This document shows positions 1 to 64,000 of a stretch of DNA of 64,000 bases, one piece after another (positions within the stretch are counted from its first letter, which is position 1; every line of letters starts with the position of its first letter). The DNA comes from Oceanospirillaceae bacterium (GTDB lineage Bacteria; Pseudomonadota; Gammaproteobacteria; Pseudomonadales; Balneatricaceae), in NCBI GenBank assembly GCA_018647765.1, contig JABGSN010000059.1, positions 1-64,000 on the forward strand, read 5' to 3'. Below the pieces are notes generated by a model that was given only the letters and a program-made list of their open reading frames with translations, was not told the DNA's origin and ran no database searches. The position numbers and the translations under genes are program-made.

Positions 1-1
1 C

Positions 2-1504
2 TATATTATTACTGAACAGGTGGCCAGTTTCAGCGTCGGCACAGTTACCTACTCAGATAGCAATACCTCGGTTTTGGAAGGTGATGCTACCCGAATTGGT
101 AGTTATACCGTTACCGCCAGTGATATTCCGGTAAACAGCACGTTGACCGTTAACGTGGCAGGTGGCGGGGTGACGGTTACCTCCGATTCGGTATTGTCAT
201 TTATCTATAGTAGTGGCAATGATGTCAGCAATACCGTGACATTTGTCGCCGAAGATGACAGTAGTGAGGAAGACTCGCCTCATGCCGGTACGCTATCCCA
301 TACAGTGGTTGATGGTGATGGAAATCTGGTGTCCTCATATACGGGCGCCATTGGCGATGCCAGTGCCAGTATTACGGATAATGATGACGAAACGGCACCC
401 TCTGCCACAGTATCAGCCACTACCATCAGCAGTGCGGGTAATGCTGTTGTGCAAAGTAGTGAAACAGGTACTGCCTATTTGGTCAACAGCTCAGTTACGG
501 TAAGCACATTGGCAGATATTACCGGCGCAGAGGATGATCTGTGGAATACAGCAACTGTCGCTGAGGCAAGTACCAATACTAATTTGGCTACAACGGGTCT
601 GGCTGATGGAACCTACAAGGCTTATACAGTGGATGCAGCAGGCAATTTCTCCACAGCTTCCAGCAGTTCGGTAGTGATAGACAGCACCGCGCCCACCATG
701 AATACTCTGGTGGTATCCGTAGATGATATTATCGATTCCTCAGATGATCTTTCCACCGTAGCCTTTAGTGGCACGACCAGTGATGTTGATAATGGGGAAA
801 TGGTCAGTGTGACTATTGCTGATATCACGCAGCAGGTGGCTGTTAGCAGTGACGCTTATAGTGGCACAGTGGATTTATCTGGGCTGACCTTAAGCAATAG
901 CTTGTCGGCACGAGGTGGTATTGTAGACGGCAATGGCGATTCTACATTACAGGTCAGTAATGTCGTAACAGTGGCCTTTTACGATGCTTTGGTTGTCGAA
1001 AGCAGTAGCGGTAACAGTGCTGATGCACTTGATGGTTTATCCCTCAACCTGTGGAAGGACGGGGCTGATACGGGCACAGCAATGACTGTCTCCGAGGGTG
1101 AAATTAGCATTGGCGAACTAATCACTTTCGATGCCATTAAGCTCCCGGTATCGGATTCCTACACCAATTCTGGCGGTGCAGATTCAATAAATATTACCGA
1201 TGCTATCTCGATTTTGCGGGATATCGTTGGTATAACCGACCTGACAGGCGCGGCATCGCAGGCCGCTGACGTCAACAATGACAGCAGTATAAATATAACG
1301 GATGCCATTGGGGTACTTCGGCATATCGTTGGCATCACAACGATTGATACATTTGACCTAGTCGACAGTGATGGTGCTTTGGTGAGTAGTCTAGCCCCGC
1401 TGAATTCCGGTGATGCTCCAGTTTATACGTTGGTTATGAATGGTGATGTTGATGCATCCGGCAGTTTCTCTACGGACTATATTACTGCCATTGATATTGT
1501 TTAA
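2..1504 (+). CDS. Partial secreted surface protein with Ig-like repeats and a C-terminal dockerin-like region
   Basis: The reading frame is already open at the left edge (codons for YIITEQ precede the first GTG at 20), so this is the 3' part of a longer gene. About 500 residues are visible, very rich in Ser, Thr, Asp, Val and Gly and without cysteine, as in extracellular beta-sandwich repeat proteins. Residues about 120-220 (counted from the GTG) form an Ig-like module that ends in VVIDSTAPT, a phrase common at module borders in bacterial surface proteins. Residues about 385-440 hold two copies of an INITDAI..LR.IVGI unit separated by ADVNNDSS, which is the look of a type I dockerin or paired EF-hand-like calcium-binding repeat. 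The protein is probably exported and calcium-stabilised, with a role in adhesion or polysaccharide binding, but no catalytic domain is visible and the exact function is unknown. Confidence 0.75.
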   Translation, partial: YIITEQVASFSVGTVTYSDSNTSVLEGDATRIGSYTVTASDIPVNSTLTVNVAGGGVTVTSDSVLSFIYSSGNDVSNTVTFVAEDDSSEEDSPHAGTLSHTVVDGDGNLVSSYTGAIGDASASITDNDDETAPSATVSATTISSAGNAVVQSSETGTAYLVNSSVTVSTLADITGAEDDLWNTATVAEASTNTNLATTGLADGTYKAYTVDAAGNFSTASSSSVVIDSTAPTMNTLVVSVDDIIDSSDDLSTVAFSGTTSDVDNGEMVSVTIADITQQVAVSSDAYSGTVDLSGLTLSNSLSARGGIVDGNGDSTLQVSNVVTVAFYDALVVESSSGNSADALDGLSLNLWKDGADTGTAMTVSEGEISIGELITFDAIKLPVSDSYTNSGGADSINITDAISILRDIVGITDLTGAASQAADVNNDSSINITDAIGVLRHIVGITTIDTFDLVDSDGALVSSLAPLNSGDAPVYTLVMNGDVDASGSFSTDYITAIDIV

Positions 1505-1563
1505 TTATTTGGCAAAATATGTCTTACAATGGCTTTTCTTTAATAATTTAACAAGGTGATTCA

Positions 1564-1833
1564 ATGACCAATATGCCGCCAGAGTTTTTAATTGATCAAG
1601 TACAAAATGTTAATATACAAGGCCCCTTGGTAACCATAACATTTGGTCGAATGGGGCGAGGTGAAGAAGGTGTAAAGGAGGCAAATAGCACCTTAGTTGA
1701 ACGACTTCAGGTGACAATGACTACCCCTAACTTCTTAAACTCTGTAAATGCGTTAGGGCAGATAGCTAAGCGCATTGTAGAAAGCAATAAGGCGCAGTCA
1801 GATACTGATGAAAAGGTGGCCAAAGAAGTATAA
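1564..1833 (+). CDS. Small hypothetical protein (89 aa)
   Basis: An ATG follows an AAGGTG ribosome-binding-like sequence at about 1552-1557. The 89-residue product has no signal peptide, membrane segment or cysteine. Its N-terminal half has alternating hydrophobic residues (VNIQGPLVTITFGRMG), suggesting beta strands, and the C-terminal half looks helical and charged, ending in KEV. I do not recognise the family. It lies 59 bases after the surface-protein gene in the same direction and could be cotranscribed with it. The 253 bases after it, up to the end of uvrA, show no convincing gene. Confidence 0.5.
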   Translation: MTNMPPEFLIDQVQNVNIQGPLVTITFGRMGRGEEGVKEANSTLVERLQVTMTTPNFLNSVNALGQIAKRIVESNKAQSDTDEKVAKEV

Positions 1834-2086
1834 ATTAGCACTTTAAGCCCTCCAGTACACATACCTCAACGGCAATGTGTATTACTCTTCCTGAGCTATT
1901 CCTGCTGATTTGAGGCAACATTACACTGAACTCAGATGGCATTGTGATGTTTTTTTCAGACAGCAGTGTAGGAGGCCAAATGGGTGGATATTGATGGCCC
2001 CATCCCCATACTACTGGCTAAAGATCATGCAGGTGGAATGACGTACCAAGACAGAAACGTACTTTAGTACCTAATTAATAAGCAGT

Positions 2087-4933
2087 TTACACGGCAGGAG
2101 AGTGCCTGTCGGTTAACATTGACTGCAAGAAGCGCCCTGTGTGAGAGGCCTCATTGTCTGCCACTTGTTCCGGTGTACCTGTGGCTATGATTTGACCACC
2201 TTTGTTGCCGCCTTCTGGGCCGAGATCGACAATCCAATCTGCAGTTTTAATCACATCAAGGTTGTGCTCGATCACTACCACGGTATTGCCGTGGTCCCGC
2301 AGGCGGTGCAATACCACTAACAGCTGCTTAATGTCGGCAAAATGCAGACCAGTGGTGGGTTCGTCTAGAATGTACAAGGTTTGGCCGGTATCGCGCTTAG
2401 ACAGCTCACGCGACAACTTAACGCGCTGGGCTTCGCCACCCGAAAGGGTAGTGGCATTCTGACCTAAACAGATATAGCTTAAGCCTACATCCATGAGGGT
2501 TTGAAGGCGGCGATGAATCATCGGCACTGCGGCAAAAAACTCAACCGCTGTTTCTACGGTCATACCGAGTACTTCGGTAATGTTTTTACCTTTATATTGA
2601 ATTTCTAAGGTTTCGCGGTTGTAGCGTTTGCCTTTGCACACGTCACACGGCACATACACGTCGGGCAAAAAGTGCATTTCTACTTTAATTACGCCATCGC
2701 CTTGGCAGGCTTCGCAGCGACCACCTTTAACGTTAAAGCTAAAGCGCCCAGGTTTGTAACCTCGAGACCGTGCTTCTTGGGTGCCAGAAAATAACTCACG
2801 AATGGGAGTGAAAATGCCGGTGTAGGTGGCGGGATTTGAGCGTGGTGTTCGGCCAATGGGGCTTTGGTCTATGTCCACCACCTTGTCCATTAGGTCTAAA
2901 CCGATAACCTGTTTATGCGGCGCAGCGACTAAGGTGGTGGCTTTGTTGAGCAAGGTGGCGGCAAGGGGATACAAGGTGGCATTAATTAGGGTGGATTTGC
3001 CGGAGCCTGAAACACCGGTAATGCAGGTCATCAGGCCTGCAGGGATAGCAAGGTCGACATTTTGTAGGTTATTGCCTGTGGCGCCGATGAGTTTGAGCCA
3101 TTGGTCTTTTTTGGGTGGGTTACGTTTGACAGGTACAGGGATACACTTCACACCGCTCAAGTATTGGCCGGTGAGTGAGTCTGGGTTGGCCATTACGTCT
3201 TCTGGCGTGCCTTGGGCCACGATGCGACCGCCATGCACGCCAGCACCAGGCCCAATGTCAATCACGTGGTCCGCAAGCCGTACGGCCTCTTCATCATGTT
3301 CCACCACGATCACGGTATTACCCAAGTCGCGCAGGTGAATCAGAGTTTTGAGTAATCGTTCGTTGTCGCGTTGGTGTAAACCGATGGAAGGTTCATCGAG
3401 AATGTACATCACGCCCACTAAACCTGCGCCAATTTGGCTGGCCAACCGGATACGTTGGGCTTCACCACCAGACAAAGTGTCGGCGTTGCGGTCTAACGTG
3501 AGGTAATCTAAACCCACGTTAACTAAAAAATCTAAGCGTAAACGGATTTCTTTTAGAATCTTATCGGCAATCTGGCCCTGTTTGCCCTCTAACTTTAAAT
3601 TTGCAAAGTAATCTGAGCAAGTGCCAACGGCTTTGCTGGTTATTTGTGGCAAGTTGAGTCCGTCAATAAACACATGGCGTGCTTCGGTACGTAAGCGGCT
3701 GCCGTCACAACTAGGGCAGGGCTGCATGTTTAAGTATTTGCCGAGGTCCTCGCGCACCATGTTCGATTCGGTTTCACGGTAACGTCGCTGCAGGTTATTT
3801 ATGATGCCTTCGAAGGGGTGGTTGCGGCTAATTTTATCGCCACGGTCATTGATGTAGTTAAATTCAATGGAGGTTTTTCCGGTACCGTAGAGAACTACTT
3901 TTTGTACGTCGGCGGGCAATTCTTGCCATGGGGTTTGCATGCTAAATTGGTAGTGCTTGGCCATGGCGCTGAGCATGCCGTAATAATAGATCGAACGACG
4001 ATCCCAGCCGCGTATGGCGCCTTCGGCCAAACTGTTGGCGGGTTGTTGCACTACTTTACCCGCATCGAAAAATTGGCGAATACCCAAGCCGTCACAGCTT
4101 TGGCAGGCACCAGATGGGCTATTAAAACTAAATAACCTTGGCTCCAATTCGGCAATAGAATGGCCGCAGGTGGGGCAGGCAAAGCGCGAAGAAAAGATCA
4201 TTTCTTCGGCTTCTGGATCATCCATGGAGGCGACTTTGGCAATGCCGTCGGTGAGGTTGAGCGCAGTTTCAAAAGACTCTGCCAAGCGTAATTGCAGGCC
4301 TTCTTTAACCTTAATGCGATCGATCACCACTTCGATGGTGTGTTTCTTGTTTTTCTCTAGGTCGGGTACGTCATCTAAATCGCATAGGGTGCCATCGATT
4401 CGTGCTCTAATAAATCCTTGGCTGCGTAGTTCATCCAATGTGTGTAAGTGCTCACCTTTACGGTTTTGCACTACTGGTGCTAACAGCATTAGCCGTAGGC
4501 CTTCTTCTTGTAGCAGTACTTGGTCTACCATTTGGCTTACGGTTTGGGCTGCTAAAGGCAAGTCGTGTTCTGGGCAGCGTGGCTCGCCAGCGCGAGCAAA
4601 CAATAAGCGTAAATAGTCGTATATTTCGGTGATCGTACCTACAGTAGAGCGGGGGTTGTGAGAGGTGGATTTTTGCTCAATGGAGATGGCGGGTGACAAA
4701 CCTTCAATGTGGTCTATGTCGGGTTTTTCCATCATCGATAAAAATTGGCGGGCATAGGTAGACAGTGATTCTACGTAGCGTCGCTGGCCTTCGGCATAAA
4801 GCGTGTCAAAGGCTAGGGATGACTTGCCCGAACCGGATAATCCGGTAATCACCACCAACTTGTCGCGCGGAATGTCGATGTCGATGTTCTTTAAATTATG
4901 GGTGCGCGCGCCGCGTACAATGATGGTGTCCAT
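2087..4933 (-). CDS. uvrA: UvrABC excision nuclease subunit A
   Basis: Damage-recognition ATPase of nucleotide excision repair; dimeric UvrA loads UvrB on lesions. The 948 residues match the usual length of about 940. Two ABC modules are visible: Walker [10 protein letters not shown] at residues 31-39 and GVSGSGKST in the second half, each followed far downstream by a signature LSGGEAQR and a Walker B ending in LDEP ([11 protein letters not shown] and [11 protein letters not shown]). Cys pairs of the zinc modules are seen at CPTCGHS/CQSCDG, CPSCDG and CEACQG/CDVCKG. The ATG at 4933 begins the conserved [16 protein letters not shown] start. It is divergent from ssb, as in many gammaproteobacteria. 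No LexA-type CTG-N10-CAG box was found in the shared intergenic region, so SOS control is not evident here. Confidence 0.98.
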
Positions 4934-5005
4934 GGGTCAATCCACTCAGGGCCAAACCAACCATTATAGGCGTTAGTCAAAGGTAGAAGCAATGCAATAT
5001 AGGCT

Positions 5006-5034
5006 TTGAATAGTTGCGCCATTCAGCCTATAAT
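5006..5034 (+). promoter_or_regulatory. Sigma-70 promoter for ssb
   Basis: TTGAAT (5006-5011), a 17-base spacer and a perfect TATAAT (5029-5034) face ssb, whose ATG lies 84 bases after the -10 box. This is one of the best-formed promoters in the window. No SOS operator overlaps it. Confidence 0.7.
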
Positions 5035-5117
5035 TTGCTCCCCAATTCATTGGAGTTGGTCATTTTTAGTGTGCTAACACATACAGCAATTCATTATTTG
5101 TACAGCAGGAGAAGATC

Positions 5118-5666
5118 ATGGCACGTGGCGTTAATAAAGTAATTTTAGTAGGCAATGTAGGCGGCGACCCAGAGACTCGTTTTATGCCCTCAGGTGGTGC
5201 AGTCACCAACCTAACATTGGCTACCTCAGAATCTTGGAAAGACAAACAAACCGGTCAGCCTCAAGAACGTACCGAATGGCACCGCGTGGTGTTTTTTAAT
5301 CGCTTAGCAGAAATTGCAGGCGAATACGTACGTAAAGGGTCTAAGATTTACGTAGAAGGTTCTTTGCGTACCCGTCAATGGGAACAAGATGGTGTAAAGC
5401 GCTACACCACAGAAATTGTAGCGGCAGAAATGCAAATGCTAGACAGCCGTCAAGGTGGCGCGCAAGCTGGTGGCCAAGGCCAAAACCAAGGTCAAGCACC
5501 ACAGCAGCAGAACTACAATCAGCAAGCCCCTCAAGGCCGCCCGCAAGCACAACAGGCGCAACAGCCATACCAACAGCAGCAACAAGCTGCCCAGCAGCCT
5601 CAACAACAGCCCCAGCAGCAGCCTGGTGGTTTTGATGCTGATTTTGATGATGATATTCCGTTCTAA
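5118..5666 (+). CDS. ssb: Single-stranded DNA-binding protein
   Basis: Binds and protects ssDNA during replication, repair and recombination, and recruits partner proteins through its acidic tip. The N-terminal OB fold is recognisable from [19 protein letters not shown] and the core residues [19 protein letters not shown], and covers residues 1 to about 110. Next comes a disordered linker of about 60 residues made almost only of Gln, Gly, Pro and Ala, and then the conserved C-terminal peptide DFDDDIPF that docks DNA-repair partners. The 182-residue length is normal for the family. AGGAGA lies 6 bases before the ATG. A strong hairpin terminator follows at 5697. Confidence 0.98.
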
Positions 5667-5696
5667 AAAGCCTGTCTGAATGTCATTTTAAATCTA

Positions 5697-5724
5697 TAAA
5701 AGCCCTTAATTGTAAGGGCTTTTA
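5697..5724 (+). terminator. Hairpin terminator after ssb
   Basis: A perfect 12-base inverted repeat, TAAAAGCCCTTA / TAAGGGCTTTTA, with a 4-base loop lies 30 bases after the ssb stop codon. The ends of the arms supply A and T tracts on both sides, so it should act as an intrinsic terminator. It separates ssb from the MFS gene. Confidence 0.8.
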
Positions 5725-5745
5725 TGTTTGTAAAAAGGATGATTT

Positions 5746-6954
5746 ATGTTGCTAAAGCTCTTTATACCCTTTGCTTTTGGTTATTTTTTATCCTTTTTGT
5801 ATCGCGTAGTTAACGTCGTTATTGCCCCTGATTTAGTGGCAGAATTTGGCCTCAATGCCGCTCAAATAGGCATGGTAAGCAGTGTTTATTTGTTAACCTT
5901 TGCCTTGTGCCAACTGCCTTTAGGTATTCTGCTAGATCGTTATGAAAGCCGCAAAGTGAGCGCTGCCTTACTACTGTTAGCAGCGTTAGGTGCGTGGATA
6001 TTTGCCGGTGCCAGTTCCATTGAAGGCTTGTTGTTAGGTCGAGGTTTGATTGGCATTGGCGTTTCCGCATGCCTTATGGCGGCCTTTACCGCCTATGCTA
6101 ATTTACTGCCGTTGCAGAAGTTGCCGTTAGTTAATGGTCTACAGCTTATGACCGGTGGTTTGGGCGTGGTGGCGGCCTCTACACCGGTGCAATGGTTCTT
6201 ATCTTGGGGGGATTGGCGCCTATTTTTTCAAGTTATGGCGTTGGCATCACTGCTAGCTAGTGGTTTGGTTTTGACCTTGGTGCCGCGTTATGTGGTGGTC
6301 GTTAAACAGCAGAAACTCAGCCAGCAATTGGCCGAGCTGTGGCAAGTCATTAAGAGCCCCATATTTTATCAATTGGCCCCCCTGTCGGTGGCAACTCAAG
6401 GCATATTTGGTGCTTTTATTGGCCTTTGGGCGGGCTATTGGTTGCGGGATTACTTGTCGCTTTCGCCCGCAGAGGCGGCGCAAGTATTGTTGACCATGGC
6501 GTTAGCCATGACCGCTGGTTTTGTGTTGCTGGGCTGGCTGGCTGGCTGGTTACAAAAGTTTGGTATTGGTGCCTATGTAGTGAGTGTCGGCGGCATGTTG
6601 GTTTATCTGCTCACCCAGTTGGTGATTGTTAATGAGTGGAGCCAGTGGCATCACTTATGGTGGGGTATTAGTGGTTTTTTTGGCACCTCTGGCGTATTGA
6701 TGTACGCTTATTTATCCCAGTCGGTACCCAAGGCGTTGGTTGGGCGGGTCAATACCAGCCTTAATCTATGTGTGTTTGTGTGTGCTTTTGCTGGGCAGTG
6801 GGGTTTGGGCATGCTTATTGACCAGTGGCCCACTAACGCCGCAGGAGTCTACCCACAAGTGGCCTATTTTAATGCCTGGGCTTGGGTGCTGGGGCTACAA
6901 GCATTGGCCCTATGTTGGTTGTTGTATAACGCCGTCTTGCGCCAAGCGCGTTAG
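5746..6954 (+). CDS. Major facilitator superfamily transporter
   Basis: A 402-residue integral inner-membrane protein with about 12 hydrophobic segments. The loop between segments 2 and 3 carries the MFS signature form GILLDRYESRKV (residues about 61-72), where the Asp-Arg and Arg-Lys pairs match the motif G-x-x-x-D-R-x-x-R-R/K. The N-terminus (FGYFLSFLYRVVNVVIAPDL) resembles the nitrate/nitrite and oxalate/formate-like permease groups, but the substrate cannot be told from sequence. AAAAGGAT precedes the ATG. The last 45 bases overlap the convergently transcribed CoA-transferase gene, an unusually deep overlap. Confidence 0.85.
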   Translation: MLLKLFIPFAFGYFLSFLYRVVNVVIAPDLVAEFGLNAAQIGMVSSVYLLTFALCQLPLGILLDRYESRKVSAALLLLAALGAWIFAGASSIEGLLLGRGLIGIGVSACLMAAFTAYANLLPLQKLPLVNGLQLMTGGLGVVAASTPVQWFLSWGDWRLFFQVMALASLLASGLVLTLVPRYVVVVKQQKLSQQLAELWQVIKSPIFYQLAPLSVATQGIFGAFIGLWAGYWLRDYLSLSPAEAAQVLLTMALAMTAGFVLLGWLAGWLQKFGIGAYVVSVGGMLVYLLTQLVIVNEWSQWHHLWWGISGFFGTSGVLMYAYLSQSVPKALVGRVNTSLNLCVFVCAFAGQWGLGMLIDQWPTNAAGVYPQVAYFNAWAWVLGLQALALCWLLYNAVLRQAR

Positions 6955-8124
6955 TTGTTGATCCGACAACCCAAGTAACTCCTGTAACACTTCGGTATTA
7001 TGGCTACCTAGCGTTGGCCCTGCCCAGCGAGTGGATCCCGGGGTTTTATCTAGTTTAGGTAGAATGGCCGGTATTTTGAGTGGCTTGCCATTGATTTCGA
7101 CCTGATCAAACAACCCTCTATCATTGAAGTGTGGATCTTTCACCATGTCTTCGACGTTGTAGATTGGGCCCCCGGGCACTCGATTTTTATCTAGTATTTC
7201 AAGAACATTAACGGAATTGTTTTGCGCACACCAGTGGCTTAGGGCTTGGTCTATTTTGGCTTCGTTGGTAACCCGTCCTGCGTTAGATGCTAGGGCAGGG
7301 TCAGTGGCCATGTCAGGGTAACCGGCCGCGGCCATAAGACGCTGGAAAATAGAGTCGCCGTTGCCGCCAATTACCACATATTTGCCGTCTTGGCAGCGGT
7401 AGGTGTTGGTGGGTACAATGCCGGTGACCGTGCTGCCTGAAGGTTCTCTAACCACGCCAGCGCCATCAAATTCGGGCACCACAGCTTCCATTAAATTGAA
7501 CATCGACTCGTACAGGGCGATGTCCACAACTTGGCCTTGACCACTGTTTTTTTGTTCCAGCAACGCCAGGCAAATACCTAGCGCCGCATGGATGCCTGAT
7601 ATGGTATCGCCAATACTCAAATTAGGACGTACGGGGGCTTGGTCTGGGTGACCATTGACATAACGAAAGCCACTAATGCCTTCACACACCGAAGCAAAAC
7701 CTGGTTTTGATGCATAGGGCCCGGTTTGGCCATAACCCGAGATGCGGGCGTACACTAGCGCTGGGTTTGATTGTTTAAAGACGTCGGGGCCAATGCCCCA
7801 AGCCTCAACTACACCCGGACGAAAGTTTTCGATAACAATATCCGCGCCATCAATGAGCTGTTTTACTAAATCAATGCCGGCTTGGGTTTTTAGGTCGATA
7901 GTGACCGATTTTTTGTTACGTGCCAATGAGTGCCACCATAGTGAAGTGCCATCACGTACTTCGCGCCAGTTACGTATAGGGTCGCCGCCCTTGGGTGATT
8001 CAATTTTAATCACTTCGGCGCCAAAATAACCCAGCATGCAGCCCGCAAACGGGCCTGCTAACAGCTGGCCAAGTTCAATAACACGGTAGCCTGTAAGTGG
8101 GCCAGCATTGGTTGTAGTGGTCAT
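6910..8124 (-). CDS. CaiB/BaiF family (class III) CoA-transferase
   Basis: Moves CoA between carboxylic acids by a ping-pong mechanism with an acyl-aspartate intermediate. The 404-residue product has the family start GYRVIELGQLLAGPFAG, the FGAEVIKIE strand, the KKSVTIDLK segment and a candidate catalytic Asp in NLSIGDTISGIHAAL (about residue 170). I chose the ATG at 8124 because it sits 2 bases after the stop codon of the flavodoxin gene. An in-frame start at 8160 would add 12 residues that overlap that gene and do not look conserved. It forms a tight two-gene unit with the upstream flavodoxin. The substrate is unknown; the family includes formyl-, carnitinyl- and mesaconyl-CoA transferases. 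Confidence 0.88.
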   Translation of the reverse strand: MTTTTNAGPLTGYRVIELGQLLAGPFAGCMLGYFGAEVIKIESPKGGDPIRNWREVRDGTSLWWHSLARNKKSVTIDLKTQAGIDLVKQLIDGADIVIENFRPGVVEAWGIGPDVFKQSNPALVYARISGYGQTGPYASKPGFASVCEGISGFRYVNGHPDQAPVRPNLSIGDTISGIHAALGICLALLEQKNSGQGQVVDIALYESMFNLMEAVVPEFDGAGVVREPSGSTVTGIVPTNTYRCQDGKYVVIGGNGDSIFQRLMAAAGYPDMATDPALASNAGRVTNEAKIDQALSHWCAQNNSVNVLEILDKNRVPGGPIYNVEDMVKDPHFNDRGLFDQVEINGKPLKIPAILPKLDKTPGSTRWAGPTLGSHNTEVLQELLGLSDQQLTRLAQDGVIQQPT

Positions 8125-8126
8125 GG

Positions 8127-8636
8127 TTAGTTCATTTCCCGCTGCAATTGTGCGCACCACGCGGTAACACGTTGGTCGGTTAGTTCGTGTTGGCTGTCTT
8201 CATCTACCGCTAACCCCACAAATTGGCTGCCATCTGCGGTTGCGGCTTTTGATGTTTCAAAGGTATAACCAGCGGTTGACCAATACCCAATAGCGTTCGC
8301 GCCTTGAGCTACCAGCTTATCGTGCAGTAAACCCACGGCATCTTGGTACCATTCTGGGTAACCAATTTGGTCGCCACAGCCAAAACATGCAAACTGTTTG
8401 CCGTTCAGGTGTAGGTTGTCGATTTCTTCCCAAATGTCTTCCCAGTCAGCCTGTAATTCACCGTAATCCCATGTGGGAATGCCGCAAATTAGAGTGTCAT
8501 AATCGAGCATTAGGCTCACCGAATCATCGGCGACATTGTAGATGTCGAGTTGGTCAGCCCCAAAAATATCACGAATCTGGTCGGCAATGTCTTCGGTGTT
8601 GCCGGTGGTAGAGCCAAAAAATAAGGCGATGCTCAT
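8127..8636 (-). CDS. fldB: Long-chain flavodoxin, FldB-like
   Basis: FMN-containing electron carrier of 169 residues. The phosphate-binding loop FGSTTGNTED is at residues 7-16. The FMN-stacking regions are GIPTWDYGELQADW and FGCGDQIGYPEWYQDA. The second half (LLHDKL, GYW.T.GY, FVGLA.DE, WC.Q) follows the pattern of E. coli FldB more closely than FldA. Likely partners are flavodoxin reductase and a flavodoxin-dependent enzyme; the link to the adjacent CoA-transferase is only positional. The ATG at 8636 is followed at once by the nucleotide-binding strand SIALFFGS, so the start is secure. Confidence 0.9.
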   Translation of the reverse strand: MSIALFFGSTTGNTEDIADQIRDIFGADQLDIYNVADDSVSLMLDYDTLICGIPTWDYGELQADWEDIWEEIDNLHLNGKQFACFGCGDQIGYPEWYQDAVGLLHDKLVAQGANAIGYWSTAGYTFETSKAATADGSQFVGLAVDEDSQHELTDQRVTAWCAQLQREMN

Positions 8637-8678
8637 GGTGGGTGTCTCGTCGCAATAAAAGCTTAGGAATAATTCTGA

Positions 8679-8707
8679 ATTTTAGTACATTTACTTGGCA
8701 GCTTGAA
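8679..8707 (-). promoter_or_regulatory. Probable promoter of the flavodoxin/CoA-transferase unit
   Basis: Read on the minus strand, TTCAAG (8707-8702), a 17-base spacer and TAAAAT (8684-8679) lie 43 bases before the flavodoxin ATG. Both boxes differ from consensus by one or two bases. Confidence 0.4.
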
Positions 8708-8717
8708 TAGCTATGGG

Positions 8718-8786
8718 TAAAGTGGGGTGGCTTTCCACAGCATTAGTGGCGATTTTATGGCCTGAGGCAACTCAGGCCATTTTTTT
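8718..8786 (+). ncRNA. Candidate small RNA ending in an orphan terminator
   Basis: A strong terminator at 8757-8786 points along the plus strand, yet the nearest protein genes on both sides are on the minus strand. A weak promoter-like pair, TTTACT (8690-8695) and TATGGG (8712-8717) with a 16-base spacer, lies upstream. The roughly 70-base transcript would hold a short GTGG...CCAC stem followed by the terminator hairpin. No credible open frame with a ribosome-binding site is present. This is inferred from layout only. Confidence 0.3.
8757..8786 (+). terminator. Strong intrinsic terminator on the plus strand
   Basis: ATGGCCTGAG (8757-8766), loop GCAA and CTCAGGCCAT (8771-8780) make a perfect 10-base stem closed by a GNRA tetraloop and followed by seven T in a row. 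On the minus strand the stem is followed by AAAATC, not a T run, so it works only in the plus direction. Confidence 0.8.
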
Positions 8787-8856
8787 ATGTACAGGATGTA
8801 CGGTATGCCGCGGTGGCATGGATGCCAAAGAGCAGCGCACCCTGAACAGTTTGCCG

Positions 8857-9579
8857 TCACAAACTAATCACTGGTCCAGCCATCGCCGCAATCCACGACC
8901 CTTTATCAAGCACCGGGCCCATGTCGTAACCCCTGCTAGCCCCTGCCATACCTTCTAAACTAATTACCAGCTGGCCCTCATTTAATAATCTCTGCCAGTT
9001 GTTAAGGCCAGTAATGCGGCTATCAAAATCCACTTGCATACGCCCTTGTTTGGGTAAAAGGCCTAGCGAAATAGGTTCTCCCGAATCTAGAATCAACCAT
9101 AGCTCACATACTTTTCCTTGTTCGATGGGATCGGGCGCAATGGTATCAATGGAAAATTGATGTTGTGTCAATGACGCGTTAACGATCCAGGCAGGGTTCT
9201 GCTGGCTATTGTGTATGACGTAATTAAGGTCGGGAGACTGTATGGCCGCAGTTGATGCCACTAAATTAGGGCTGATACCCGTGCCATTTGGCCACGGCGA
9301 CACCGCTAGAATCAAGGCTAAAGACACGGCCGATGCACTGATCCCTTGCCACAGTTTGAGATTGTTTAACCAATACTGCCATGCCGATTGATGCCCCAGT
9401 TGAGTGGCGATACGAGACCATACCTGCTTAGGCGCAGGGCTTGGCTCAAAGTCGTGTAGGCCTAACTGCACTTGTTGTTGCCAATGGGCCACTTTAGTTT
9501 GGGTGTCGTGACTGACGGCCAATAGGGCTTCAAAGCGCGCTTTTTCATTCTCATCTAGGGTGCCTAGGGCATAAATATA
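8857..9579 (-). pseudogene. RskA-like anti-sigma factor, apparently joined to a sigma-factor remnant by deletion
   Basis: The product has the layout of an ECF anti-sigma factor of the RskA type: a short N-terminal helix region with the hallmark YALGTLDENEKARFEALL (codons from 9573 to 9520), one membrane segment (about SAVSLALILAVSPW) and a C-terminal periplasmic RskA domain. No ATG, GTG or TTG exists in frame before the YALGTL motif; the first possible start is a TTG at 9522, after the motif, which would remove most of the sigma-binding part. Upstream the frame runs into a region whose other frame encodes the beginning of an ECF sigma factor. The simplest reading is a deletion that removed most of the sigma gene and the start of this one. 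A shortened protein from TTG 9522 (221 residues) could still be made, so it may not be fully dead. Confidence 0.65.
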
Positions 9580-9665
9580 CGTAAGGCAAGGCCAAATAGA
9601 TTCGCGTTGGTGAGTTGATACAAGCGTTTTAAGTTTGGCTCATGGCCACGTGCTACTTGTGACAT
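9564..9665 (-). pseudogene. N-terminal remnant of an ECF sigma factor
   Basis: Read from an ATG at 9665, the minus strand encodes 33 residues. RLYQLTNANLFGLALRI within them is the conserved region 2.1 start of SigK-type ECF sigma factors (consensus like LY..TS..LFG.ALRIL). The frame then ends at a TAG (9566-9564) where a sigma factor would continue for another 150 residues. The similarity extends upstream of the ATG (DTSLVPLMSQVARG), so the original start may have been further up, near the end of cobO. At the stop, the neighbouring frame becomes the anti-sigma YALGTL motif, placing the deletion joint at about 9565-9580. Confidence 0.65.
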
Positions 9666-9727
9666 TAACGGTACTAATGAGGTGTCGATGGTGATGTCTT
9701 TGTTGGGGGCTGGGTAACAAACGTGGA

Positions 9728-10339
9728 CTAAAATTCTATGCCGCGCTGGGCTTTGATGCCACCTCTAAACGCATGCTTTATATCTTTAACTTCGCTTACC
9801 GTGTCGCATACAGCCATGAGAGGTTCTGTAGCCCCACGCCCGGTAATGACTATGTTCATATGCGCTGGACGCTGTTTAATGGCTTGGGTGACTTGGTCCA
9901 GTTGCAGCCAGCCATGGCTAAACATATAGGTCAATTCATCAAGGATTAAAAAGTCGATGCTGGGGTCCGCCAGCAAGCGGGCCGCCAGCGCCCATGCGTT
10001 TTCGGCAGCAGCTTGGTCGGCGGCTTGATTTTGGGTTTCCCAGGTAAAACCCGCACCCATGGCATGATAGGACACCAGGGGGTGTTGGCTAAAAAAAAGC
10101 TCTTCGCCACACTCCCAGTCGCCTTTGATAAATTGCACTACACCACAATTATGGCCATACCCCAAACTACGGGCTAGCATACCAAAGGCCGAACTGCTTT
10201 TGCCTTTGCCGTTGCCGGTCAGTAATACGGCCACGCCTTGTTCTTTGTCGGCTTTAGCAATTTGTTTATCGATTTGGTGTTTTACTTTGCTCATGCGCTG
10301 TTGGTGTTGGGCTTGGCTGGCGGGCTTTTTCACGGTCAT
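9728..10339 (-). CDS. cobO: Cob(I)alamin adenosyltransferase (CobO/BtuR type)
   Basis: Transfers the adenosyl group of ATP to cob(I)alamin or cobinamide. The P-loop variant GNGKGKSS is at residues 42-49. The family segments RSLGYGH..GVVQFIKGDW, FLILDELTYM and ITGRGA are all present. I chose the ATG at 10339 because AAAGGAA lies just before it; a longer frame from 10399 adds 20 residues (many Cys and His) that do not look like the family. The gene is divergent from the cobU-cobT-cobC-cobS run and is probably part of the same pathway unit. No cobalamin riboswitch pattern is visible between them. Confidence 0.93.
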   Translation of the reverse strand: MTVKKPASQAQHQQRMSKVKHQIDKQIAKADKEQGVAVLLTGNGKGKSSSAFGMLARSLGYGHNCGVVQFIKGDWECGEELFFSQHPLVSYHAMGAGFTWETQNQAADQAAAENAWALAARLLADPSIDFLILDELTYMFSHGWLQLDQVTQAIKQRPAHMNIVITGRGATEPLMAVCDTVSEVKDIKHAFRGGIKAQRGIEF

Positions 10340-10508
10340 TTTTCCTTTGTGTTTGCGGCAGTCTACCCATTGGTGAGCCAGTGAACAAGAGTCAGGCAAG
10401 TGGAATAGTGCATGTGGGTCGCTTTTAAGTATCCATGTTTAACGGATCAACGTAAACTGTGTCCCCAACGATTTAGAAGGATTGGTTCACCGCTTTGGAT
10501 ACCTTAGT

Positions 10509-11045
10509 ATGACTCCCCATCGACAGCTGTTTCTAGGCGGCGCAAGATCAGGCAAAAGCTCGCTTGCCGAGCAATCTGCTAAGGCTTCTGGACTGGGTGT
10601 AGTGTATGTGGCTACGGCAGAAGTAAAAGATGTTGACGCCGCCGGCAGTATGCAACAGCGTATTGCCTTGCACCAGCAACGTCGCCCAGCGCAATGGCGT
10701 CTAGTAGAGCAGCCCTTGGAGTTAAGCCAAACCTTAGCTCGCCTTGATGAGGCACCGTGTTGCGTATTGGTGGACTGCTTAACCTTATGGTTGAGCAACC
10801 ACCTATGTGCCAATACAGGTGATTTTGACCTTGTACTGGATGAGCTAGTACAACAAGTAAGCCATACCCAACACCAGCTCATTTTAGTGAGCAACGAAGT
10901 GGGCTCGGGTATTGTACCCATGGGTGAATTAAGTCGCCAATTTCAGGACTATTCGGGGCTGATGAATCAGCGCCTAGCGCAGGTATGCGATGAGGTCACA
11001 CTTGTTGTGGCTGGGTTACCATTACCCTTAAAACAATCTACTTAA
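10509..11045 (+). CDS. cobU: Adenosylcobinamide kinase / adenosylcobinamide-phosphate guanylyltransferase
   Basis: Phosphorylates adenosylcobinamide and then attaches GMP, giving AdoCbi-GDP for CobS. The P-loop GGARSGKS is at residues 10-17, followed by YVATAEV and the LVDCLTLWLSNHL strand with its conserved Asp. VSNEVGSGIVP near the C-terminus is diagnostic of the family. I favour the ATG at 10509, whose product begins in the usual place; an in-frame TTG at 10482 would add 9 residues. It is the first gene of a tight cobU-cobT-cobC-cobS run. Confidence 0.93.
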   Translation: MTPHRQLFLGGARSGKSSLAEQSAKASGLGVVYVATAEVKDVDAAGSMQQRIALHQQRRPAQWRLVEQPLELSQTLARLDEAPCCVLVDCLTLWLSNHLCANTGDFDLVLDELVQQVSHTQHQLILVSNEVGSGIVPMGELSRQFQDYSGLMNQRLAQVCDEVTLVVAGLPLPLKQST

Positions 11046-11064
11046 ACCTAAAGTAATAAAAATT

Positions 11065-12120
11065 ATGAACTTCGACTGGATAAATCAACCGCTTTCGTCA
11101 CTCAATCAAAGCAGCCACACAGACGGCCTAGAACGCCAAGGTCAGCTCACTAAACCACCGGGCTCGTTAGGTAGTTTAGAGGCTATGGCGGTACGTTTAT
11201 GTGCCATGCAAGGCACGAGCACGCCAAGTGTAGACAATGCCCAAGTGGTGGTGTTTGCCGGTGACCATGGTATCGCCGAAGAAGGGGTGTCAGCGTTTCC
11301 GCAAGTGGTTACTGGTGAAATGGTCAAAAACTTCTCCCGTGGTGGTGCTGCTATTTGTGCTTTGGCACGGCAAAACAACGCCCAATTTGAAGTGGTTAAT
11401 TTAGGCACTGTAGTCGACCTACCTGCCATGGCTGATGTGGTGGATAGTACCATCATGGCGGGCACCGCTAACTTTGCTAAACAAGCCGCCATGACTACAG
11501 AACAATTAGGGCAAGCGCTGACAGCGGGCAAGGCCTCGGTAGATCGCGCAGCGGCTAACAGGGCTACCATTTTTATTGGTGGTGATATGGGTATTGCCAA
11601 CACCTCCGCCGCCACGGCGCTAGCCGTGTGGGCCACAGGCCAAAGTGTCACTAGTTTAGTGGGCCCTGGTACGGGTTTAGATGCCGACGGTGTGTCGCAC
11701 AAAGGTAAAGTGATTGAGGCGGCTTTGGCTGCCCATAATGAATCTATGAGTTCTCCCACAGAAGCGCTACGTCACGTAGGCGGCTTGGAAATTGCCGCAT
11801 TAGTGGGCGCTTACATTCGAGCTGCGCAGCTAGGTATAACCATTTTAGTGGACGGCTTTATCACCACGTCGGCGGCGATTATGGCAGCAAAAATCCAGCC
11901 CGAAATCACCCAGTGGATGTTTTTTGCTCACGCTTCGGCAGAGCCTGGTCATCAAACTATGATGGCATCTATCGGAGCCGACACTATTCTTGATCTAGGT
12001 ATGCGTTTAGGTGAGGGTAGTGGTGCGGGTGTGGCTTTGTCTATTCTCAAGAGTGCTTGTGTCACCCATAACGAAATGGCCACCTTTGCCGAAGCAGCCG
12101 TGTCTGAGAAGTCGGCATAG
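11065..12120 (+). CDS. cobT: Nicotinate-nucleotide--dimethylbenzimidazole phosphoribosyltransferase
   Basis: Activates 5,6-dimethylbenzimidazole to alpha-ribazole phosphate for the lower ligand of cobalamin. The 351-residue length is standard. Diagnostic segments are LTKPPGSLGSLE near residues 28-40, VVFAGDHGIA..GVSAFP, IFIGGDMGIANTS.A, and GMRLGEGSGA near the C-terminus, whose Glu is the expected catalytic base. It starts 19 bases after cobU and touches cobC. Confidence 0.96.
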   Translation: MNFDWINQPLSSLNQSSHTDGLERQGQLTKPPGSLGSLEAMAVRLCAMQGTSTPSVDNAQVVVFAGDHGIAEEGVSAFPQVVTGEMVKNFSRGGAAICALARQNNAQFEVVNLGTVVDLPAMADVVDSTIMAGTANFAKQAAMTTEQLGQALTAGKASVDRAAANRATIFIGGDMGIANTSAATALAVWATGQSVTSLVGPGTGLDADGVSHKGKVIEAALAAHNESMSSPTEALRHVGGLEIAALVGAYIRAAQLGITILVDGFITTSAAIMAAKIQPEITQWMFFAHASAEPGHQTMMASIGADTILDLGMRLGEGSGAGVALSILKSACVTHNEMATFAEAAVSEKSA

Positions 12121-12123
12121 GTG

Positions 12124-12738
12124 ATGCGAGTCAGCCTGCTGCGCCACGGCATGACCCAAGGCGGTGATATTTATCGTGGTCATACCGATGTGGCGTTAAC
12201 GGCTGAGGGCTTGTTGCAAATGCAGCAAGCTAACGCTGGTTTTGCGCTGCCAGTGGACTATTTAGTTAGCTCTACTTTGCAGCGCTGTGCAGCCTTTGCC
12301 ACCTTGCATGGGCAGCCCGAATTACTTGACGCTCGTTTGCAGGAGATGTCCTTTGGCGATTGGGATGGCCAACTTCGTAGTGAAGTGTGGTTAGCTCATG
12401 CCGAGCAAGTGAAAGCGTTTTGGAATAACCCTATGGTGGCCGCTGCGCCAAATGGGGAGTCTGTGGCGGTGGTGCAAAAGCGCGCCATAGCCTGTTTACA
12501 CGAGCACGTTCAGTTTGCCCTTAAACAAGGCAAGCAGCATCTCTTGTTGGTGACGCATGGGGGGGTGATACGCGCCATGTTAAGTGATCTATTGCAAATG
12601 CAACCTCAAGCCCTATTTAATGTGGATGTGCCCTACGGTGGGGTGGTGTGTTTGAATGTGGCTAGTTTTGACGATGCTGCTGGCCAGCCGGGTTATCACA
12701 TTAGTGTCGACTTTACCGCCAAACAGGACTTTGTATGA
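12124..12738 (+). CDS. cobC: Alpha-ribazole phosphatase (histidine phosphatase family)
   Basis: Removes the phosphate from alpha-ribazole phosphate or adenosylcobalamin phosphate. The phosphohistidine motif LLRHGMT is at the N-terminus, and the second catalytic His is in LLVTHGGVIRAM. The frame could start at GTG 12121 or ATG 12124; the first base of the GTG directly follows the cobT stop codon. Its own stop overlaps the cobS start by 4 bases (ATGA), indicating translational coupling. The family assignment is certain; the specific role is taken from its position between cobT and cobS. Confidence 0.9.
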   Translation: MRVSLLRHGMTQGGDIYRGHTDVALTAEGLLQMQQANAGFALPVDYLVSSTLQRCAAFATLHGQPELLDARLQEMSFGDWDGQLRSEVWLAHAEQVKAFWNNPMVAAAPNGESVAVVQKRAIACLHEHVQFALKQGKQHLLLVTHGGVIRAMLSDLLQMQPQALFNVDVPYGGVVCLNVASFDDAAGQPGYHISVDFTAKQDFV

Positions 12739-13538
12739 TGTTGAAGCAACACTATCATGCCCTCATATTGGCGTTTCAGTTTCTGACCCGTATTCCAGTG
12801 TATCGTGTGTTTACCATTGCCAATACCGCACCCACTGAGCAAGTAGCAGGCAAGGCTTTGCTATATTACCCGCTAGTAGGCAGTGTCATTGGTGGTTGTT
12901 TGCTGGTGTTGCCATGGTTGGTGCAATATAGCGGTTTAGGTATGAGCGCCGGTTTGCAGGCGGGTTTGGTGTTGGTGTTGTGGGTTTGGCTCACAGGAGC
13001 CTTGCACTTGGATGGTTTGGCAGACAGTGCAGATGCTTGGTTGGGCGGTTTTGGAGACAAGCAGCGCACCCTAGAATTAATGAAAGACCCTACCTGCGGC
13101 CCTGCCGCCGTGGTGGTGTTGGTGTTGGTGTTACTGGTTAAGTGGCTGGCCTTAACCGAAGTGTTAGGTTTGCTAGCTGGCGCTAGTGATGGCCTTATTT
13201 ATATGGCGTTGCTATGGGTGCCTATTCTGGCGCGTGGCCAGGCCATGGTGCTGGTGCTGCATACGCCGTATGTGCGCGGCCAAGGTTTAGGCACCCAGTT
13301 AAAAAACCAAGCCCAAAGTCTATGGGTTTGGCTGCAGCTGTTGGTTTTAGGGCTGAGTGCTGTAGTCATATTAGGCCTGGTTTTTGTGGTACTTATCTCC
13401 GTTTTGGTTGTGGGCTATTGGCTAATGCGCCGGTTAATGATGCAGCGTATCGAAGGCTGGACCGGTGACACTGCCGGTGCCAGCATTGAAATCGCCGAAC
13501 TGATCGTGCTGCTAGCCGTTGCCGTCTGCTTGAATTAG
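12735..13538 (+). CDS. cobS: Adenosylcobinamide-GDP ribazoletransferase (cobalamin synthase)
   Basis: Membrane enzyme joining AdoCbi-GDP and alpha-ribazole (phosphate) in the last assembly step. The hallmark GALHLDGLADSADAW..G lies at about residues 79-97, with acidic residues that hold the metal. The N-terminal ILAFQFLTRIPV is typical, as is TGDTAGASIEIAELIVLL at the C-terminus. Several long hydrophobic segments occupy the rest. It closes the cob run. Confidence 0.95.
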   Translation: MMLKQHYHALILAFQFLTRIPVYRVFTIANTAPTEQVAGKALLYYPLVGSVIGGCLLVLPWLVQYSGLGMSAGLQAGLVLVLWVWLTGALHLDGLADSADAWLGGFGDKQRTLELMKDPTCGPAAVVVLVLVLLVKWLALTEVLGLLAGASDGLIYMALLWVPILARGQAMVLVLHTPYVRGQGLGTQLKNQAQSLWVWLQLLVLGLSAVVILGLVFVVLISVLVVGYWLMRRLMMQRIEGWTGDTAGASIEIAELIVLLAVAVCLN

Positions 13539-13654
13539 TTTCATGACCAGCTAAAAGGTTTCACCCAGCGGCTTTGCCGTTACTGACATAATAACACTTC
13601 GCCTATTTGTTTATGCCGACCCAGGTCGGCTGACATCACTTATTGAGTTGTTTT

Positions 13655-14500
13655 ATGACCCCGCGCTATTCTTTCGAGTATTTTCCACCCAAATCTAACC
13701 CAACAACCTTGGCGTTGGATACGTGTATTTCTGCGTTGAAGGTATGGCAGCCTGAGTTTTGTTCCATGACCTATGGTGCCGGTGGGTCTAGTCAAAGCGA
13801 AAGCTTTAACGCCATTAAGCGGTTGCAGCGTAATGGTATGGAAGTGGCCGCTCATATCACTGCTGTAGACGCAACCAAAGACCAGGTGAATGCAGCTGCG
13901 CAACAGTTTGTGGCGGCAGGTGTTGATCACTTAGTGGCCTTGCGCGGCGACAGTCCAGAAGGCGATTTTGTACCGCACCCCCAGGGGTTCCAGTTTGGCA
14001 CCGATTTGGTGGCTGGCTTAAGGCAGTGGTTTAACGGCACTATATCAGTGGCCGGCTACCCAGAAACGCACCCTCAAGCCACAAGCGAAAGTGCTGATTT
14101 AAGGCATTTGGCAAGTAAAGTAGACGCCGGTGCCAGCCAAATTATGACGCAGTATTGTTACGATACCGACCAGCTACTTCGGTTTGCCGACAACGCGCAA
14201 AGCCAAGGGATAACAGTGCCGATTGTGGTAGGCGTTATGCCTATCCATGACATTGCCGCCATTCAGCGTTTTTCTGCGCGTTGTGGCGCCATCGTGCCGC
14301 GCAGTATAGTCGACCAGTTTGAAGCGTTGCAGGACGCTGATGACCAGTATCAGCTGTCGGTGGATATTGCAGTTAAGCAGATTCAGCGGTTGCATGGCTA
14401 TGGTTTAAATCGCGTGCATCTGTACACCTTAAATCGGCCTCAATGGGTACAGGGGATATTACACGCACTAGACCAGCCTGCGCTTGCAGAAAGTGCGTAA
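13655..14500 (+). CDS. metF: 5,10-methylenetetrahydrofolate reductase
   Basis: FAD enzyme that makes 5-methyltetrahydrofolate for methionine synthesis. SFEYFPPKS at the N-terminus, CSMTYGAGGS with the substrate-binding residues, ALRGDSPEG, SVAGYPETHP and IMTQYCYD are all standard. The ATG at 13655 gives 281 residues; an in-frame TTG at 13643 adds only 4. A 7-base inverted repeat with a 2-base loop (GCCGACC/GGTCGGC, 13615-13630) lies 24 bases upstream, without a T run. No MetJ-type AGACGTCT box is visible. Confidence 0.96.
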   Translation: MTPRYSFEYFPPKSNPTTLALDTCISALKVWQPEFCSMTYGAGGSSQSESFNAIKRLQRNGMEVAAHITAVDATKDQVNAAAQQFVAAGVDHLVALRGDSPEGDFVPHPQGFQFGTDLVAGLRQWFNGTISVAGYPETHPQATSESADLRHLASKVDAGASQIMTQYCYDTDQLLRFADNAQSQGITVPIVVGVMPIHDIAAIQRFSARCGAIVPRSIVDQFEALQDADDQYQLSVDIAVKQIQRLHGYGLNRVHLYTLNRPQWVQGILHALDQPALAESA

Positions 14501-14557
14501 ACAGCTTAAATAAGATATACTGCGCGGCCTAATTATTCATCCCAAGACAAGCCGCCA

Positions 14558-15229
14558 ATGCAGCCAAACGCCAAACCCAAAGCAGTCGTCATTTATTCTG
14601 GCGGCATGGACTCCTACACCGTATTACACCTCGCTATTAAGCAGGGTTATGAGGTGTATGCGCTGTCGTTTAACTATGGGCAGCGCCATAGTAAAGAGCT
14701 GGATGTAGCCGTTGCCGTATGTGCCGATTTGGGTGTGTCTCATAAGTTAGTGGATATCACCGCCATTAATCAGTTATTACAGGGTTCTTCGCTCACCTCT
14801 ACCGACATAGACATTCCTACCGGCGAGTATGAAGAAGACAATATGAAGTCGACTGTGGTGCCTAATCGCAACATGATTTTATTGTCTCTAGCCATTGGTT
14901 ATGCGGTTTCTTTAGGCACGACTCAAGTGTTTTACGGTGCCCACTCAGGTGATCATGATATATATCCCGACTGCCGCCCAGAGTTTGTGGATGCCATGAA
15001 TGTGGTGTCGGCTATTGCCAATTATGACGACGTACAAATCAATAGCCCTTTCTTGCAGCAAAGCAAGTTCGCAATTTTACAAGCCGGCCTCGATATGGGT
15101 TTAGATTATGGCCAAACTTGGACCTGCTACTTAGGTTTAGACAAGGCCTGTGGTGAATGCGGCTCATGTGTTGAGCGTTTGGCAGCGTTTGCCGCAGCTG
15201 GGATAACCGATCCTGTAGGTTATGCGTAA
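14558..15229 (+). CDS. queC: 7-cyano-7-deazaguanine synthase
   Basis: ATP-dependent conversion of 7-carboxy-7-deazaguanine to preQ0 in queuosine synthesis. The PP-loop VIYSGGMDS is at residues 11-19, [13 protein letters not shown] follows, and the zinc-binding Cys cluster [15 protein letters not shown] is near the C-terminus. Length 223 is normal. It lies 2 bases before queE, so queC-queE-queD form one transcript. No preQ1 riboswitch pattern was recognised in the 57-base leader. Confidence 0.97.
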
Positions 15230-15231
15230 TC

Positions 15232-15879
15232 ATGTATTCTGTTAAAGAAATATTCTACACCTTACAGGGCGAAGGCCGGCAAGCCGGACGGCCTGCCGTG
15301 TTTTGTCGCTTTGCTGGCTGTAACCTATGGACCGGTAGCGAAGCGCGCCGCGGCAGTAGCATTTGTGACTTTTGTGACACCGATTTTGTCGGCGTAGACG
15401 GCACTCTAGGCGGCCGTTACAGCGCCCAAAAATTAGTTCAAGCCATTGTTAGTTGTTGGCCAGAAGGCTTGCCAGGTCATCCATTGGTGGTGCTCACGGG
15501 TGGCGAGCCTATGCTGCAAGTTGATGAAACCTTGGTGCATGAGCTACATGCTGCAGGGTTTGAGATTGCCATCGAAACCAACGGCACTTTACCAGTACCA
15601 GCCAGCATCGATTGGATCTGTGTGAGTCCCAAAGGCATTTCAGAAATAGTCCAAACGACAGGCCACGAACTCAAGTTAGTTTACCCCCAGCGCCAAGCCA
15701 TGCCTGACCGGTTTATTGATTTCGACTTTCAACATCATTATTTGCAGCCCTTGGACAAATCCTATATCGCCACATCGAGCGATGATGACAGCTTTGTACA
15801 GCAAACCATTGATTATTGTTTGCAGCACCCACAGTGGCGCTTAAGTTTACAAACCCACAAAATTACAGGTATCCGCTAA
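15232..15879 (+). CDS. queE: 7-carboxy-7-deazaguanine synthase (radical SAM)
   Basis: Radical SAM ring contraction of 6-carboxytetrahydropterin. It starts with [26 protein letters not shown]; the cluster cysteines lie in C-N-L-W...C-D-F-C, the widened CX14CX2C form of the family rather than CX3CX2[18 protein letters not shown] and VSPKG follow as expected. It shares one base with queD (TAATG). Confidence 0.96.
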
Positions 15880-16235
15880 TGGAAATCTACAAAGACTTCA
15901 GCTTCGACTCGGCGCACTTTTTGCCTAACGTACCCGCAGGTCACAAGTGTGGGCGTTTACACGGTCATACCTTTCAACTACGTATTGTTGTGTCTGGCCC
16001 GGTGGGAGAAACTACGGGTTGGATTATGGATTTTGGCGACATAAAGCAAGTATTTAAGCCCATTTACGAACAGTTAGACCATAATTATTTGAACGACATT
16101 GACGGTTTAGAAAATCCCACCAGCGAAGTTATGGTGCAATGGATTTGGCAGCAATTAAAACCGGTGTTACCGCAGCTTGCTCGCCTTGAGCTCAAAGAAA
16201 CCTGCACCTCGGGTTGTGTGTACGTAGGCTGTTAA
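15879..16235 (+). CDS. queD: 6-carboxy-5,6,7,8-tetrahydropterin synthase
   Basis: Turns dihydroneopterin triphosphate into 6-carboxytetrahydropterin, the step before QueE. Zinc ligands are the His of FDSAHFL and the two of RLHGHTF; the catalytic Cys is in [18 protein letters not shown] closes the protein. I chose the ATG at 15879, which overlaps the queE stop by one base; a longer frame from 15816 reads back inside queE and its extra residues are not conserved. The product is 118 residues. Confidence 0.96.
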
Positions 16236-16238
16236 ATT

Positions 16239-16652
16239 ATGGCGATTGACGGTTTGAGCAGTGACGATATCAAGCGCATACGCGACCAGGTTAAAATCAT
16301 CGCCGTGGTGGGTTTATCTCCCAAACCGCACCGTGCTAGCCATCAAGTAGCCTTGTACTTACAGCAACAAGGCTATCAAATCATCCCTGTACACCCTCAA
16401 CATCAAACCATACTCGGTTTAACTTGCTACCCAAGCCTTGCGTCAATTCCCTTTGATGTTGATATGGTGGATTGCTTCCGTTCTAGCGAAGCCATGCCAG
16501 CGTTAGCCGATGAGGTGATTGCCAAAGGCACCAAGGTGATGTGGATGCAGCTCGGCATCTACCATGCAGACGCTGCCACTAAAGCCCGCGCTGCTGGTAT
16601 CACTGTAGTGATGGACCGCTGCCCTAAGATCGAATTCCCTCTATTAGGTTGA
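16239..16652 (+). CDS. CoA-binding domain protein (YccU type)
   Basis: A 137-residue single Rossmann domain with IAVVGLSPKPHRASHQVA at residues 23-40, then YQIIPVHPQ, DMVDCFRSSEAMP and VMWMQLGI, which define the small YccU-like CoA-binding family. VMDRCPKIEF at the end is also typical. The biochemical role of the family is unclear. It starts 3 bases after queD and may be read with the que genes. Confidence 0.88.
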   Translation: MAIDGLSSDDIKRIRDQVKIIAVVGLSPKPHRASHQVALYLQQQGYQIIPVHPQHQTILGLTCYPSLASIPFDVDMVDCFRSSEAMPALADEVIAKGTKVMWMQLGIYHADAATKARAAGITVVMDRCPKIEFPLLG

Positions 16653-16662
16653 ATTACCTATG

Positions 16663-16965
16663 TTAGCTGAACTGTTTTTCTGGGTCCTGACGTTCGTGTA
16701 ATACGCGTATGATTTCTAATTTCTTTTGGCTGAGTCTGTAGAATATCACGTGGCTATGCGCGACTATGCTGCGAATGTTAGGTGCTGTGCTCGTCGTTAG
16801 GTCAGCACGTTCAATGCCCATTAACGGCTGCTCTATTAACAGCTGTTTGATTTGGTTTAGATAATCGTTGGCTTGAGACTTGCCCCATACACCTAAGCTA
16901 TGGTGATACATTTTGCTCAGATCAGCCCGTGCTGCTGGAGAGATTTTGAGACCTAAGTGAGTCAT
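16663..16965 (-). CDS. parE: ParE/RelE superfamily toxin
   Basis: A 100-residue toxin-like protein: LKISPAARADLSKMYHHSLGVWG, the QANDYLNQI helix, IRSIVAHSHVIFYRL and the C-terminal IIRVLHERQDPEK strand form the ParE pattern (gyrase-directed in characterised members). The frame is uninterrupted. The ATG overlaps the end of the antitoxin frame by 4 bases, as in intact parDE operons, but that antitoxin frame carries two stop codons. The symbol names the family; it is not the topoisomerase IV subunit. Confidence 0.85.
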   Translation of the reverse strand: MTHLGLKISPAARADLSKMYHHSLGVWGKSQANDYLNQIKQLLIEQPLMGIERADLTTSTAPNIRSIVAHSHVIFYRLSQKKLEIIRVLHERQDPEKQFS

Positions 16966-17228
16966 GGTTTTGATTGTTTTATTTCTTCAAATAGAGCATC
17001 AAGCTAGGCACTTGAGTCAATGCTAATAGCCTGCCCTGTATCTAACTGCTCAATGCCGACATTAAGTTGTTTTCGCAGTTGAGCAAGTTTGATCTCATGG
17101 ATCTAATCTTGGTGGGTATCCATGAATCTCAGAGCTTCGCGTACCACTTCGCTGGCATTGTTATAAAGACCGCTTTCAACTTTTAATTTTATGCGGGACT
17201 CAAGTTCAGATGTTAGAGAAATGTGCAT
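16962..17228 (-). pseudogene. parD: ParD-type antitoxin interrupted by two in-frame TAG codons
   Basis: From the ATG at 17228 the minus strand encodes MHISLTSELESRIKLKVESG and then the ribbon-helix-helix stretch YNNASEVVREALRFMD, a clear ParD N-terminus. TAG codons at 17105-17103 (after 41 codons) and 17006-17004 (after 74 codons) interrupt it, but the frame stays in register. IHEIKLAQLRKQLNVGIEQL and LDALFEEIKQSKP between and after them are normal ParD sequence, and the frame ends at TGA overlapping the toxin ATG. Restoring two single bases would give 88 residues, the usual length. A 41-residue N-terminal fragment holding the DNA-binding domain could still be made. Confidence 0.85.
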
Positions 17229-17299
17229 GGTTTTGGCTTAAGTGAGCAGGTCGGTTGGAAAAGTATGCGGTCATAATCAAACTTTTGTCAAAGTTTGTA

Positions 17300-17995
17300 T
17301 TAATGGCGCAAGGCAGTGTTCTGGTTTCCTTGAGCGTCAAAATTATCCACTGCCAGCCATCGTTCACAACCAGCTCGTAGGCTTGGCCAGTCACTATCTA
17401 ACATTGAAAACCAGGCCGTATCGCGGTTACGGCCTTTGTAGATGGTGGCTTGTTTAAATAACCCGTCGTAACTAAAGCCTAAACGTTTTGCTGCGGCTTT
17501 GGAGCCTAAGTTTAGGTTGTCACATTTCCATTCATATCGACGGTAACCCAAGTCAAAAGCGTATTTCATCATCAGGTACATGGCTTCGGTAGCGCTTGTG
17601 GTCTGTTGCAAGGCCGGCGAGAAGTTAATATGGCCTACTTCAATCACCCCTACTGCGGGCTGAATACGCAGGTAGCTGGCTACACCTAGGGCTTTGCCAG
17701 TGTTACGGTCAATAATAGCGTAAAACAACGGGTCCTCACCTACACAGGTGGCATTGATCCAGTCCTCTAGCTGACCTTGATTATCGAACGGTCCATAGGG
17801 TAGGTAAGTCCAAATACGGTGGTCCGTGTCGGTATTAAATGCGTGCCAAAGGTCGGCGCCGTGTTGTGCTGCAGTCAGCGGCTCAAGACGACAATACTGG
17901 CCTTGTAATGTTGTTTTTTGTGGCAGTGGGCACGCTGCCCACTCAGGCAGGGGGCTACCGGTGTATTGGCTCAGCTGAGCGAAAGGTTTTGGCAT
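17300..17995 (-). CDS. GNAT family N-acetyltransferase (RimJ/RimL-like)
   Basis: A 231-residue acetyl-CoA-dependent acyltransferase. CRLEPLTAAQHGADLWHAF is the RimL-type start; later come FYAIIDRNTGKALGVASYLRI, VIEVGHINFSPALQQTTSATEAMYLM and YEWKCDNLNLGSKAAAKRLGF, the acetyl-CoA binding and C-terminal strands. The substrate is unknown (ribosomal-protein-like N-termini or small molecules). The ATG at 17995 is preferred over a TTG five codons upstream. The gene sits alone between the two decayed toxin-antitoxin loci. Confidence 0.88.
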   Translation of the reverse strand: MPKPFAQLSQYTGSPLPEWAACPLPQKTTLQGQYCRLEPLTAAQHGADLWHAFNTDTDHRIWTYLPYGPFDNQGQLEDWINATCVGEDPLFYAIIDRNTGKALGVASYLRIQPAVGVIEVGHINFSPALQQTTSATEAMYLMMKYAFDLGYRRYEWKCDNLNLGSKAAAKRLGFSYDGLFKQATIYKGRNRDTAWFSMLDSDWPSLRAGCERWLAVDNFDAQGNQNTALRH

Positions 17996-18047
17996 GGCTA
18001 GTCTATTCAAAAACGTTATATGGCCATCTTAGTGTAGTTCCAAAAAA

Positions 18048-18233
18048 ATGCAAATGAGTGTGCTTGAGCGAGTACAAATGATGGAAGCCCTGTGGGCTTC
18101 GTTTGAGCAGGAATCCGGTGGCCTAAAATCTCCAGAATGGCATTAACCTATCATATCCGAGCGAAAACAAATGATTGATTCTGGAAAGGCTCAATTCATT
18201 CAACTATCAGAGCTGGTGCTGGATCCTCGCTAG
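18048..18233 (+). pseudogene. Remnant of an addiction-module antitoxin with an in-frame stop
   Basis: The plus strand encodes MSVLERVQMMEALWASFEQ, then LKSPEWH, a TAA at 18144-18146, and after it in the same frame SERKQMIDSGKAQFIQLSEL. This order (N-terminal helix, SPEWH, then a K..I..G.A.FI.L.EL tail) is that of the short antitoxins that pair with RelE/ParE toxins. A single base change (for example CAA to TAA) would explain the stop. The frame ends at TAG 18231-18233, and the toxin remnant follows directly. Confidence 0.7.
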
Positions 18234-18394
18234 TGTACGCAGGAGTTCATGTGAAACAATATGGTTATTATCGGATGTCCTCACAGCGATTTCCGTATTC
18301 AATCTACTACGATTTTGAGGATCAGCTGGTGCGAGTTGTTGCGGTACTTGCTGAACGTAGAAGTCCTAGCTTTTCCCGTAAGCACCTCACTTAA
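18233..18394 (+). pseudogene. C-terminal remnant of a RelE/ParE toxin
   Basis: Directly after the antitoxin remnant, the frame from GTG 18233 encodes 53 residues. QRFPYSIYYDFEDQLVRVVA followed by VLAERRSP is the C-terminal half of a RelE/ParE toxin. The first 40 or so residues expected for the family, including the N-terminal helices, are missing, so the gene was cut by a deletion. The short stretch before it (YAGVHVKQYGYYRM) may be the joint. The 74 bases between this remnant and prfB contain a TATAAT (18423-18428) that could serve prfB. Confidence 0.65.
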
Positions 18395-18468
18395 AAACTA
18401 CCCACAAATACTCCCTTTCAGGTATAATTCGGCCACTATTTTTGCGCACTAATTTGCGGTATCGAAAC

Positions 18469-19567
18469 ATGTTCGAAATCAACCCTTACATCCTTTCCAT
18501 GAAAGACCTTGCCGAGCGCACTAATGTGCTTAGGGGGTATCTTTGACTATGATGGCAAACAAGAACGTTTAGTTGAAGTAGAGCGTGAACTCGAGCAACC
18601 GGATGTCTGGAATGACGCCGAACGAGCTCAAGCTTTAGGTAAAGAGCGTTCCTTGCTAGAAGGCGTGGTCAACACCATTGATATCATGGATGCAGGACTG
18701 GTGGATGCCCGTGATTTGCTCGACCTAGCGGTCGAAGAAAACGACGAAGATACCCTCAACGAAGTGCAGCCAGAACTAGACACACTCACGGCAAGTTTAG
18801 AGAAACTTGAATTTAGACGTATGTTCTCTGGCGAAATGGACCCTAATGCTGCCTTTTTGGATATTCAGTCTGGCTCCGGTGGCACCGAAGCCCAAGATTG
18901 GGCCAGCATGATTTTGCGTATGTACTTACGCTGGGGCGAACAAAAAGGTTTTAAGGTTGAATTGATGGAAGTCAGTGATGGCGACGTTGCTGGCATTAAA
19001 AGTGCCACCATTCGTTTTGAAGGTGATTATGCCTTTGGTTGGTTGCGTACCGAAACGGGCGTGCACCGTTTAGTGCGTAAGTCTCCGTTTGACTCGAGTA
19101 GTCGCCGTCACACGTCGTTTGCATCGGTGTTTGTGTCGCCAGAAATTGATGACAATATTGATATTGAAATCAACCCTGCAGACGTGCGAGTTGATACCTA
19201 CCGCGCCAGTGGTGCTGGTGGTCAGCACGTTAACAAAACCGACTCTGCCGTACGTTTAACCCACGGACCTTCGGGCATTGTAGTACAGTGTCAGAACCAG
19301 CGTTCGCAACACCAAAACCGCGACTCAGCCATGAAGCAGTTGCGTGCCAAATTGTACGAACAAGAAATGCAAAAACGCCAAGACGCCTCCCAAGCCTTAG
19401 AAGACACTAAGTCCGACATTGGTTGGGGCAGCCAAATCCGTTCCTATGTGTTGGATGACCAGCGCATTAAAGACTTACGCACCAACGTTCAAACCGGCGG
19501 TTGTGATAAGGTGTTAGACGGTGATTTAGATCAGTTTATTGTGGCTAGCCTTAAAGCCGGCTTGTAA
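18469..19567 (+). CDS. prfB: Peptide chain release factor 2, with programmed +1 frameshift
   Basis: Terminates translation at UGA and UAA. The ATG at 18469 opens 25 codons ([20 protein letters not shown]...) that stop at TGA 18544-18546. Shifting by +1 there continues into [20 protein letters not shown] and gives 365 residues, the same as E. coli RF2. The stop-codon recognition motif SPF ([11 protein letters not shown]) and the catalytic GGQ ([12 protein letters not shown]) are present. It is followed 57 bases later by lysS, the same neighbour as in E. coli. Confidence 0.98.
18529..18547 (+). promoter_or_regulatory. RF2 autoregulatory +1 frameshift site
   Basis: The string CTT AGG GGG TAT CTT TGA C holds the internal Shine-Dalgarno-like AGGGGG (18532-18537), then the slippery CTT and the in-frame TGA followed by C. 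This matches the classical E. coli prfB site, where low RF2 favours the shift. Confidence 0.97.
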
Positions 19568-19624
19568 ATTGGCGATCGTAAAAAATCCAGTAAAGAATAT
19601 TACCCAAGTGTAGAACCCAGACCT

Positions 19625-21121
19625 ATGAATGATACTAACGACAGTTTAATCCCAGACGACAACAAGTTGATTGCTGAACGTCGCGCCAAATTGGCCCTGC
19701 GCCGCGAAGCTGGAAATGCGTTTCCTAATGATTTCCGACGCGACAGCTATGCCCAAGATCTACAAGATGCCCACGGCGAAAAAGATAAACCCGAGTTAGA
19801 AGCCTTAGCCCTGCCAGTAAAGGTAGCGGGCCGTATTATCCGTAACCGCGGTGCGTTTATGGAAATTCAAGACGTGTCTGGCCGTATTCAGTTGTACGTT
19901 AACCGTAAAGGTCTAGCACCAGAGCAGTTAACCGAAATTAAGACCTGGGACTTAGGCGATATTGTTGGTATTGCTGGGGTGCTTCAAAAGTCGGGCAAAG
20001 GTGATTTGTTTGTTGATATGACAGACCCACAATTGCTCACTAAAGCTTTGCGCCCATTGCCAGATAAGCACCATGGCCTTGCCGACCAAGAAATACGTTA
20101 CCGCCAGCGTTATGTGGATTTGATCGTTAATGAAGAGTCGCGCAAGACCTTTGTGATTCGCACCCGTATTGTAGAAGCCATACGCCAGTACCTTATCAGC
20201 CGCGAATTTATGGAAGTAGAAACACCCATGATGCAGGTGATCCCTGGTGGTGCGTCTGCAAAACCGTTTGTTACTCATCATAATGCGCTAGACCGTGATA
20301 TGTATTTGCGTGTTGCCCCAGAGCTATACCTTAAGCGTTTAGTCGTAGGTGGTTTTGAGCGGGTGTTTGAGATTAACCGTAACTTCCGTAACGAAGGTCT
20401 GTCTACCCGTCATAACCCAGAATTCACCATGTTGGAATTCTACTGGTCCTATGCCGATTTCCGCGATTTGATGGACTTAACCGAAGGAATGCTACGTCAC
20501 ATTGCAGAGTCTGTGTTAGGTAACACCAAGGTCACTTACCAAGGCAGTGAGTACGACTTTGAACAGCCATTTTGGCGCATTTCGGTATTTGACTCTATCT
20601 TGCATTATAACCCCAGCATCAAAGCCGAAGACTTGGCTAATGAGGCGGGCGCCCGTGCCATTGCCGAAGGTTTAGGTATTCCGTTGAAGGACTACTATGG
20701 CTTGGGTAAAGTGCAGATTGAAATCTTTGAAAAAACTGTAGAAGACCGGTTAGATCAACCGACGTTTATCACTCAGTACCCGGCGGAAGTGTCGCCTCTA
20801 GCTCGCCGTAATGATCAAGATCCGTTTGTAACGGATCGCTTTGAATTCTTTGTTGGTGGTCGCGAAATTGCCAATGGTTTCTCGGAATTGAACGATGCCG
20901 AAGACCAAGCCGAACGTTTCTTGGCTCAAGTGGCCGAAAAAGATGCTGGCGATGATGAGGCCATGCATTACGATGCCGACTACATTGCCGCCCTAGAATA
21001 CGGCATGCCACCCACCGCCGGTGAAGGCATTGGTATTGACCGTTTGGTAATGTTGTTTACCGACGCACCGTCCATTCGTGACGTGCTATTGTTTCCGCAC
21101 ATGCGTCCCGAAGCTAAATAG
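19625..21121 (+). CDS. lysS: Lysyl-tRNA synthetase (class II)
   Basis: Charges tRNA-Lys. The N-terminal anticodon-binding OB fold covers residues to about 150 ([20 protein letters not shown]). Class II motif 1 is around [11 protein letters not shown], motif 2 is [20 protein letters not shown], and motif 3 is [14 protein letters not shown] near the C-terminus. The 498 residues are close to the bacterial norm of about 505. It follows prfB, probably in one operon. Confidence 0.98.
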
Positions 21122-21139
21122 GCGCACGGCTATTTGCTC

Positions 21140-21892
21140 ATGACTATGCCGCCAGTATGGCAGGCCGCAGGTTTGAGTCAGGTGCATAGCACTTGGCTCC
21201 ATACCTTGGAAGCTAGCCTAGAAACTCCGCCTTTACAGAGTCTAGCGGTGTTTTTGCAGCAGCAACTAGAGCAAGGCGAGGCGGTACTGCCCGCGCAGCA
21301 AGACTGGTTTAATGCCTTTAAGCTGACCCCGTTTGAGCAAGTTAAGGTGGTGGTGTTAGGGCAAGACCCATACCACGGTATGGAGCAAGGGTTACCCCAA
21401 GGCCATGGTTTGAGCTTTTCGGTTAACCCCGGCGTTAAAATCCCCCCATCGTTACGTAATATCCTTAAAGAGCTGAATGCCGATTTAGGCATAAAGCCGG
21501 CCATCCATGGCGATTTAAGCCAGTGGGCGCAGCAAGGTGTGTTGTTGTTAAATACAGTGTTAACGGTATTGCAAAGTCAGGCGGGTGCGCATCAAAATAA
21601 GGGCTGGGAACAGCTCACCGATGCAGTAATCAGGGCGCTGAGTCGTGAACGTACTGGGCTGGTGTTTATGTTGTGGGGTAAACCCGCACAGAAAAAAGCC
21701 CAGCTTATTGATGCTGACAAACACTTAGTATTAGAGGCGGTACACCCATCGCCTTTGTCGGCCCATCGAGGTTTTTTTGGTTGTGGTCACTTTTCTAAGG
21801 CCAATGGCTATATTCAACAACAGGGTCAGACCCCCATCGACTGGCAGCGCACACCTGTATTGGCAGCGCCGAGCCAAATCCAATTGTTATAA
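21140..21892 (+). CDS. ung: Uracil-DNA glycosylase, family 1
   Basis: Removes uracil from DNA. The water-activating loop GQDPYHG is at residues 74-80 (catalytic Asp76), followed by PPSLRNILKEL, GVLLLNTVLTV and the DNA-intercalation loop HPSPLSAHRGFFG with its catalytic His. Length 250 is slightly above the usual 225-230 because of extra N-terminal residues. The ATG at 21140 is taken; a second ATG is two codons further on. It lies 18 bases after lysS. Confidence 0.97.
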   Translation: MTMPPVWQAAGLSQVHSTWLHTLEASLETPPLQSLAVFLQQQLEQGEAVLPAQQDWFNAFKLTPFEQVKVVVLGQDPYHGMEQGLPQGHGLSFSVNPGVKIPPSLRNILKELNADLGIKPAIHGDLSQWAQQGVLLLNTVLTVLQSQAGAHQNKGWEQLTDAVIRALSRERTGLVFMLWGKPAQKKAQLIDADKHLVLEAVHPSPLSAHRGFFGCGHFSKANGYIQQQGQTPIDWQRTPVLAAPSQIQLL

Positions 21893-21933
21893 AAACCTGA
21901 TAAGCTGAATACATCGTTATTCAGGCTACTTGT

Positions 21934-22332
21934 ATGCAACATCAACCTTCAGGACAAGACGAGACCATGCGGCCCAAACCGTACCAGTGGCTGTATACGG
22001 TACTCATTGCCATAGACCAGTTAGGTAATGCCTTGTCTGGCGGTTATGCCGATTCCACTATTTCTGCAAGGGTGGGGTATAACGCTCGCCATTCGAACCC
22101 GCTGACCCGAAAGTACTGGTGCTTTTTGCAATGGCTGATTAATTACTGTTTTTACCCATTGGACGGCGCAGACCATTGTTACCAAGCTTATCTAAGCGGC
22201 AACAAAAGCCACTACCGCGATGGTAGTGACTTGATGAGGGTGATTTTGAGTGTGCTGATTGTAGTTAATGCCGTGCCCATCATCCTAGTGACCCGCATGC
22301 TGGCATGGTGGCAGAAAAAAGCTATAGCTTAA
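21934..22332 (+). CDS. Conserved hypothetical protein with a C-terminal membrane segment
   Basis: A 132-residue protein. The region around IAIDQLGNALSGGYADSTISARVGY followed by a Trp-rich block (YWCFLQWLINYCFYPLDGADHC) resembles a small family seen both in phages and in bacterial chromosomes, with the recurrent pattern ID-Q-L-N-x-L-x-G-G-x-x-D-x-T-I-S-A-R. One hydrophobic segment (MRVILSVLIVVNAVPIILV) is near the C-terminus. Function unknown. The start is uncertain (ATG 21934 or 21967); neither has a good ribosome-binding site. It overlaps the end of convergent ygfZ by 11 bases. A short inverted repeat, CTGAATA/TATTCAG, precedes it at 21905-21924. Confidence 0.6.
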   Translation: MQHQPSGQDETMRPKPYQWLYTVLIAIDQLGNALSGGYADSTISARVGYNARHSNPLTRKYWCFLQWLINYCFYPLDGADHCYQAYLSGNKSHYRDGSDLMRVILSVLIVVNAVPIILVTRMLAWWQKKAIA

Positions 22333-23275
22333 TGCGCTCAAACACTTGTGGGTCAATGTCGTAGGGCAGGGGTGCTATGGTGATGTTGGCCTGTTCCTGC
22401 TCATGCAGGTGCAATTGGTCTTCAAGCGCTTCGCTGCGGTTGATCACTGCGGTAAAGGCGTAGTTATTGTTGCCTAGCGTTGCATAGCTCACCACTTTGC
22501 CCACGTTTTTACGTTTGCTGGCATCAATTTGTTGGCCTATTGCTAGCTCTGTGGTGCTGTTAACCTCACCAATAAATAGGTGGCGTTTGAGTTTGCCTAA
22601 ATATTGCATGCGGGCCACGATTTCTTGCCCCGTATAGCAACCCTTCTTAAAGTTAATGGCGCCTGTGGCTTGTAAATTAAGCATTTGCGGCACGTAACTG
22701 TCGCTCATCTCTGGGGTCACGTAGGCCACGCCAAGGTTGATTTGAGTAGCTTCAAAATCTTGTACGTCGCCCGCTTTTGCGGCCGCCGCTAACTTTTCGG
22801 TAACACGCTTGGTTGCATCGGGCAAACAATAAACAATAAAAGCACTGGCATTGCTGTCGGCCGCCCAAACAAAACCATCATCAAAGGTAGTGGTGTTACG
22901 TTGGCTGTTGGGGCTGTCGGTGAGTTGCTGGATACATTGGGCCGCTGCGGGCCCCCAAACGGCAAATCGAGACCATTGCTCGCTGGTATTAGTGAGTTCG
23001 GCTTGGGAAAAGACGATGTACTTTGCCATAGCTTTTTGTACCGTTTCTACCATGCTCTTAGGCATGTGTAATAACAAACTTTGTTGGTGCTGCATTAGAT
23101 CAAAGTTGGCAATCACGTTACCTTTGGGAGTGCAATAAGCGCCAGCTTGGCCCTGTGATGTTGAGACCGATGCAACATCGCAAGTCACTTGCCCTTGCAA
23201 AAAGGCAGTGGCGTCTTGGCCGGTTAAGCTAAGGCTGCCAAAATGGTCTAAAGCACAATAATAAGTGGGGTTCAT
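22322..23275 (-). CDS. ygfZ: Folate-binding protein YgfZ
   Basis: Tetrahydrofolate-dependent helper for iron-sulfur cluster assembly or repair, related to the T-protein of glycine cleavage. The signature KGCYTGQEIVARMQYLG is present, with the family Cys inside it. The N-terminal half has LSLTGQDATAFLQGQVTCDV, and YCTPKGNVIANFDL follows, as in the family. The ATG at 23275 gives 317 residues; an in-frame TTG at 23305 adds only 10. It is divergent from sdhE, the usual neighbour in gammaproteobacteria. Confidence 0.94.
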   Translation of the reverse strand: MNPTYYCALDHFGSLSLTGQDATAFLQGQVTCDVASVSTSQGQAGAYCTPKGNVIANFDLMQHQQSLLLHMPKSMVETVQKAMAKYIVFSQAELTNTSEQWSRFAVWGPAAAQCIQQLTDSPNSQRNTTTFDDGFVWAADSNASAFIVYCLPDATKRVTEKLAAAAKAGDVQDFEATQINLGVAYVTPEMSDSYVPQMLNLQATGAINFKKGCYTGQEIVARMQYLGKLKRHLFIGEVNSTTELAIGQQIDASKRKNVGKVVSYATLGNNNYAFTAVINRSEALEDQLHLHEQEQANITIAPLPYDIDPQVFERIKL

Positions 23276-23369
23276 AGTCAATATCTTGATAGCTGACAGG
23301 CGCAAAAGGCCGGATTGAGTTAATATGTTTGCTTAGGGTATATGGTATGGGCTACGGCTGGGGATTTCA

Positions 23370-23636
23370 ATGTTGAACGAAACAGAATTAAAGCGGCAAG
23401 TGTGGCATAGCCGCCGCGGTATGTTAGAGCTGGATGTCTTGTTAGGCCCGTTTGCTACCGACGCACTGCCGCTGATAACAGCGGCACAACAGCAGGTGTA
23501 TGTGCGTTTGTTGAGTCAGCAAGACCCAGATTTATTTGCTTGGTTTATGGGTCACCAAGAGAGTGACGATAAAGAATTAGCGGCCATGGTGGCCATGGTG
23601 CAAGATTATGCTCAGTCGGGCCAAATTTTATCTTAA
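23370..23636 (+). CDS. sdhE: FAD assembly factor SdhE
   Basis: Promotes covalent attachment of FAD to succinate dehydrogenase and fumarate reductase. The 88 residues include the invariant RRGMLELD (residues 15-22), which contacts the flavoprotein, and DPDLFAWFMG. It heads the sdhE-ygfX pair, which overlap by 29 bases. Confidence 0.95.
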   Translation: MLNETELKRQVWHSRRGMLELDVLLGPFATDALPLITAAQQQVYVRLLSQQDPDLFAWFMGHQESDDKELAAMVAMVQDYAQSGQILS

Positions 23637-24054
23637 GCCGTCTGCCCAACTAACCCGTGTGGGCGTGTTGGTGTGGGGGCTTGTCAGTGCCTGTGCCTAT
23701 AGTATTGCCGGTGGGTCGTGGCTGAGCTTGAGTTACGCCTTGTTGGCCGCTTTTGTGGTGGGCTTGTGGCTGCGACGGTATGCCTGGCTTAAAGACCCCA
23801 CGAGTGTGGTGGCGGTGAGCTGGACGCCAGAAGAACTGTGTTGTTATTTGGCCAATGGCGAGCAAGTAAGCGGTACGATCCTGCCCAAGTCAGCCTTTAA
23901 TCCGCAGTTTATTACGTTACATCTCAGTACCATCGAGGGTGGTAAGTTTTGGTGGCCTTTGATGGCAGATAGTGGACCTGCCGACGGCTTACGTAAATTA
24001 CGCGTGTTTGGGCGTTGGCACCAGCAAGAGCCGCCTAGTTCCAGTCGAAGTTAG
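23608..24054 (+). CDS. ygfX: YgfX-type membrane protein (CptA-like)
   Basis: A 148-residue inner-membrane protein with two adjacent hydrophobic segments at residues about 16-54, then a soluble tail (PEELCCYLANGEQVSGTIL, WWPLMADS, LRKLRVFGRW). This layout and the position directly after sdhE match YgfX/CptA, reported in E. coli as a membrane toxin affecting cytoskeletal proteins and linked to SdhE. Sequence identity is low, so the call rests mainly on topology and neighbourhood. The ATG at 23608 lies inside sdhE. The end overlaps convergent nadB by 20 bases. Confidence 0.75.
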   Translation: MLSRAKFYLKPSAQLTRVGVLVWGLVSACAYSIAGGSWLSLSYALLAAFVVGLWLRRYAWLKDPTSVVAVSWTPEELCCYLANGEQVSGTILPKSAFNPQFITLHLSTIEGGKFWWPLMADSGPADGLRKLRVFGRWHQQEPPSSSRS

Positions 24055-25639
24055 ACGGCGTTAAAATGGTATTGCGCGCTAAGGTTTGGGTGTTGGGGTA
24101 GTCTAAGGTGTAGTGTAAGCCTCGGCTTTCCTTACGCTTTTGAGCGCTGTGAATAATGATTGAAGCCACTAATGCAAGGTTACGTAATTCAATCAAGTCT
24201 GCGCTAATGCGGTAGTTACTATAGAATTCGTTGATTTCACTGAGTAGTAATTCCACCCGATGTTGGGCCCGCGTGAGACGCTTGTCGGTGCGCACAATGC
24301 CTACATAATCCCACATAAAGCGCCGTAATTCGTCCCAGTTATGGGAAATAATCACATCTTCATCGGAGTTCGTGACTTGGCTTTCGTCCCAATCGGGGAT
24401 GTGAGCGTCAAGCTCGGCCTCTTGCCAATGACTCTCAATATGGTGCGCTGCAGCGTGACCATACACAAAACACTCAAGTAGCGAGTTGCTGGCCAAGCGG
24501 TTAGCACCGTGTAACCCAGTAAAGGCCGTTTCACCAATGGCGTACAAGCCGTTGATGTCGGTCATACCGTTTTGATCGGTAATAACCCCACCACAGGTGT
24601 AATGTGCAGCGGGCACCACAGGGATGGGATCAGTGGCTATATCGATCCCCAAGTCTAGGCAGCGTTGGTAAATGGTGGGGAAATGAGACTGTACAAACTC
24701 GCGGCCACGGTGGCTGATGTCTAAATACACGCAATCGTCACCTAAGCGTTTCATTTCATGGTCGATCGCGCGGGCCACAATGTCTCTTGGAGCCAATTCT
24801 AAACGCTCATCAAAGTGTTGCATAAAGGCTTCGCCATTAGCCAAGATTAATTTACCGCCTTCGCCACGAATGGCTTCGGAGATTAAAAATGACTTGGCTT
24901 GAGGGTGATACAAGCAGGTGGGGTGAAATTGGTTAAATTCCATGTTGGCCACTCGGCAACCAGCGCGCCAGGCCATGGCGATGCCATCGCCAGAAGAGCC
25001 ATCTGGGTTGCTGGTATAAAGGTACACCTTACTGGCGCCGCCAGTGGCTAAAATTATCGCCTTGGCTTGGTAAGTATTAACATGGCCGGTGGTTTGGTCC
25101 AGCACATAGGCGCCTAAACAGCGGCTGCCCGGCAAACCTAATTTGGTGTCTGTAATCAGGTCTATGGCCACTTGGTGGCTCAGCAAGTCAAGATTCTCAG
25201 CTTCCTGTGCGCGTTCAAGTAAGGTGCTGGTTACGGCTAAACCAGTGCGGTCCTCAGCATGGATAATTCGCCGATGGCTGTGGCCACCTTCTTTGGTTAA
25301 GTGGTAACCTGTGGCATCATTGGGGTCTTGTGTAAAGGGCACCCGTTGCTCTATGAGCCAATCAATGCTCTTCTTGGCTTGCTCTACGGTAAATTGAATC
25401 GCCTCTGGGTTGCCTAGGTTAGCGCCAGAAATGAGGGTGTCTTGAATGTGGTTTTGTAACTGATCTTTGTGATCCAGCACAGCGGCAATGCCACCCTGTG
25501 CTTTGGCGGAGGCGCCGGCATTAAGCTCGCCTTTACTTAGGATCGCGACTCGCCGATTGGTGGCTAGCTGTAAACCTAAACTGAGGCCAGCGGCACCTGA
25601 ACCAATAATAAGAACGTCGTATGTGAAATCTTGTTGCAT
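24035..25639 (-). CDS. nadB: L-aspartate oxidase
   Basis: FAD enzyme converting aspartate to iminoaspartate, first step of NAD synthesis. The dinucleotide fold DVLIIGSGAAGLSLGLQLA is at residues 8-26. KGELNAGASAKAQGGIAAVL, EGGHSHRRIIHAEDRTG, the HPTCLYHP segment and HYTCGGV are diagnostic active-site blocks shared with the fumarate reductase family. Length 534 is normal. It is divergent from rpoE, as in E. coli and Pseudomonas. A TATAAT-like -10 (minus strand, 25714-25709) lies about 70 bases before the ATG. Confidence 0.97.
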   Translation of the reverse strand: MQQDFTYDVLIIGSGAAGLSLGLQLATNRRVAILSKGELNAGASAKAQGGIAAVLDHKDQLQNHIQDTLISGANLGNPEAIQFTVEQAKKSIDWLIEQRVPFTQDPNDATGYHLTKEGGHSHRRIIHAEDRTGLAVTSTLLERAQEAENLDLLSHQVAIDLITDTKLGLPGSRCLGAYVLDQTTGHVNTYQAKAIILATGGASKVYLYTSNPDGSSGDGIAMAWRAGCRVANMEFNQFHPTCLYHPQAKSFLISEAIRGEGGKLILANGEAFMQHFDERLELAPRDIVARAIDHEMKRLGDDCVYLDISHRGREFVQSHFPTIYQRCLDLGIDIATDPIPVVPAAHYTCGGVITDQNGMTDINGLYAIGETAFTGLHGANRLASNSLLECFVYGHAAAHHIESHWQEAELDAHIPDWDESQVTNSDEDVIISHNWDELRRFMWDYVGIVRTDKRLTRAQHRVELLLSEINEFYSNYRISADLIELRNLALVASIIIHSAQKRKESRGLHYTLDYPNTQTLARNTILTPSNFDWN

Positions 25640-25754
25640 GTTGTGGGAACTCGCTGCGTCACACTGAGTCAGTATTTGCAGAGTATGAATAGGAGCAAAG
25701 AAAAAGGTATTATAACGTGAGCGCGAAATTGGTGCGAGCCGGTCTAATCTGTTG

Positions 25755-25769
25755 TACTCTAATAGAGTA
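25755..25769. promoter_or_regulatory. Perfect palindrome between nadB and rpoE
   Basis: TACTCTA-A-TAGAGTA is a perfect 7-base inverted repeat around one base, 55 bases before the rpoE start. It has the size of a dimeric regulator operator. A GGAACTT-type sigma-E autoregulatory promoter was not found by eye nearby. Confidence 0.35.
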
Positions 25770-25824
25770 AATCAGTAACTCAAATAGTATGGCGTAGCGT
25801 CATCGTCTCGATAAGGACATCTAA

Positions 25825-26421
25825 GTGCCCAACCCCCTTCCACAACCTAAGACGGCCGAATCAGATCAACAATTGGTTGAGCGTGTGCAAGCAGGGGACA
25901 AGCGCGCCTTCGATTTATTGGTACTTAAATACCAACATAAAATAATTAGCTTGGTGGGGCGTTATGTTAACGACCACCACGAAGCTATGGACGTGAGTCA
26001 AGAAGCCTTCATTAAGGCGTATCGTGCATTAGCCAACTTCAGGGGCGACAGTCAGTTTTATACCTGGCTCTATCGCATTGCCATTAATACCGCCAAAAAT
26101 TATTTGGTTGCCCGCAAACGCAGGCCGCCAGACGTTGATGTAGAGGCCAATGAGCAAGGCGATTATGGCAGTGCTGATATTATGGCCGATGTTGAGACGC
26201 CAGAAAATCTTATGGCTCGCGATCAATTACAAGACAAGGTTTTTGCCACCTTAGAAAAACTACCCGATGACCTCAGGACTGCGCTCACACTGAGGGAATT
26301 TGAAGGTATGAGCTACGAACAAATTGCCGAAGTGATGGCTTGCCCTGTGGGCACAGTGCGCTCACGCATATTTAGAGCGCGCGATGCCATCGATAAAGAA
26401 GTGGCTAAACTCATGGCTTAG
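25825..26421 (+). CDS. rpoE: RNA polymerase sigma-E factor (RpoE/AlgU)
   Basis: ECF sigma factor for envelope stress. The start is GTG at 25825, with AAGGA placed 7 bases upstream. The 198 residues contain region 2 (FDLLVLKYQHKIISLVGRYV, VSQEAFIKAYRALANFRGDS, FYTWLYRIAINTAKNYLV) and region 4 (LPDDLRTALTLREFEGMSYE, CPVGTVRSRIFRARDAI), closely matching RpoE/AlgU of gammaproteobacteria. It heads rpoE-rseA-rseC-mucD. Confidence 0.97.
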   Translation: MPNPLPQPKTAESDQQLVERVQAGDKRAFDLLVLKYQHKIISLVGRYVNDHHEAMDVSQEAFIKAYRALANFRGDSQFYTWLYRIAINTAKNYLVARKRRPPDVDVEANEQGDYGSADIMADVETPENLMARDQLQDKVFATLEKLPDDLRTALTLREFEGMSYEQIAEVMACPVGTVRSRIFRARDAIDKEVAKLMA

Positions 26422-26534
26422 TTCTGGTGGCTAGAAATAAATTGAACCAAATTGAATGTTAGTCGTCCAATGCAGTAACTTTGCAGCTCGTGGTTTTGAA
26501 TTTTCCCCATGAGCCCATTTTAGGAATAGATATT

Positions 26535-27386
26535 TTGCAACCAACACAAACCACAGCAGACTCAGTACGCGAATCATTATCGGCGCTTATGGATGACGCT
26601 GCACAGCCCCTGGAATTGCAACGGGTGTTAAAGGCCTGTCACGACGACAGTCAGGTGCGCGAGCAATGGGCGCGTTATCAGCTGGCTAGTGCGGCGTTAA
26701 AACGACAAGCCACGAGCACCAGTTCACCTTTGAGCTTGGCCGACAGTGTACGAACTGCACTGGAGTCTGAAGCCACCATACAGGTGTCTAAATCTACTTC
26801 TGTGGCGCACAAGTTAAATCAGTTGTGGCAACCCGTAGCGGGTTTGGCCGTGGCGGCTAGTGTCACTGTAGTGATGGTGATGGGTGCTCAACGTATGGGT
26901 GTCGCATCGCAACCCCATATCATTCCAGCCCAGCAAGGCGTGGTTTTGTTAGAACCTAGAAACAGCAATCGTGGTATAGAGTTGGCCAGTACAAATGCCG
27001 CTAACACCAGTGTATCTTCTGCCAATAGCAATCAAATTATTCGCTTGCCTGCGCCTACCCAAGCCGCCAATGCCGCCGACGGCCAATGGTTAGCCCAGTA
27101 TTCCCCTGCTGGCTTTGTGCTCACCCAACGTAGCTTGGATGAGGCTAATAATCCCCCGCGCGAAGTGTTGACTTATAGTGACGGTGACGCCAGTTTCACG
27201 CTTTATGTCGAAGCGCTTAATGGTCGTGATATTGCCGAAGGTCATGCTTATGCCGGTTCTAACTTAGTCTTAGGTCAGTCCTTGAGCAATAATGGCGATA
27301 CAGTATTTGTGACCCTTGTGGGGCAACTCAGTTTGGCGCAAGCTGAGCAAGTGGCTAACTCTGTGGTATCCTTAAAGGCTCAATAA
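26535..27386 (+). CDS. rseA: Sigma-E anti-sigma factor: RseA N-domain fused to an RseB C-terminal domain
   Basis: Residues 1 to about 55 match the cytoplasmic RseA/MucA domain that holds sigma-E (VRESLSALMDDAAQPLELQR, WARYQLASAALK). One membrane segment follows (about 98-118, GLAVAASVTVVMVMG). The last 100 residues do not look like RseA: SPAGFVLTQRSL, LTYSDGDASFTLYVE and VTLVGQLSLAQAEQVANSVV line up with the C-terminal domain of RseB/MucB (PxGF, YSDG, VGEL and the final helix). No separate rseB follows; rseC is next. The start is taken as TTG 26535, with TAGGAA upstream; a longer TTG-initiated frame from 26481 adds residues unlike the family. Confidence 0.85.
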   Translation: MQPTQTTADSVRESLSALMDDAAQPLELQRVLKACHDDSQVREQWARYQLASAALKRQATSTSSPLSLADSVRTALESEATIQVSKSTSVAHKLNQLWQPVAGLAVAASVTVVMVMGAQRMGVASQPHIIPAQQGVVLLEPRNSNRGIELASTNAANTSVSSANSNQIIRLPAPTQAANAADGQWLAQYSPAGFVLTQRSLDEANNPPREVLTYSDGDASFTLYVEALNGRDIAEGHAYAGSNLVLGQSLSNNGDTVFVTLVGQLSLAQAEQVANSVVSLKAQ

Positions 27387-27407
27387 AGCTTTTCCACGAG
27401 CACCTTT

Positions 27408-27914
27408 ATGCACGACGCCGAATCCATGATCGAGCAGGTGGCACATGTCCACGCCATTAATCCAACCTCTGTCTGGTTAGACACTGTTCGCTTGAGCACG
27501 TGCAACTCCTGCAGTATGAAAAGTGGCTGTGGCCAACGGCTTATGAATCAGGCCACAAACTGTAAACGCTCCCGCATTCAATTACCCCTACCTACCCAGA
27601 TGTCACTTCAAGTGGGCGACGAAGTGGTCTTGGGCATCCCTCAAAAAGCCTTTATCAAGGCCAGTTTAATGACCTTTGCTATGCCTCTTGTGGTGATGTT
27701 AGCCACAGCCATTATGGCACAGGCCTTATCGGCTTCAGAACCCGTTATCGCGCTAACGGCACTGGTGGGGTTGGGGTTGGGGCTCGCCTTAGTGCGTTTG
27801 TATAGTCGCAGTTTAAGCGCTTCTAACAATACATCGGCAAGCAACCAATGGCAGCCCGTCATTTTGCGTCAGCAGCAGGTTGAGGGTGTACAGGCGCTGC
27901 GCTTTAGCGAGTAG
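27408..27914 (+). CDS. rseC: RseC/MucC family protein
   Basis: Inner-membrane protein of the sigma-E operon, related to the SoxR-reducing complex component RseC. The cysteine block CNSCSMKSGCGQ at residues about 31-42 plus a further Cys, the VGDEVVLGIPQKAFIKASL segment and two membrane segments (about 86-105 and 110-128) fit the family. Length 168 is normal. An ATG at 27426 is a possible alternative start. Confidence 0.92.
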   Translation: MHDAESMIEQVAHVHAINPTSVWLDTVRLSTCNSCSMKSGCGQRLMNQATNCKRSRIQLPLPTQMSLQVGDEVVLGIPQKAFIKASLMTFAMPLVVMLATAIMAQALSASEPVIALTALVGLGLGLALVRLYSRSLSASNNTSASNQWQPVILRQQQVEGVQALRFSE

Positions 27915-28015
27915 GCAATTGTGCAATATTGTGTAAAGGGCATCATTTATGGGCTCTGGTGGCCGCAATTCGTCGTATATTGAACCACGTCATTCATCTC
28001 CTAGAGGAATACGCT

Positions 28016-29449
28016 ATGCGTATAATACCTTTTTTCAAACGGCCATTAACTAACATCGTGTGGGCCACCTTATTGTTGTCGGCGGTATCCCCGCTCACTT
28101 TTGCAGCTGCGCTACCTGACTTTACTCATCTAGTGGAACAGGCCGCGCCAGCGGTAGTGAATATTAGTACCAGCCGTACTGTTGATCAACAAGCGGAAGT
28201 TAAGCAATTCAGTTTGCCTAATCAAGATCAGCTGCCCGATATTTTTAAGCATTTTTTTGAGCGCCAGTTCCCGCAGCAAAAGCCGCGTCAGCAAGGACCA
28301 AATCCCAAGCCGCAATCACTCGGCTCGGGTTTTATCATTAGCGCCGATGGCTACCTGTTAACCAATCATCATGTGATTGAAGATGCAGATAAAATCATTG
28401 TATCCCTTAGTGATCGTCGAGAAATGGAAGCTGAGTTGGTTGGTTCGGACCCGAGTTCTGATTTGGCGTTATTAAAAATAGACGCCGATCAGCTGCCCTA
28501 TTTAACCCTTGCCGATTCTGATCAACTGAAAGTGGGTGAGTGGGTATTAGCCATTGGTTCCCCCTTTGGTTTTGATCATTCGGTAACGGCCGGTATCGTT
28601 AGTGCTAAAGGCCGTAGCTTGCGTACTGAAACCTACGTGCCGTTTATTCAAACCGACGTGGCCATTAATCCAGGTAATTCTGGAGGTCCTCTTTTTAATC
28701 TCAATGGTGAGGTAGTGGGCATTAATTCGCAAATCTACACCCGTTCGGGCGGCTTTATGGGCCTTAGTTTTGCAATTCCAAGTAACACTGCAACCTCTGT
28801 GGTGGCTCAGTTACGCGACCATGGCGCGGTGTCCAGAGGTTGGTTAGGTGTGCAAATTCAAGAAGTCAGTCAAGATTTAGCGGAGTCCTTTGGTTTAGAT
28901 AAAGCTGCGGGGGCCTTAATTGCTCAAGTTATAGTGGGCAGCCCTGCTCTGGATGCCGGTTTGCAGGCCGGTGATGTGATCACCTCCGTCAACGGCAATG
29001 AAATAATACTATCGGCACAGGTTGCTCACTTTATCGGTGCCTTAGCGCCAGAAGAAATCGCGCGTATTGGTTTGGTTAGGGGGGGTGAAAAAATTCACAT
29101 CGAGGTGGTGATCGGCACCTTGCCCGATCAAATTGCGGCTGCCCTTGGCGCACTCGAACAAGGCCAAAACCTTGCGCGGATTGGCCTGCGGGTGGCAAGC
29201 TTGCCGGCTGAAAAAGCTAAAGCGTGGCGCATAGGTCATGGTGTGGAAATCATCGAAGTCGACCAAGGTGTAGCTCAAGAACTTGGCTTACAGGCTGGAG
29301 ATGTGATCACCAATATTGCCAATCAGCGTATAGAAAGCGTAGAACAGATTGTTGGTTTAGTAGCGCAGTTGCCGCCTCGTCGCTCTATCTCGTTACGTAT
29401 TGTGCGCCAAGGTAGGCCGCTGTATGTGGCGTTTAGGTTGAATCAATAA
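28016..29449 (+). CDS. mucD: Periplasmic serine protease/chaperone DegP (MucD)
   Basis: Degrades and refolds damaged periplasmic proteins. The chosen ATG at 28016 has GAGGAA 7 bases upstream and opens a clear signal peptide (positive MRIIPFFKRP, hydrophobic core, cleavage probably after LTFA). A longer frame from 27929 lacks this logic. The catalytic triad is visible: His in TNHHVIEDAD, Asp in SDLALLKID, Ser in NPGNSGGPLF. Two PDZ domains follow (GWLGVQIQEV... and the region to the end), so this is the DegP/MucD type, not the single-PDZ DegS. Length 477 matches MucD. Confidence 0.96.
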   Translation: MRIIPFFKRPLTNIVWATLLLSAVSPLTFAAALPDFTHLVEQAAPAVVNISTSRTVDQQAEVKQFSLPNQDQLPDIFKHFFERQFPQQKPRQQGPNPKPQSLGSGFIISADGYLLTNHHVIEDADKIIVSLSDRREMEAELVGSDPSSDLALLKIDADQLPYLTLADSDQLKVGEWVLAIGSPFGFDHSVTAGIVSAKGRSLRTETYVPFIQTDVAINPGNSGGPLFNLNGEVVGINSQIYTRSGGFMGLSFAIPSNTATSVVAQLRDHGAVSRGWLGVQIQEVSQDLAESFGLDKAAGALIAQVIVGSPALDAGLQAGDVITSVNGNEIILSAQVAHFIGALAPEEIARIGLVRGGEKIHIEVVIGTLPDQIAAALGALEQGQNLARIGLRVASLPAEKAKAWRIGHGVEIIEVDQGVAQELGLQAGDVITNIANQRIESVEQIVGLVAQLPPRRSISLRIVRQGRPLYVAFRLNQ

Positions 29450-29531
29450 TCTGCGGTATTCGGTCGGGTGTATTTTTTAGACTATACTCAGTGCGTAAAA
29501 CGATTGATATGATATAGCTAAGGAGTGGCAT

Positions 29532-30725
29532 ATGGCCGATCACACACACGAGCAAGATCCTAATGCTCAGGCAGACGCTTGGCAGCAAATTAAGTTTACC
29601 GGCAGCGGGTTAGAATTTTTTAAAATTTGGATTGTAAACCTGTTGCTGACGCTGGTGACGCTGGGCATCTATTCGGCCTGGGCCACGGTGCGAACGCGTC
29701 GCTATTTTTATGGTAATACCCATGTGGCGGGCAGCCGGTTCGATTTTCATGGCACTGGCTTGCAGATTCTGGTGGGCCGGGTGATTGCGCTGGTATTGCT
29801 GTTAGGTTGGTCCCAGGGCCACTTTATCCACCCTTATCTACCTATAGTCTGCATTGCTATTGTAATTGGCTTGTTTCCTTGGTTTATGGTGCGCGCCTTG
29901 CGCTTTCGCATGAGGAATACCAGCCTGCATAACCTACGGTTTGATTTTTTAGGTACGTCACTTTATGCGTACAAGCTACTGGGCGGATATTGGGCTGTGT
30001 TGCTAGCTTTATCTATAGGCTCGGTTTTGTTTTTCAGCGATTTTATCAATAATCCGGGTGAGCAGCCTGAAGTTGCCGATTTCACGGGATTTTTTCTGTT
30101 TATGTTTTTATCGATGGTGATCTATGTGCTGATTTATCCGGCATTTGTATGTGATAGCCGTAAATTCTACATTAATCACGCAGCCTTTGGTGATCATCGA
30201 TTTAGCGCTCAATTGGCGCGGCGTGGCTTTATTGGTGCATTCTTTCGTGCATTATTGATGTTTGTGTTTTTCATGGTGATCGCAGCTGTGGTAGGTGGCG
30301 TCATCGCATTTAGTTCTCAAATCCACCCTTTTTTTGATGCCGGAACCCCCAGTACTGTTACGGTTTTTGTGGGTGTCATCGTAGTGTATGGTCTTTTTGG
30401 CCTAACCAGTATAGTACCTGCGGCTTATTGGCAAGTGTTTGTTTTTAATGCCACCTTTTGTTATTTGCAGCTAGGTGAAAACGTCAAGTTTAAAGCCATG
30501 CTAGCAACCAAGCCTTTTGCTTGGTTGCTTATTAGCAATTTACTTATGGTGTTGTTTAGTTTGGGGTTAGCTTATCCGTGGGCTGCAATTCGCTTGGCCA
30601 AATACAAACTCGAAGCCATTAGGTGTCAAGGTGGATTTGACTCCTTTGAGGGTGCGTCTACGGCCGATAGAAATGCCTTGGGCGAGGAAGTAGGTTCGGC
30701 CTTTGATGTTGAGTTTGGTTTTTAA
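29532..30725 (+). CDS. YjgN/DUF898 family multi-span membrane protein
   Basis: A 397-residue inner-membrane protein. The repeated family unit is seen twice: FKIWIVNLLLTLVTLGIYSAWATVRTRRYFYGNT near the N-terminus (here summarised by its IYSAWA core) and LISNLLMVLFSLGLAYPWAAIRLAKY near the C-terminus, with about six further hydrophobic segments between. AAGGAG lies 8 bases before the ATG. The function of the family is unknown. It is 2 bases from the M48 protease gene, a pairing also seen elsewhere for this family, so the two may act together at the membrane. Confidence 0.85.
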   Translation: MADHTHEQDPNAQADAWQQIKFTGSGLEFFKIWIVNLLLTLVTLGIYSAWATVRTRRYFYGNTHVAGSRFDFHGTGLQILVGRVIALVLLLGWSQGHFIHPYLPIVCIAIVIGLFPWFMVRALRFRMRNTSLHNLRFDFLGTSLYAYKLLGGYWAVLLALSIGSVLFFSDFINNPGEQPEVADFTGFFLFMFLSMVIYVLIYPAFVCDSRKFYINHAAFGDHRFSAQLARRGFIGAFFRALLMFVFFMVIAAVVGGVIAFSSQIHPFFDAGTPSTVTVFVGVIVVYGLFGLTSIVPAAYWQVFVFNATFCYLQLGENVKFKAMLATKPFAWLLISNLLMVLFSLGLAYPWAAIRLAKYKLEAIRCQGGFDSFEGASTADRNALGEEVGSAFDVEFGF

Positions 30726-30727
30726 TA

Positions 30728-31783
30728 ATGCCTCTCAACGAGCATCAAACGCAGCCCCTTGCCGGTACTTTTTATTTTAATGGTAAGGCAAAATCGCACC
30801 GTGCATGGTTGGTAAAAAACGGCGATCGGCTAACTATTAAGCTCGATGCTGAAGCAGAGGTGCTGGGCTGCCGTGCTCACGAGGTGAAAGTCTCAGAAGC
30901 GCTGGCAAATTTGCCAAGCCGGCTGGTTTTTAATACAGGGGATGCGTTTGAGTGTGCTGATACAGCTGCGTTTGCGCTGTTGTTTAACCAGCATAGGTCG
31001 GGCGTGGCCAATGCTGTACACAAGCTAGAGAGAAGTACTAAGTGGGCGTTATTAGCCTTGGTTTTGATGCCGTTACTCGCCTATGGTGCGTTAACTTGGT
31101 TGATGCCAATGGCCGCAGTAAGCGTGGCAGAGGCCATACCGTCGGCGTTGGTAAAGCAGTTGGATCAACAAGTGTTAGCAAGTATGGATGGCTACGTATT
31201 TGCCCCTACCAAAGCAACCGTGGCTCAGCAACAAAAGTTACAGCATGTGTGGGCGAAATTGCCCCATGGATTAGGCTATACCTTGCTTAGTAAAGACGGT
31301 GGCGTTATCGGTGCCAATGCAATGGCTTTGCCTGGAGGCAGTATTATCGTCACTGACGCCTTATTGGCATTGCTAAGTGAAGATGAATTACTGGCCGTAT
31401 TGGCCCACGAAATGGGTCATGTAGACCTGCAACACGGCCTACGTAATATTGTTCAATCCCTGGGTGTGACGTTGGTTTTTTCCACCATCATAGGTGACGT
31501 GAGCCTATTGGCTGAGTCTGCCTTGGTAGCAGCACCCGTGATAATTCAGCAAATGTCATACAGCCGTGATATGGAGCGTGAAGCCGACGAGTTTGCCCAC
31601 CGAAAACTAACGCAAATGGGTATATCCCCCGCGTGTTTGGGGTCTGCCCTAAAACGCCTTATGGACTCTCACAAACAAACTGGTGATGCCAATCATGCAT
31701 GGCAAAGCTATCTATCAACTCATCCTAGTATCAGTGAGCGTGTTGCATCAGCACAAGGTGTCAGCTGTGGTGCGAGCAGATAG
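30728..31783 (+). CDS. M48 family zinc metalloprotease, membrane anchored
   Basis: A 351-residue protein. The N-terminal 95 residues form a soluble domain with no signal peptide; one membrane segment follows (about residues 103-123, WALLALVLMPLLAYGALTW), then the peptidase domain with NAMALPGGSIIVTDALLAL, the zinc site LAHEMGHVDLQHG (HExxH) and the third ligand region YSRDMEREADEFAHRKL. This resembles HtpX/Oma1-type and BepA-type peptidases, but the N-terminal domain is different. It probably cleaves membrane or periplasmic substrates and is likely cotranscribed with the YjgN-like gene. Confidence 0.88.
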   Translation: MPLNEHQTQPLAGTFYFNGKAKSHRAWLVKNGDRLTIKLDAEAEVLGCRAHEVKVSEALANLPSRLVFNTGDAFECADTAAFALLFNQHRSGVANAVHKLERSTKWALLALVLMPLLAYGALTWLMPMAAVSVAEAIPSALVKQLDQQVLASMDGYVFAPTKATVAQQQKLQHVWAKLPHGLGYTLLSKDGGVIGANAMALPGGSIIVTDALLALLSEDELLAVLAHEMGHVDLQHGLRNIVQSLGVTLVFSTIIGDVSLLAESALVAAPVIIQQMSYSRDMEREADEFAHRKLTQMGISPACLGSALKRLMDSHKQTGDANHAWQSYLSTHPSISERVASAQGVSCGASR

Positions 31784-31788
31784 CGTTA

Positions 31789-33237
31789 CTACTGAATATG
31801 ATTACCCACTCTCACCACTTTTAAGGTGTTGGTTCCGCCGTGGGCTTTAACATAATCGCCTTTGGTGATGAGCACAATGTCGCCATCTTTAACTACACCT
31901 AGGTCTTTAAGTTGTTCCACGGCAATGTGGTTGACCTTATCGTTGTCGAGTACTTCTGAATCAAAGGGGTGAGTAATCACTCCGCGATAAAGGCATACAC
32001 GACGATGGGTGTCGGCTTGTGGAGTGAAGGCGAAAATAGGGATTCCTGAGCGGATGCGTGACATCAGCAAGGGGGTTTGGCCGGTTTGAGTCATACAAAT
32101 AATGGCCTTAACACCTTTCAGGTGGTTGGCTGCATACATGGCGCTTAAGGCTACGCTTTCATCAATACTATGGACGCTAATATCAATGCGGTGGGAGGAT
32201 TTGTGAGCTTTTTTGTGTTGCTCTGCGCCGAGGCAAACTCGCGCCATGGCCGCTACGGTTTGCGCAGGGAAATCACCCACGGCGGTTTCTGCCGATAACA
32301 TCACGGCGTCGGTGCCATCCATAACCGCATTGGCTACGTCCGAGACTTCTGCTCGAGTGGGCATGGGGCTGGTGATCATGGATTCCATCATCTGCGTGGC
32401 TGTGATGACGATGCGGTTGAGGCGACGCGTGTGCTTAATAATGTCTTTTTGCACACCCACTAACAGTGCGTCGCCAATTTCTACGGCCAAATCGCCACGC
32501 GCCACCATAATGCCTTCGGAAGCTTCAATAATACCTTCCAGTACCGCAGGCTCTATGGCTTCTGCGCGTTCTATTTTGGCTATCAAACTGGCGTTGCTGT
32601 TGGCTTGTTCTAATAAGGCGCGTGCTTCGTGCATGTCGTCAGCGTTGCGCACAAAGGAGATGGCAATATAGTCGACTCCAATTTGAGCAGCGGTAATTAA
32701 GTCGGCGCGGTCTTTGTCGGTGAGTGCGGGTGCAGACAGGCCTCCACCTTGTAAGTTGATGCCTTTATTATTGGAAAGTGGTCCGCCAATTTCTACTTTG
32801 GTGTGTACTTTACCTTGTTCGACAGTAACTACTTTGAGGACGATTCGACCGTCATCTAATAATAATATATCGTCTTGTTGTAGGTCTTTGCCTAGCTGTG
32901 GAAAATCTAACCCCACCGCCTGATCGGTGCCAGACTCCAAGTCCATGTTGGGGTCCAATATAAAATTCTGCCCTTCTTTTAGTTGGACTTTGTTATTGGC
33001 AAAGCGGGCTACGCGTACTTTAGGGCCTTGTAGGTCAGCGAGCAGGGCAACGTGTCGGCCGGCCTGCTGAGCGGCCTCGAGCACTGTTTCGGCCCGTTGT
33101 TTGTGATCCGCGGGGCTGCCGTGGGAAAAGTTTAGGCGCACCACGTCAGCGCCTGCGGCGATGATGGCTTTTAGGGCTTCTGGGCTACTGGTGGCGGGGC
33201 CTAAAGTGGCAACGATTTTGGTGCGGCGTAATTGCAT
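31789..33237 (-). CDS. pyk: Pyruvate kinase
   Basis: Last step of glycolysis and of the Entner-Doudoroff route. RRTKIVATLGPATSSPE at the start, VRLNFSHGS, LADLQGPKVRV, the catalytic Lys region SLIAKIERAEA, MVARGDLAVEIG and TATQMMESMI are all present. The 482 residues fit the PykA (AMP/sugar-phosphate regulated) type. It lies 29 bases after gap in the same direction, so gap-pyk form an operon divergent from edd. Confidence 0.97.
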   Translation of the reverse strand: MQLRRTKIVATLGPATSSPEALKAIIAAGADVVRLNFSHGSPADHKQRAETVLEAAQQAGRHVALLADLQGPKVRVARFANNKVQLKEGQNFILDPNMDLESGTDQAVGLDFPQLGKDLQQDDILLLDDGRIVLKVVTVEQGKVHTKVEIGGPLSNNKGINLQGGGLSAPALTDKDRADLITAAQIGVDYIAISFVRNADDMHEARALLEQANSNASLIAKIERAEAIEPAVLEGIIEASEGIMVARGDLAVEIGDALLVGVQKDIIKHTRRLNRIVITATQMMESMITSPMPTRAEVSDVANAVMDGTDAVMLSAETAVGDFPAQTVAAMARVCLGAEQHKKAHKSSHRIDISVHSIDESVALSAMYAANHLKGVKAIICMTQTGQTPLLMSRIRSGIPIFAFTPQADTHRRVCLYRGVITHPFDSEVLDNDKVNHIAVEQLKDLGVVKDGDIVLITKGDYVKAHGGTNTLKVVRVGNHIQ

Positions 33238-33266
33238 AATAAAGTGTTCTTATCCTTGAAAGTGGG

Positions 33267-34286
33267 TTAATGGTGCATGAGCGCTAAGCTAGTGTCCAGC
33301 ATTCGATTGCAAAAGCCCCATTCATTGTCATACCAGGCCATCACCTTCACCAACTTGTCTTGGGTGTGGGTGTGGCTGCTGTCAAAACAAGACGATTTGG
33401 AGCTGTGATTAAAGTCAACTGAAACCAGTGGCTTTTCAACATACTCCATAATGTGTGCTAGTAGCGGGTCTTGGTGTATGGCGCCTTGTATCGCTTGGTT
33501 GATTTGTTGTTTGCTGGTGGTGGACTTGGCAATAAAGGTGAGGTCAACTAAAGAAACGTTGATGGTGGGTACGCGTATGGCCATGCCGTCTAAGCGCCCC
33601 GCTAACTCGGGCAATACTAAACCCACGGCCGCCGCAGCACCGGTTTTAGTGGGGATCATGGATTGAGTCGCAGAGCGCGCTCGATAAAGATCTGAATGGA
33701 GGCCATCGGTGAGTAATTGGTCGTTAGTGTAGGCGTGAATGGTGGTCATTTGGCCTTGGATGATGCCTACCGCTTGATTCAATATATTCACCACAGGAGC
33801 CAGGCAGTTAGTGGTGCATGAGGCGTTAGAGACAATGCGTTCGTTGCCGGTGAGGGCGTTGTGGTTGACCCCGTAAACGATGGTGGCATCCAAATCTGTG
33901 CCTGGCGCCGAAATAAGCACCTTGCCGGCGCCCGCGTCTAGATGTGCTTGCGCTTGGTGACGTTGGGTAAACAAACCGGTACATTCGAGCACCAAGTCGA
34001 TGTTAAGTTGTCTCCACGGCAGTTGGCTTGGGTCGCGTTGCTGGTAGAGCTTAATGCTATCGCCGTTGATGTAGAGGTGTTCGGCATCGTTATCTACGGT
34101 GCCATCGAAGCGGCCATGTACGCTGTCAAATTCTAGCAAATGGGCGTTGGTTTGAGGTGGTCCAAGGTCGTTGATGGCCACGATCTCTAGCTCTGAGTAT
34201 GGCTTATTGGCTTGTTGTTGGTAGAGTGCGCGAAGTGTATTTCGGCCGATGCGACCGAAGCCGTTAATGGCGATGCGTATGCTCAT
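33267..34286 (-). CDS. gap: Glyceraldehyde-3-phosphate dehydrogenase, type I
   Basis: NAD-dependent oxidation of [23 protein letters not shown] is the Rossmann start, [12 protein letters not shown] carries the catalytic Cys, [10 protein letters not shown] the activating region, and AMAIRVPT-like [16 protein letters not shown] and [13 protein letters not shown] the C-terminal blocks. Length 339 is normal. Its position against edd-glk-pgi and near HexR-like sites suggests co-control with the Entner-Doudoroff genes. Confidence 0.96.
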
Positions 34287-34311
34287 GGGTTATATCCTGA
34301 AATCATATTAT

Positions 34312-34326
34312 ATTGGTAATGTTACA
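34312..34326. promoter_or_regulatory. HexR-like operator upstream of gap
   Basis: TTGGTAATGTTACAA fits the Pseudomonas HexR form TTGT-N7-ACAA with one mismatch, lying 26 bases before the gap start. The 16 bases at 34311-34326 differ at one position from the sequence between zwf and hexR (53698-53713). Confidence 0.55.
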
Positions 34327-34386
34327 AACATTTGTGGCGCATATCAAATAATATTTTACAGTATAGGTTTTATATCATGTTTTTAT

Positions 34387-34402
34387 TTGCTAATATTACT
34401 TA
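34387..34402. promoter_or_regulatory. Second HexR-like site, upstream of edd
   Basis: TTGCTAATATTACTTA differs at only two positions from TTGGTAATATTACATA in the zwf-hexR region. It lies 22 bases before the edd ATG, where binding would block transcription. Weaker than the site at 34312. Confidence 0.4.
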
Positions 34403-34424
34403 ATTATACGCTAGGGATGAGATT

Positions 34425-36227
34425 ATGAATGAAGTTGTAGCGCAGGTCACACAGGCCATTATTGATCGCAGCACAGACACTAGGCGAGATTATTTGTCCG
34501 CAGTCAATGCGGCCAAGGGCGGTAAGGTCAGCCGCGTCAATTTGTCGTGCGGCAATTTGGCCCACGGTTTTGCCGCCTGCCCGCAATCCGACAAAGATCG
34601 CTTAACCATGATGGATCAAGCTGATGTGGCTATTGTGTCGGCCTACAACGACATGTTGTCGGCGCATCAGCCGTTTGAAAACTACCCTCAGTTAATTAAG
34701 CAAGCGGTACGGGATATGGGCAGCGTTGCGCAATTTGCCGGCGGTGTACCGGCCATGTGTGATGGCGTGACCCAGGGCCAGCCGGGTATGGAGCTTAGTT
34801 TGTTTAGCCGAGACATTATCGCTATGTCTACCGCTGTAGCGCTTTCCCATAATATGTTTGACGCCGTGTTGTGCTTAGGTGTGTGTGACAAAATCGTACC
34901 AGGCTTATTGATTGGCGCCTTGAGCTTTGGCCACTTGCCCGTGGTGTTTGTACCTGCAGGTCCCATGCCCTCGGGCTTGCCTAATGCCGAGAAAGCGCGC
35001 ATTAGGCAGCTGTACGCAGAGGGCAAAGTTGGCCGTGATGAGCTGTTGGCGTGTGAATCTGCGTCTTACCATAGTGCTGGCACCTGTACTTTCTATGGCA
35101 CTGCCAATAGTAACCAATTACTTATGGAAGTGATGGGTTTACACTTGCCGGGTGCATCTTTTGTGCCACCAGAAGGGGGTTTAAGAGAGGCCTTAACTAC
35201 GGCAGCGGCGCAGCAAGCGGTGAAATTGACCCATGCATCGCAGCATCAAAATTTGGCCCAGATAGTGTCGGAAAAAACCATTGTCAATGCCATAGTGGCA
35301 TTGCTGACCACCGGTGGCTCAACTAACCATACGTTGCATTTGGTGGCTATCGCTAGGGCTGCGGGTATTATCATCAATTGGGATGATTTTGCTGCCTTGT
35401 CTAATGTGGTGTCCAGCTTGACGCGTATATACCCCAATGGTGAAGCAGATATTAACGTTTTTCATGCGGCTGGTGGTGTGCCTTATTTGGTGCAAACCTT
35501 GTTGCAGCATGGCTTGTTGCATGAAGACGTAGAGACGGTGATGGGACATGGCCTAAGGCGTTATTGCCAAGAACCTAAGCTCAATCAAGGCAAGTTAGTT
35601 TGGCAGCCTGCACCCCAAAAAAGTGCCGACACAGACGTGCTGCGTGCGGCCAGTGATCCATTTTCTGCAACCGGCGGCTTGGTGACGTTACAGGGTAATG
35701 TAGGCCGCGCTGTGGCGAAAGTGTCGGCCGTTAAAAGCGCCCATTGGGTGGTGGAAGCACCGGCTAAGGTGTTCGATAACCAAGCCGACTTTGAGCAAGC
35801 CTTTAAACAGGGTTTGTTGGAGCAAGATTTTATTGCAGTACTGCGGTTCCAAGGCCCACAAGCCTGCGGCATGCCTGAGCTACACAAGTTGACACCCTAT
35901 TTAGGTGTGCTTCAAGACAGAGGCTTTAAGGTGGCCTTGGTTACCGACGGGAGAATGTCGGGAGCCTCGGGTAAGGTGCCTGCAGCCATACATTTATATC
36001 CAGAGGCTAAAGCCGGTGGTGTCATCGGTAAAATAGAAAACGATGATTTGTTAATACTAGACTGCCATAATGGTAGCTTGGAACTCTTAGTTGATGCCAA
36101 GGTGTTGGCCAGTCGGCCACAGGCCGAGCAACAGCCAGATTTAGGTGTAGGCATGGGCCGAGAGTTATTTGCAAATATGCGCCAACACGTCAGCGCCGCC
36201 GAATTAGGCGCCCGCAGTTGCTATTAG
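34425..36227 (+). CDS. edd: 6-phosphogluconate dehydratase
   Basis: Makes 2-keto-3-deoxy-6-phosphogluconate, the first committed Entner-Doudoroff step. It is an IlvD/Edd family [4Fe-4S] dehydratase of 600 residues. Family blocks include [55 protein letters not shown] and [18 protein letters not shown]; cysteines in the second and third blocks and one in LCLGVCDKI are candidate cluster ligands. It heads edd-glk-pgi. Confidence 0.97.
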
Positions 36228-36238
36228 AGCTATAACCT

Positions 36239-37201
36239 ATGTGTGAGTATTTCTTAGTCGCCGATGTCGGCGCCACCAATGCCCGTTTTGCCCTGGTCAC
36301 AGATATGGGAGAGCTACACAAGATCGCCATATTCCCTTGTGCAGACTACCCTAATCTTGAGTCGGCCATGCTAGCTTATCTAGCACAAGAGAATGCTCAG
36401 GCGTTGGTAAGGGCCGCCTGTATTGCCATCGCCGGCACCGTGCATCAGCCCATTTTTAAGTTAGCCAACAACCATTGGCAGGTGAATAAAGCCCATGTAC
36501 ATGCCGCACTGGGTAGTGAGGTGTTGTGGATTAACGACTTTACAGCCCAAGCATGGGCTATGTCTCAAATCACCCAGTCTGATTTAGTCACCATTAAGTC
36601 AGGCGTCGATGTTAGTCGCGGTAATCGTTTAGTGATGGGGCCTGGAACAGGCCTTGGTGTGGCAGGGCTAGTGGCCCACGGCGACGGTTGGTTGCCAGTG
36701 ATGGGCGAGGGCGGGCATGTTGGATTTGCGCCTGGTAACGCACAGCATAGCGAAATTTTGAGTTGCATGTGGCAGCAACATGAGCACGTATCGGCAGAGC
36801 GTTTGTTGTCGGGATCGGGCTTGATGGGACTGTATGCCGCAGTGGCCCATGTGTCGGGCCAACCAGCAAACCTAACCGACGTGGCTACCCTAGTCCAACG
36901 TGCCCAAGGCGCTACGCCAGACCCCTTGGCGTTACAAACCCTGTCGGTGTTTTGCAGCATGCTGGGCCATTGCGTGGCTAACGCAGCCTTGTTGTATGGG
37001 GCTGTGGGAGGTGTGTACTTAACCGGCGGCATTTTGCCCCGTATAGAAGAATTTTTAATGGCTAGTGATTTTGCTCACAATTTTACCCACAAAGGGCGTT
37101 TGAGCAGTTATTTAAAAGACATTCCAATATTCCTTTGTAAAGCCGAACAACCGGGCTTACAAGGGGCAGCAATTGCCTTAGAGCAAGCACTACGGAGCTA
37201 A
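36239..37201 (+). CDS. glk: Glucokinase (Glk family)
   Basis: ATP-dependent glucose phosphorylation. FLVADVGATNARFALV at the N-terminus is the phosphate-binding strand, WINDFTAQAWAM and LVMGPGTGLGVAGLV follow, and GEGGHVGFAP carries the sugar-binding Glu and His. VYLTGGILPRI is close to the C-terminus. It is the classical Glk family, not a ROK kinase; length 320 is standard. It lies 11 bases after edd and 1 base before pgi. Confidence 0.95.
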   Translation: MCEYFLVADVGATNARFALVTDMGELHKIAIFPCADYPNLESAMLAYLAQENAQALVRAACIAIAGTVHQPIFKLANNHWQVNKAHVHAALGSEVLWINDFTAQAWAMSQITQSDLVTIKSGVDVSRGNRLVMGPGTGLGVAGLVAHGDGWLPVMGEGGHVGFAPGNAQHSEILSCMWQQHEHVSAERLLSGSGLMGLYAAVAHVSGQPANLTDVATLVQRAQGATPDPLALQTLSVFCSMLGHCVANAALLYGAVGGVYLTGGILPRIEEFLMASDFAHNFTHKGRLSSYLKDIPIFLCKAEQPGLQGAAIALEQALRS

Positions 37202-37202
37202 T

Positions 37203-38843
37203 ATGTTACAACTCGGACAATCAAGTCATTGGCAGCAGCTACAGCAGTTGGCGGTTAAATACCAACGGGTTCACTTGCGCGATTTATTTGCCGAGCCGGG
37301 TAATCGTTTTGTTGATTACTCCATTGAATTGCCCAGTTTATTATTAGATTATTCTAAAAACTGCGTCACCCCAGAGGTCATGCAGGCATTATTTGGCTTG
37401 GCCGACGACATGGATCTGGCGGGCGCCATCGAACGTATGTATCGAGGCGCCAAAATCAACACTACCGAAGACCGTGCGGTGCTGCATACCGCCTTACGCA
37501 ATCGTAGTAACACGCCAGTATATGTTGATCAAAGCAATGTTATGGACCTAATCAACAGCGAGTTGTCACACATGCGCCAGTTTGTGGATCAGGTGCGCTC
37601 AGGTGAATGGCGTGGCTATTCGGGTAAGCCCATTACCGACGTGGTCAATATTGGTATTGGTGGCTCCAACTTAGGCCCAAAAATGGTGACCCAAGCGTTG
37701 CGGTCATATGCAAATTCCACCATAAATGTGCACTTTATCTCCAATATAGACGGCGTAGAAGTGGCGGAGATTTTGCGCCCACTCAAAGCCGAACAAGTGT
37801 TGTTTGTAGTAGCCTCAAAGACCTTTACCACCAGCGAAACCATGACTAATGCGCAAACTGCACGTAACTGGTTGATGGCATCAGCATTCGACGAGCGCGC
37901 TGTGGAACAGCATTTCGTGGCCGTTTCTTCTAATGCTGAAGCGGTGCAAGCCTTTGGTATTAAACCTGACTTTATGTTTTCCATGTGGGATTGGGTGGGT
38001 GGGCGTTATTCCCTTTGGTCTGCTATTGGTTTGCCCATTGCGCTGTATTTAGGCTTTAGTCAGTTTGAAGAACTATTGACCGGTGCGCACGATATGGACC
38101 TGCACTTTCGAGATGCTAAAGCGGCCGATAACATTCCCATTATCATGGCTTTGGTGGGCATCTGGAACGGCTTATTACATGGTTCACAAAGCCAAGTCAT
38201 TTTGCCCTATGACCAGCCACTAGAAAGCTTTACGGCCTATATTCAGCAAGCTGATATGGAAAGCAATGGTAAGCACGTTGATCGCCATGGTGAGGCCGTG
38301 GACTATCACACTGCGTCAGTAGTTTGGGGGCAGTTGGGGATTGATGGCCAGCATGCTTTTTACCAACTGTTGCACCAAGGTAACGTGATTGTGCCGGCCG
38401 ATTTTATTGGTTCTTTGGCCAGTTCAACACCGGTGCGTGGCCACCATGAAAATTTGATGGCTAACTTTTTTGCGCAAACTGAGGCCTTGATGAATGGCAT
38501 TAACGAAGCTGAAGTAGAGGCGCAATTACGCCAGCAAGGCTTAGATGAAGCACAGGTTGAAAAGCTTTTACCGCACAAAGTTCATCAAGGTAACCGACCC
38601 ACCAATACACTGCTGTTAAAGCAGATCGATCCGCGCAATTTGGGTGCGCTGATCGCCCTCTATGAGCACAAAATTTTTGCTCAAGGGGTAATTTGGGATA
38701 TTTGTTCGTTTGATCAATGGGGCGTGGAGCTAGGTAAAACCCTGGCTAAGAGAATTTTGCAGGAAATTAATGGTGATGTGAGCCACAGCCACGATGATTC
38801 GACTAACGCCTTGATTGATTATTTTAAGCAGTCGCGCAGTTAA
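37203..38843 (+). CDS. pgi: Glucose-6-phosphate isomerase
   Basis: Interconverts glucose-6-P and fructose-6-P. NIGIGGSNLGPKMVTQAL, VASKTFTTSETMTNA and FSMWDWVGGRYSLWSAIGL are the sugar-phosphate SIS blocks; the catalytic Glu/His region is QQADMESNGKHVDRHGE, and the final signature is DQWGVELGK. Length 546 is typical of the long bacterial form. In this neighbourhood it can also return fructose-6-P from NagB to the Entner-Doudoroff cycle via Zwf. It is convergent with the GntR regulator, 9 bases away. Confidence 0.97.
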   Translation: MLQLGQSSHWQQLQQLAVKYQRVHLRDLFAEPGNRFVDYSIELPSLLLDYSKNCVTPEVMQALFGLADDMDLAGAIERMYRGAKINTTEDRAVLHTALRNRSNTPVYVDQSNVMDLINSELSHMRQFVDQVRSGEWRGYSGKPITDVVNIGIGGSNLGPKMVTQALRSYANSTINVHFISNIDGVEVAEILRPLKAEQVLFVVASKTFTTSETMTNAQTARNWLMASAFDERAVEQHFVAVSSNAEAVQAFGIKPDFMFSMWDWVGGRYSLWSAIGLPIALYLGFSQFEELLTGAHDMDLHFRDAKAADNIPIIMALVGIWNGLLHGSQSQVILPYDQPLESFTAYIQQADMESNGKHVDRHGEAVDYHTASVVWGQLGIDGQHAFYQLLHQGNVIVPADFIGSLASSTPVRGHHENLMANFFAQTEALMNGINEAEVEAQLRQQGLDEAQVEKLLPHKVHQGNRPTNTLLLKQIDPRNLGALIALYEHKIFAQGVIWDICSFDQWGVELGKTLAKRILQEINGDVSHSHDDSTNALIDYFKQSRS

Positions 38844-38852
38844 GTCAGTGCT

Positions 38853-39620
38853 TTAGTTAAGTATGGGATCACGAATTTCAGTGACAAAGTCATAACTGTC
38901 ACCGGGGAAGTAGGAGCGCGTAAACTCAACCGGCGTGTCGTCTGCAAGCATACCCAAACGTTCAATATAAAGAGTGGCGCTGTCGGTAGGTACATCCAAG
39001 TGGCCAGCTCTTTCCGCATCAATAGTGATGGCCCGTAGGCGCTGAGTGGCTTTAACAGGCCGTGCGCCTTGCTGTCGTAAGACGTCGTAAAGAGAGTCTT
39101 CCACAGTAAAAGGATTGTCGATGAAGGAGCGCGGTACCGTGGCTAACTCTAAGGCCATGGGTTGCTCGTCAGCCAAACGCAAACGATTAAAACGCACCAC
39201 CTCATCGCCTTCTTCAAGCTTTAATGCAGTCACCTCTTCGGTGGTAGCAATGCCCATTGAGCGGTCGATCCAGCGAGTCCCAGGGAGTTTACCCTGTTCA
39301 GCCATGATCTCGGTATAGCTTTTAAGGAAGTTGAGCGGCTGCTCAAGACGTTTGGCAACAAAGGTGCCTGCACCTTGGCGTTGCACTAGCAGACCTTCCT
39401 GGACTAGGGTATCAATCGCCCTACGCACAGTGACTCGGGACACATCCATGCGTTGGCCAATTTCTCGCTCTGGTGGCAAAAACTGGCCCGCTTGTAATAT
39501 GCCCTCATGAATAGCGTTACGCACACGGCTTTGCAACTGCACATATAATGGGCTGGTTGTGGTTTTTTCCATGTGGCCAAATAGTGCAATAATTGGATCT
39601 TCTTGCATTTTTTTATTCAT
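38853..39620 (-). CDS. GntR/HutC family transcriptional regulator (probable GlcNAc regulator)
   Basis: The N-terminal winged helix (PLYVQLQSRVRNAIHEGIL, LPPEREIGQRMDVSRVTVRR) covers residues about 25-90, and a UTRA ligand-binding domain fills the rest (FLKSYTEIMAEQG, EEVVRFNRLRLADEQPMALE summarised, VEFTRSYFPGDSYDFV). It is the last gene of the ABC/hexosaminidase run and in the NagR/NagQ branch by context, so glucosamine-6-P or GlcNAc-6-P is the probable effector. Start: ATG 39620, although TTG 39635 and ATG 39608 are possible. Candidate operators are at 45807 and 46004. Confidence 0.88.
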   Translation of the reverse strand: MNKKMQEDPIIALFGHMEKTTTSPLYVQLQSRVRNAIHEGILQAGQFLPPEREIGQRMDVSRVTVRRAIDTLVQEGLLVQRQGAGTFVAKRLEQPLNFLKSYTEIMAEQGKLPGTRWIDRSMGIATTEEVTALKLEEGDEVVRFNRLRLADEQPMALELATVPRSFIDNPFTVEDSLYDVLRQQGARPVKATQRLRAITIDAERAGHLDVPTDSATLYIERLGMLADDTPVEFTRSYFPGDSYDFVTEIRDPILN

Positions 39621-39666
39621 CAGCTTCAGATCCAATTAGCATACCTTTATTTACTTTGGGAAGCGA

Positions 39667-40782
39667 CTAAACTTCGGCCTTTAAGCGGCGCATGGCGATA
39701 CCTTGATCGCTAAATAAGTGACATTTACTAGGTTCAACGTGCAGGCGTATTTCCTCACCAGGAGCAACTTGAACGTCACCTGGAAGTACCGCTTTAAAGC
39801 TTTGTGAATCGCTAGCTTGGCTCTTAATCGAGCCATAAGCGATGGCAATACCGCCTAAGCGCTCAAGTACCTTAACCTTCATGATGAAGCCGCCTGCGTC
39901 TCCGTCGGTGGCTAGGCTCAGGTCTTCTGGGCGGATACCCAGACACACGGGATCACCATGGCTGCCTTCAACCGGAGCTACGGGCAAGGTTAAAGCGCCT
40001 AAATCATCAGCATCGATGCTGCAGCTAGTATCGTCGCTTGCGGTGAGAGTGGCAGCAATAAAGTTCATGTTGGGTTGGCCAATAAAGCTGGCTACAAATT
40101 TGGTTCTAGGGTGGTGGTAAAGCTCCATAGGCGAGCCAAATTGTTCCACACTGCCGGCGTTAAGCACCACAATTTTGTCAGCCATGGTCATGGCTTCCAC
40201 TTGGTCGTGGGTAACGTAAATCATGGTGGCATTTAGATCTTGATGCAGGCTTGCTAGCTCTACGCGCATGTCGCCGCGAAGGGCTGCATCTAAGTTGGAT
40301 AAAGGCTCGTCAAATAAAAATACCTTTGGGTTACGTACAATAGAGCGACCAATGGCAACACGTTGGCGTTGTCCACCTGATAGTTGCCCAGGTTTATGTT
40401 GTAAGCGATTGGTGAGTTGTAAAATGTTGGCGGCATGCTCAACCCGTTGATTGAGCTCCGCTTCTGGAACTTTGGCAACCCTTAGTGGAAAAGCAATGTT
40501 TTCAAACACGCTTAAGTGTGGATAGAGGGCATATGATTGAAACACCATCGAAATGCCACGATCTACCGGGTGGGCGCTAGAAACGTCCTCACCATCAATA
40601 ATAATTTGTCCTTCGCTTGCTTCTTCTAGGCCTGCGATAATGCGTAATAAAGTGGTTTTGCCGCAGCCTGAAGGGCCAACAAAAACAATAAATTCTCGGT
40701 CTTCAATGGATAGATTGATGTTATTAAGTACTTGGGTATCATCAAAACTTTTGCTGATATTTTGAAGAGCAACAGTCGCCAT
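39667..40782 (-). CDS. Sugar ABC transporter ATPase (UgpC/MsmK type)
   Basis: A 371-residue ATP-binding subunit. Walker A GPSGCGKTT is at residues 36-44, signature LSGGQRQRVAIGRSIVR and Walker B VFLFDEPLSNLDA follow, and the C-terminal 130 residues form the regulatory MOI/TOBE-like domain (CLGIRPEDLSL). It energises the permeases encoded upstream in the same run. A strong hairpin separates it from the binding-protein gene. Confidence 0.94.
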   Translation of the reverse strand: MATVALQNISKSFDDTQVLNNINLSIEDREFIVFVGPSGCGKTTLLRIIAGLEEASEGQIIIDGEDVSSAHPVDRGISMVFQSYALYPHLSVFENIAFPLRVAKVPEAELNQRVEHAANILQLTNRLQHKPGQLSGGQRQRVAIGRSIVRNPKVFLFDEPLSNLDAALRGDMRVELASLHQDLNATMIYVTHDQVEAMTMADKIVVLNAGSVEQFGSPMELYHHPRTKFVASFIGQPNMNFIAATLTASDDTSCSIDADDLGALTLPVAPVEGSHGDPVCLGIRPEDLSLATDGDAGGFIMKVKVLERLGGIAIAYGSIKSQASDSQSFKAVLPGDVQVAPGEEIRLHVEPSKCHLFSDQGIAMRRLKAEV

Positions 40783-40820
40783 GTGTAAACCTACTGTAAG
40801 TGATCTATGAAATGAGTAAT

Positions 40821-40849
40821 AAGGAAGCTAGCACAGAGCTAGCTTCCTT
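40821..40849. repeat. Strong intercistronic hairpin between binding-protein and ATPase genes
   Basis: AAGGAAGCTAGC and GCTAGCTTCCTT form a perfect 12-base stem with a 5-base loop, just after the binding-protein stop codon (minus strand). No T run follows on either strand, so it is more likely an mRNA-stabilising or partial-termination element, as often seen after the highly expressed binding-protein gene of ABC operons. Confidence 0.6.
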
Positions 40850-40866
40850 CTGGTTAGGGATGAGTT

Positions 40867-42081
40867 TTACTTGAACTCTTCCAGTTCTTCTGCGGCGATT
40901 GCCACTAAGTTTTCTGCTGAATCTTCACCCAGCAACATGCCTTGAATCATGCTATTAATGGACGTTTGAAGTGACTTAAAATCAACAAACATTGGCTCTG
41001 GGCCGCCGCTGCCAATAGGATCAACAAACACTTTCCAGTAATCATCATTTTCATAATAAGGCTTATCTACGATACCATTCTCGTACTGTTTGATAGGCGT
41101 TAGGCCCCAGCTAGAGTCTAGATCGTACTGAGCTTCACCCGAAGACAGTGCGCGAGCTAATTCCATGGCCGTATCTTCATGGCCTGTGCCATTAAACACA
41201 GCAATAGAGTCGGTAATCAATAATGTGCCACTCACGCCAGATGGTCCAGCTGGAACAGGAACAGTGATAACCTTCATGCCTGCTTTGTGTGCACCACGAC
41301 CCCATGGGCCCTGAATATACATGGCCACTTTGCCGTCATTGAACAAGGCTTTTATTTGTGAGCGTTCAAAGGCAGTTGGGCCTTCTTGGGCTACATCTAA
41401 TAGCTTGCCATATAGCTCTAGAGTTTCAACCGTTTGTGGGCTGTTCAAAGTGATTTCATTGGTGTCAGCATTGATGACGGAACCACCGTTACTGTACAAG
41501 TAGTTAAAGAACTGATGCATGGTGTTGTCAAAGTCTTTACCTGCCAAACCAATGCCCGCTATGCCAGTATTATCTTTCACAGCCTTAGCCATGTTGTACA
41601 AACCGGTCCATGTTTTTGGCCCAACACAGGGTAACCCCGCGTCTTCAATTAACTGACAGTTGATAAACAAAGCCTTGGTAGAAAAGGCGTGGGGGAAACC
41701 CCAATATTTGCCATCGCTGCTTACGGTGTTGAGAATGCCTGGTTGATAACTAGCCTGCTCTTCCTCAGAAATTTCAACCGGTACGATCAGGTCGTTTTGC
41801 GCCAATTGCTTGAGTGTGCGAGATCCCATATAAGCTAAGCTAACAGGGTCGCCTGCGGCAGCTAGGGTCATGGACTTATCCTGACACGTGCCCCAAGGCA
41901 CAGCTTCCATATTTACCGTAACATCTGGATTATTGGCCAAAAAGGTATCAATAACTTTTTGGTCGGCTTCTCGAACTTCGCCACCACACATAACAAAATG
42001 TAGTTCTTCAGCCTGTACTACGGGCGCCATCATCATGATGATGCCGGCGCCTACAGCGGCCGCGGTTAAGAGCTTTTTCAT
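40867..42081 (-). CDS. Extracellular solute-binding protein, family 1 (sugar)
   Basis: Periplasmic receptor of the ABC importer, 404 residues. The signal peptide MKKLLTAAAVGAGIIMMMAP ends at a likely VQA-EE cleavage. The mature protein has the family 1 layout (FLANNPDVTVNMEAVPWG, FPHAFSTKALFIN, FNDGKVAMYIQGPWGRGA, ARALSSGEAQYD). The substrate is inferred as GlcNAc or chitooligosaccharide because the same run holds a hexosaminidase and the divergent arm holds nagBA. Confidence 0.92.
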   Translation of the reverse strand: MKKLLTAAAVGAGIIMMMAPVVQAEELHFVMCGGEVREADQKVIDTFLANNPDVTVNMEAVPWGTCQDKSMTLAAAGDPVSLAYMGSRTLKQLAQNDLIVPVEISEEEQASYQPGILNTVSSDGKYWGFPHAFSTKALFINCQLIEDAGLPCVGPKTWTGLYNMAKAVKDNTGIAGIGLAGKDFDNTMHQFFNYLYSNGGSVINADTNEITLNSPQTVETLELYGKLLDVAQEGPTAFERSQIKALFNDGKVAMYIQGPWGRGAHKAGMKVITVPVPAGPSGVSGTLLITDSIAVFNGTGHEDTAMELARALSSGEAQYDLDSSWGLTPIKQYENGIVDKPYYENDDYWKVFVDPIGSGGPEPMFVDFKSLQTSINSMIQGMLLGEDSAENLVAIAAEELEEFK

Positions 42082-42130
42082 ATCTTTTTCCTCTTTATTA
42101 TTAGAGCGCTAAGCGCCAAGTGACAAGCTG

Positions 42131-42973
42131 TCACGATTTAACTGCTCCTGCTGTTAGTCCTGCCATGAGAAATTTCTGCAAGAACAAGAAAATAAACAAC
42201 ACGGGCAAAATGCCGATTATGCTAGCAGCCATCATTTGGTTCCAAATGACTTCTTGATAACCGATAAATTCAAAGATGCCCGCGGGTAAGGGCATGTAGT
42301 CGCGTTCCTGGTTAAAGGTAATAGCGAACAAAAATTGTTGAGCGTAGGCACCGATGAAGGAATAGACGCCAACCACGATCAAGCCAGGGACCGCTAGGGG
42401 TAAAATCACCCGTCGTAGGGTATAAAGCCGTGAAGCGCCATCGACGAACGCTGCTTCCTCAAGCTCTTTTGGGATTTTTTCAAGAAAAGATTTGAGCAAA
42501 TAAATGCCGGTGGGCACTAGAAATGCAGCACCAGGAATGATCATCGCCCAGTAGGTATTGAGCAAGCCCATGCCGCGCAACAACTTGTATAGGGGAATCA
42601 ATAGGACTGCGCCAGCAAACATGTTCACAGCTAAAAACAACGCCAGGCTCACCGCTTTGCCACGAAATTGAAAGCGCGCGTATGAGTACGCAGCGGGCAC
42701 TACAAAAACCATACAAATCAGGGTGGTCATGCTGGCCAAAAACACACTGTTAAAAATGTAGCGAGGCAATTTAGGTACGGTTACCCAAATGTCCGAATAG
42801 GCTTGCAATGACATGTCGTCAGACCAAAACTGGTACGGCGATCGGAACAGGTGAGTGAGCGGCCTTAGGGACGCTAAAAGCATTTCCACGAACGGCAGCA
42901 GCATAAAGGTTAAAAAGATACCAATGGCTATATAGAGGCCTAGCTTTTCTAGGGCTGAGTATTTATCAATCAT
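42131..42973 (-). CDS. Sugar ABC transporter permease (MalG type)
   Basis: A 280-residue inner-membrane protein with about six hydrophobic segments. The EAA loop that contacts the ATPase is EKIPKELEEAAFVDGASRLY, followed by LRRVILPLAVPG. ATG at 42973 overlaps the end of the preceding permease gene by 4 bases. Confidence 0.93.
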   Translation of the reverse strand: MIDKYSALEKLGLYIAIGIFLTFMLLPFVEMLLASLRPLTHLFRSPYQFWSDDMSLQAYSDIWVTVPKLPRYIFNSVFLASMTTLICMVFVVPAAYSYARFQFRGKAVSLALFLAVNMFAGAVLLIPLYKLLRGMGLLNTYWAMIIPGAAFLVPTGIYLLKSFLEKIPKELEEAAFVDGASRLYTLRRVILPLAVPGLIVVGVYSFIGAYAQQFLFAITFNQERDYMPLPAGIFEFIGYQEVIWNQMMAASIIGILPVLFIFLFLQKFLMAGLTAGAVKS

Positions 42974-43887
42974 TTCTCGTCTCCATATTTTTTATTGACC
43001 TTGTTCACCAACCATAGATACAGTAAGGAAAACACCGCGAGTATGGCAACGATAAGCACCGCTCGAGTAGCACCTTGGCCGTACTTATAATTAGCAATGG
43101 CCGTTTTATAGGTATCTACAATAAGTGTGGTAGTGCCTCCTCGAGGTCCCCCTTCGGTTAATATCCAAATGATTTCAAAGGAATTAAAGGTCCAAATGGC
43201 AGATAATAAGGCCATCGATGCAAACATAGGCATGATTTGGGGCATGGTGATGCGACGAAAACGATACCAGCGAGAAGCACCATCTATATACGCCGCTTCA
43301 TATAAATCACGGGGCACATTTTGTATAGCAGCCAGTAAAAATATAGTGATCATGGGCGTGCCAATCCACACGTCCGTAACAATGGCGGAGTAAAAGGCAC
43401 TGTTCTTATAGGCTAAAAATTCAAATGGACCATCGATGATGCCTAGGTTTTGCAATACCCCAGAGAGAATGCCAAAGTGGCCGTTGTAGAGCCATAACCA
43501 ACCAATACAACCAATGGCAATAGGCACGATCCAAGGCGGCATAACCAGCACTCGAAAAGCCGCTTTGCCTTTGAGGTTGGCGGCTAACAATGAGGCACCA
43601 ATGAGCCCAAGAATGAGCTTGAGCCCGACCGATAAAAACATCCAATAAAAAGTTCTGCCAATGGTGTCGGGAAACTTTCGGCTACTCAGAAGTTTTTCGT
43701 AGTTGGCGAAACCCACATAATCTTCTATGCCTAGGCCAGAATTGGTGAAGGATAGACGAATGGTTTCCACCAACGGCCATGCCACAATCAAACACATATA
43801 AGCTGCTGCAGGGGCGATTAAGACCCAGGCAAAAAATTTCGTAGAATGTAGTCCCTTGCGGGGCATTAAACGTCGAAGCAGTTGCAT
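42970..43887 (-). CDS. Sugar ABC transporter permease (MalF type)
   Basis: A 305-residue inner-membrane protein with six main hydrophobic segments. The EAA loop is NVPRDLYEAAYIDGASRWYR, followed by FRRITMPQIMP. AGGAGA lies upstream of the ATG at 43887. It comes 19 bases after the hexosaminidase gene and overlaps the next permease by 4 bases. Confidence 0.93.
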   Translation of the reverse strand: MQLLRRLMPRKGLHSTKFFAWVLIAPAAAYMCLIVAWPLVETIRLSFTNSGLGIEDYVGFANYEKLLSSRKFPDTIGRTFYWMFLSVGLKLILGLIGASLLAANLKGKAAFRVLVMPPWIVPIAIGCIGWLWLYNGHFGILSGVLQNLGIIDGPFEFLAYKNSAFYSAIVTDVWIGTPMITIFLLAAIQNVPRDLYEAAYIDGASRWYRFRRITMPQIMPMFASMALLSAIWTFNSFEIIWILTEGGPRGGTTTLIVDTYKTAIANYKYGQGATRAVLIVAILAVFSLLYLWLVNKVNKKYGDEK

Positions 43888-43906
43888 TACTCGTCGTCTC
43901 CTAAAG

Positions 43907-45787
43907 TTAAAAGCGCTGGGTAGGCCAGCTTAGGGCTTGCCAAATAGGGTTAAAATCATGTGCCGCCTGAACTAGTCCGGCACCTCTGCGGGTCTTGTTT
44001 TCGCTGCACCAAGCGCTTTCTGCTAAGCCGATGATGCGTGGTGCTAAGGCTTTTTTAAGGTCTGTTGAGCTGGCAATAGTTTCACACCAAAGTGCACCTT
44101 GAATGCCAGCAATATCATCATTAGGGTACCAAGCGGTGGTATGTTCTAGGCTAATGGTAGCGGCCCAGTTGGCTCCGGCGCTTTGTGAATTGCTGTCTTT
44201 ACTCATGTCGAAATAAAGATGCTGAGCAGGACTCATGATAACCTGAAACCCTCTATCTACAAGAGCCTGTCCAGATGCGGCGTCCTGCCATACGAACACT
44301 AAGGCATCGCTACCAATGTTAAATTGCTCACCTTCGGCAGACTCCTGCCAAGCGGCGGGTAGTGCACCCTGTTGGCGTACAATGGCTGCGGCTTGAGACA
44401 TAAACCAGCCTAAAACATCGGCGTCAGTGGTGAGCTTATGGGTTTGTTTGAGGGCGTCAACGGCGGGCGAGCCGTCCCAGCACCCCGGCGTAACTTCATC
44501 GCCGCCTAAGTGCAGGTAATGACTGCCAAACAGCTCGCAAAGCTCTTTAATAATAGGTGTTAAAATGGCCCAGCTAGTGTCTAACGCGGGGTTAATAGTG
44601 TTGTGGTAATAACCTTGAACCGAGGCAGGTTGGCTGCCGTTATGGTTCGCTTGTGGTTCGCCCAGTTCGGGCAGCGCAAGTTGTAAGGCAAGGCTATGGC
44701 CCGGTAGTTCGATTTCTACCATGACTTGTAAATGGCAGCTACGCGCATGCTGCAAGATAGTATTGATGTCTTGTTTGCTGTAACTACCTCCGGTGGGGCC
44801 AATGCCGCCGCCAAAAACGCCAGGGATGAGTTTGCCTTCGCCGCGCCATGCAGTGTTTTTAGCCAGTTCTGGGGCGCACTCTAGCTCAATGCGAAACGCC
44901 TCATCGTCAATCGGGTGCCAATGAAAACGATTGAGTTTCAATAGCGCCATCAGGTCTAATAATTCGCACAGGGTCTTGGTGTCGAAAAACTGCCGAGCAC
45001 AATCTAAATGTTGTCCGCGCCAATGATAGCGAGGTTGGTCTTCGATACGACCACAAGGCAAGCTGCCCTTGTAGCTGCAATACATTTGCAAAAGGCTAAT
45101 AAAACCGTAATAAAAGCCCTGTTCGTGGCTCGCCTCTAGCGTGATTGATTGGTTGCTTATATCAACAGTGTAGGCTTCTTGGGCAAGTTGTGGGTTGATG
45201 CTGCAGGTGATTGGTGTACTGCCTTCTTGGGTCTTAATGAGATGGCTACGTAAACCTAAAGCGCTTGCGTCTTGCCATGCCGTTAAGACCAGAGGTAGAT
45301 CCAAACCAAAGGTATTGAATCCGCTTGTACAATCTACGTAGTCGCCGTTAGGCAACCAAGAGGTGGGGGCAGGCGCCAGTTTTAGTAGCGCATGATCATG
45401 GCTAACACTGTGGGTTTGGGGTTGGGTCTGGTTGGCAAAACGGATCGGCTGGGTTTGTACCGCAGTGGCTCGACCGGCGTGGGTAATGTAAGCGCCCTTA
45501 GGCCCCCAGGCCATATTAAGAGCCACGCCTGTTTGTTGGTAGGCAATACAACAAGCCCAGCTTTCGCCAGGTTCTATAGGGGTGTTGTGGGTGGGTACAA
45601 GGCGAGTAAAGCCACCTACTTGATGCATGATTTTACACTCGCGTACTGCTGTAGCTGGGTCTAATAAACTAAAACACAGGCAAAAATCAGATACCGCAGC
45701 AGCACCAACATTGGTGAGCTGTAGCTCTATCTGATTGTGGTTATTCACATAACTGTGAAGCACCATGGAGGGGATTGCCTGACTCAC
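43907..45787 (-). CDS. Beta-N-acetylhexosaminidase, glycoside hydrolase family 20, probably cytoplasmic
   Basis: Releases GlcNAc from chitobiose or longer oligomers. The GH20 catalytic pair is in YLHLGGDEVTPGCW (Asp-Glu, about residue 440). Other family blocks are RGQHLDCARQFF, LNRFHWHPIDDEAFRIELE and VMVEIELPGHSLAL. The first 120 residues form a beta-rich N-terminal domain. There is no signal peptide or lipobox, so the enzyme should act on oligomers already imported by the ABC transporter. The start is GTG 45787, with AGGTCAC upstream; an ATG follows seven codons later. It is the first gene of the minus-strand run. Confidence 0.93.
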   Translation of the reverse strand: MSQAIPSMVLHSYVNNHNQIELQLTNVGAAAVSDFCLCFSLLDPATAVRECKIMHQVGGFTRLVPTHNTPIEPGESWACCIAYQQTGVALNMAWGPKGAYITHAGRATAVQTQPIRFANQTQPQTHSVSHDHALLKLAPAPTSWLPNGDYVDCTSGFNTFGLDLPLVLTAWQDASALGLRSHLIKTQEGSTPITCSINPQLAQEAYTVDISNQSITLEASHEQGFYYGFISLLQMYCSYKGSLPCGRIEDQPRYHWRGQHLDCARQFFDTKTLCELLDLMALLKLNRFHWHPIDDEAFRIELECAPELAKNTAWRGEGKLIPGVFGGGIGPTGGSYSKQDINTILQHARSCHLQVMVEIELPGHSLALQLALPELGEPQANHNGSQPASVQGYYHNTINPALDTSWAILTPIIKELCELFGSHYLHLGGDEVTPGCWDGSPAVDALKQTHKLTTDADVLGWFMSQAAAIVRQQGALPAAWQESAEGEQFNIGSDALVFVWQDAASGQALVDRGFQVIMSPAQHLYFDMSKDSNSQSAGANWAATISLEHTTAWYPNDDIAGIQGALWCETIASSTDLKKALAPRIIGLAESAWCSENKTRRGAGLVQAAHDFNPIWQALSWPTQRF

Positions 45788-45806
45788 TTTTGTGACCTGT
45801 GCTTGC

Positions 45807-45820
45807 TGTATTTCAATACC
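45807..45820. promoter_or_regulatory. GntR-type operator candidate in front of the hexosaminidase gene
   Basis: On the minus strand this reads GGTATTGAAATACA, of the form GGTA-N6-TACA. It is part of the 13-base sequence TATATTGGTATTG, present here in reverse (45814-45826) and again in forward direction at 45998-46010 in front of nagB. Confidence 0.5.
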
Positions 45821-46003
45821 AATATATATCCAATTTATTGCTCATGCAAGTTGTTTAGTTACCAATTGCTTACGAATTTGTTGATATTTTGGCTAAATAG
45901 TTGAATTTTGAAATGTTTTTGTAAAAAATTAATTTTTTTGAGGCTGCTTTATTGTATAAATATAAAAATTGGTTTGTAGAGTGTGTTACTTTTGTATTAT
46001 ATT

Positions 46004-46017
46004 GGTATTGTTTTACC
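46004..46017. promoter_or_regulatory. GntR-type operator candidate in front of nagB
   Basis: GGTATTGTTTTACC, a GGTA-N6-TACC inverted repeat, 61 bases before the nagB ATG. It shares a 13-base identity (TATATTGGTATTG) with the site before the hexosaminidase gene, so each divergent arm has its own copy. The rest of the 290-base intergenic region is AT-rich, with no gene. Confidence 0.55.
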
Positions 46018-46077
46018 GTATAACATCAATGCCTTTTGTATGCTGGGTTATTTATTGCGTCACAGGAGTTAAGTTGC

Positions 46078-46851
46078 ATGAGAGTTGTAATCACCGATGA
46101 TGCTAGTGCTGTAGCAAACGCCAGTGCCGAGGTATTGTGCCGGCAGTTAGTCACTGCCCCCGCTTCGGTATTGGGTTTGGCTACAGGCTCCACGCCGGTC
46201 ATGCTCTATAAGGAGTTGGTGAGTCGTTATCAGGCAGGTCAGGTGTGTTTTGCCAAGGCCAAGAGTTTCAACCTCGATGAATATGTTGGCATTGACCCCA
46301 GCCACCCTCAGAGTTACCGGCATTTTATGCAGCAACACTTGTTTGATCAGGTTAATATCGACCCGGTGGCAACCCAAGTGCCGCAAGGCTTGGCGGACCC
46401 TAAGATAGAGTGCGAGCGCTATGAAGCGGCTATAACATCAGCCGGTGGTATAGACCTGCAAGTTCTGGGCCTCGGCTCGAATGGCCACATTGGTTTTAAT
46501 GAGCCGACCTCGAGCTTGGCATCACGCACGCGTATCAAAACCCTCACTGAGGATACTATAGCTGCAAATGCGCGCTTCTTTGAGGCCCATGAGCAACAGC
46601 CAACCTTGGCCTTAACTATGGGTATTGGCACCATTATGGAGGCGCGGCAGATCTTGTTGTTAGCGACTGGTGAGCATAAAGCTAAAGCCGTAAAAGCCAT
46701 GGTAGAGGGCCCCGTGAGTGCCATGGCGCCGGCATCTGTGCTGCAGTTCCATCAATCGGTTACCCTGGTATTGGATGTCGCTGCAGCGTCACTGCTGGAA
46801 GCGCAGGACTACTACCATTGGGTTGAAAAAATGCGCGCACAAACCACCTAA
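46078..46851 (+). CDS. nagB: Glucosamine-6-phosphate deaminase
   Basis: Converts glucosamine-6-P to fructose-6-P and ammonia. LGLATGSTPVMLYKELV is the phosphate loop, FNLDEYVGIDPSHPQSY the catalytic Asp region, and LGLGSNGHIGFNEP the active-site His/Glu block. The ATG at 46078 has AGGAG upstream and gives 257 residues; a longer frame from 46036 is not family-like. LATGEHKAKAVKAMVEGP is also conserved. First gene of nagB-nagA-isomerase-dehydrogenase. Confidence 0.97.
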   Translation: MRVVITDDASAVANASAEVLCRQLVTAPASVLGLATGSTPVMLYKELVSRYQAGQVCFAKAKSFNLDEYVGIDPSHPQSYRHFMQQHLFDQVNIDPVATQVPQGLADPKIECERYEAAITSAGGIDLQVLGLGSNGHIGFNEPTSSLASRTRIKTLTEDTIAANARFFEAHEQQPTLALTMGIGTIMEARQILLLATGEHKAKAVKAMVEGPVSAMAPASVLQFHQSVTLVLDVAAASLLEAQDYYHWVEKMRAQTT

Positions 46852-46874
46852 TTTAGATCAGAAAAAGGATCATC

Positions 46875-48023
46875 ATGGCTACAGTAACCGCTCTAACCAA
46901 TGGACAAATATTTACTGGTGACAAAATTGTTAACCAGCATGCCTTACTTATCGAAGCAGGTTGCGTCGTTGATTTGGTGCCCGAGTCTGCGCTGCCCAAG
47001 GTGCACAACGGCTACGATCTTGGTGGTGGTTTGTTAGCACCAGGGTTTATTGATGTGCATGTTAATGGCGGAGCCGGCGAATTACTTAATCACCAGCCTA
47101 ACGCTAAGTCTTTACAAACTATCGCCCAAGCCCATCGGCAATATGGCACTACTGCATTCCTGCCGACCCTAATAACTGATACTTGGGTTCAAATGGTGAA
47201 TGCGGTGGCGGCAGTGAGGGCTGCGGTTGAGTTGGGTGTGCCGGGTATTTTGGGCATTCATCTAGAGGGGCCTTACCTCAATGAAGAGCGCAAGGGTGTG
47301 CACCCGCCTACGCGTATACGGGTACCGACCAGTTATGAGGACCTCAGTTCTTTGTTTGAACCCTTTCCAGACCACCTAATTAAGCTCATGACCTTGGCAC
47401 CTGAGCAGGTGAACCCTGATTTTATCCATCGTTTGACCGCCGATGGCATGATTGTTTCGGCCGGCCACACCGCAGCCAGTTACGAGCAAATGCAAGAAGC
47501 CTTGGCCAAGGGAGTAAGAGGGTTTACGCATCTTTTTAACGCCATGACACCGATGACCAGCCGTGAACCTGGCGTGGTCGGCGCAGCCTTGGATCACGAC
47601 GACAGTTGGTGTGGTTTGATTGTGGATGGCCACCACGTACACCCGGTGACCTTACGACAAGCGATCAAAGCCAAAGCCAGGGGCAAAATGATGTTAGTTA
47701 CCGATGCCATGCATACGGTGGGTGAGGGCGCTGGCCGTTTTGATCTTATGGGTCGGCCTATTGTTAGTAAAAATGGCAAGGTGACTACCCTTGATGGCAC
47801 CTTGGCTGGCAGCGATTTAGACATGGCAAGTGCCGTGCGTAACACTGTATATAAGGTGGGTTTGGAGTTGGAAGAGGCATTGCGTATGGCCTCCCTTTAT
47901 CCTGCACAGTTTCTTAAATTGGACCGACAGATGGGCAAAATCGCGCCCGGTTATCAAGCCGATTTGGTGCTGCTTGATGAACATTTGATGGTGCAAAATA
48001 CATGGATTAAAGGGGAGTTCTAA
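46875..48023 (+). CDS. nagA: N-acetylglucosamine-6-phosphate deacetylase
   Basis: Removes acetate from GlcNAc-6-P. It is an amidohydrolase of 382 residues: LLAPGFIDVHVNGGAGELLN, LGIHLEGPYLNEERKGVHPP, VSAGHTAASYEQM, GFTHLFNAMTPMTSREPGVV and the catalytic Asp in MLVTDAMHTVG. AAAAAGGA precedes the ATG. It works directly before NagB in the pathway. Confidence 0.97.
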   Translation: MATVTALTNGQIFTGDKIVNQHALLIEAGCVVDLVPESALPKVHNGYDLGGGLLAPGFIDVHVNGGAGELLNHQPNAKSLQTIAQAHRQYGTTAFLPTLITDTWVQMVNAVAAVRAAVELGVPGILGIHLEGPYLNEERKGVHPPTRIRVPTSYEDLSSLFEPFPDHLIKLMTLAPEQVNPDFIHRLTADGMIVSAGHTAASYEQMQEALAKGVRGFTHLFNAMTPMTSREPGVVGAALDHDDSWCGLIVDGHHVHPVTLRQAIKAKARGKMMLVTDAMHTVGEGAGRFDLMGRPIVSKNGKVTTLDGTLAGSDLDMASAVRNTVYKVGLELEEALRMASLYPAQFLKLDRQMGKIAPGYQADLVLLDEHLMVQNTWIKGEF

Positions 48024-48024
48024 C

Positions 48025-48867
48025 ATGCATAAAGCCATCAGTTATTGGTCCATGGAGCATGGTTTTGCAGCAAATCATAGTATTGAACAAGCGTTAGCGG
48101 ATGCCCATAAGGCCAATTTTACTCATTTGGAGTTGGCGGTGTCAGACACTGGAGTACTCACCTTTGATACCCCACTAGACGCAGTTAAGCGAGTTATAAC
48201 GGACTCGCCTGTGTCCGTAACCAGCCTTGCCTCGGGCATGAGCTGGGGCCAAAATCCGGCCAGTGACGATGTCGATGTACGGCTGGCCAGTATTGAATTT
48301 CACCAGCGTGCTTTAATGATGGCGGCCGAATTGGGTTGTGGTGCTTTGCTGATGGTGCCCGGCGTCAGCCGAAGCCCTATTAGCCCCGATCTTGTGCGTT
48401 ATGACATTGCTGTGGAGCGTATGCGTAGAGCGATACAGGCGCTGCTTGAAGTGGCTGAGTGCGTCAATGTAGACCTGTGTTTAGAGAATGTGTGGAATGG
48501 CTTGTTTTATTCGCCCCTCGAATTGCGCGATTTTATTGATAGTTTTGACTCACCACGCTTGGGCGTGTATCTAGACGTGGGCAACTTGATGGGCATCCAT
48601 CAGTACCCTCCCCATTGGATCGAGCTCTTGGGGCAGCGCATTAAACGCGTGCATATTAAGGACTATCGAGAAAACTTCGATTGGACCGGCGGCTACAGTT
48701 TCTGCGACTTAGGTGCTGGCGACGTGCCTTGGGTAGAGACCATGGCGGCGCTAAAAGCCATCAACTATGAGTCTAGCTTAACCGCCGAAATGCTACCGTG
48801 GGATGCGAGCTTATTAGAGCGCACATCGGTGGCTATGGATGCCATTATGGGCCGTAATAACGCCTAA
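48025..48867 (+). CDS. Sugar phosphate isomerase/epimerase family TIM-barrel protein
   Basis: A 280-residue AP-endonuclease-2-like (xylose isomerase-like) barrel. Candidate metal ligands are the Glu in VDLCLENVWNG, the Asp and following residues in GVYLDVGNLMG, His in RVHIKDYRENF and Glu in LTAEMLPW. It begins 1 base after nagA and so belongs to the nag operon, but it is not a step of the known NagA-NagB route. Related proteins act as epimerases, isomerases or beta-eliminating lyases on keto-sugars. The specific reaction is unknown. Confidence 0.82.
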   Translation: MHKAISYWSMEHGFAANHSIEQALADAHKANFTHLELAVSDTGVLTFDTPLDAVKRVITDSPVSVTSLASGMSWGQNPASDDVDVRLASIEFHQRALMMAAELGCGALLMVPGVSRSPISPDLVRYDIAVERMRRAIQALLEVAECVNVDLCLENVWNGLFYSPLELRDFIDSFDSPRLGVYLDVGNLMGIHQYPPHWIELLGQRIKRVHIKDYRENFDWTGGYSFCDLGAGDVPWVETMAALKAINYESSLTAEMLPWDASLLERTSVAMDAIMGRNNA

Positions 48868-48877
48868 GGAGCAGGCC

Positions 48878-49912
48878 GTGAGTAAGAAATTAAAAGTGGG
48901 TGTGATTGGCTTGGGCATGATGGGTCAAACTCATTTAGACGTGTATAGCCAGATGCCTAACGTTGAGGTGGTGGCCATCGCCGACCAAGATGAAGCGCGC
49001 TTATTGGGCCTCACGCAGGCGCAAGGCAATATCCAAGGCCAGGCGCAGGGCCAAGTGGATTTAAGCCAGGTGCAGCGCTTTACCGACGGTTACCAGCTGA
49101 TTGAGTCTGCCGACGTTGATTTAATTGACGTGTGCGTAGGAACGAACCTGCACTTGGCCATGGCCAAGGCGGTTATAGTAAAAGGCCGACACCTAATGCT
49201 AGAAAAGCCAGTGGCAAGAAGCCATACGCAAGGTTTAGAACTATTAGCCTTAGCTCAGGCCAGCCCTAGCTTTGTGATGTTAGGTATGTGTTTACGTTAT
49301 TGGCCGGCTTGGGTGTATTTAAAACAAGCCATTGATGAACAGCGTTTTGGGGCTTTAAAGTCGTTGTTTTGCGAACGTTTGTCGAGCTTTCCAGACGGTG
49401 ACTTTTACCGTAGCAGCCAGCAGTGCGGCGGTGCGATATTAGATTTACATATTCATGACGTGGACTTCATTAGTCATTGTTTAGGTCGCCCTAGTGAAGT
49501 AGTTAGCCGTGGCCATATAGGGCGATCGGGTGGTTTGGATCATGTGCATACTCAATATACCTTTGCCGGTGAATTTAAAGATGCTGTTGTGACTGCTCAA
49601 GGTGGTTGGTCTATGGCTCAGGGTTACCCGTTTAACATGAGCTATACTGCCAACTTTGAGCAAGCAACACTAGGCTATGAGCTCGGAGACGGCGAACATC
49701 TAATCTTGTATCACGGGGGAGTGGCTCAAGCCGTGGACCTAGCCGCTGGTATGGGTTATGAGCATGAGATCAAGCATCTCGTGAGGGCTATATTGTCGTC
49801 TCAAAGCACTGACTTTGATTCTCTACACAGTGCCGTTGATGCTTTGGCGGTGGTAGAGGCCGAAGCCTTAAGCATCGCTACAGGCCAGCTACAACAACCT
49901 CTATACGGTTAA
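48878..49912 (+). CDS. Gfo/Idh/MocA family NAD(P)-dependent sugar dehydrogenase
   Basis: A 344-residue oxidoreductase. The start is GTG 48878, with AAGGAG upstream; a longer frame from 48839 overlaps the previous gene. The Rossmann motif VGVIGLGMMGQTHLDVY is at residues about 6-22, the catalytic Lys block is LMLEKPVARS, and AILDLHIHDVDFISH holds the His-Asp pair of the second domain. It is the last gene of the nag operon. Together with the preceding barrel protein it suggests oxidation and rearrangement of a sugar other than, or before, GlcNAc-6-P. Confidence 0.87.
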   Translation: MSKKLKVGVIGLGMMGQTHLDVYSQMPNVEVVAIADQDEARLLGLTQAQGNIQGQAQGQVDLSQVQRFTDGYQLIESADVDLIDVCVGTNLHLAMAKAVIVKGRHLMLEKPVARSHTQGLELLALAQASPSFVMLGMCLRYWPAWVYLKQAIDEQRFGALKSLFCERLSSFPDGDFYRSSQQCGGAILDLHIHDVDFISHCLGRPSEVVSRGHIGRSGGLDHVHTQYTFAGEFKDAVVTAQGGWSMAQGYPFNMSYTANFEQATLGYELGDGEHLILYHGGVAQAVDLAAGMGYEHEIKHLVRAILSSQSTDFDSLHSAVDALAVVEAEALSIATGQLQQPLYG

Positions 49913-49924
49913 TACAAACCTTGT

Positions 49925-50686
49925 TTAACGCGCATATGCTTTAAACAAATCATTAATACTGGCAATGGTTCGCGCCTCTTGGGGTAGCTGGTGAAGGTCG
50001 TTAGCACGAAATTTTCCGGTCTGTACTAAGCAAGCCTGTAAACCAGCAGCCACGGCGCCCACCACGTCGGCGGCCACATCATCGCCCACCATTAAGCATT
50101 GTTTTGCATTGAGTCCTGTGGATGCCACTATGTGCTGATAAAACTTGGCGCTGGGTTTGCCCATGATAATTGGCTCAACTTGGGCCGCCCAAGCCAAGCC
50201 TGTGATAAAGCCGCCAGCGTCCAACATTAAGCCATTACTGCCATTGAAGTAGCGGTTAAGCCCAATGCCAATGAGAGGCAACCCTTGGTGGCAAAGTCGG
50301 AATGCCTGGTTCAAGGCTTCATAGGTGAGTCCATCGCGGGCATCGCCTAACACCACACAGTTGGGTTGCGTCTTGGTCAGGTGTGAGAATTCGCTGGCGA
50401 TCGATGGGTGAACTAAGGCCAAGGGCGATAGGTTATGTTGCTCTAAATATGTAGCTGCGGCTCTTGGAGCAGTGTAAAGCTCTCTAGATTCAATGCTAAA
50501 ACCCATACCCAGCAGTTGTTGCAAAATGCGGTGATGACTGCGGGTCGCAGTATTGGTAACAAAGCGTAATTGTAAGCCTAGATGTCTTGCTTCACGCACG
50601 CAGTCAATTGCACCATCAATGACCTTATTGTCGTCATAGAGCACACCGCTCAAATCGAGCAAAAGGGCATCAAAGGTTAGTGACAT
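49925..50686 (-). CDS. LHPP-like HAD phosphatase (HAD-IIA)
   Basis: A 253-residue HAD hydrolase. Motif I is LLLDLSGVLYDD, with the DxSG variant of the LHPP branch instead of DxDG; motif II is RFVTNTATRS, and motifs III/IV are VEPIIMGKPSAKFYQHIV and CLMVGDDVAADVVGA. The order and wording (PNCVVLGDA, GLMLDAGGF, VQTGKFR) run parallel to human LHPP, a phospho-lysine/histidine and pyrophosphate phosphatase. The bacterial substrate is not known. It is the last gene after eda-pgl-zwf on the minus strand, 57 bases downstream of eda. Confidence 0.85.
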   Translation of the reverse strand: MSLTFDALLLDLSGVLYDDNKVIDGAIDCVREARHLGLQLRFVTNTATRSHHRILQQLLGMGFSIESRELYTAPRAAATYLEQHNLSPLALVHPSIASEFSHLTKTQPNCVVLGDARDGLTYEALNQAFRLCHQGLPLIGIGLNRYFNGSNGLMLDAGGFITGLAWAAQVEPIIMGKPSAKFYQHIVASTGLNAKQCLMVGDDVAADVVGAVAAGLQACLVQTGKFRANDLHQLPQEARTIASINDLFKAYAR

Positions 50687-50743
50687 GACTGCCTCAAAGT
50701 AGATCCGCAGGAGGCTAGTTTAACACTAATTATAGTGTGTCGC

Positions 50744-51400
50744 TTACATTGCAGCGGCCCGTAATGCAAGTTGATGTACGGCATGCCAGTCTTTCGCGTC
50801 GGTTAGACTTTTTGGCGTTAGCCATGTACCACCTACACACATCACGTTATTCAACGCTAAATAGTCTGCTGCATTGTTAGGTTTAATGCCGCCGGTGGGG
50901 CAGAATTTGAGTTCGGATAAAGGCCCAGCAAAGGCCTTTAATGTATCTACGCCACCCACCACCGCAGCGGGGAATAGCTTAAACCGGCGATACCCTAGCT
51001 GCATGGCCTGCATGGCTTCACTGACACTAGCGACCCCCGGTAGCAATGGTACTGTAGACTGGCTGCCGAATTGTAATAATTCTGCGGTGCTGCCTGGGCT
51101 AACGATGAAGTCGGCGCCGGCATCAATGCAGGCCTGGTATTGGGATGGGTTGAGCACGGTCCCCGCACCAATGATGGCTTGCGGTAACGCCTGCTTGAGT
51201 TGCTTGATAGCCGTTAGACCGTACTCACTACGTAAAGTTATCTCCAATACGCTTAAGCCGCCGTTCACCAAAGCGCTGGCAATACCTATGGCCTGCTCGG
51301 CATTGTCGAAGGTTAATACCGGGATCACCGGTGCGGCGGCACAAATTTGGTCGATGCGCTTAGTATTGATGTCTATTTGAGTATTTTCTAAAGATGTCAT
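50744..51400 (-). CDS. eda: 2-keto-3-deoxy-6-phosphogluconate aldolase
   Basis: Cleaves KDPG to pyruvate and glyceraldehyde-3-P. VIPVLTFDNAEQAIGIA, LEITLRSEYGLTAI (with the catalytic Glu), GAGTVLNP, the Schiff-base Lys in RRFKLFPAAVVGG and FCPTGGIKPNN are standard. Length 218. The ATG directly follows the pgl stop codon, so translation is coupled. Confidence 0.97.
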   Translation of the reverse strand: MTSLENTQIDINTKRIDQICAAAPVIPVLTFDNAEQAIGIASALVNGGLSVLEITLRSEYGLTAIKQLKQALPQAIIGAGTVLNPSQYQACIDAGADFIVSPGSTAELLQFGSQSTVPLLPGVASVSEAMQAMQLGYRRFKLFPAAVVGGVDTLKAFAGPLSELKFCPTGGIKPNNAADYLALNNVMCVGGTWLTPKSLTDAKDWHAVHQLALRAAAM

Positions 51401-52126
51401 TTAAGGGCACCAGTGGATGTTGAGGGGTTGTTGAATAAAGTTGTAGATGGGCGTTTTATTGCCATCTTGTAGGGCAGTGGCTTGTTGCAATACCCGCAGC
51501 TTTGCTGCGCCTTCGATATGTAAATGGATATGTTGGGCCTGCATCAGTGCGTGGGCGGATAAACTCATGCGTTGAATTGGGTCTGCCGGCGCTTGGGTGG
51601 CGATACATAAATCCTGGGTGGACAATGCTTGAGGAAGGGCCGGGCATAAAGGGAATAATGAGGCGGTATGGCCATCGTCACCCATGCCCAGTACGAGTAC
51701 GTCAAGGGGCCAATGCATGTGTTGGAGTTGTTGCTGGCATTGGGCTTGCCCTAATTCGGCGCTGCCTGCTTGATTATATAGCGGGTAGAAAGTCGCCGCT
51801 TCTGCATTGTTTTTTAACAGCCAGGTTTTTACCAAGGCTGCATTACTGGCGCTGTGTTGCTCGTCTACCCAGCGTTCATCGGCCAGAGTCACGTCTACTC
51901 GGTGCCAGTCCAGTGTTTGCTGGCTGAGTTGTTGGAGCATTGCCGTGGGTGTGCGGCCGCCAGAAACTGCTAGGCTGGCTCTGGGTTGGGATGCAAGGGC
52001 GTTTCGCAGCTGTGCCGCCACGCACAAGGCCAAAGAAGCTGCAAGTTGATCATGGTTGCCGGCGGTTAGCCAATGATTGTGTGAGGCCAAGGTGGTGGGT
52101 TTAGGCTGTGTCATTGCAGTGCTCAT
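51401..52126 (-). CDS. pgl: 6-phosphogluconolactonase
   Basis: Hydrolyses 6-phosphogluconolactone. LAVSGGRTPTAMLQQLSQQ, VTLADERWVDEQHSASN, LVLGMGDDGHTASLFP and the C-terminal region fit the DevB/Pgl family. Several starts are possible (52141, 52126, 52114), all inside the end of zwf; I give the middle one. The overlap of 14-41 bases with zwf is normal for this operon. Confidence 0.94.
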   Translation of the reverse strand: MSTAMTQPKPTTLASHNHWLTAGNHDQLAASLALCVAAQLRNALASQPRASLAVSGGRTPTAMLQQLSQQTLDWHRVDVTLADERWVDEQHSASNAALVKTWLLKNNAEAATFYPLYNQAGSAELGQAQCQQQLQHMHWPLDVLVLGMGDDGHTASLFPLCPALPQALSTQDLCIATQAPADPIQRMSLSAHALMQAQHIHLHIEGAAKLRVLQQATALQDGNKTPIYNFIQQPLNIHWCP

Positions 52127-53621
52127 ACCAATTATGGCCATAGGCTTCGATCATGTCGCATGCCCGTGTTGGGCCGTTGCTGCCAGCGGCGTAGGGATCT
52201 AAGGTTACACCTTGTGCTTGCCATACCTGCCTGATTTGATCACACCATTGCCATGCTAATTCTACTTCGTCGCGCCGTACGAAAAGGCTTTGATTGCCTT
52301 TTAAGGCTTCAAGCAATAGGCGTTCGTAAGCATCTGGGATGCGCGCCTGTGATTGGGTTTGGGCAAAGTCCAAATGTAATGGATCGCGCCGTAATTGCAT
52401 GCTTTTGTCGATACCTTGTTCTTTTGTAAGCACTTGTAGAGAAATGCTTTCGTAGGGCTGTAAGCGAATCACCAGTTTGTTTTGAGCAATAGCAGCTTGT
52501 TGTTGGTCAAAGATAAAGTGGCTGTTTGGTTTGTAGTGGATGATGATCTCGGTGACTTTTTCGGCCATCCGTTTGCCGGTGCGTAGGTAAAACGGGGTGC
52601 CGGTCCAGCGCCAATTGGCAATTTCTGCCCGTAGGGCGATAAAGGTTTCGGTGTTGCTGCTGGTGTTGGCATCGGCTTCATTAAGATAGCCTGGCGCAGC
52701 TTGGTTTTGATGTTGGCCATCGGCATATTGGCCGAGCACAAGGTGTTTGTCGACTTGGTTTTGCGGTAGGGGTTTTAGAGCCCGTAATACTTTTACCTTT
52801 TCGTCACGAATGCTATTGGCGTTGAGTTGTGATGGTGGGTCCATAGCCACCATGCATAGCAATTGTAATAGGTGGTTTTGCACCATATCGCGCATTTGTC
52901 CGGCTTGGTCGAAGTACCCCCAGCGGCCTTCGATGCCAACGTCTTCGGCAACACTAATTTCAACATAAGCAATGTGCTTATGATTCCACTGGCTTTCAAA
53001 TAGTGGGTTAGCAAAACGCAAGGCGATGAGGTTTTGAACGGTTTCTTTGCCTAAATAATGGTCGATACGAAAGATTTGTTGCTCATCAAAGTATTGGCCG
53101 AGCTTGTCATTGATAACAACCGACGAGGCAAGGTTATGGCCGATTGGTTTTTCCACCACCATGCGGCACTGATCGGTGATGGCGCCAGCGCTATGGAGGT
53201 GGTCGCATATTTGCCCGTACAGACTGGGCGGTGTGGCCAAATAGAAACTTATTTGGGGATGCCATGTGGCTAGTTTTTGGGCTAACGCTTGATAGTCTTG
53301 TGCTTGGGTAAGGTCAACCTGACAGTAGCTCAGCCGTTGTAAAAACCGGCTTACGGTGGCGTGATCTAATTGATCTTCACTCACATATTGGGTTAACGTT
53401 TGTGCAATACGTTGCCGTAGTTCTGGGTCGTCTAACGCGGTGCGGGCCACTGCCATAATGCTAAGTTCGTCGCTCAGTAGTTTGGCGGCTTCTAGCTGAT
53501 ATAGGGCTGGCATTAGCTTACGTAGTGACAAATCACCTAGAGCACCAAATAGAACTAAGCTGTGGCTTAAGGTATGCTTGCTTAACGTTTGGTGATGCGT
53601 TGTGGATTGGGTGCCTGACAT
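52101..53621 (-). CDS. zwf: Glucose-6-phosphate 1-dehydrogenase
   Basis: NAD(P)-dependent entry step to the Entner-Doudoroff route. SLVLFGALGDLSLRKLMPAL is the dinucleotide-binding start, EKPIGHNLASS and FRIDHYLGKETVQNL (catalytic His region) are diagnostic, and LRTGKRMAEKVTEI lies further on. The 506 residues are slightly longer than average. First gene of zwf-pgl-eda, divergent from hexR. Confidence 0.97.
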   Translation of the reverse strand: MSGTQSTTHHQTLSKHTLSHSLVLFGALGDLSLRKLMPALYQLEAAKLLSDELSIMAVARTALDDPELRQRIAQTLTQYVSEDQLDHATVSRFLQRLSYCQVDLTQAQDYQALAQKLATWHPQISFYLATPPSLYGQICDHLHSAGAITDQCRMVVEKPIGHNLASSVVINDKLGQYFDEQQIFRIDHYLGKETVQNLIALRFANPLFESQWNHKHIAYVEISVAEDVGIEGRWGYFDQAGQMRDMVQNHLLQLLCMVAMDPPSQLNANSIRDEKVKVLRALKPLPQNQVDKHLVLGQYADGQHQNQAAPGYLNEADANTSSNTETFIALRAEIANWRWTGTPFYLRTGKRMAEKVTEIIIHYKPNSHFIFDQQQAAIAQNKLVIRLQPYESISLQVLTKEQGIDKSMQLRRDPLHLDFAQTQSQARIPDAYERLLLEALKGNQSLFVRRDEVELAWQWCDQIRQVWQAQGVTLDPYAAGSNGPTRACDMIEAYGHNWYEHCNDTA

Positions 53622-53698
53622 GGAAAACCTAGTTCGTCTCTGCTTAAGAGGTAATAATACCTTTAAAACTACACAAAAGTCACCAATAATGACAAAAT

Positions 53699-53714
53699 AT
53701 TGGTAATATTACAT
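53699..53714. promoter_or_regulatory. HexR-like operator between zwf and hexR
   Basis: ATTGGTAATATTACAT lies 33 bases before the hexR ATG and 77 bases before zwf. It is nearly identical to the site before gap (34312) and matches the HexR form TTGT-N7-ACAA with two mismatches. The position would allow control of zwf and autoregulation of hexR. Confidence 0.6.
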
Positions 53715-53746
53715 ATATTATGCAACTTTATTAAAGAATCCTATCT

Positions 53747-54616
53747 ATGACGTCTAATAATAACTTGCTTCAGCAGCTGGTGCAGCAGCAAGATCAGCTT
53801 AACCGTTCGGAACGTAAAGTGGCGCAGGTGATTGTGGCCGACCCGCGGGCGGCTACGCGTATGAGTATAGCGGCCTTGGCAGGTTTGGCGCAGGTGAGTG
53901 AACCAACGGTTAACCGTATGTGCCGTAGCTTTGGGCTTAAAGGCTACCCAGATTTTAAGTTAGAACTGGCACAAAGTATGGCCAGTGGCACGCCTTATGT
54001 GAGCCAGAGTGTGGGCCAAAATGATACCGCGTCGCAATACACTGATAAGATATTCACCAGCACCATTGCCAGCTTAGATGCTGCCAGGCAGCAAGTGGAC
54101 AGTAATGTGGTGCAGCGTGCCGTTGATTACTTAAGTCAGGCTCAGCAAATTTGTTTTTGTGGTATGGGTGCGTCTGGTGCTGTAGCTCAAGATGCACTGC
54201 ACAAATTCTTTCGTTTTAATATTCCGGTGGTGGCGCATAACGATTCGTTGATGATGCGCATGATGGCATCGGCCTGTAAGCGTGGCGATGTGTTAGTGCT
54301 CTTGTCGTTTACCGGCCGTACTAAAGAGATGGTAGAAGTGGCCCGTATTGGCCGTGCAGCGGGAGCAGTAGTGGTGGCTATTACAGCCGTTGATTCACCA
54401 TTGGCGCAAGAGGCCACGCTAGTGTTAGGTGTTGATGCGCCAGAAGACACTGATGTGTATATGCCGATGCAATCGCGCTTGATTCAACTTACCTTATTGG
54501 ATGTGCTGGCCACTGGCGTTATCTTACGCCGCGGCGAAGATTTCCATCATCATTTAAAAACCATTAAACAGAGCCTTAAGGGTACGCGCGTAGCGCTAGC
54601 AGAGGACGAAGTATGA
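53747..54616 (+). CDS. hexR: HexR transcriptional regulator (RpiR family)
   Basis: The N-terminal helix-turn-helix (RSERKVAQVIVADP, SIAALAGLAQVSEPTVNRMC) is followed by a SIS sugar-phosphate domain (ICFCGMGASGAVAQDALHKF, DVLVLLSFTGRTKEMVEVAR). Known HexR proteins release DNA when they bind KDPG. Length 289 and the position divergent from zwf are the Pseudomonas arrangement. Its stop overlaps the lipoprotein ATG by 4 bases. Confidence 0.95.
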   Translation: MTSNNNLLQQLVQQQDQLNRSERKVAQVIVADPRAATRMSIAALAGLAQVSEPTVNRMCRSFGLKGYPDFKLELAQSMASGTPYVSQSVGQNDTASQYTDKIFTSTIASLDAARQQVDSNVVQRAVDYLSQAQQICFCGMGASGAVAQDALHKFFRFNIPVVAHNDSLMMRMMASACKRGDVLVLLSFTGRTKEMVEVARIGRAAGAVVVAITAVDSPLAQEATLVLGVDAPEDTDVYMPMQSRLIQLTLLDVLATGVILRRGEDFHHHLKTIKQSLKGTRVALAEDEV

Positions 54617-54801
54617 ATGTTACACGATGGATTGTAGTTATGGTGTTGGCCATAAGCGTAAGCGGCTGTGTGTTAACCAAAGTGGTCACAGTGCCCATGA
54701 GGGTGGTGGGTGCCGTGGTGTCGGTAGTTCCCGTGGTGGGCGATGCCTTAGATGAGAGTATTGAAACAGTGGCTGACGCGGTGGATGATATTCCGCTATA
54801 A
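54613..54801 (+). CDS. Small lipoprotein translationally coupled to hexR
   Basis: A 62-residue protein with a signal sequence and lipobox ISVSGC (Cys19), so a mature lipoprotein of 44 residues. The tail is Val- and Asp-rich (VVPVVGDALDESIETVADAV). Asp does not follow the Cys (it is CVL), so outer-membrane sorting is expected. I do not know the family. The ATGA overlap with hexR means it is read from the hexR transcript. Confidence 0.7.
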   Translation: MNVTRWIVVMVLAISVSGCVLTKVVTVPMRVVGAVVSVVPVVGDALDESIETVADAVDDIPL

Positions 54802-54802
54802 A

Positions 54803-54834
54803 AAAACCGCAGCTAGCTTGGCTAGTGCGGTTTT
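54803..54834. terminator. Bidirectional terminator between the lipoprotein and YaeH-like genes
   Basis: AAAACCGCA...TGCGGTTTT forms the outer stem, with CTAGC/GCTAG inside and one bulged G. T tracts follow on both strands (four T on plus; seven T read on minus), so it can stop both converging transcripts. Confidence 0.8.
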
Positions 54835-54857
54835 AGTGCGGCTTAGGTTAGAGAGGC

Positions 54858-55241
54858 TTATAGCTGCTCTAACTTGGCGCGAATTTCAGCTAACTTTTCA
54901 GTCATGATGCGCTCTAAGTGCACAAGATCTTGCTCAATAGTTTCTTTGCTATCGGTGACTTTCTTGTCTTCTTGAGCTAGCTTGTTGAGCTCAGTGAGTG
55001 CGCGTAACAAGAAAGGAGAAATTTCGCTCACTTCTTGCCACTGTTGGCGGCCAGAATCAACCATGACAGTGCGTGTAGCACGACCAAAGCGGAACTTTTT
55101 GCTGCGTGGTAAGAAAGAGCCTTTTTCGCGCTTGTAGTAGATTTTGAGGATGTCAAAATCGCCTTCTTGGCGCAGGGTGTATTTGTTGATAGCTTCGAAG
55201 CTAGTGATACCCATTTCAGTAAGGGTTGGATGCTGAGACAT
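54858..55241 (-). CDS. YaeH/UPF0325 (DUF3461-like) family protein
   Basis: A 127-residue soluble protein. MGITSFEAINKYTLRQEGDF, DILKIYYKREKGSFLPRSKK and the C-terminal helical DLVHLERIMTEKLAEIRAKL run in parallel with E. coli YaeH, whose function is unknown. The ATG at 55241 is preferred, with GGAGA 6 bases upstream; a longer frame from 55289 is unlikely. Confidence 0.85.
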   Translation of the reverse strand: MSQHPTLTEMGITSFEAINKYTLRQEGDFDILKIYYKREKGSFLPRSKKFRFGRATRTVMVDSGRQQWQEVSEISPFLLRALTELNKLAQEDKKVTDSKETIEQDLVHLERIMTEKLAEIRAKLEQL

Positions 55242-55605
55242 AGTCATTCTCCGAGAGAAGTTAAAATTAATTTTTACTATGAAAATCAATGACTCAACAA
55301 ATTATTGTAAGGTAGGCTCTGGCGGCCCTGCCTTGCTGGTCTGATGGTTTGCGCAGTGACGAAAGTTGGAACAGCGCGGTCCATCATGGGTGCGGTTTTC
55401 AGTGGTTAAATTGTAACTTATTTTTGGTTAAAAAGTAACCACAAGCGCTGCCTTATGTCCGGCATTGATACGATAGGTCGCATTCACTCAACAAATATTC
55501 ATCGTCTGCTCACCTGGGCTTTTTTTACGGTATACTCAAGGCTAATTTGTTGCATGAGCAGGGCCTGTTTTGCCGCCCGTAAGCTCAATAAGGATTTGTC
55601 TGTTT
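55242..55605. other. 364-base intergenic region between the YaeH-like gene and parC
   Basis: No gene was found. It holds a tandem repeat, GGTTAAATTGTAAC (55404-55417) and GGTTAAAAAGTAAC (55426-55439), whose starts are 22 bases apart, about two helical turns; the second copy is itself an inverted repeat GGTTA/TAACC. A TATACT -10 box lies at about 55541-55546, upstream of parC, and AAGGA (about 55591) precedes its ATG. Confidence 0.5.
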
Positions 55606-57894
55606 ATGTCTGGTGTCATCCCCATCGATGAAGGCGTTGAGCGTCTCCCCCTCAAAGAATATACCGAAAAAGCCTATTTAGATTATTCCATGTACGTGAT
55701 TTTGGACCGTGCCTTGCCCCACATTGGTGACGGTCTTAAACCCGTGCAGCGGCGTATTGTATATGCCATGTCTGAATTGGGTTTAAAGACCACGTCTAAG
55801 TACAAAAAGTCGGCGCGTACCATTGGTGACGTGTTGGGTAAGTTTCACCCCCATGGCGACAGTGCGTGTTATGAGGCCATGGTACATATGGCCCAAACCT
55901 TCTCTTACCGCTATACCTTGGTGGATGGTCAAGGCAACTGGGGTTCCGCCGATGACCCAAAATCCTTCGCCGCCATGCGTTATACCGAAGCCAAGCTCAC
56001 CGCTTATGCCGACGTATTATTAGGCGAACTAGGCCAAGGTACGGTGGATTGGGGTAATAACTTTGACGGTACTCTACAAGAGCCGCTGGTGCTGCCATCA
56101 CGGGTACCTAACGTACTGCTTAACGGCGCCACCGGTATTGCGGTGGGTATGGCTACCGATATTCCGCCTCATAACTTGCGTGAAGTGGTGTCTGCCTGTA
56201 TTCATTTGTTAGACAACCCGTCGGCCACTACCGAAGATTTGCTGCAGTTTGTGCAGGGCCCAGACATGCCCACCACAGCGGAAATTATTAGCCCACAGAG
56301 TGATATGTTGCAGATGTATCAAACCGGCCGTGGCAGCATTCGTATGCGTGCTGTGGTTGATCATGAAGATGGCGACATTGTTATTAGTGCCTTACCCTAT
56401 CAGGTATCTGGCGCTCGAATTTTAGAACAAATTGCGGCCCAAATGCAGGCGAAAAAGTTGCCTATGGTGGCCGATTTACGGGACGAATCGGATCACGAAA
56501 AACCCACTCGTTTAGTGATTGTGCCGCGTTCCAACCGTATCGATACCGAACAACTAATGCACCATTTGTTTGCCACTACGGATTTAGAACGTACCTACCG
56601 CGTTAACCTCAACCTCATTGGGGTGGACGGTAAACCACAAGTTAAAGGCCTCAGTCATATTCTTAAAGAATGGCTGGCATTCCGTATGGACACAGTCACC
56701 CGACGCCTGCAATACCGTCTAGACAAAGTATTAGAGCGCTTACACCTGTTAGAAGGTTTGTTGATTGCCTACCTTAATATCGATGAAATTATCGCTATTA
56801 TTCGTGAACAAGACAAACCCAAACCGGTGCTGATGCAGCGGTTTGCGCTGTCCGACCGCCAAGCCGATGCCATTTTAGATCTAAAGTTACGCCACTTGGC
56901 CAAGCTTGAAGAGCATAAAATTGCAGCCGAGCAAGCAGAGTTGGCGGAAGAGCGAGATAAATTAGAACTGTTGTTAGGCTCTAAGGCCCGTCTAAAAACC
57001 CTTATTAAGCGCGAATTGACCACCGATGCCGAAGCCTTTGGCGACGACCGTCGTTCGCCGATTGTTGTGCGCCAAGAAGCCAAAGCCTTGTCTGAGCGTG
57101 ATTTACTCACCTCAGAGCCAGTGACGGTTGTCTTATCGAAGCAGGGCTGGGTGCGTGGCGCTAAGGGCCACGACATCGATCCAGAAAACATGAGCTATAA
57201 GTCGGGTGATGATTTCTTGCTCATGGTGCTGGGCCGCAGCAACCAAAGTGTCGCTTTCCTTGATGAAGGTGGCCGAACTTATTCCTTAGAAGCCCATACC
57301 TTGCCGTCTGCGCGAGGCCAGGGCGAACCCTTGAGCGGGCGCTTTAATGCGCCCAGTGGCGTGCAGTTTGCAGCGGCAGTGTGTGCCAAGCCTGATCAAC
57401 TGTTATTGATGAGTACCGATGCAGGTTATGGTTTCATTACTACTTTTGAAGATCTGCTAAGCAAAAACAAGGCCGGCAAGGCCGCTATGTCGGTGCCTAA
57501 AGGTGCTAAGGTCATTGCGCCCCAGCACATTACCCAGTTAGAGGATACATGGTTGGTGGCCGTGAGCAATGAGGGCCGTATGTTGGTCTTCCCATTGCAA
57601 GATTTGCCTCAGTTAGCACGTGGTAAAGGTAATAAAATTATTAGCATTTCGTCAGCCCGCGTGGCGAGCCGTGAGGAGTTCATGGTGTCTTGCGTCTTGG
57701 TGACCGAAGCGAATGAATTGTTAGTTCACTCTGGCAAGCGTTACCTACGCTTAAAGGCTTCGGACCTGGTGCATTATCGAGGTGAGCGGGGCCGTAGAGG
57801 CAACAAGTTGCCCCGTGGATTCCAAAAGGTAGATAGTCTAGAAGTGGCAGGGGCAGTGCTAAATGCAGCCGAGGAGCCCACGCCAGACGCTTAA
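55606..57894 (+). CDS. parC: DNA topoisomerase IV subunit A
   Basis: Breaks and rejoins DNA to decatenate chromosomes, with ParE (not in this window). The active-site Tyr is in [12 protein letters not shown]. The quinolone-resistance region reads [19 protein letters not shown], with Ser and Glu in the sensitive forms (S-x-x-x-E). The C-terminal beta-pinwheel blades follow from about residue 500 ([20 protein letters not shown] and similar). The ATG at 55606 gives 762 residues, near the E. coli 752. A longer frame from 55570 adds non-family residues. Confidence 0.97.
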
Positions 57895-59471
57895 AGCGTT
57901 TGGCTAAAGTGGGTGATCTGCATATCCAATAAGTCTTGGTAGTCGCTGCTTAAGCGGCTTAAACTAAAGGCGCCGCTGGCTAAAGCCACACAGTTGTCGG
58001 CTTGTAATACCCGCTGTTGCAACTCTGGGTGATACGCCACGTGACGGCTTATTACCATGTGATTTTGTCTTTCTCGGCGCGACAGTTGCGCCGCTTGCTC
58101 GGTAAGCGGGCTGATATCATCTAAGGTACCGGTATGCACAACAATCTGAATGTTTAAGCTCGATTTGTTGTTGCTAGCCCGTTGTTCATTAAACGCCTTG
58201 TACAAACCAAAGAAAAACTGTGCCGCACACAGGGCGTTAACGCAGTGCGTCATGTGTTCGTGGGGTTTGTCGAAGGTCACCAACACGTCGTGGTTGTCTT
58301 CCGTTTCTATGGTGCCACCGTAGATGGCGCACACCTGATCCACCAAACGTTGGTAGGCTTTGAGCAACAGGTGTTTTTCTGCGGCTTCCATAGGGCCTTG
58401 GTCACGGGTGTTAACGTTAATGTAGAGCAAGCTCACCAGCGGCTCTTCTTCTGCAGTTACCAAGGGTGTAACGACAGGCGTGGCTGCGGGTTCATCTTCT
58501 AGCGCCACTGGCGTGGCTCGTAATGGCTCGGAATTGTGGCTTTGACGCAAGTCATCCATGGTGAAAATAGGTAGCTTGGATTCTGCGGCCGGTGGGCTCT
58601 CTTCTAGCTTGGGGGCAAACAAAGGGTCGCCTAAATCACCCAGAGTGGGTTCACCAGAGAGCTCTCTAGCTAAGTCATGGAGCTCATGGTTAAAGGCTTC
58701 TTGTTGCCCCGGCGCCTCTAACTCGGGTTGGTGGTCTTGTGTTTGGGGGGCAGTTAAGCCTTTGCCAGCGGGCATGTCGAGCTCGTATTGGTAATCCGTT
58801 TGCGCATGTAGCAAGCGCTCTTGGTTAATGGAGTTAAAACCCAAGTTAATAATGCCCCATTCATCGAGTCTAGAGTCATCTAGCGGTGGCGCTTTACCAT
58901 ATTCAAGCAGTTGATCCTGGGCTTCGTGCAGGCGGCGTAGCGGCTGTACGAGTTTGGCACCAAACCACCAACCGAGGATGATACAGGCCAAAAATGTGAG
59001 ACCTACCGTGGGCCATAGCAACAGGCTGAGTTGAGCCAAGCTTGGGTAAAGGTTTAAATCGGCTTGTCGTAAGTGCAAACTACCAATGGTGGCTTCGTTT
59101 AAACGTATGGGCAGCACCAGGTGGTCGGTATCATTTAAGTAGCCGGTTTTAGCCAGCATTCGATCTTCGGCGTCGTATACGGCCGCACCGATAATGGCAC
59201 CTTGCTCGCGTAGTTCAGCCAAGGTCACATTAAGGCTAATGTAGTCTTGTTTTATGATCAGTGGCGCGCTTAAATTGGCTAACTGCTGTCCCATTTGTTG
59301 GGCAAAGAAGGCGTTTTGTTGGCCTGCGACTTGGTTGATGTGTTGGTAAGTCATCAGCCCCAATGATGCGCCCACGAGTATAAATACGGCAATTAACAGG
59401 CACACTGTCTTCTGCACTAACGTTAGGCGAGATTGCATTAAGTGTCGAAACGAAAGAATTTTATTGGGCAT
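57891..59471 (-). CDS. AhpA/YtjB-like membrane protein with a degenerate nucleotide-cyclase-like domain
   Basis: A 526-residue protein next to serB, the place of E. coli ytjB (smp) and Pseudomonas ahpA. TM1 is at residues about 21-44, then a periplasmic domain, TM2 at about 150-172 and a HAMP-like helix ([20 protein letters not shown]). An acidic linker covers about 220-340. The last 180 residues resemble class III nucleotidyl cyclases in outline ([41 protein letters not shown]), but the metal-binding Asp of the first strand is replaced (YINVN), so catalysis is doubtful. It overlaps the end of parC by 4 bases. Confidence 0.75.
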
Positions 59472-59566
59472 TGAGTGTGATTCGGTACGGTGTCAAACAA
59501 GAAAAAAGCAAGTCCATTCTAACCTACAAATGCTAAAATGCTAAGCCCGTCTTTGGAGTCAATACT

Positions 59567-60451
59567 ATGTTTCATCGTTTTACCCTGTTTCAACAACATG
59601 CGCTGCCAACGGTTGCCACCATCGATACCCTGTTGCGCCCGCAAGCGATTAATTTGACCCTGCGGGAGGTCGAAGACATGGGCCAGACCACAGTGCATCA
59701 ATGGAGCTGGCAAAGCGAACACAGTGCTACTGATGTGCTAAGGCACAGCGTGAATAGCTTGTTAAACCCCATGCGCGAGCAAGGTGAGGTGGATTACACT
59801 TGGCAAACTTCAAACACGCCTATCGATCAGATTAAGTTGGCCGTGTTTGATATGGACTCCACCCTGATTCAGGCAGAAGTGATGGATGAGCTGGCCTATG
59901 TGGCGGGCATTGGCCCTAAAGTGGCGGCAATTACAGCCAGCGCCATGGCGGGGGAAATTGACTTTGAGCAGAGCTTTGAGCAACGTTTGGCCTTGTTGGA
60001 AGGCTTTGATACCACCCAGTTAAATGCGATTTACGGCAAAATTGAACTGATGCCTGGTGCCGAAAAACTCATGCAACAACTACGAGCCAAAGGCATTTAC
60101 TGCGCCATATTGTCGGGTGGCTTTAGCTACTTTGCCGACCGCTTAGCCCAACGGTTAGGCATGCAGCAGGCCTTTTCTAACCCGCTGGAACAGATTGATG
60201 GCCAGCTCACTGGCCAAATTAGCGTGCCCATTGTTGATGCTAACAAAAAGGTAGCCCTGCTAGAGCAGCTCAGAGCCGAGTTGGGTTTGTCTATTGATCA
60301 GTGCCTCGCCGTGGGAGATGGGGCTAATGATTTACCGATGCTCAATACAGCGGGTTTAGGTGTGGCTTTCCACGCTAAGCCGTTGGTGAAGCAGCAAGCG
60401 CCGCAACAAATCAGCCATTTTAGTTTAGACGTATTGAGCAGCCTCGTTTAA
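59567..60451 (+). CDS. serB: Phosphoserine phosphatase
   Basis: Last step of serine synthesis. HAD motif I is LAVFDMDSTLIQAEVMDEL, motif II ILSGGFSYFADRLA, motif III/IV VGDGANDLPML. The N-terminal 90 residues form a shorter ACT-like region. Length 294 is within the range. It overlaps the end of convergent epmB by 4 bases. Confidence 0.96.
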   Translation: MFHRFTLFQQHALPTVATIDTLLRPQAINLTLREVEDMGQTTVHQWSWQSEHSATDVLRHSVNSLLNPMREQGEVDYTWQTSNTPIDQIKLAVFDMDSTLIQAEVMDELAYVAGIGPKVAAITASAMAGEIDFEQSFEQRLALLEGFDTTQLNAIYGKIELMPGAEKLMQQLRAKGIYCAILSGGFSYFADRLAQRLGMQQAFSNPLEQIDGQLTGQISVPIVDANKKVALLEQLRAELGLSIDQCLAVGDGANDLPMLNTAGLGVAFHAKPLVKQQAPQQISHFSLDVLSSLV

Positions 60452-61500
60452 TGGCTAGCGTACACCGTTTTGCTGCTGTTACCGGGTTCTTCGCGGGCTA
60501 ATTTAGGCACCAAGTAGCCCGACATCGTCGCTTGCATTTGCGCTATTAAGGCTTGGCCACGCTCCAGGCTCACAAAAAAGTGGGTGGTGCCCGCCACATG
60601 ATCGGGCAGGTGTAAGTAGTAAGGTAAAATACCTATCTCAAATAGCCGCTCGCTCAAGTGCTTTAGGGCTGCGAGCGAGTCATTCACCTGCGCCAATAAC
60701 ACACTCTGGTTTAGTAACTGCACACAGTGCTGCCGCAATAAGCTACACGCTTGAGCCACGTCGTCACCGAGTTCGTTGGCATGGTTGGCGTGGACCACGA
60801 TCACAAAATCTAATCTTGAACTGGCGAGCCGTTCACAGAACCTGTGGGTGATTCTAGCGGGCAAAACTATAGGCAAGCGGCTGTGGATACGTAAGCGTTT
60901 GACGTGGGATATAGCTTCAATAGCGCTGATGAGTTCAAATAGTTGAGGGTCTGTTAACACCAGCGGGTCGCCACCACTGAGGATGATTTCTTCGATGTCT
61001 GGCTTCGACTCAATATAACCTAGACTCTGCTGCCATTCGCTACGTGCACGCCGTTGTTCGTTGTAAGGGTAGTGGCGGCGAAAACAATAACGGCAGTTGA
61101 TGGCGCAATGACCGGCGGCAATTAATAAGGCGCGGCCTTTATATTTATGCACCACACCCGGTTGCGGATTATAGCTGGCCTCTTGGAGTGGATCGGTATT
61201 AAAGTCTGGGTGGGCTACGGCTTCTGCAGCTTGGGGTAACACCTGTAGTAATAATGGGTCGTTGGTGTCTTGCTTGGCCATTTTTTGTACAAAGGCGTGC
61301 GGCACCAAGGTGCTAAAACCTTGATCAGCGGCGGTCATGGCTAGGATTTGTTGCGCGTCAAAGTCCAGGGCTGCAAGTAATTGCGCGGGACTGCGGTAGG
61401 CCTTGCGCAACTGTGTGCGCCAGTCATCGTTATGTTGAATGTGCTTTATCAGGCTTAACGGTTCAATTTGGGCAGTGCTTTGCGGTATCATAGGCAACAT
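60448..61500 (-). CDS. epmB: EF-P beta-lysylation protein EpmB (lysine 2,3-aminomutase)
   Basis: Radical SAM and PLP enzyme producing (R)-beta-lysine for EF-P. The cluster motif CAINCRYCFRRHYPY (CX3CX2C) follows KYKGRALLIAAGH. LSGGDPLVLTDPQL and RLRIHSRLPIVLPARIT are diagnostic. The PLP-binding Lys region lies near the end, in the segment after VSLERG. Length 350 is typical. Divergent from efp, 33 bases away. Confidence 0.95.
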   Translation of the reverse strand: MLPMIPQSTAQIEPLSLIKHIQHNDDWRTQLRKAYRSPAQLLAALDFDAQQILAMTAADQGFSTLVPHAFVQKMAKQDTNDPLLLQVLPQAAEAVAHPDFNTDPLQEASYNPQPGVVHKYKGRALLIAAGHCAINCRYCFRRHYPYNEQRRARSEWQQSLGYIESKPDIEEIILSGGDPLVLTDPQLFELISAIEAISHVKRLRIHSRLPIVLPARITHRFCERLASSRLDFVIVVHANHANELGDDVAQACSLLRQHCVQLLNQSVLLAQVNDSLAALKHLSERLFEIGILPYYLHLPDHVAGTTHFFVSLERGQALIAQMQATMSGYLVPKLAREEPGNSSKTVYASH

Positions 61501-61533
61501 TATATCCGATGTTTATTATACTAGAGCAAAAAA

Positions 61534-62100
61534 ATGGCTAATTATAACGGCAATGAATTTAAAAATGGCCTTAAAGTAATGCTAGAAGGTGACCCATGCG
61601 CCATGGTGGACGTGGAATTTGTGAAACCAGGCAAAGGCCAAGCCTTTACCCGTGTGCGTTTAAAGAACTTAAAGACAGGCCGAGTTTGGGACCGTACCTT
61701 TAAGTCTGGCGAATCGATTGAAGCGGCCGACGTGATGGATCGCAACATGGAGTACTTGTACACCGACGGTGAGTTTTGGCATTTTATGATGGCCGACGGC
61801 ACATTTGAGCAATACGGAGCCGATGTGAGCGCAGTGGGCGACTCTATCAAGTGGCTCAAAGAGCAAGAAATTTACGTGGTGACCTTGTGGAACGATGCGC
61901 CTATTTCTGTTGTTGCCCCTAACTTTGTAGACCTAGAAGTCACCGAAACGGACCCAGGCCTAAAAGGCGACACAGCCCAGGGCGGCAGCAAGCCTGCTAT
62001 CTTGGCCACCGGCGCTACTGTGCGTGTGCCGCTATTCATTGAGCAAGGTGAATTTTTGAAGATTGATACCCGTAGTGGCGAATACGTTAGCCGCGCCTAA
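61534..62100 (+). CDS. efp: Elongation factor P
   Basis: Rescues ribosomes stalled at polyproline. 188 residues, with three beta-barrel domains. The modified Lys34 is present in VKPGKGQAF (Lys at residue 34), the Lys type that EpmA and EpmB modify, and both enzymes flank the gene. The C-terminal block [13 protein letters not shown] is standard. Confidence 0.98.
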
Positions 62101-62126
62101 AGAGTAAAGGGCTGCGGCCCGTTATA

Positions 62127-63101
62127 ATGCAGTGGCAACCAAGTGCAACCATCCCCCAACTGAGGCACCGCGCCTTAGTGTTAGGGCAGATTCGAGGTTT
62201 TTTTCGAGACCGAAGCCTGCTCGAAGTCGATACCCCCGTGATGTCTCATTGCGGGGTGTCTGATCCTCATGTCGATTCAATCCCCGTCGCCTTTACCCCC
62301 GATGGCGCGCCGACTAGCCAAACCATGTGGCTCATGTCGTCACCAGAGTATGCCATGAAGCGGTTGTTGGCGGCGGGCAGTGGCAGCATCTTTCAAATTG
62401 CTAAGGCGTTTCGTAACGGTGAGGTAGGCAGGCGACACAACCCCGAATTCACCTTGCTTGAATGGTATCGCGTGGGGTTTGATTTAGCGTCGTTGATGCA
62501 GGAAGTGGCAGAACTGGTTGATCGGGTGCTTGAGCCTCGGTTAGGCCAGCAGCAATGGCACTATTGGAGTTACCGGACGGCGTTTGAACATATATTAAAG
62601 CTTGACCCTCACACGGCTACAGATGCGCAGCTGCAGGCCTGTGCGCTAAGCCATATAGACATCCAGCTGCATGAGTCAACACCCAGAGACACTTGGCTCG
62701 ATTTGTTAATGAGCCATTGTATAGAGCCTGCCCTGCCGCAAGCCTGCTTTATTTATGATTATCCCGCCAGTCAAGCCGCCTTAGCGCGGTTGGGTGTTGA
62801 TGCACAAGGCACCCGCGTGGCGCGGCGCTTTGAGGCGTACATTAATGGTGTGGAATTGGCTAACGGCTATCACGAACTGACCGACGCTCAAGAGCAGCGG
62901 CAGCGCTTTTTGGCCGATAACAACATCAGGAAGTCTTTATCTAAATCAGAGATGGTGGCGGATCAGCGCTTCATTGAAGCCCTGCAAAGTGGCTTGCCCG
63001 ATTGCTCGGGCGTGGCGTTAGGCATAGAGCGTTTGTTGATGTTGGCCTTGGGCGAAACCGACATTGCTAAGGTGACGGCCTTTAACCACCCCCGCGCCTA
63101 A
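62127..63101 (+). CDS. epmA: EF-P--(R)-beta-lysine ligase EpmA
   Basis: LysRS-like enzyme that attaches beta-lysine to Lys34 of EF-P. Class II motif 2 is FRNGEVGRRHNPEFTLLEWY and motif 3 GVALGIERLLMLAL. It has no anticodon-binding OB domain, which separates it from lysS. Length 324 is standard. It lies 26 bases after efp. Confidence 0.96.
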   Translation: MQWQPSATIPQLRHRALVLGQIRGFFRDRSLLEVDTPVMSHCGVSDPHVDSIPVAFTPDGAPTSQTMWLMSSPEYAMKRLLAAGSGSIFQIAKAFRNGEVGRRHNPEFTLLEWYRVGFDLASLMQEVAELVDRVLEPRLGQQQWHYWSYRTAFEHILKLDPHTATDAQLQACALSHIDIQLHESTPRDTWLDLLMSHCIEPALPQACFIYDYPASQAALARLGVDAQGTRVARRFEAYINGVELANGYHELTDAQEQRQRFLADNNIRKSLSKSEMVADQRFIEALQSGLPDCSGVALGIERLLMLALGETDIAKVTAFNHPRA

Positions 63102-63120
63102 GCGAAGCTTGTGGTGTTAG

Positions 63121-63972
63121 CTAAACTAACTCAGCAAACATTTGCCCTAAGCGGGTGGTGGTGCCGGCGGTGAGTTCAGTAGGCCATTGGCTTACGCCCT
63201 TCGGCAAACACACAATCACTGTAGAACCGAGTTTAAAGCGGCCCATTTCATCGCCCTTTTTGAATTCAATAGGCTGTTGCGCCGTATAGTTGAAATGACT
63301 CACGGCCTTGCCCTTAGGGCATACTAATCCGGCCCATGTGGTTTCCACACTGGCCACAATCATTGCACCCACCAACACCATCGCCATAGGCCCAAACTCG
63401 GTTTCGAAAATTGTGACTACGCGCTCGTTACGTGCAAATAGGCCCGGCACGGCAGCCGCAGTGGCTTGGGTTACAGAAAATAGCTGACCCGGCACATGCA
63501 CCATATGCGTTAAGGTGCCATCGCAGGGCATATGAATGCGGTGATAATCCTTAGGTGCTAAATACACCGTGGCAAATTCGCCATCGATAAACGGTTGAGC
63601 TAGATCAGCATTGCCGCCTAGTAAGGTGGTAAGGTCAAAATCATGGCCTTTGGCTTGGAATAATTTTTCTCCGCTAATGCTGCCTAGCTGGCTGATGGCA
63701 CCATCTACAGGGCAGGCCAAGTGTGTTGGGTTGTTGTCGATCATGCGCGCATCGGCTTTAAGGCTGCGGGTAAAGAAATCGTTAAAACTGTCAAATTCAC
63801 TGGTATTCTGCTGCTCAGCTTCACTCATATCCACTTTAAAGCGCTTAACAAATACGTTAATAAACGTGTCTTTAATGATCGGCACAGAGCTCGCCGCCAG
63901 CATACCTACGATGCGTGAAATCAAATGTTGAGGTAATAAGTACTGCATTACAACGAATAGACGGTCGCCCAT
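63121..63972 (-). CDS. psd: Phosphatidylserine decarboxylase proenzyme
   Basis: Makes phosphatidylethanolamine. The self-cleaving site LGST near the C-terminus (FKLGSTVIVCLP) gives the pyruvoyl Ser. NDFFTRSLKADAR, CPVDGAISQLG and APKDYHRIHMPCDG with the catalytic His are also present. Length 283 is normal. The ATG at 63972 is only 28 bases from the window edge, so its promoter is outside or cut. Confidence 0.97.
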   Translation of the reverse strand: MGDRLFVVMQYLLPQHLISRIVGMLAASSVPIIKDTFINVFVKRFKVDMSEAEQQNTSEFDSFNDFFTRSLKADARMIDNNPTHLACPVDGAISQLGSISGEKLFQAKGHDFDLTTLLGGNADLAQPFIDGEFATVYLAPKDYHRIHMPCDGTLTHMVHVPGQLFSVTQATAAAVPGLFARNERVVTIFETEFGPMAMVLVGAMIVASVETTWAGLVCPKGKAVSHFNYTAQQPIEFKKGDEMGRFKLGSTVIVCLPKGVSQWPTELTAGTTTRLGQMFAELV

Positions 63973-64000
63973 GGTGTGTTCCTAATTGTGTGTGGTGAAA

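Follow-up and report, generated by a model that had tools for sequence, protein, structure and literature searches.

An anti-sigma-E factor that carries the C-terminal domain of RseB in the same polypeptide, fixed across a bacterial family

The textbook sigma-E pathway responds to two signals, protein damage read via DegS/AlgW and lipid damage via RseB/MucB, and RseA/MucA, RseB/MucB and the complex they form have been well studied. The stretch of DNA analysed here (the window, 64,000 nucleotides) raises the question of what becomes of these two inputs when the two proteins are one. The gene directly 3' of its rpoE/algU, the position typical of RseA/MucA anti-sigma-E factors, encodes a protein in which the RseB C-domain forms the C-terminus of the anti-sigma factor and is not part of a separate secreted periplasmic protein (Table 1). 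A sequence-only reading of the window had proposed such a fusion, with no separate rseB, and had suggested that it builds in the shield of RseA while changing the signal input.

Table 1. Features of the sigma-E locus, in positions of the window
Feature	Position	Strand	Residues	Basis or remark
rpoE/algU, sigma factor 5' of the fusion	25825..26421	+		TIGR02939, 299.2 bits, over cut-off
rseA::rseB(C-domain), fused anti-sigma factor gene	26535..27386	+	283 aa	TTG start
RseA_N, cytoplasmic sigma-E-binding domain	26568..26798	+	12-88	PF03872, 45.8 bits (cut-off 24)
Putative single membrane segment	26832..26894	+	~100-120	hydrophobic stretch, sequence reading alone
Periplasmic linker	26895..27086	+	~121-184	RseA alpha-I motif missing
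IIRL strand-like motif	27036..27047	+	168-171	conserved in aligned fused proteins
MucB_RseB_C, RseB C-terminal domain	27075..27365	+	181-277	PF17188, 40.2 bits (cut-off 30.1)
rseC/mucC	27408..27914	+		PF04246, 102.8 bits, over cut-off
mucD-like Do-family protease	27929..29449	+		TIGR02037, 501.6 bits (cut-off 416.2)

The coordinates of the fused reading frame were confirmed, with its stop codon at 27386, and the PF17188 match bears out the assignment of the C-terminal ~100 residues to the RseB/MucB C-terminal domain. The RseA-type N-terminus proposed along with it also stands on its RseA_N score, but its extent does not: it covers residues 12-88, together with an RseA-type membrane segment, rather than residues 1-55. 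The remaining Pfam match of the protein, to Alpha-E, lies under its cut-off at 13.6 bits. In phmmer searches of the PDB, the N-terminal part is matched by structures of the MucA N-domain (8z6g, 2.1e-12; 6in7, 2.2e-12) and the C-terminal part by structures of the MucB C-domain (6in9, 2.6e-10; 6in8 and 6jau, 2.7e-10), with residues 170-277 aligning on MucB 178-287 of 6in9. In the hydrophobic membrane stretch A107, A108, S109 and G117 are invariant across 55 aligned fused proteins of the family. It is confirmed, then, that an anti-sigma factor and an RseB C-domain are joined here in one polypeptide.

That the periplasmic region of an ordinary RseA has been misread as RseB_C was ruled out with comparison profiles made from 68 canonical RseA and 68 canonical RseB, all from loci with separate ORFs (duplicates and locus L087 excluded), which were scored on the portion of each fused protein C-terminal to the membrane segment. 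For the window protein the RseB-CTD profile gives 53.1 bits, the RseA-periplasm profile 1.5 and the RseB-NTD profile -2.1; this is the comparison on which the sequence-only reading had staked itself, and it came out in favour of RseB_C. Across the 55 fused proteins the respective values are 21.5-74.6 bits, up to 15.9 and up to 2.3.

A frameshift or an assembly artefact was also ruled out, because the fusion recurs in one ORF throughout the family: by comparison of contig, strand and open frame, RseA_N and PF17188 lie together in 95 of 99 family genomes, spread over 16 genera. At E<=1, 97 of the 99 have a PF17188 match, which is over cut-off in 96; RseA_N is present in 98. Genome G256 has a fused ORF by alignment and no PF17188 match at E<=1; G281, of the same genus as the window, has the gene broken into two frames (L087, contig 86, 101-1365), which is either a sequencing error or a true frameshift; in G275 the domains lie on two contig ends, and in G267 neither domain was found. 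The alignment used here comprises 55 distinct fused proteins of the family, of which all match RseA_N and 54 match PF17188 at E<=0.01; it omits exact or same-genome duplicates (L002, L033, L071, L072, L075, L077 and L078), the 410-aa frame of G264 (L040/L103), and L087, L100 and L073/L104, which lack a single long pairwise match. Neither the fixation of the fusion in a whole family nor its recurrence in other lineages (see below) formed part of the sequence-only reading, and nor did the loss of the docking motif alpha-I in the window's own genus, described further on.

A separate RseB is missing from the genome of the window, an assembly of 2.49 Mb in 68 contigs that is listed as 100% complete. 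A search of the whole genome with PF17188, even at E<=10, returned the fusion itself as its sole match, so that the full rseB whose discovery elsewhere would have told against the earlier proposal was not found. Pfam gives no match in the fused protein to PF03888, the LolA-like lipid-binding N-domain of MucB_RseB, and genome-wide at E<=0.001 this profile has a single partial match, to positions 98-164 of a 294-aa protein on contig C19. This protein scores 152.2 bits with the LolA_like family PF17131 versus 31.8 with PF03888. Its gene (G000, L001 1312-2193) sits, by sequence reading, between genes for an RND/MMPL exporter-like membrane protein and a likely outer-membrane protein, and it is not accepted as an RseB. 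With one PF17188 match and the C19 protein being LolA_like, a full rseB or a free RseB N-domain elsewhere in the genome is ruled out, and the absence of the RseB N-domain, earlier suspected at the locus, extends to the genome as a whole. Independently of this, the C19 protein triggers the RseB N-domain profile, and automatic rseB searches could be misled by it.

The gene immediately 3' of the fusion had been called rseC, which its RseC_MucC match upholds, and the order rpoE-fusion-rseC-mucD, on one strand, is found in all 23 family loci counted from 27 wide loci obtained (L087 was omitted for its broken frame, L104 for a contig end, and L100 and L103 as lying outside the aligned set). The real start of the mucD-like gene is probably downstream of 27929. 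Farther out, two genes lie 3' of mucD (29532-31783), the first for a DUF898 membrane protein (290.9 bits) and the second for an M48 peptidase that carries a DUF7092 domain, while 23370-24054 encodes SdhE (Sdh5, 84.3 bits) and then a protein slightly below the Cpta_toxin cut-off (26.4 versus 27.3 bits), a pair that adjoins nadB (named by sequence).

The joined domain is under strong constraint. Ratios of dN/dS were computed by the Nei-Gojobori method for 13 chosen pairs, three sequences being used twice. In all 12 pairs computable for both regions, dN/dS is lower in the CTD than in residues 1-95; for the window protein against L085 the values are 0.040 and 0.083, and the figure for residues 1-95 is raised by the inclusion of the variable stretch before the membrane. 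The linker falls below the CTD in 3 of 11 computable pairs. Over the 55 rows, mean identity is highest in the membrane segment (0.566), followed by the CTD (0.452), the region from the I-R-L motif to alpha-I (0.424), the cytoplasmic part (0.368) and the linker before I-R-L, the lowest of the five regions (0.217). The CTD looks like a working part rather than a relic. In the window's genus (L079-L088; 27075-27365 of the window), two loops of the CTD are each about 4 residues longer than in most genera of the family.

What this domain might do in its new position depends on the junction with RseA. In PMC7400510, helix alpha-I (MucA 157-177) is described as the primary contact of MucA and binds the MucB CTD; the substitutions W158A, R162A and H170A of MucA each abolish the MucA-MucB pull-down, alpha-I of RseA suffices on its own for binding RseB, and MucA 145-158, ahead of alpha-I, pairs with strand betaO of MucB. 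The touching of RseA by the RseB C-domain, which the sequence-only reading had brought in from E. coli, is therefore documented. We scored alpha-I as the motif [YF][ILMVA]..H, the counts being of related rows that are not independent. Among 68 canonical RseA, 61 have it within their last 80 residues (shuffle mean 2.4, maximum 9), and 40 of the 55 fused linkers contain it (shuffle mean 1.2, maximum 4); where it is kept in the family it always lies 10-11 residues N-terminal of the CTD. This RseB-docking helix is absent from the window protein, from its genus (10 of 10 aligned), from L091 and from four sequences of genus g98, a genus in which L089 and L090 retain a near-match; the best-known contact of the CTD is therefore missing in the window protein. 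The position equivalent to MucA R162, four residues before the first residue of the motif by the published spacing (R162, Y166, H170), is R in 52 of 61 canonical RseA, versus G in 36 and R in none of the 40 motif-bearing fused proteins. The H of alpha-I is kept in the fused proteins, but the motif definition itself requires it. Given the loss of alpha-I in the genus and the altered R162 position, docking exactly like that of MucA/MucB or RseA/RseB is not a safe assumption.

More constant than alpha-I is the I-R-L motif just before it, which 52 of the 55 fused linkers contain (shuffle mean 2.4, maximum 6), with I169 and R170 occupying at least 90% of alignment rows. The mapped AlgW site of MucA, VLAG (PMC8545111), occurs in 0 of the 55 fused proteins. 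Against canonical RseA, the fused-protein profile passes the motif (model positions 172-177) to reach at least 178 in only 25 of 70 matches (L087 included), so that in most aligned proteins RseA sequence stops immediately after alpha-I and is followed by the RseB CTD. On the RseB side, PMC7400510 places the end of the NTD of P. aeruginosa MucB at residue 210 and the start of its CTD at 211, and PMC8545111 has AlgW cutting MucB within TVAW 211-214; the fusion accordingly begins at a known hinge. One in-frame deletion across adjacent rseA and rseB genes would, we infer, yield such a protein.

The distribution of the fusion was followed beyond the family with the fused-protein profile. Among 390 genomes of the order, drawn from 142 genera, full-length matches (at least 253 bits) occur in 18, which are exactly the 18 family members drawn, and the next match, at 141.6 bits, covers the RseA part only. 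The proteins scoring highest outside the family, up to this value, are the RseA of family f29 in the same order (L015, L169-L174), in which RseA is separate and RseB has its own, longer ORF; three of these canonical sequences have an I-R-L/F motif just before alpha-I, like the fused family. As a separate observation, four genomes of f44 in the same order (G044, G081, G110 and G137) match the profile in RseA and have no PF17188 at E<=0.001, apparently a third state, RseA without the RseB C-domain, beside the separate and the fused ones. In 369 genomes of the class, one family member included, there are matches in 232 genomes, and the window's genome is the sole full-length one among the matches listed; the follow-up of ORFs covered 29 returned loci among those matches, and eight further regions were inspected for odd frame length or coverage, so that the count of fusions outside the family is a lower bound. 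Among viral contigs, 306 stretches matched a pattern and no relative was among them.

Fusions were nevertheless found in two families that lie outside the window's order by kinship labels. In f148 the fusion is present in 5 of 6 genomes (L190-L194), with both domains over cut-off in the single one scanned with Pfam (G386). These proteins have the same RseA_N, membrane segment, linker and MucB_RseB_C in one ORF, but differ in having 31-36 residues from the alpha-I motif to the CTD, versus 10-11 in the window's family. In f163, G516 (L181/L199) is fused with the same domain layout (RseA_N, 64.6 bits), but differs in a missing alpha-I motif and a borderline PF17188 match (27.9 or 29.4 bits; 31.2 with its neighbours); the other f163 genome, G401 (L198), has separate rseA and rseB. 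No second PF17188 match over cut-off was found in the f148 and f163 genomes. The different families and the different spacing of alpha-I and CTD point to more than one fusion event, and multiple origins are likely. In a tree that combines 24 of the 55 family rows with the 5 f148 rows, G516 and 69 rows labelled canonical (including the broken L087), the three sets of fusions lie apart. AU tests without L087 rejected none of the single-clade arrangements: the window's family (f1) with f148 (p 0.417), f1 with G516 (p 0.284), f148 with G516 (p 0.67, with the constrained tree ahead by 9 log units) or f1 alone (p 0.821, with the constrained tree ahead by 18), and the free quick tree failed to recover f1 as one clade. 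These tests decide nothing on the number of origins.

The proteins needed for classical two-step proteolysis are present, since both an AlgW-like protease and RseP were found in the genome. The site-1-type protease on contig C21 scores 276.8 bits with TIGR02038, below the cut-off of 422.95, as do the matches in all 13 searched genomes of the window's genus; among PDB structures it is closest to AlgW (259 bits), followed by DegP-like (199) and DegS (184). RseP, on contig C55, is over its cut-off at 345.2 bits.

Starting from the observed architecture, the missing N-domain and separate RseB, these two proteases, the gene order and the pattern of conservation and selection, we tentatively favour, at somewhat short of an even chance, a self-capped anti-sigma factor that is cut by the AlgW-like and RseP proteases and works without the lipid input of RseB. 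The cytoplasmic RseA_N would hold RpoE while the single helix anchors the protein, and the periplasmic linker and RseB C-domain would make up a folded head that is never released and caps in cis: it would restrain the site-1 segment of the linker, doing the job of a separate RseB, and preserve the bulk that shuts out RseP. Outer-membrane protein C-termini would switch on the AlgW/DegS-like protease of C21, which would cut between membrane and cap, whereupon RseP would complete proteolysis and RpoE be freed. With the LolA-like lipid-binding N-domain gone, lipid-driven release of RseB presumably cannot be an input. The built-in shield and different signal input of the sequence-only reading fit the evidence so construed. 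The retention of the alpha-I motif beside the CTD in 40 of 55 aligned proteins and the tighter constraint on the CTD than on the sigma-binding domain speak for such a cap, whereas the loss of alpha-I in the window's own genus and the change at the R162 position in relatives are the main objections. In addition, in PMC7400510 the MucB cavity that receives MucA is made by both domains and the cleavage region of RseA is described as buried in a hydrophobic pocket of RseB, so that the CTD alone may shield poorly. The absence of VLAG from all 55 fused proteins and the 3 pairs in which dN/dS is lower in the linker than in the CTD also weigh against the cap.

In a competing reading, which we regard as unlikely, the CTD is simply a compact body that blocks RseP before site-1 cleavage, with no shielding of site 1 and AlgW alone setting the rate. 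The review PMC10202637 relates a suggestion that the PDZ domain of RseP acts as a size filter excluding bulky, uncut substrates, which speaks for this plug as it does for the self-capped head; the poor conservation of the linker before IIRL, the loss of alpha-I in the genus and a changed R162 position in 40 of 40 motif-keeping relatives speak for the plug as well. Yet a mere plug would have no need of particular residues of its own, whereas the CTD is the more constrained part in every computable pair, nor would it need the alpha-I motif that most aligned proteins keep next to it. The same constraint could reflect a new sensor head: freed of its N-domain, the C-domain would have come to control cleavage by binding another signal, either a misfolded periplasmic protein or a ligand; the remodelling of the CTD within the family, where the two loops kept in the window's genus are about 4 residues shorter in most genera, would also suit this. 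We consider it improbable: no pocket or ligand family emerged, and two structure predictions, each from a two-row alignment of the window protein with its 94% identical orthologue L033 (from a MAG labelled Oceanospirillaceae, JAPYOS010000002.1), gave uninformative models with a pLDDT of 33.5 and 36.3.

Least probable is that a separate LolA-fold protein acts in trans as the lipid-sensing half and so keeps the input. The LolA_like protein of C19, with its partial RseB-N match, is present to fill this role, and 9 of the 11 genomes in the window's genus have a PF03888 match at E<=0.01; but the candidate is a PF17131 protein encoded away from the sigma-E genes, and outside the genus such matches are found in only 7 of 88 family genomes. 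All 16 matches among the 99 family genomes are partial or weak (17.0-32.1 bits).

Returning to the self-capped anti-sigma factor, the C-half of RseB is joined to the anti-sigma factor, with no lipid-binding half attached, in nearly all sampled genomes of the family and in two or more additional lineages, and a fused brake of this kind suggests fewer envelope-damage inputs than in E. coli. If such a factor works as proposed, it would reveal which half of RseB is indispensable, offer a single-chain construct for the study of site-1 shielding and predict organisms whose envelope-stress response ignores lipid signals. A wider proposition, to which we give a little less credence still, is that the dual-input sigma-E brake, built of two proteins, has been reduced on more than one occasion to one protein with only that half of RseB which contacts RseA, that such lineages respond to envelope stress without lipid sensing, by way of a cap in cis, and that the docking helix is dispensable in the window's genus. 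If this is true, it would provide a natural experiment that splits the shielding by RseB from its lipid sensing. In the open PMC literature, as far as the listed titles and abstract openings go and with most subscription papers beyond its scope, none describes an RseA-RseB_C fusion, and the available portions of PMC7400510, PMC8545111, PMC10202637, PMC7406223 and PMC8103513 make no mention of one.

Set beside MucA-MucB of P. aeruginosa and RseA-RseB of E. coli, the fused protein shares RseA_N and the RseB/MucB C-domain, with a putative single membrane segment, and its locus and genome share the order rpoE, anti-sigma factor, rseC and mucD and the AlgW-like and RseP proteases. The gene order of the MucA-MucB system is algU-mucABCD. 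The fusion differs from both systems in being one polypeptide instead of two, without a LolA-like N-domain or a separate secreted protein, and in passing from the alpha-I region directly to the CTD without the C-terminal tail of RseA; the window's genus departs further from them in having dispensed with alpha-I as well.
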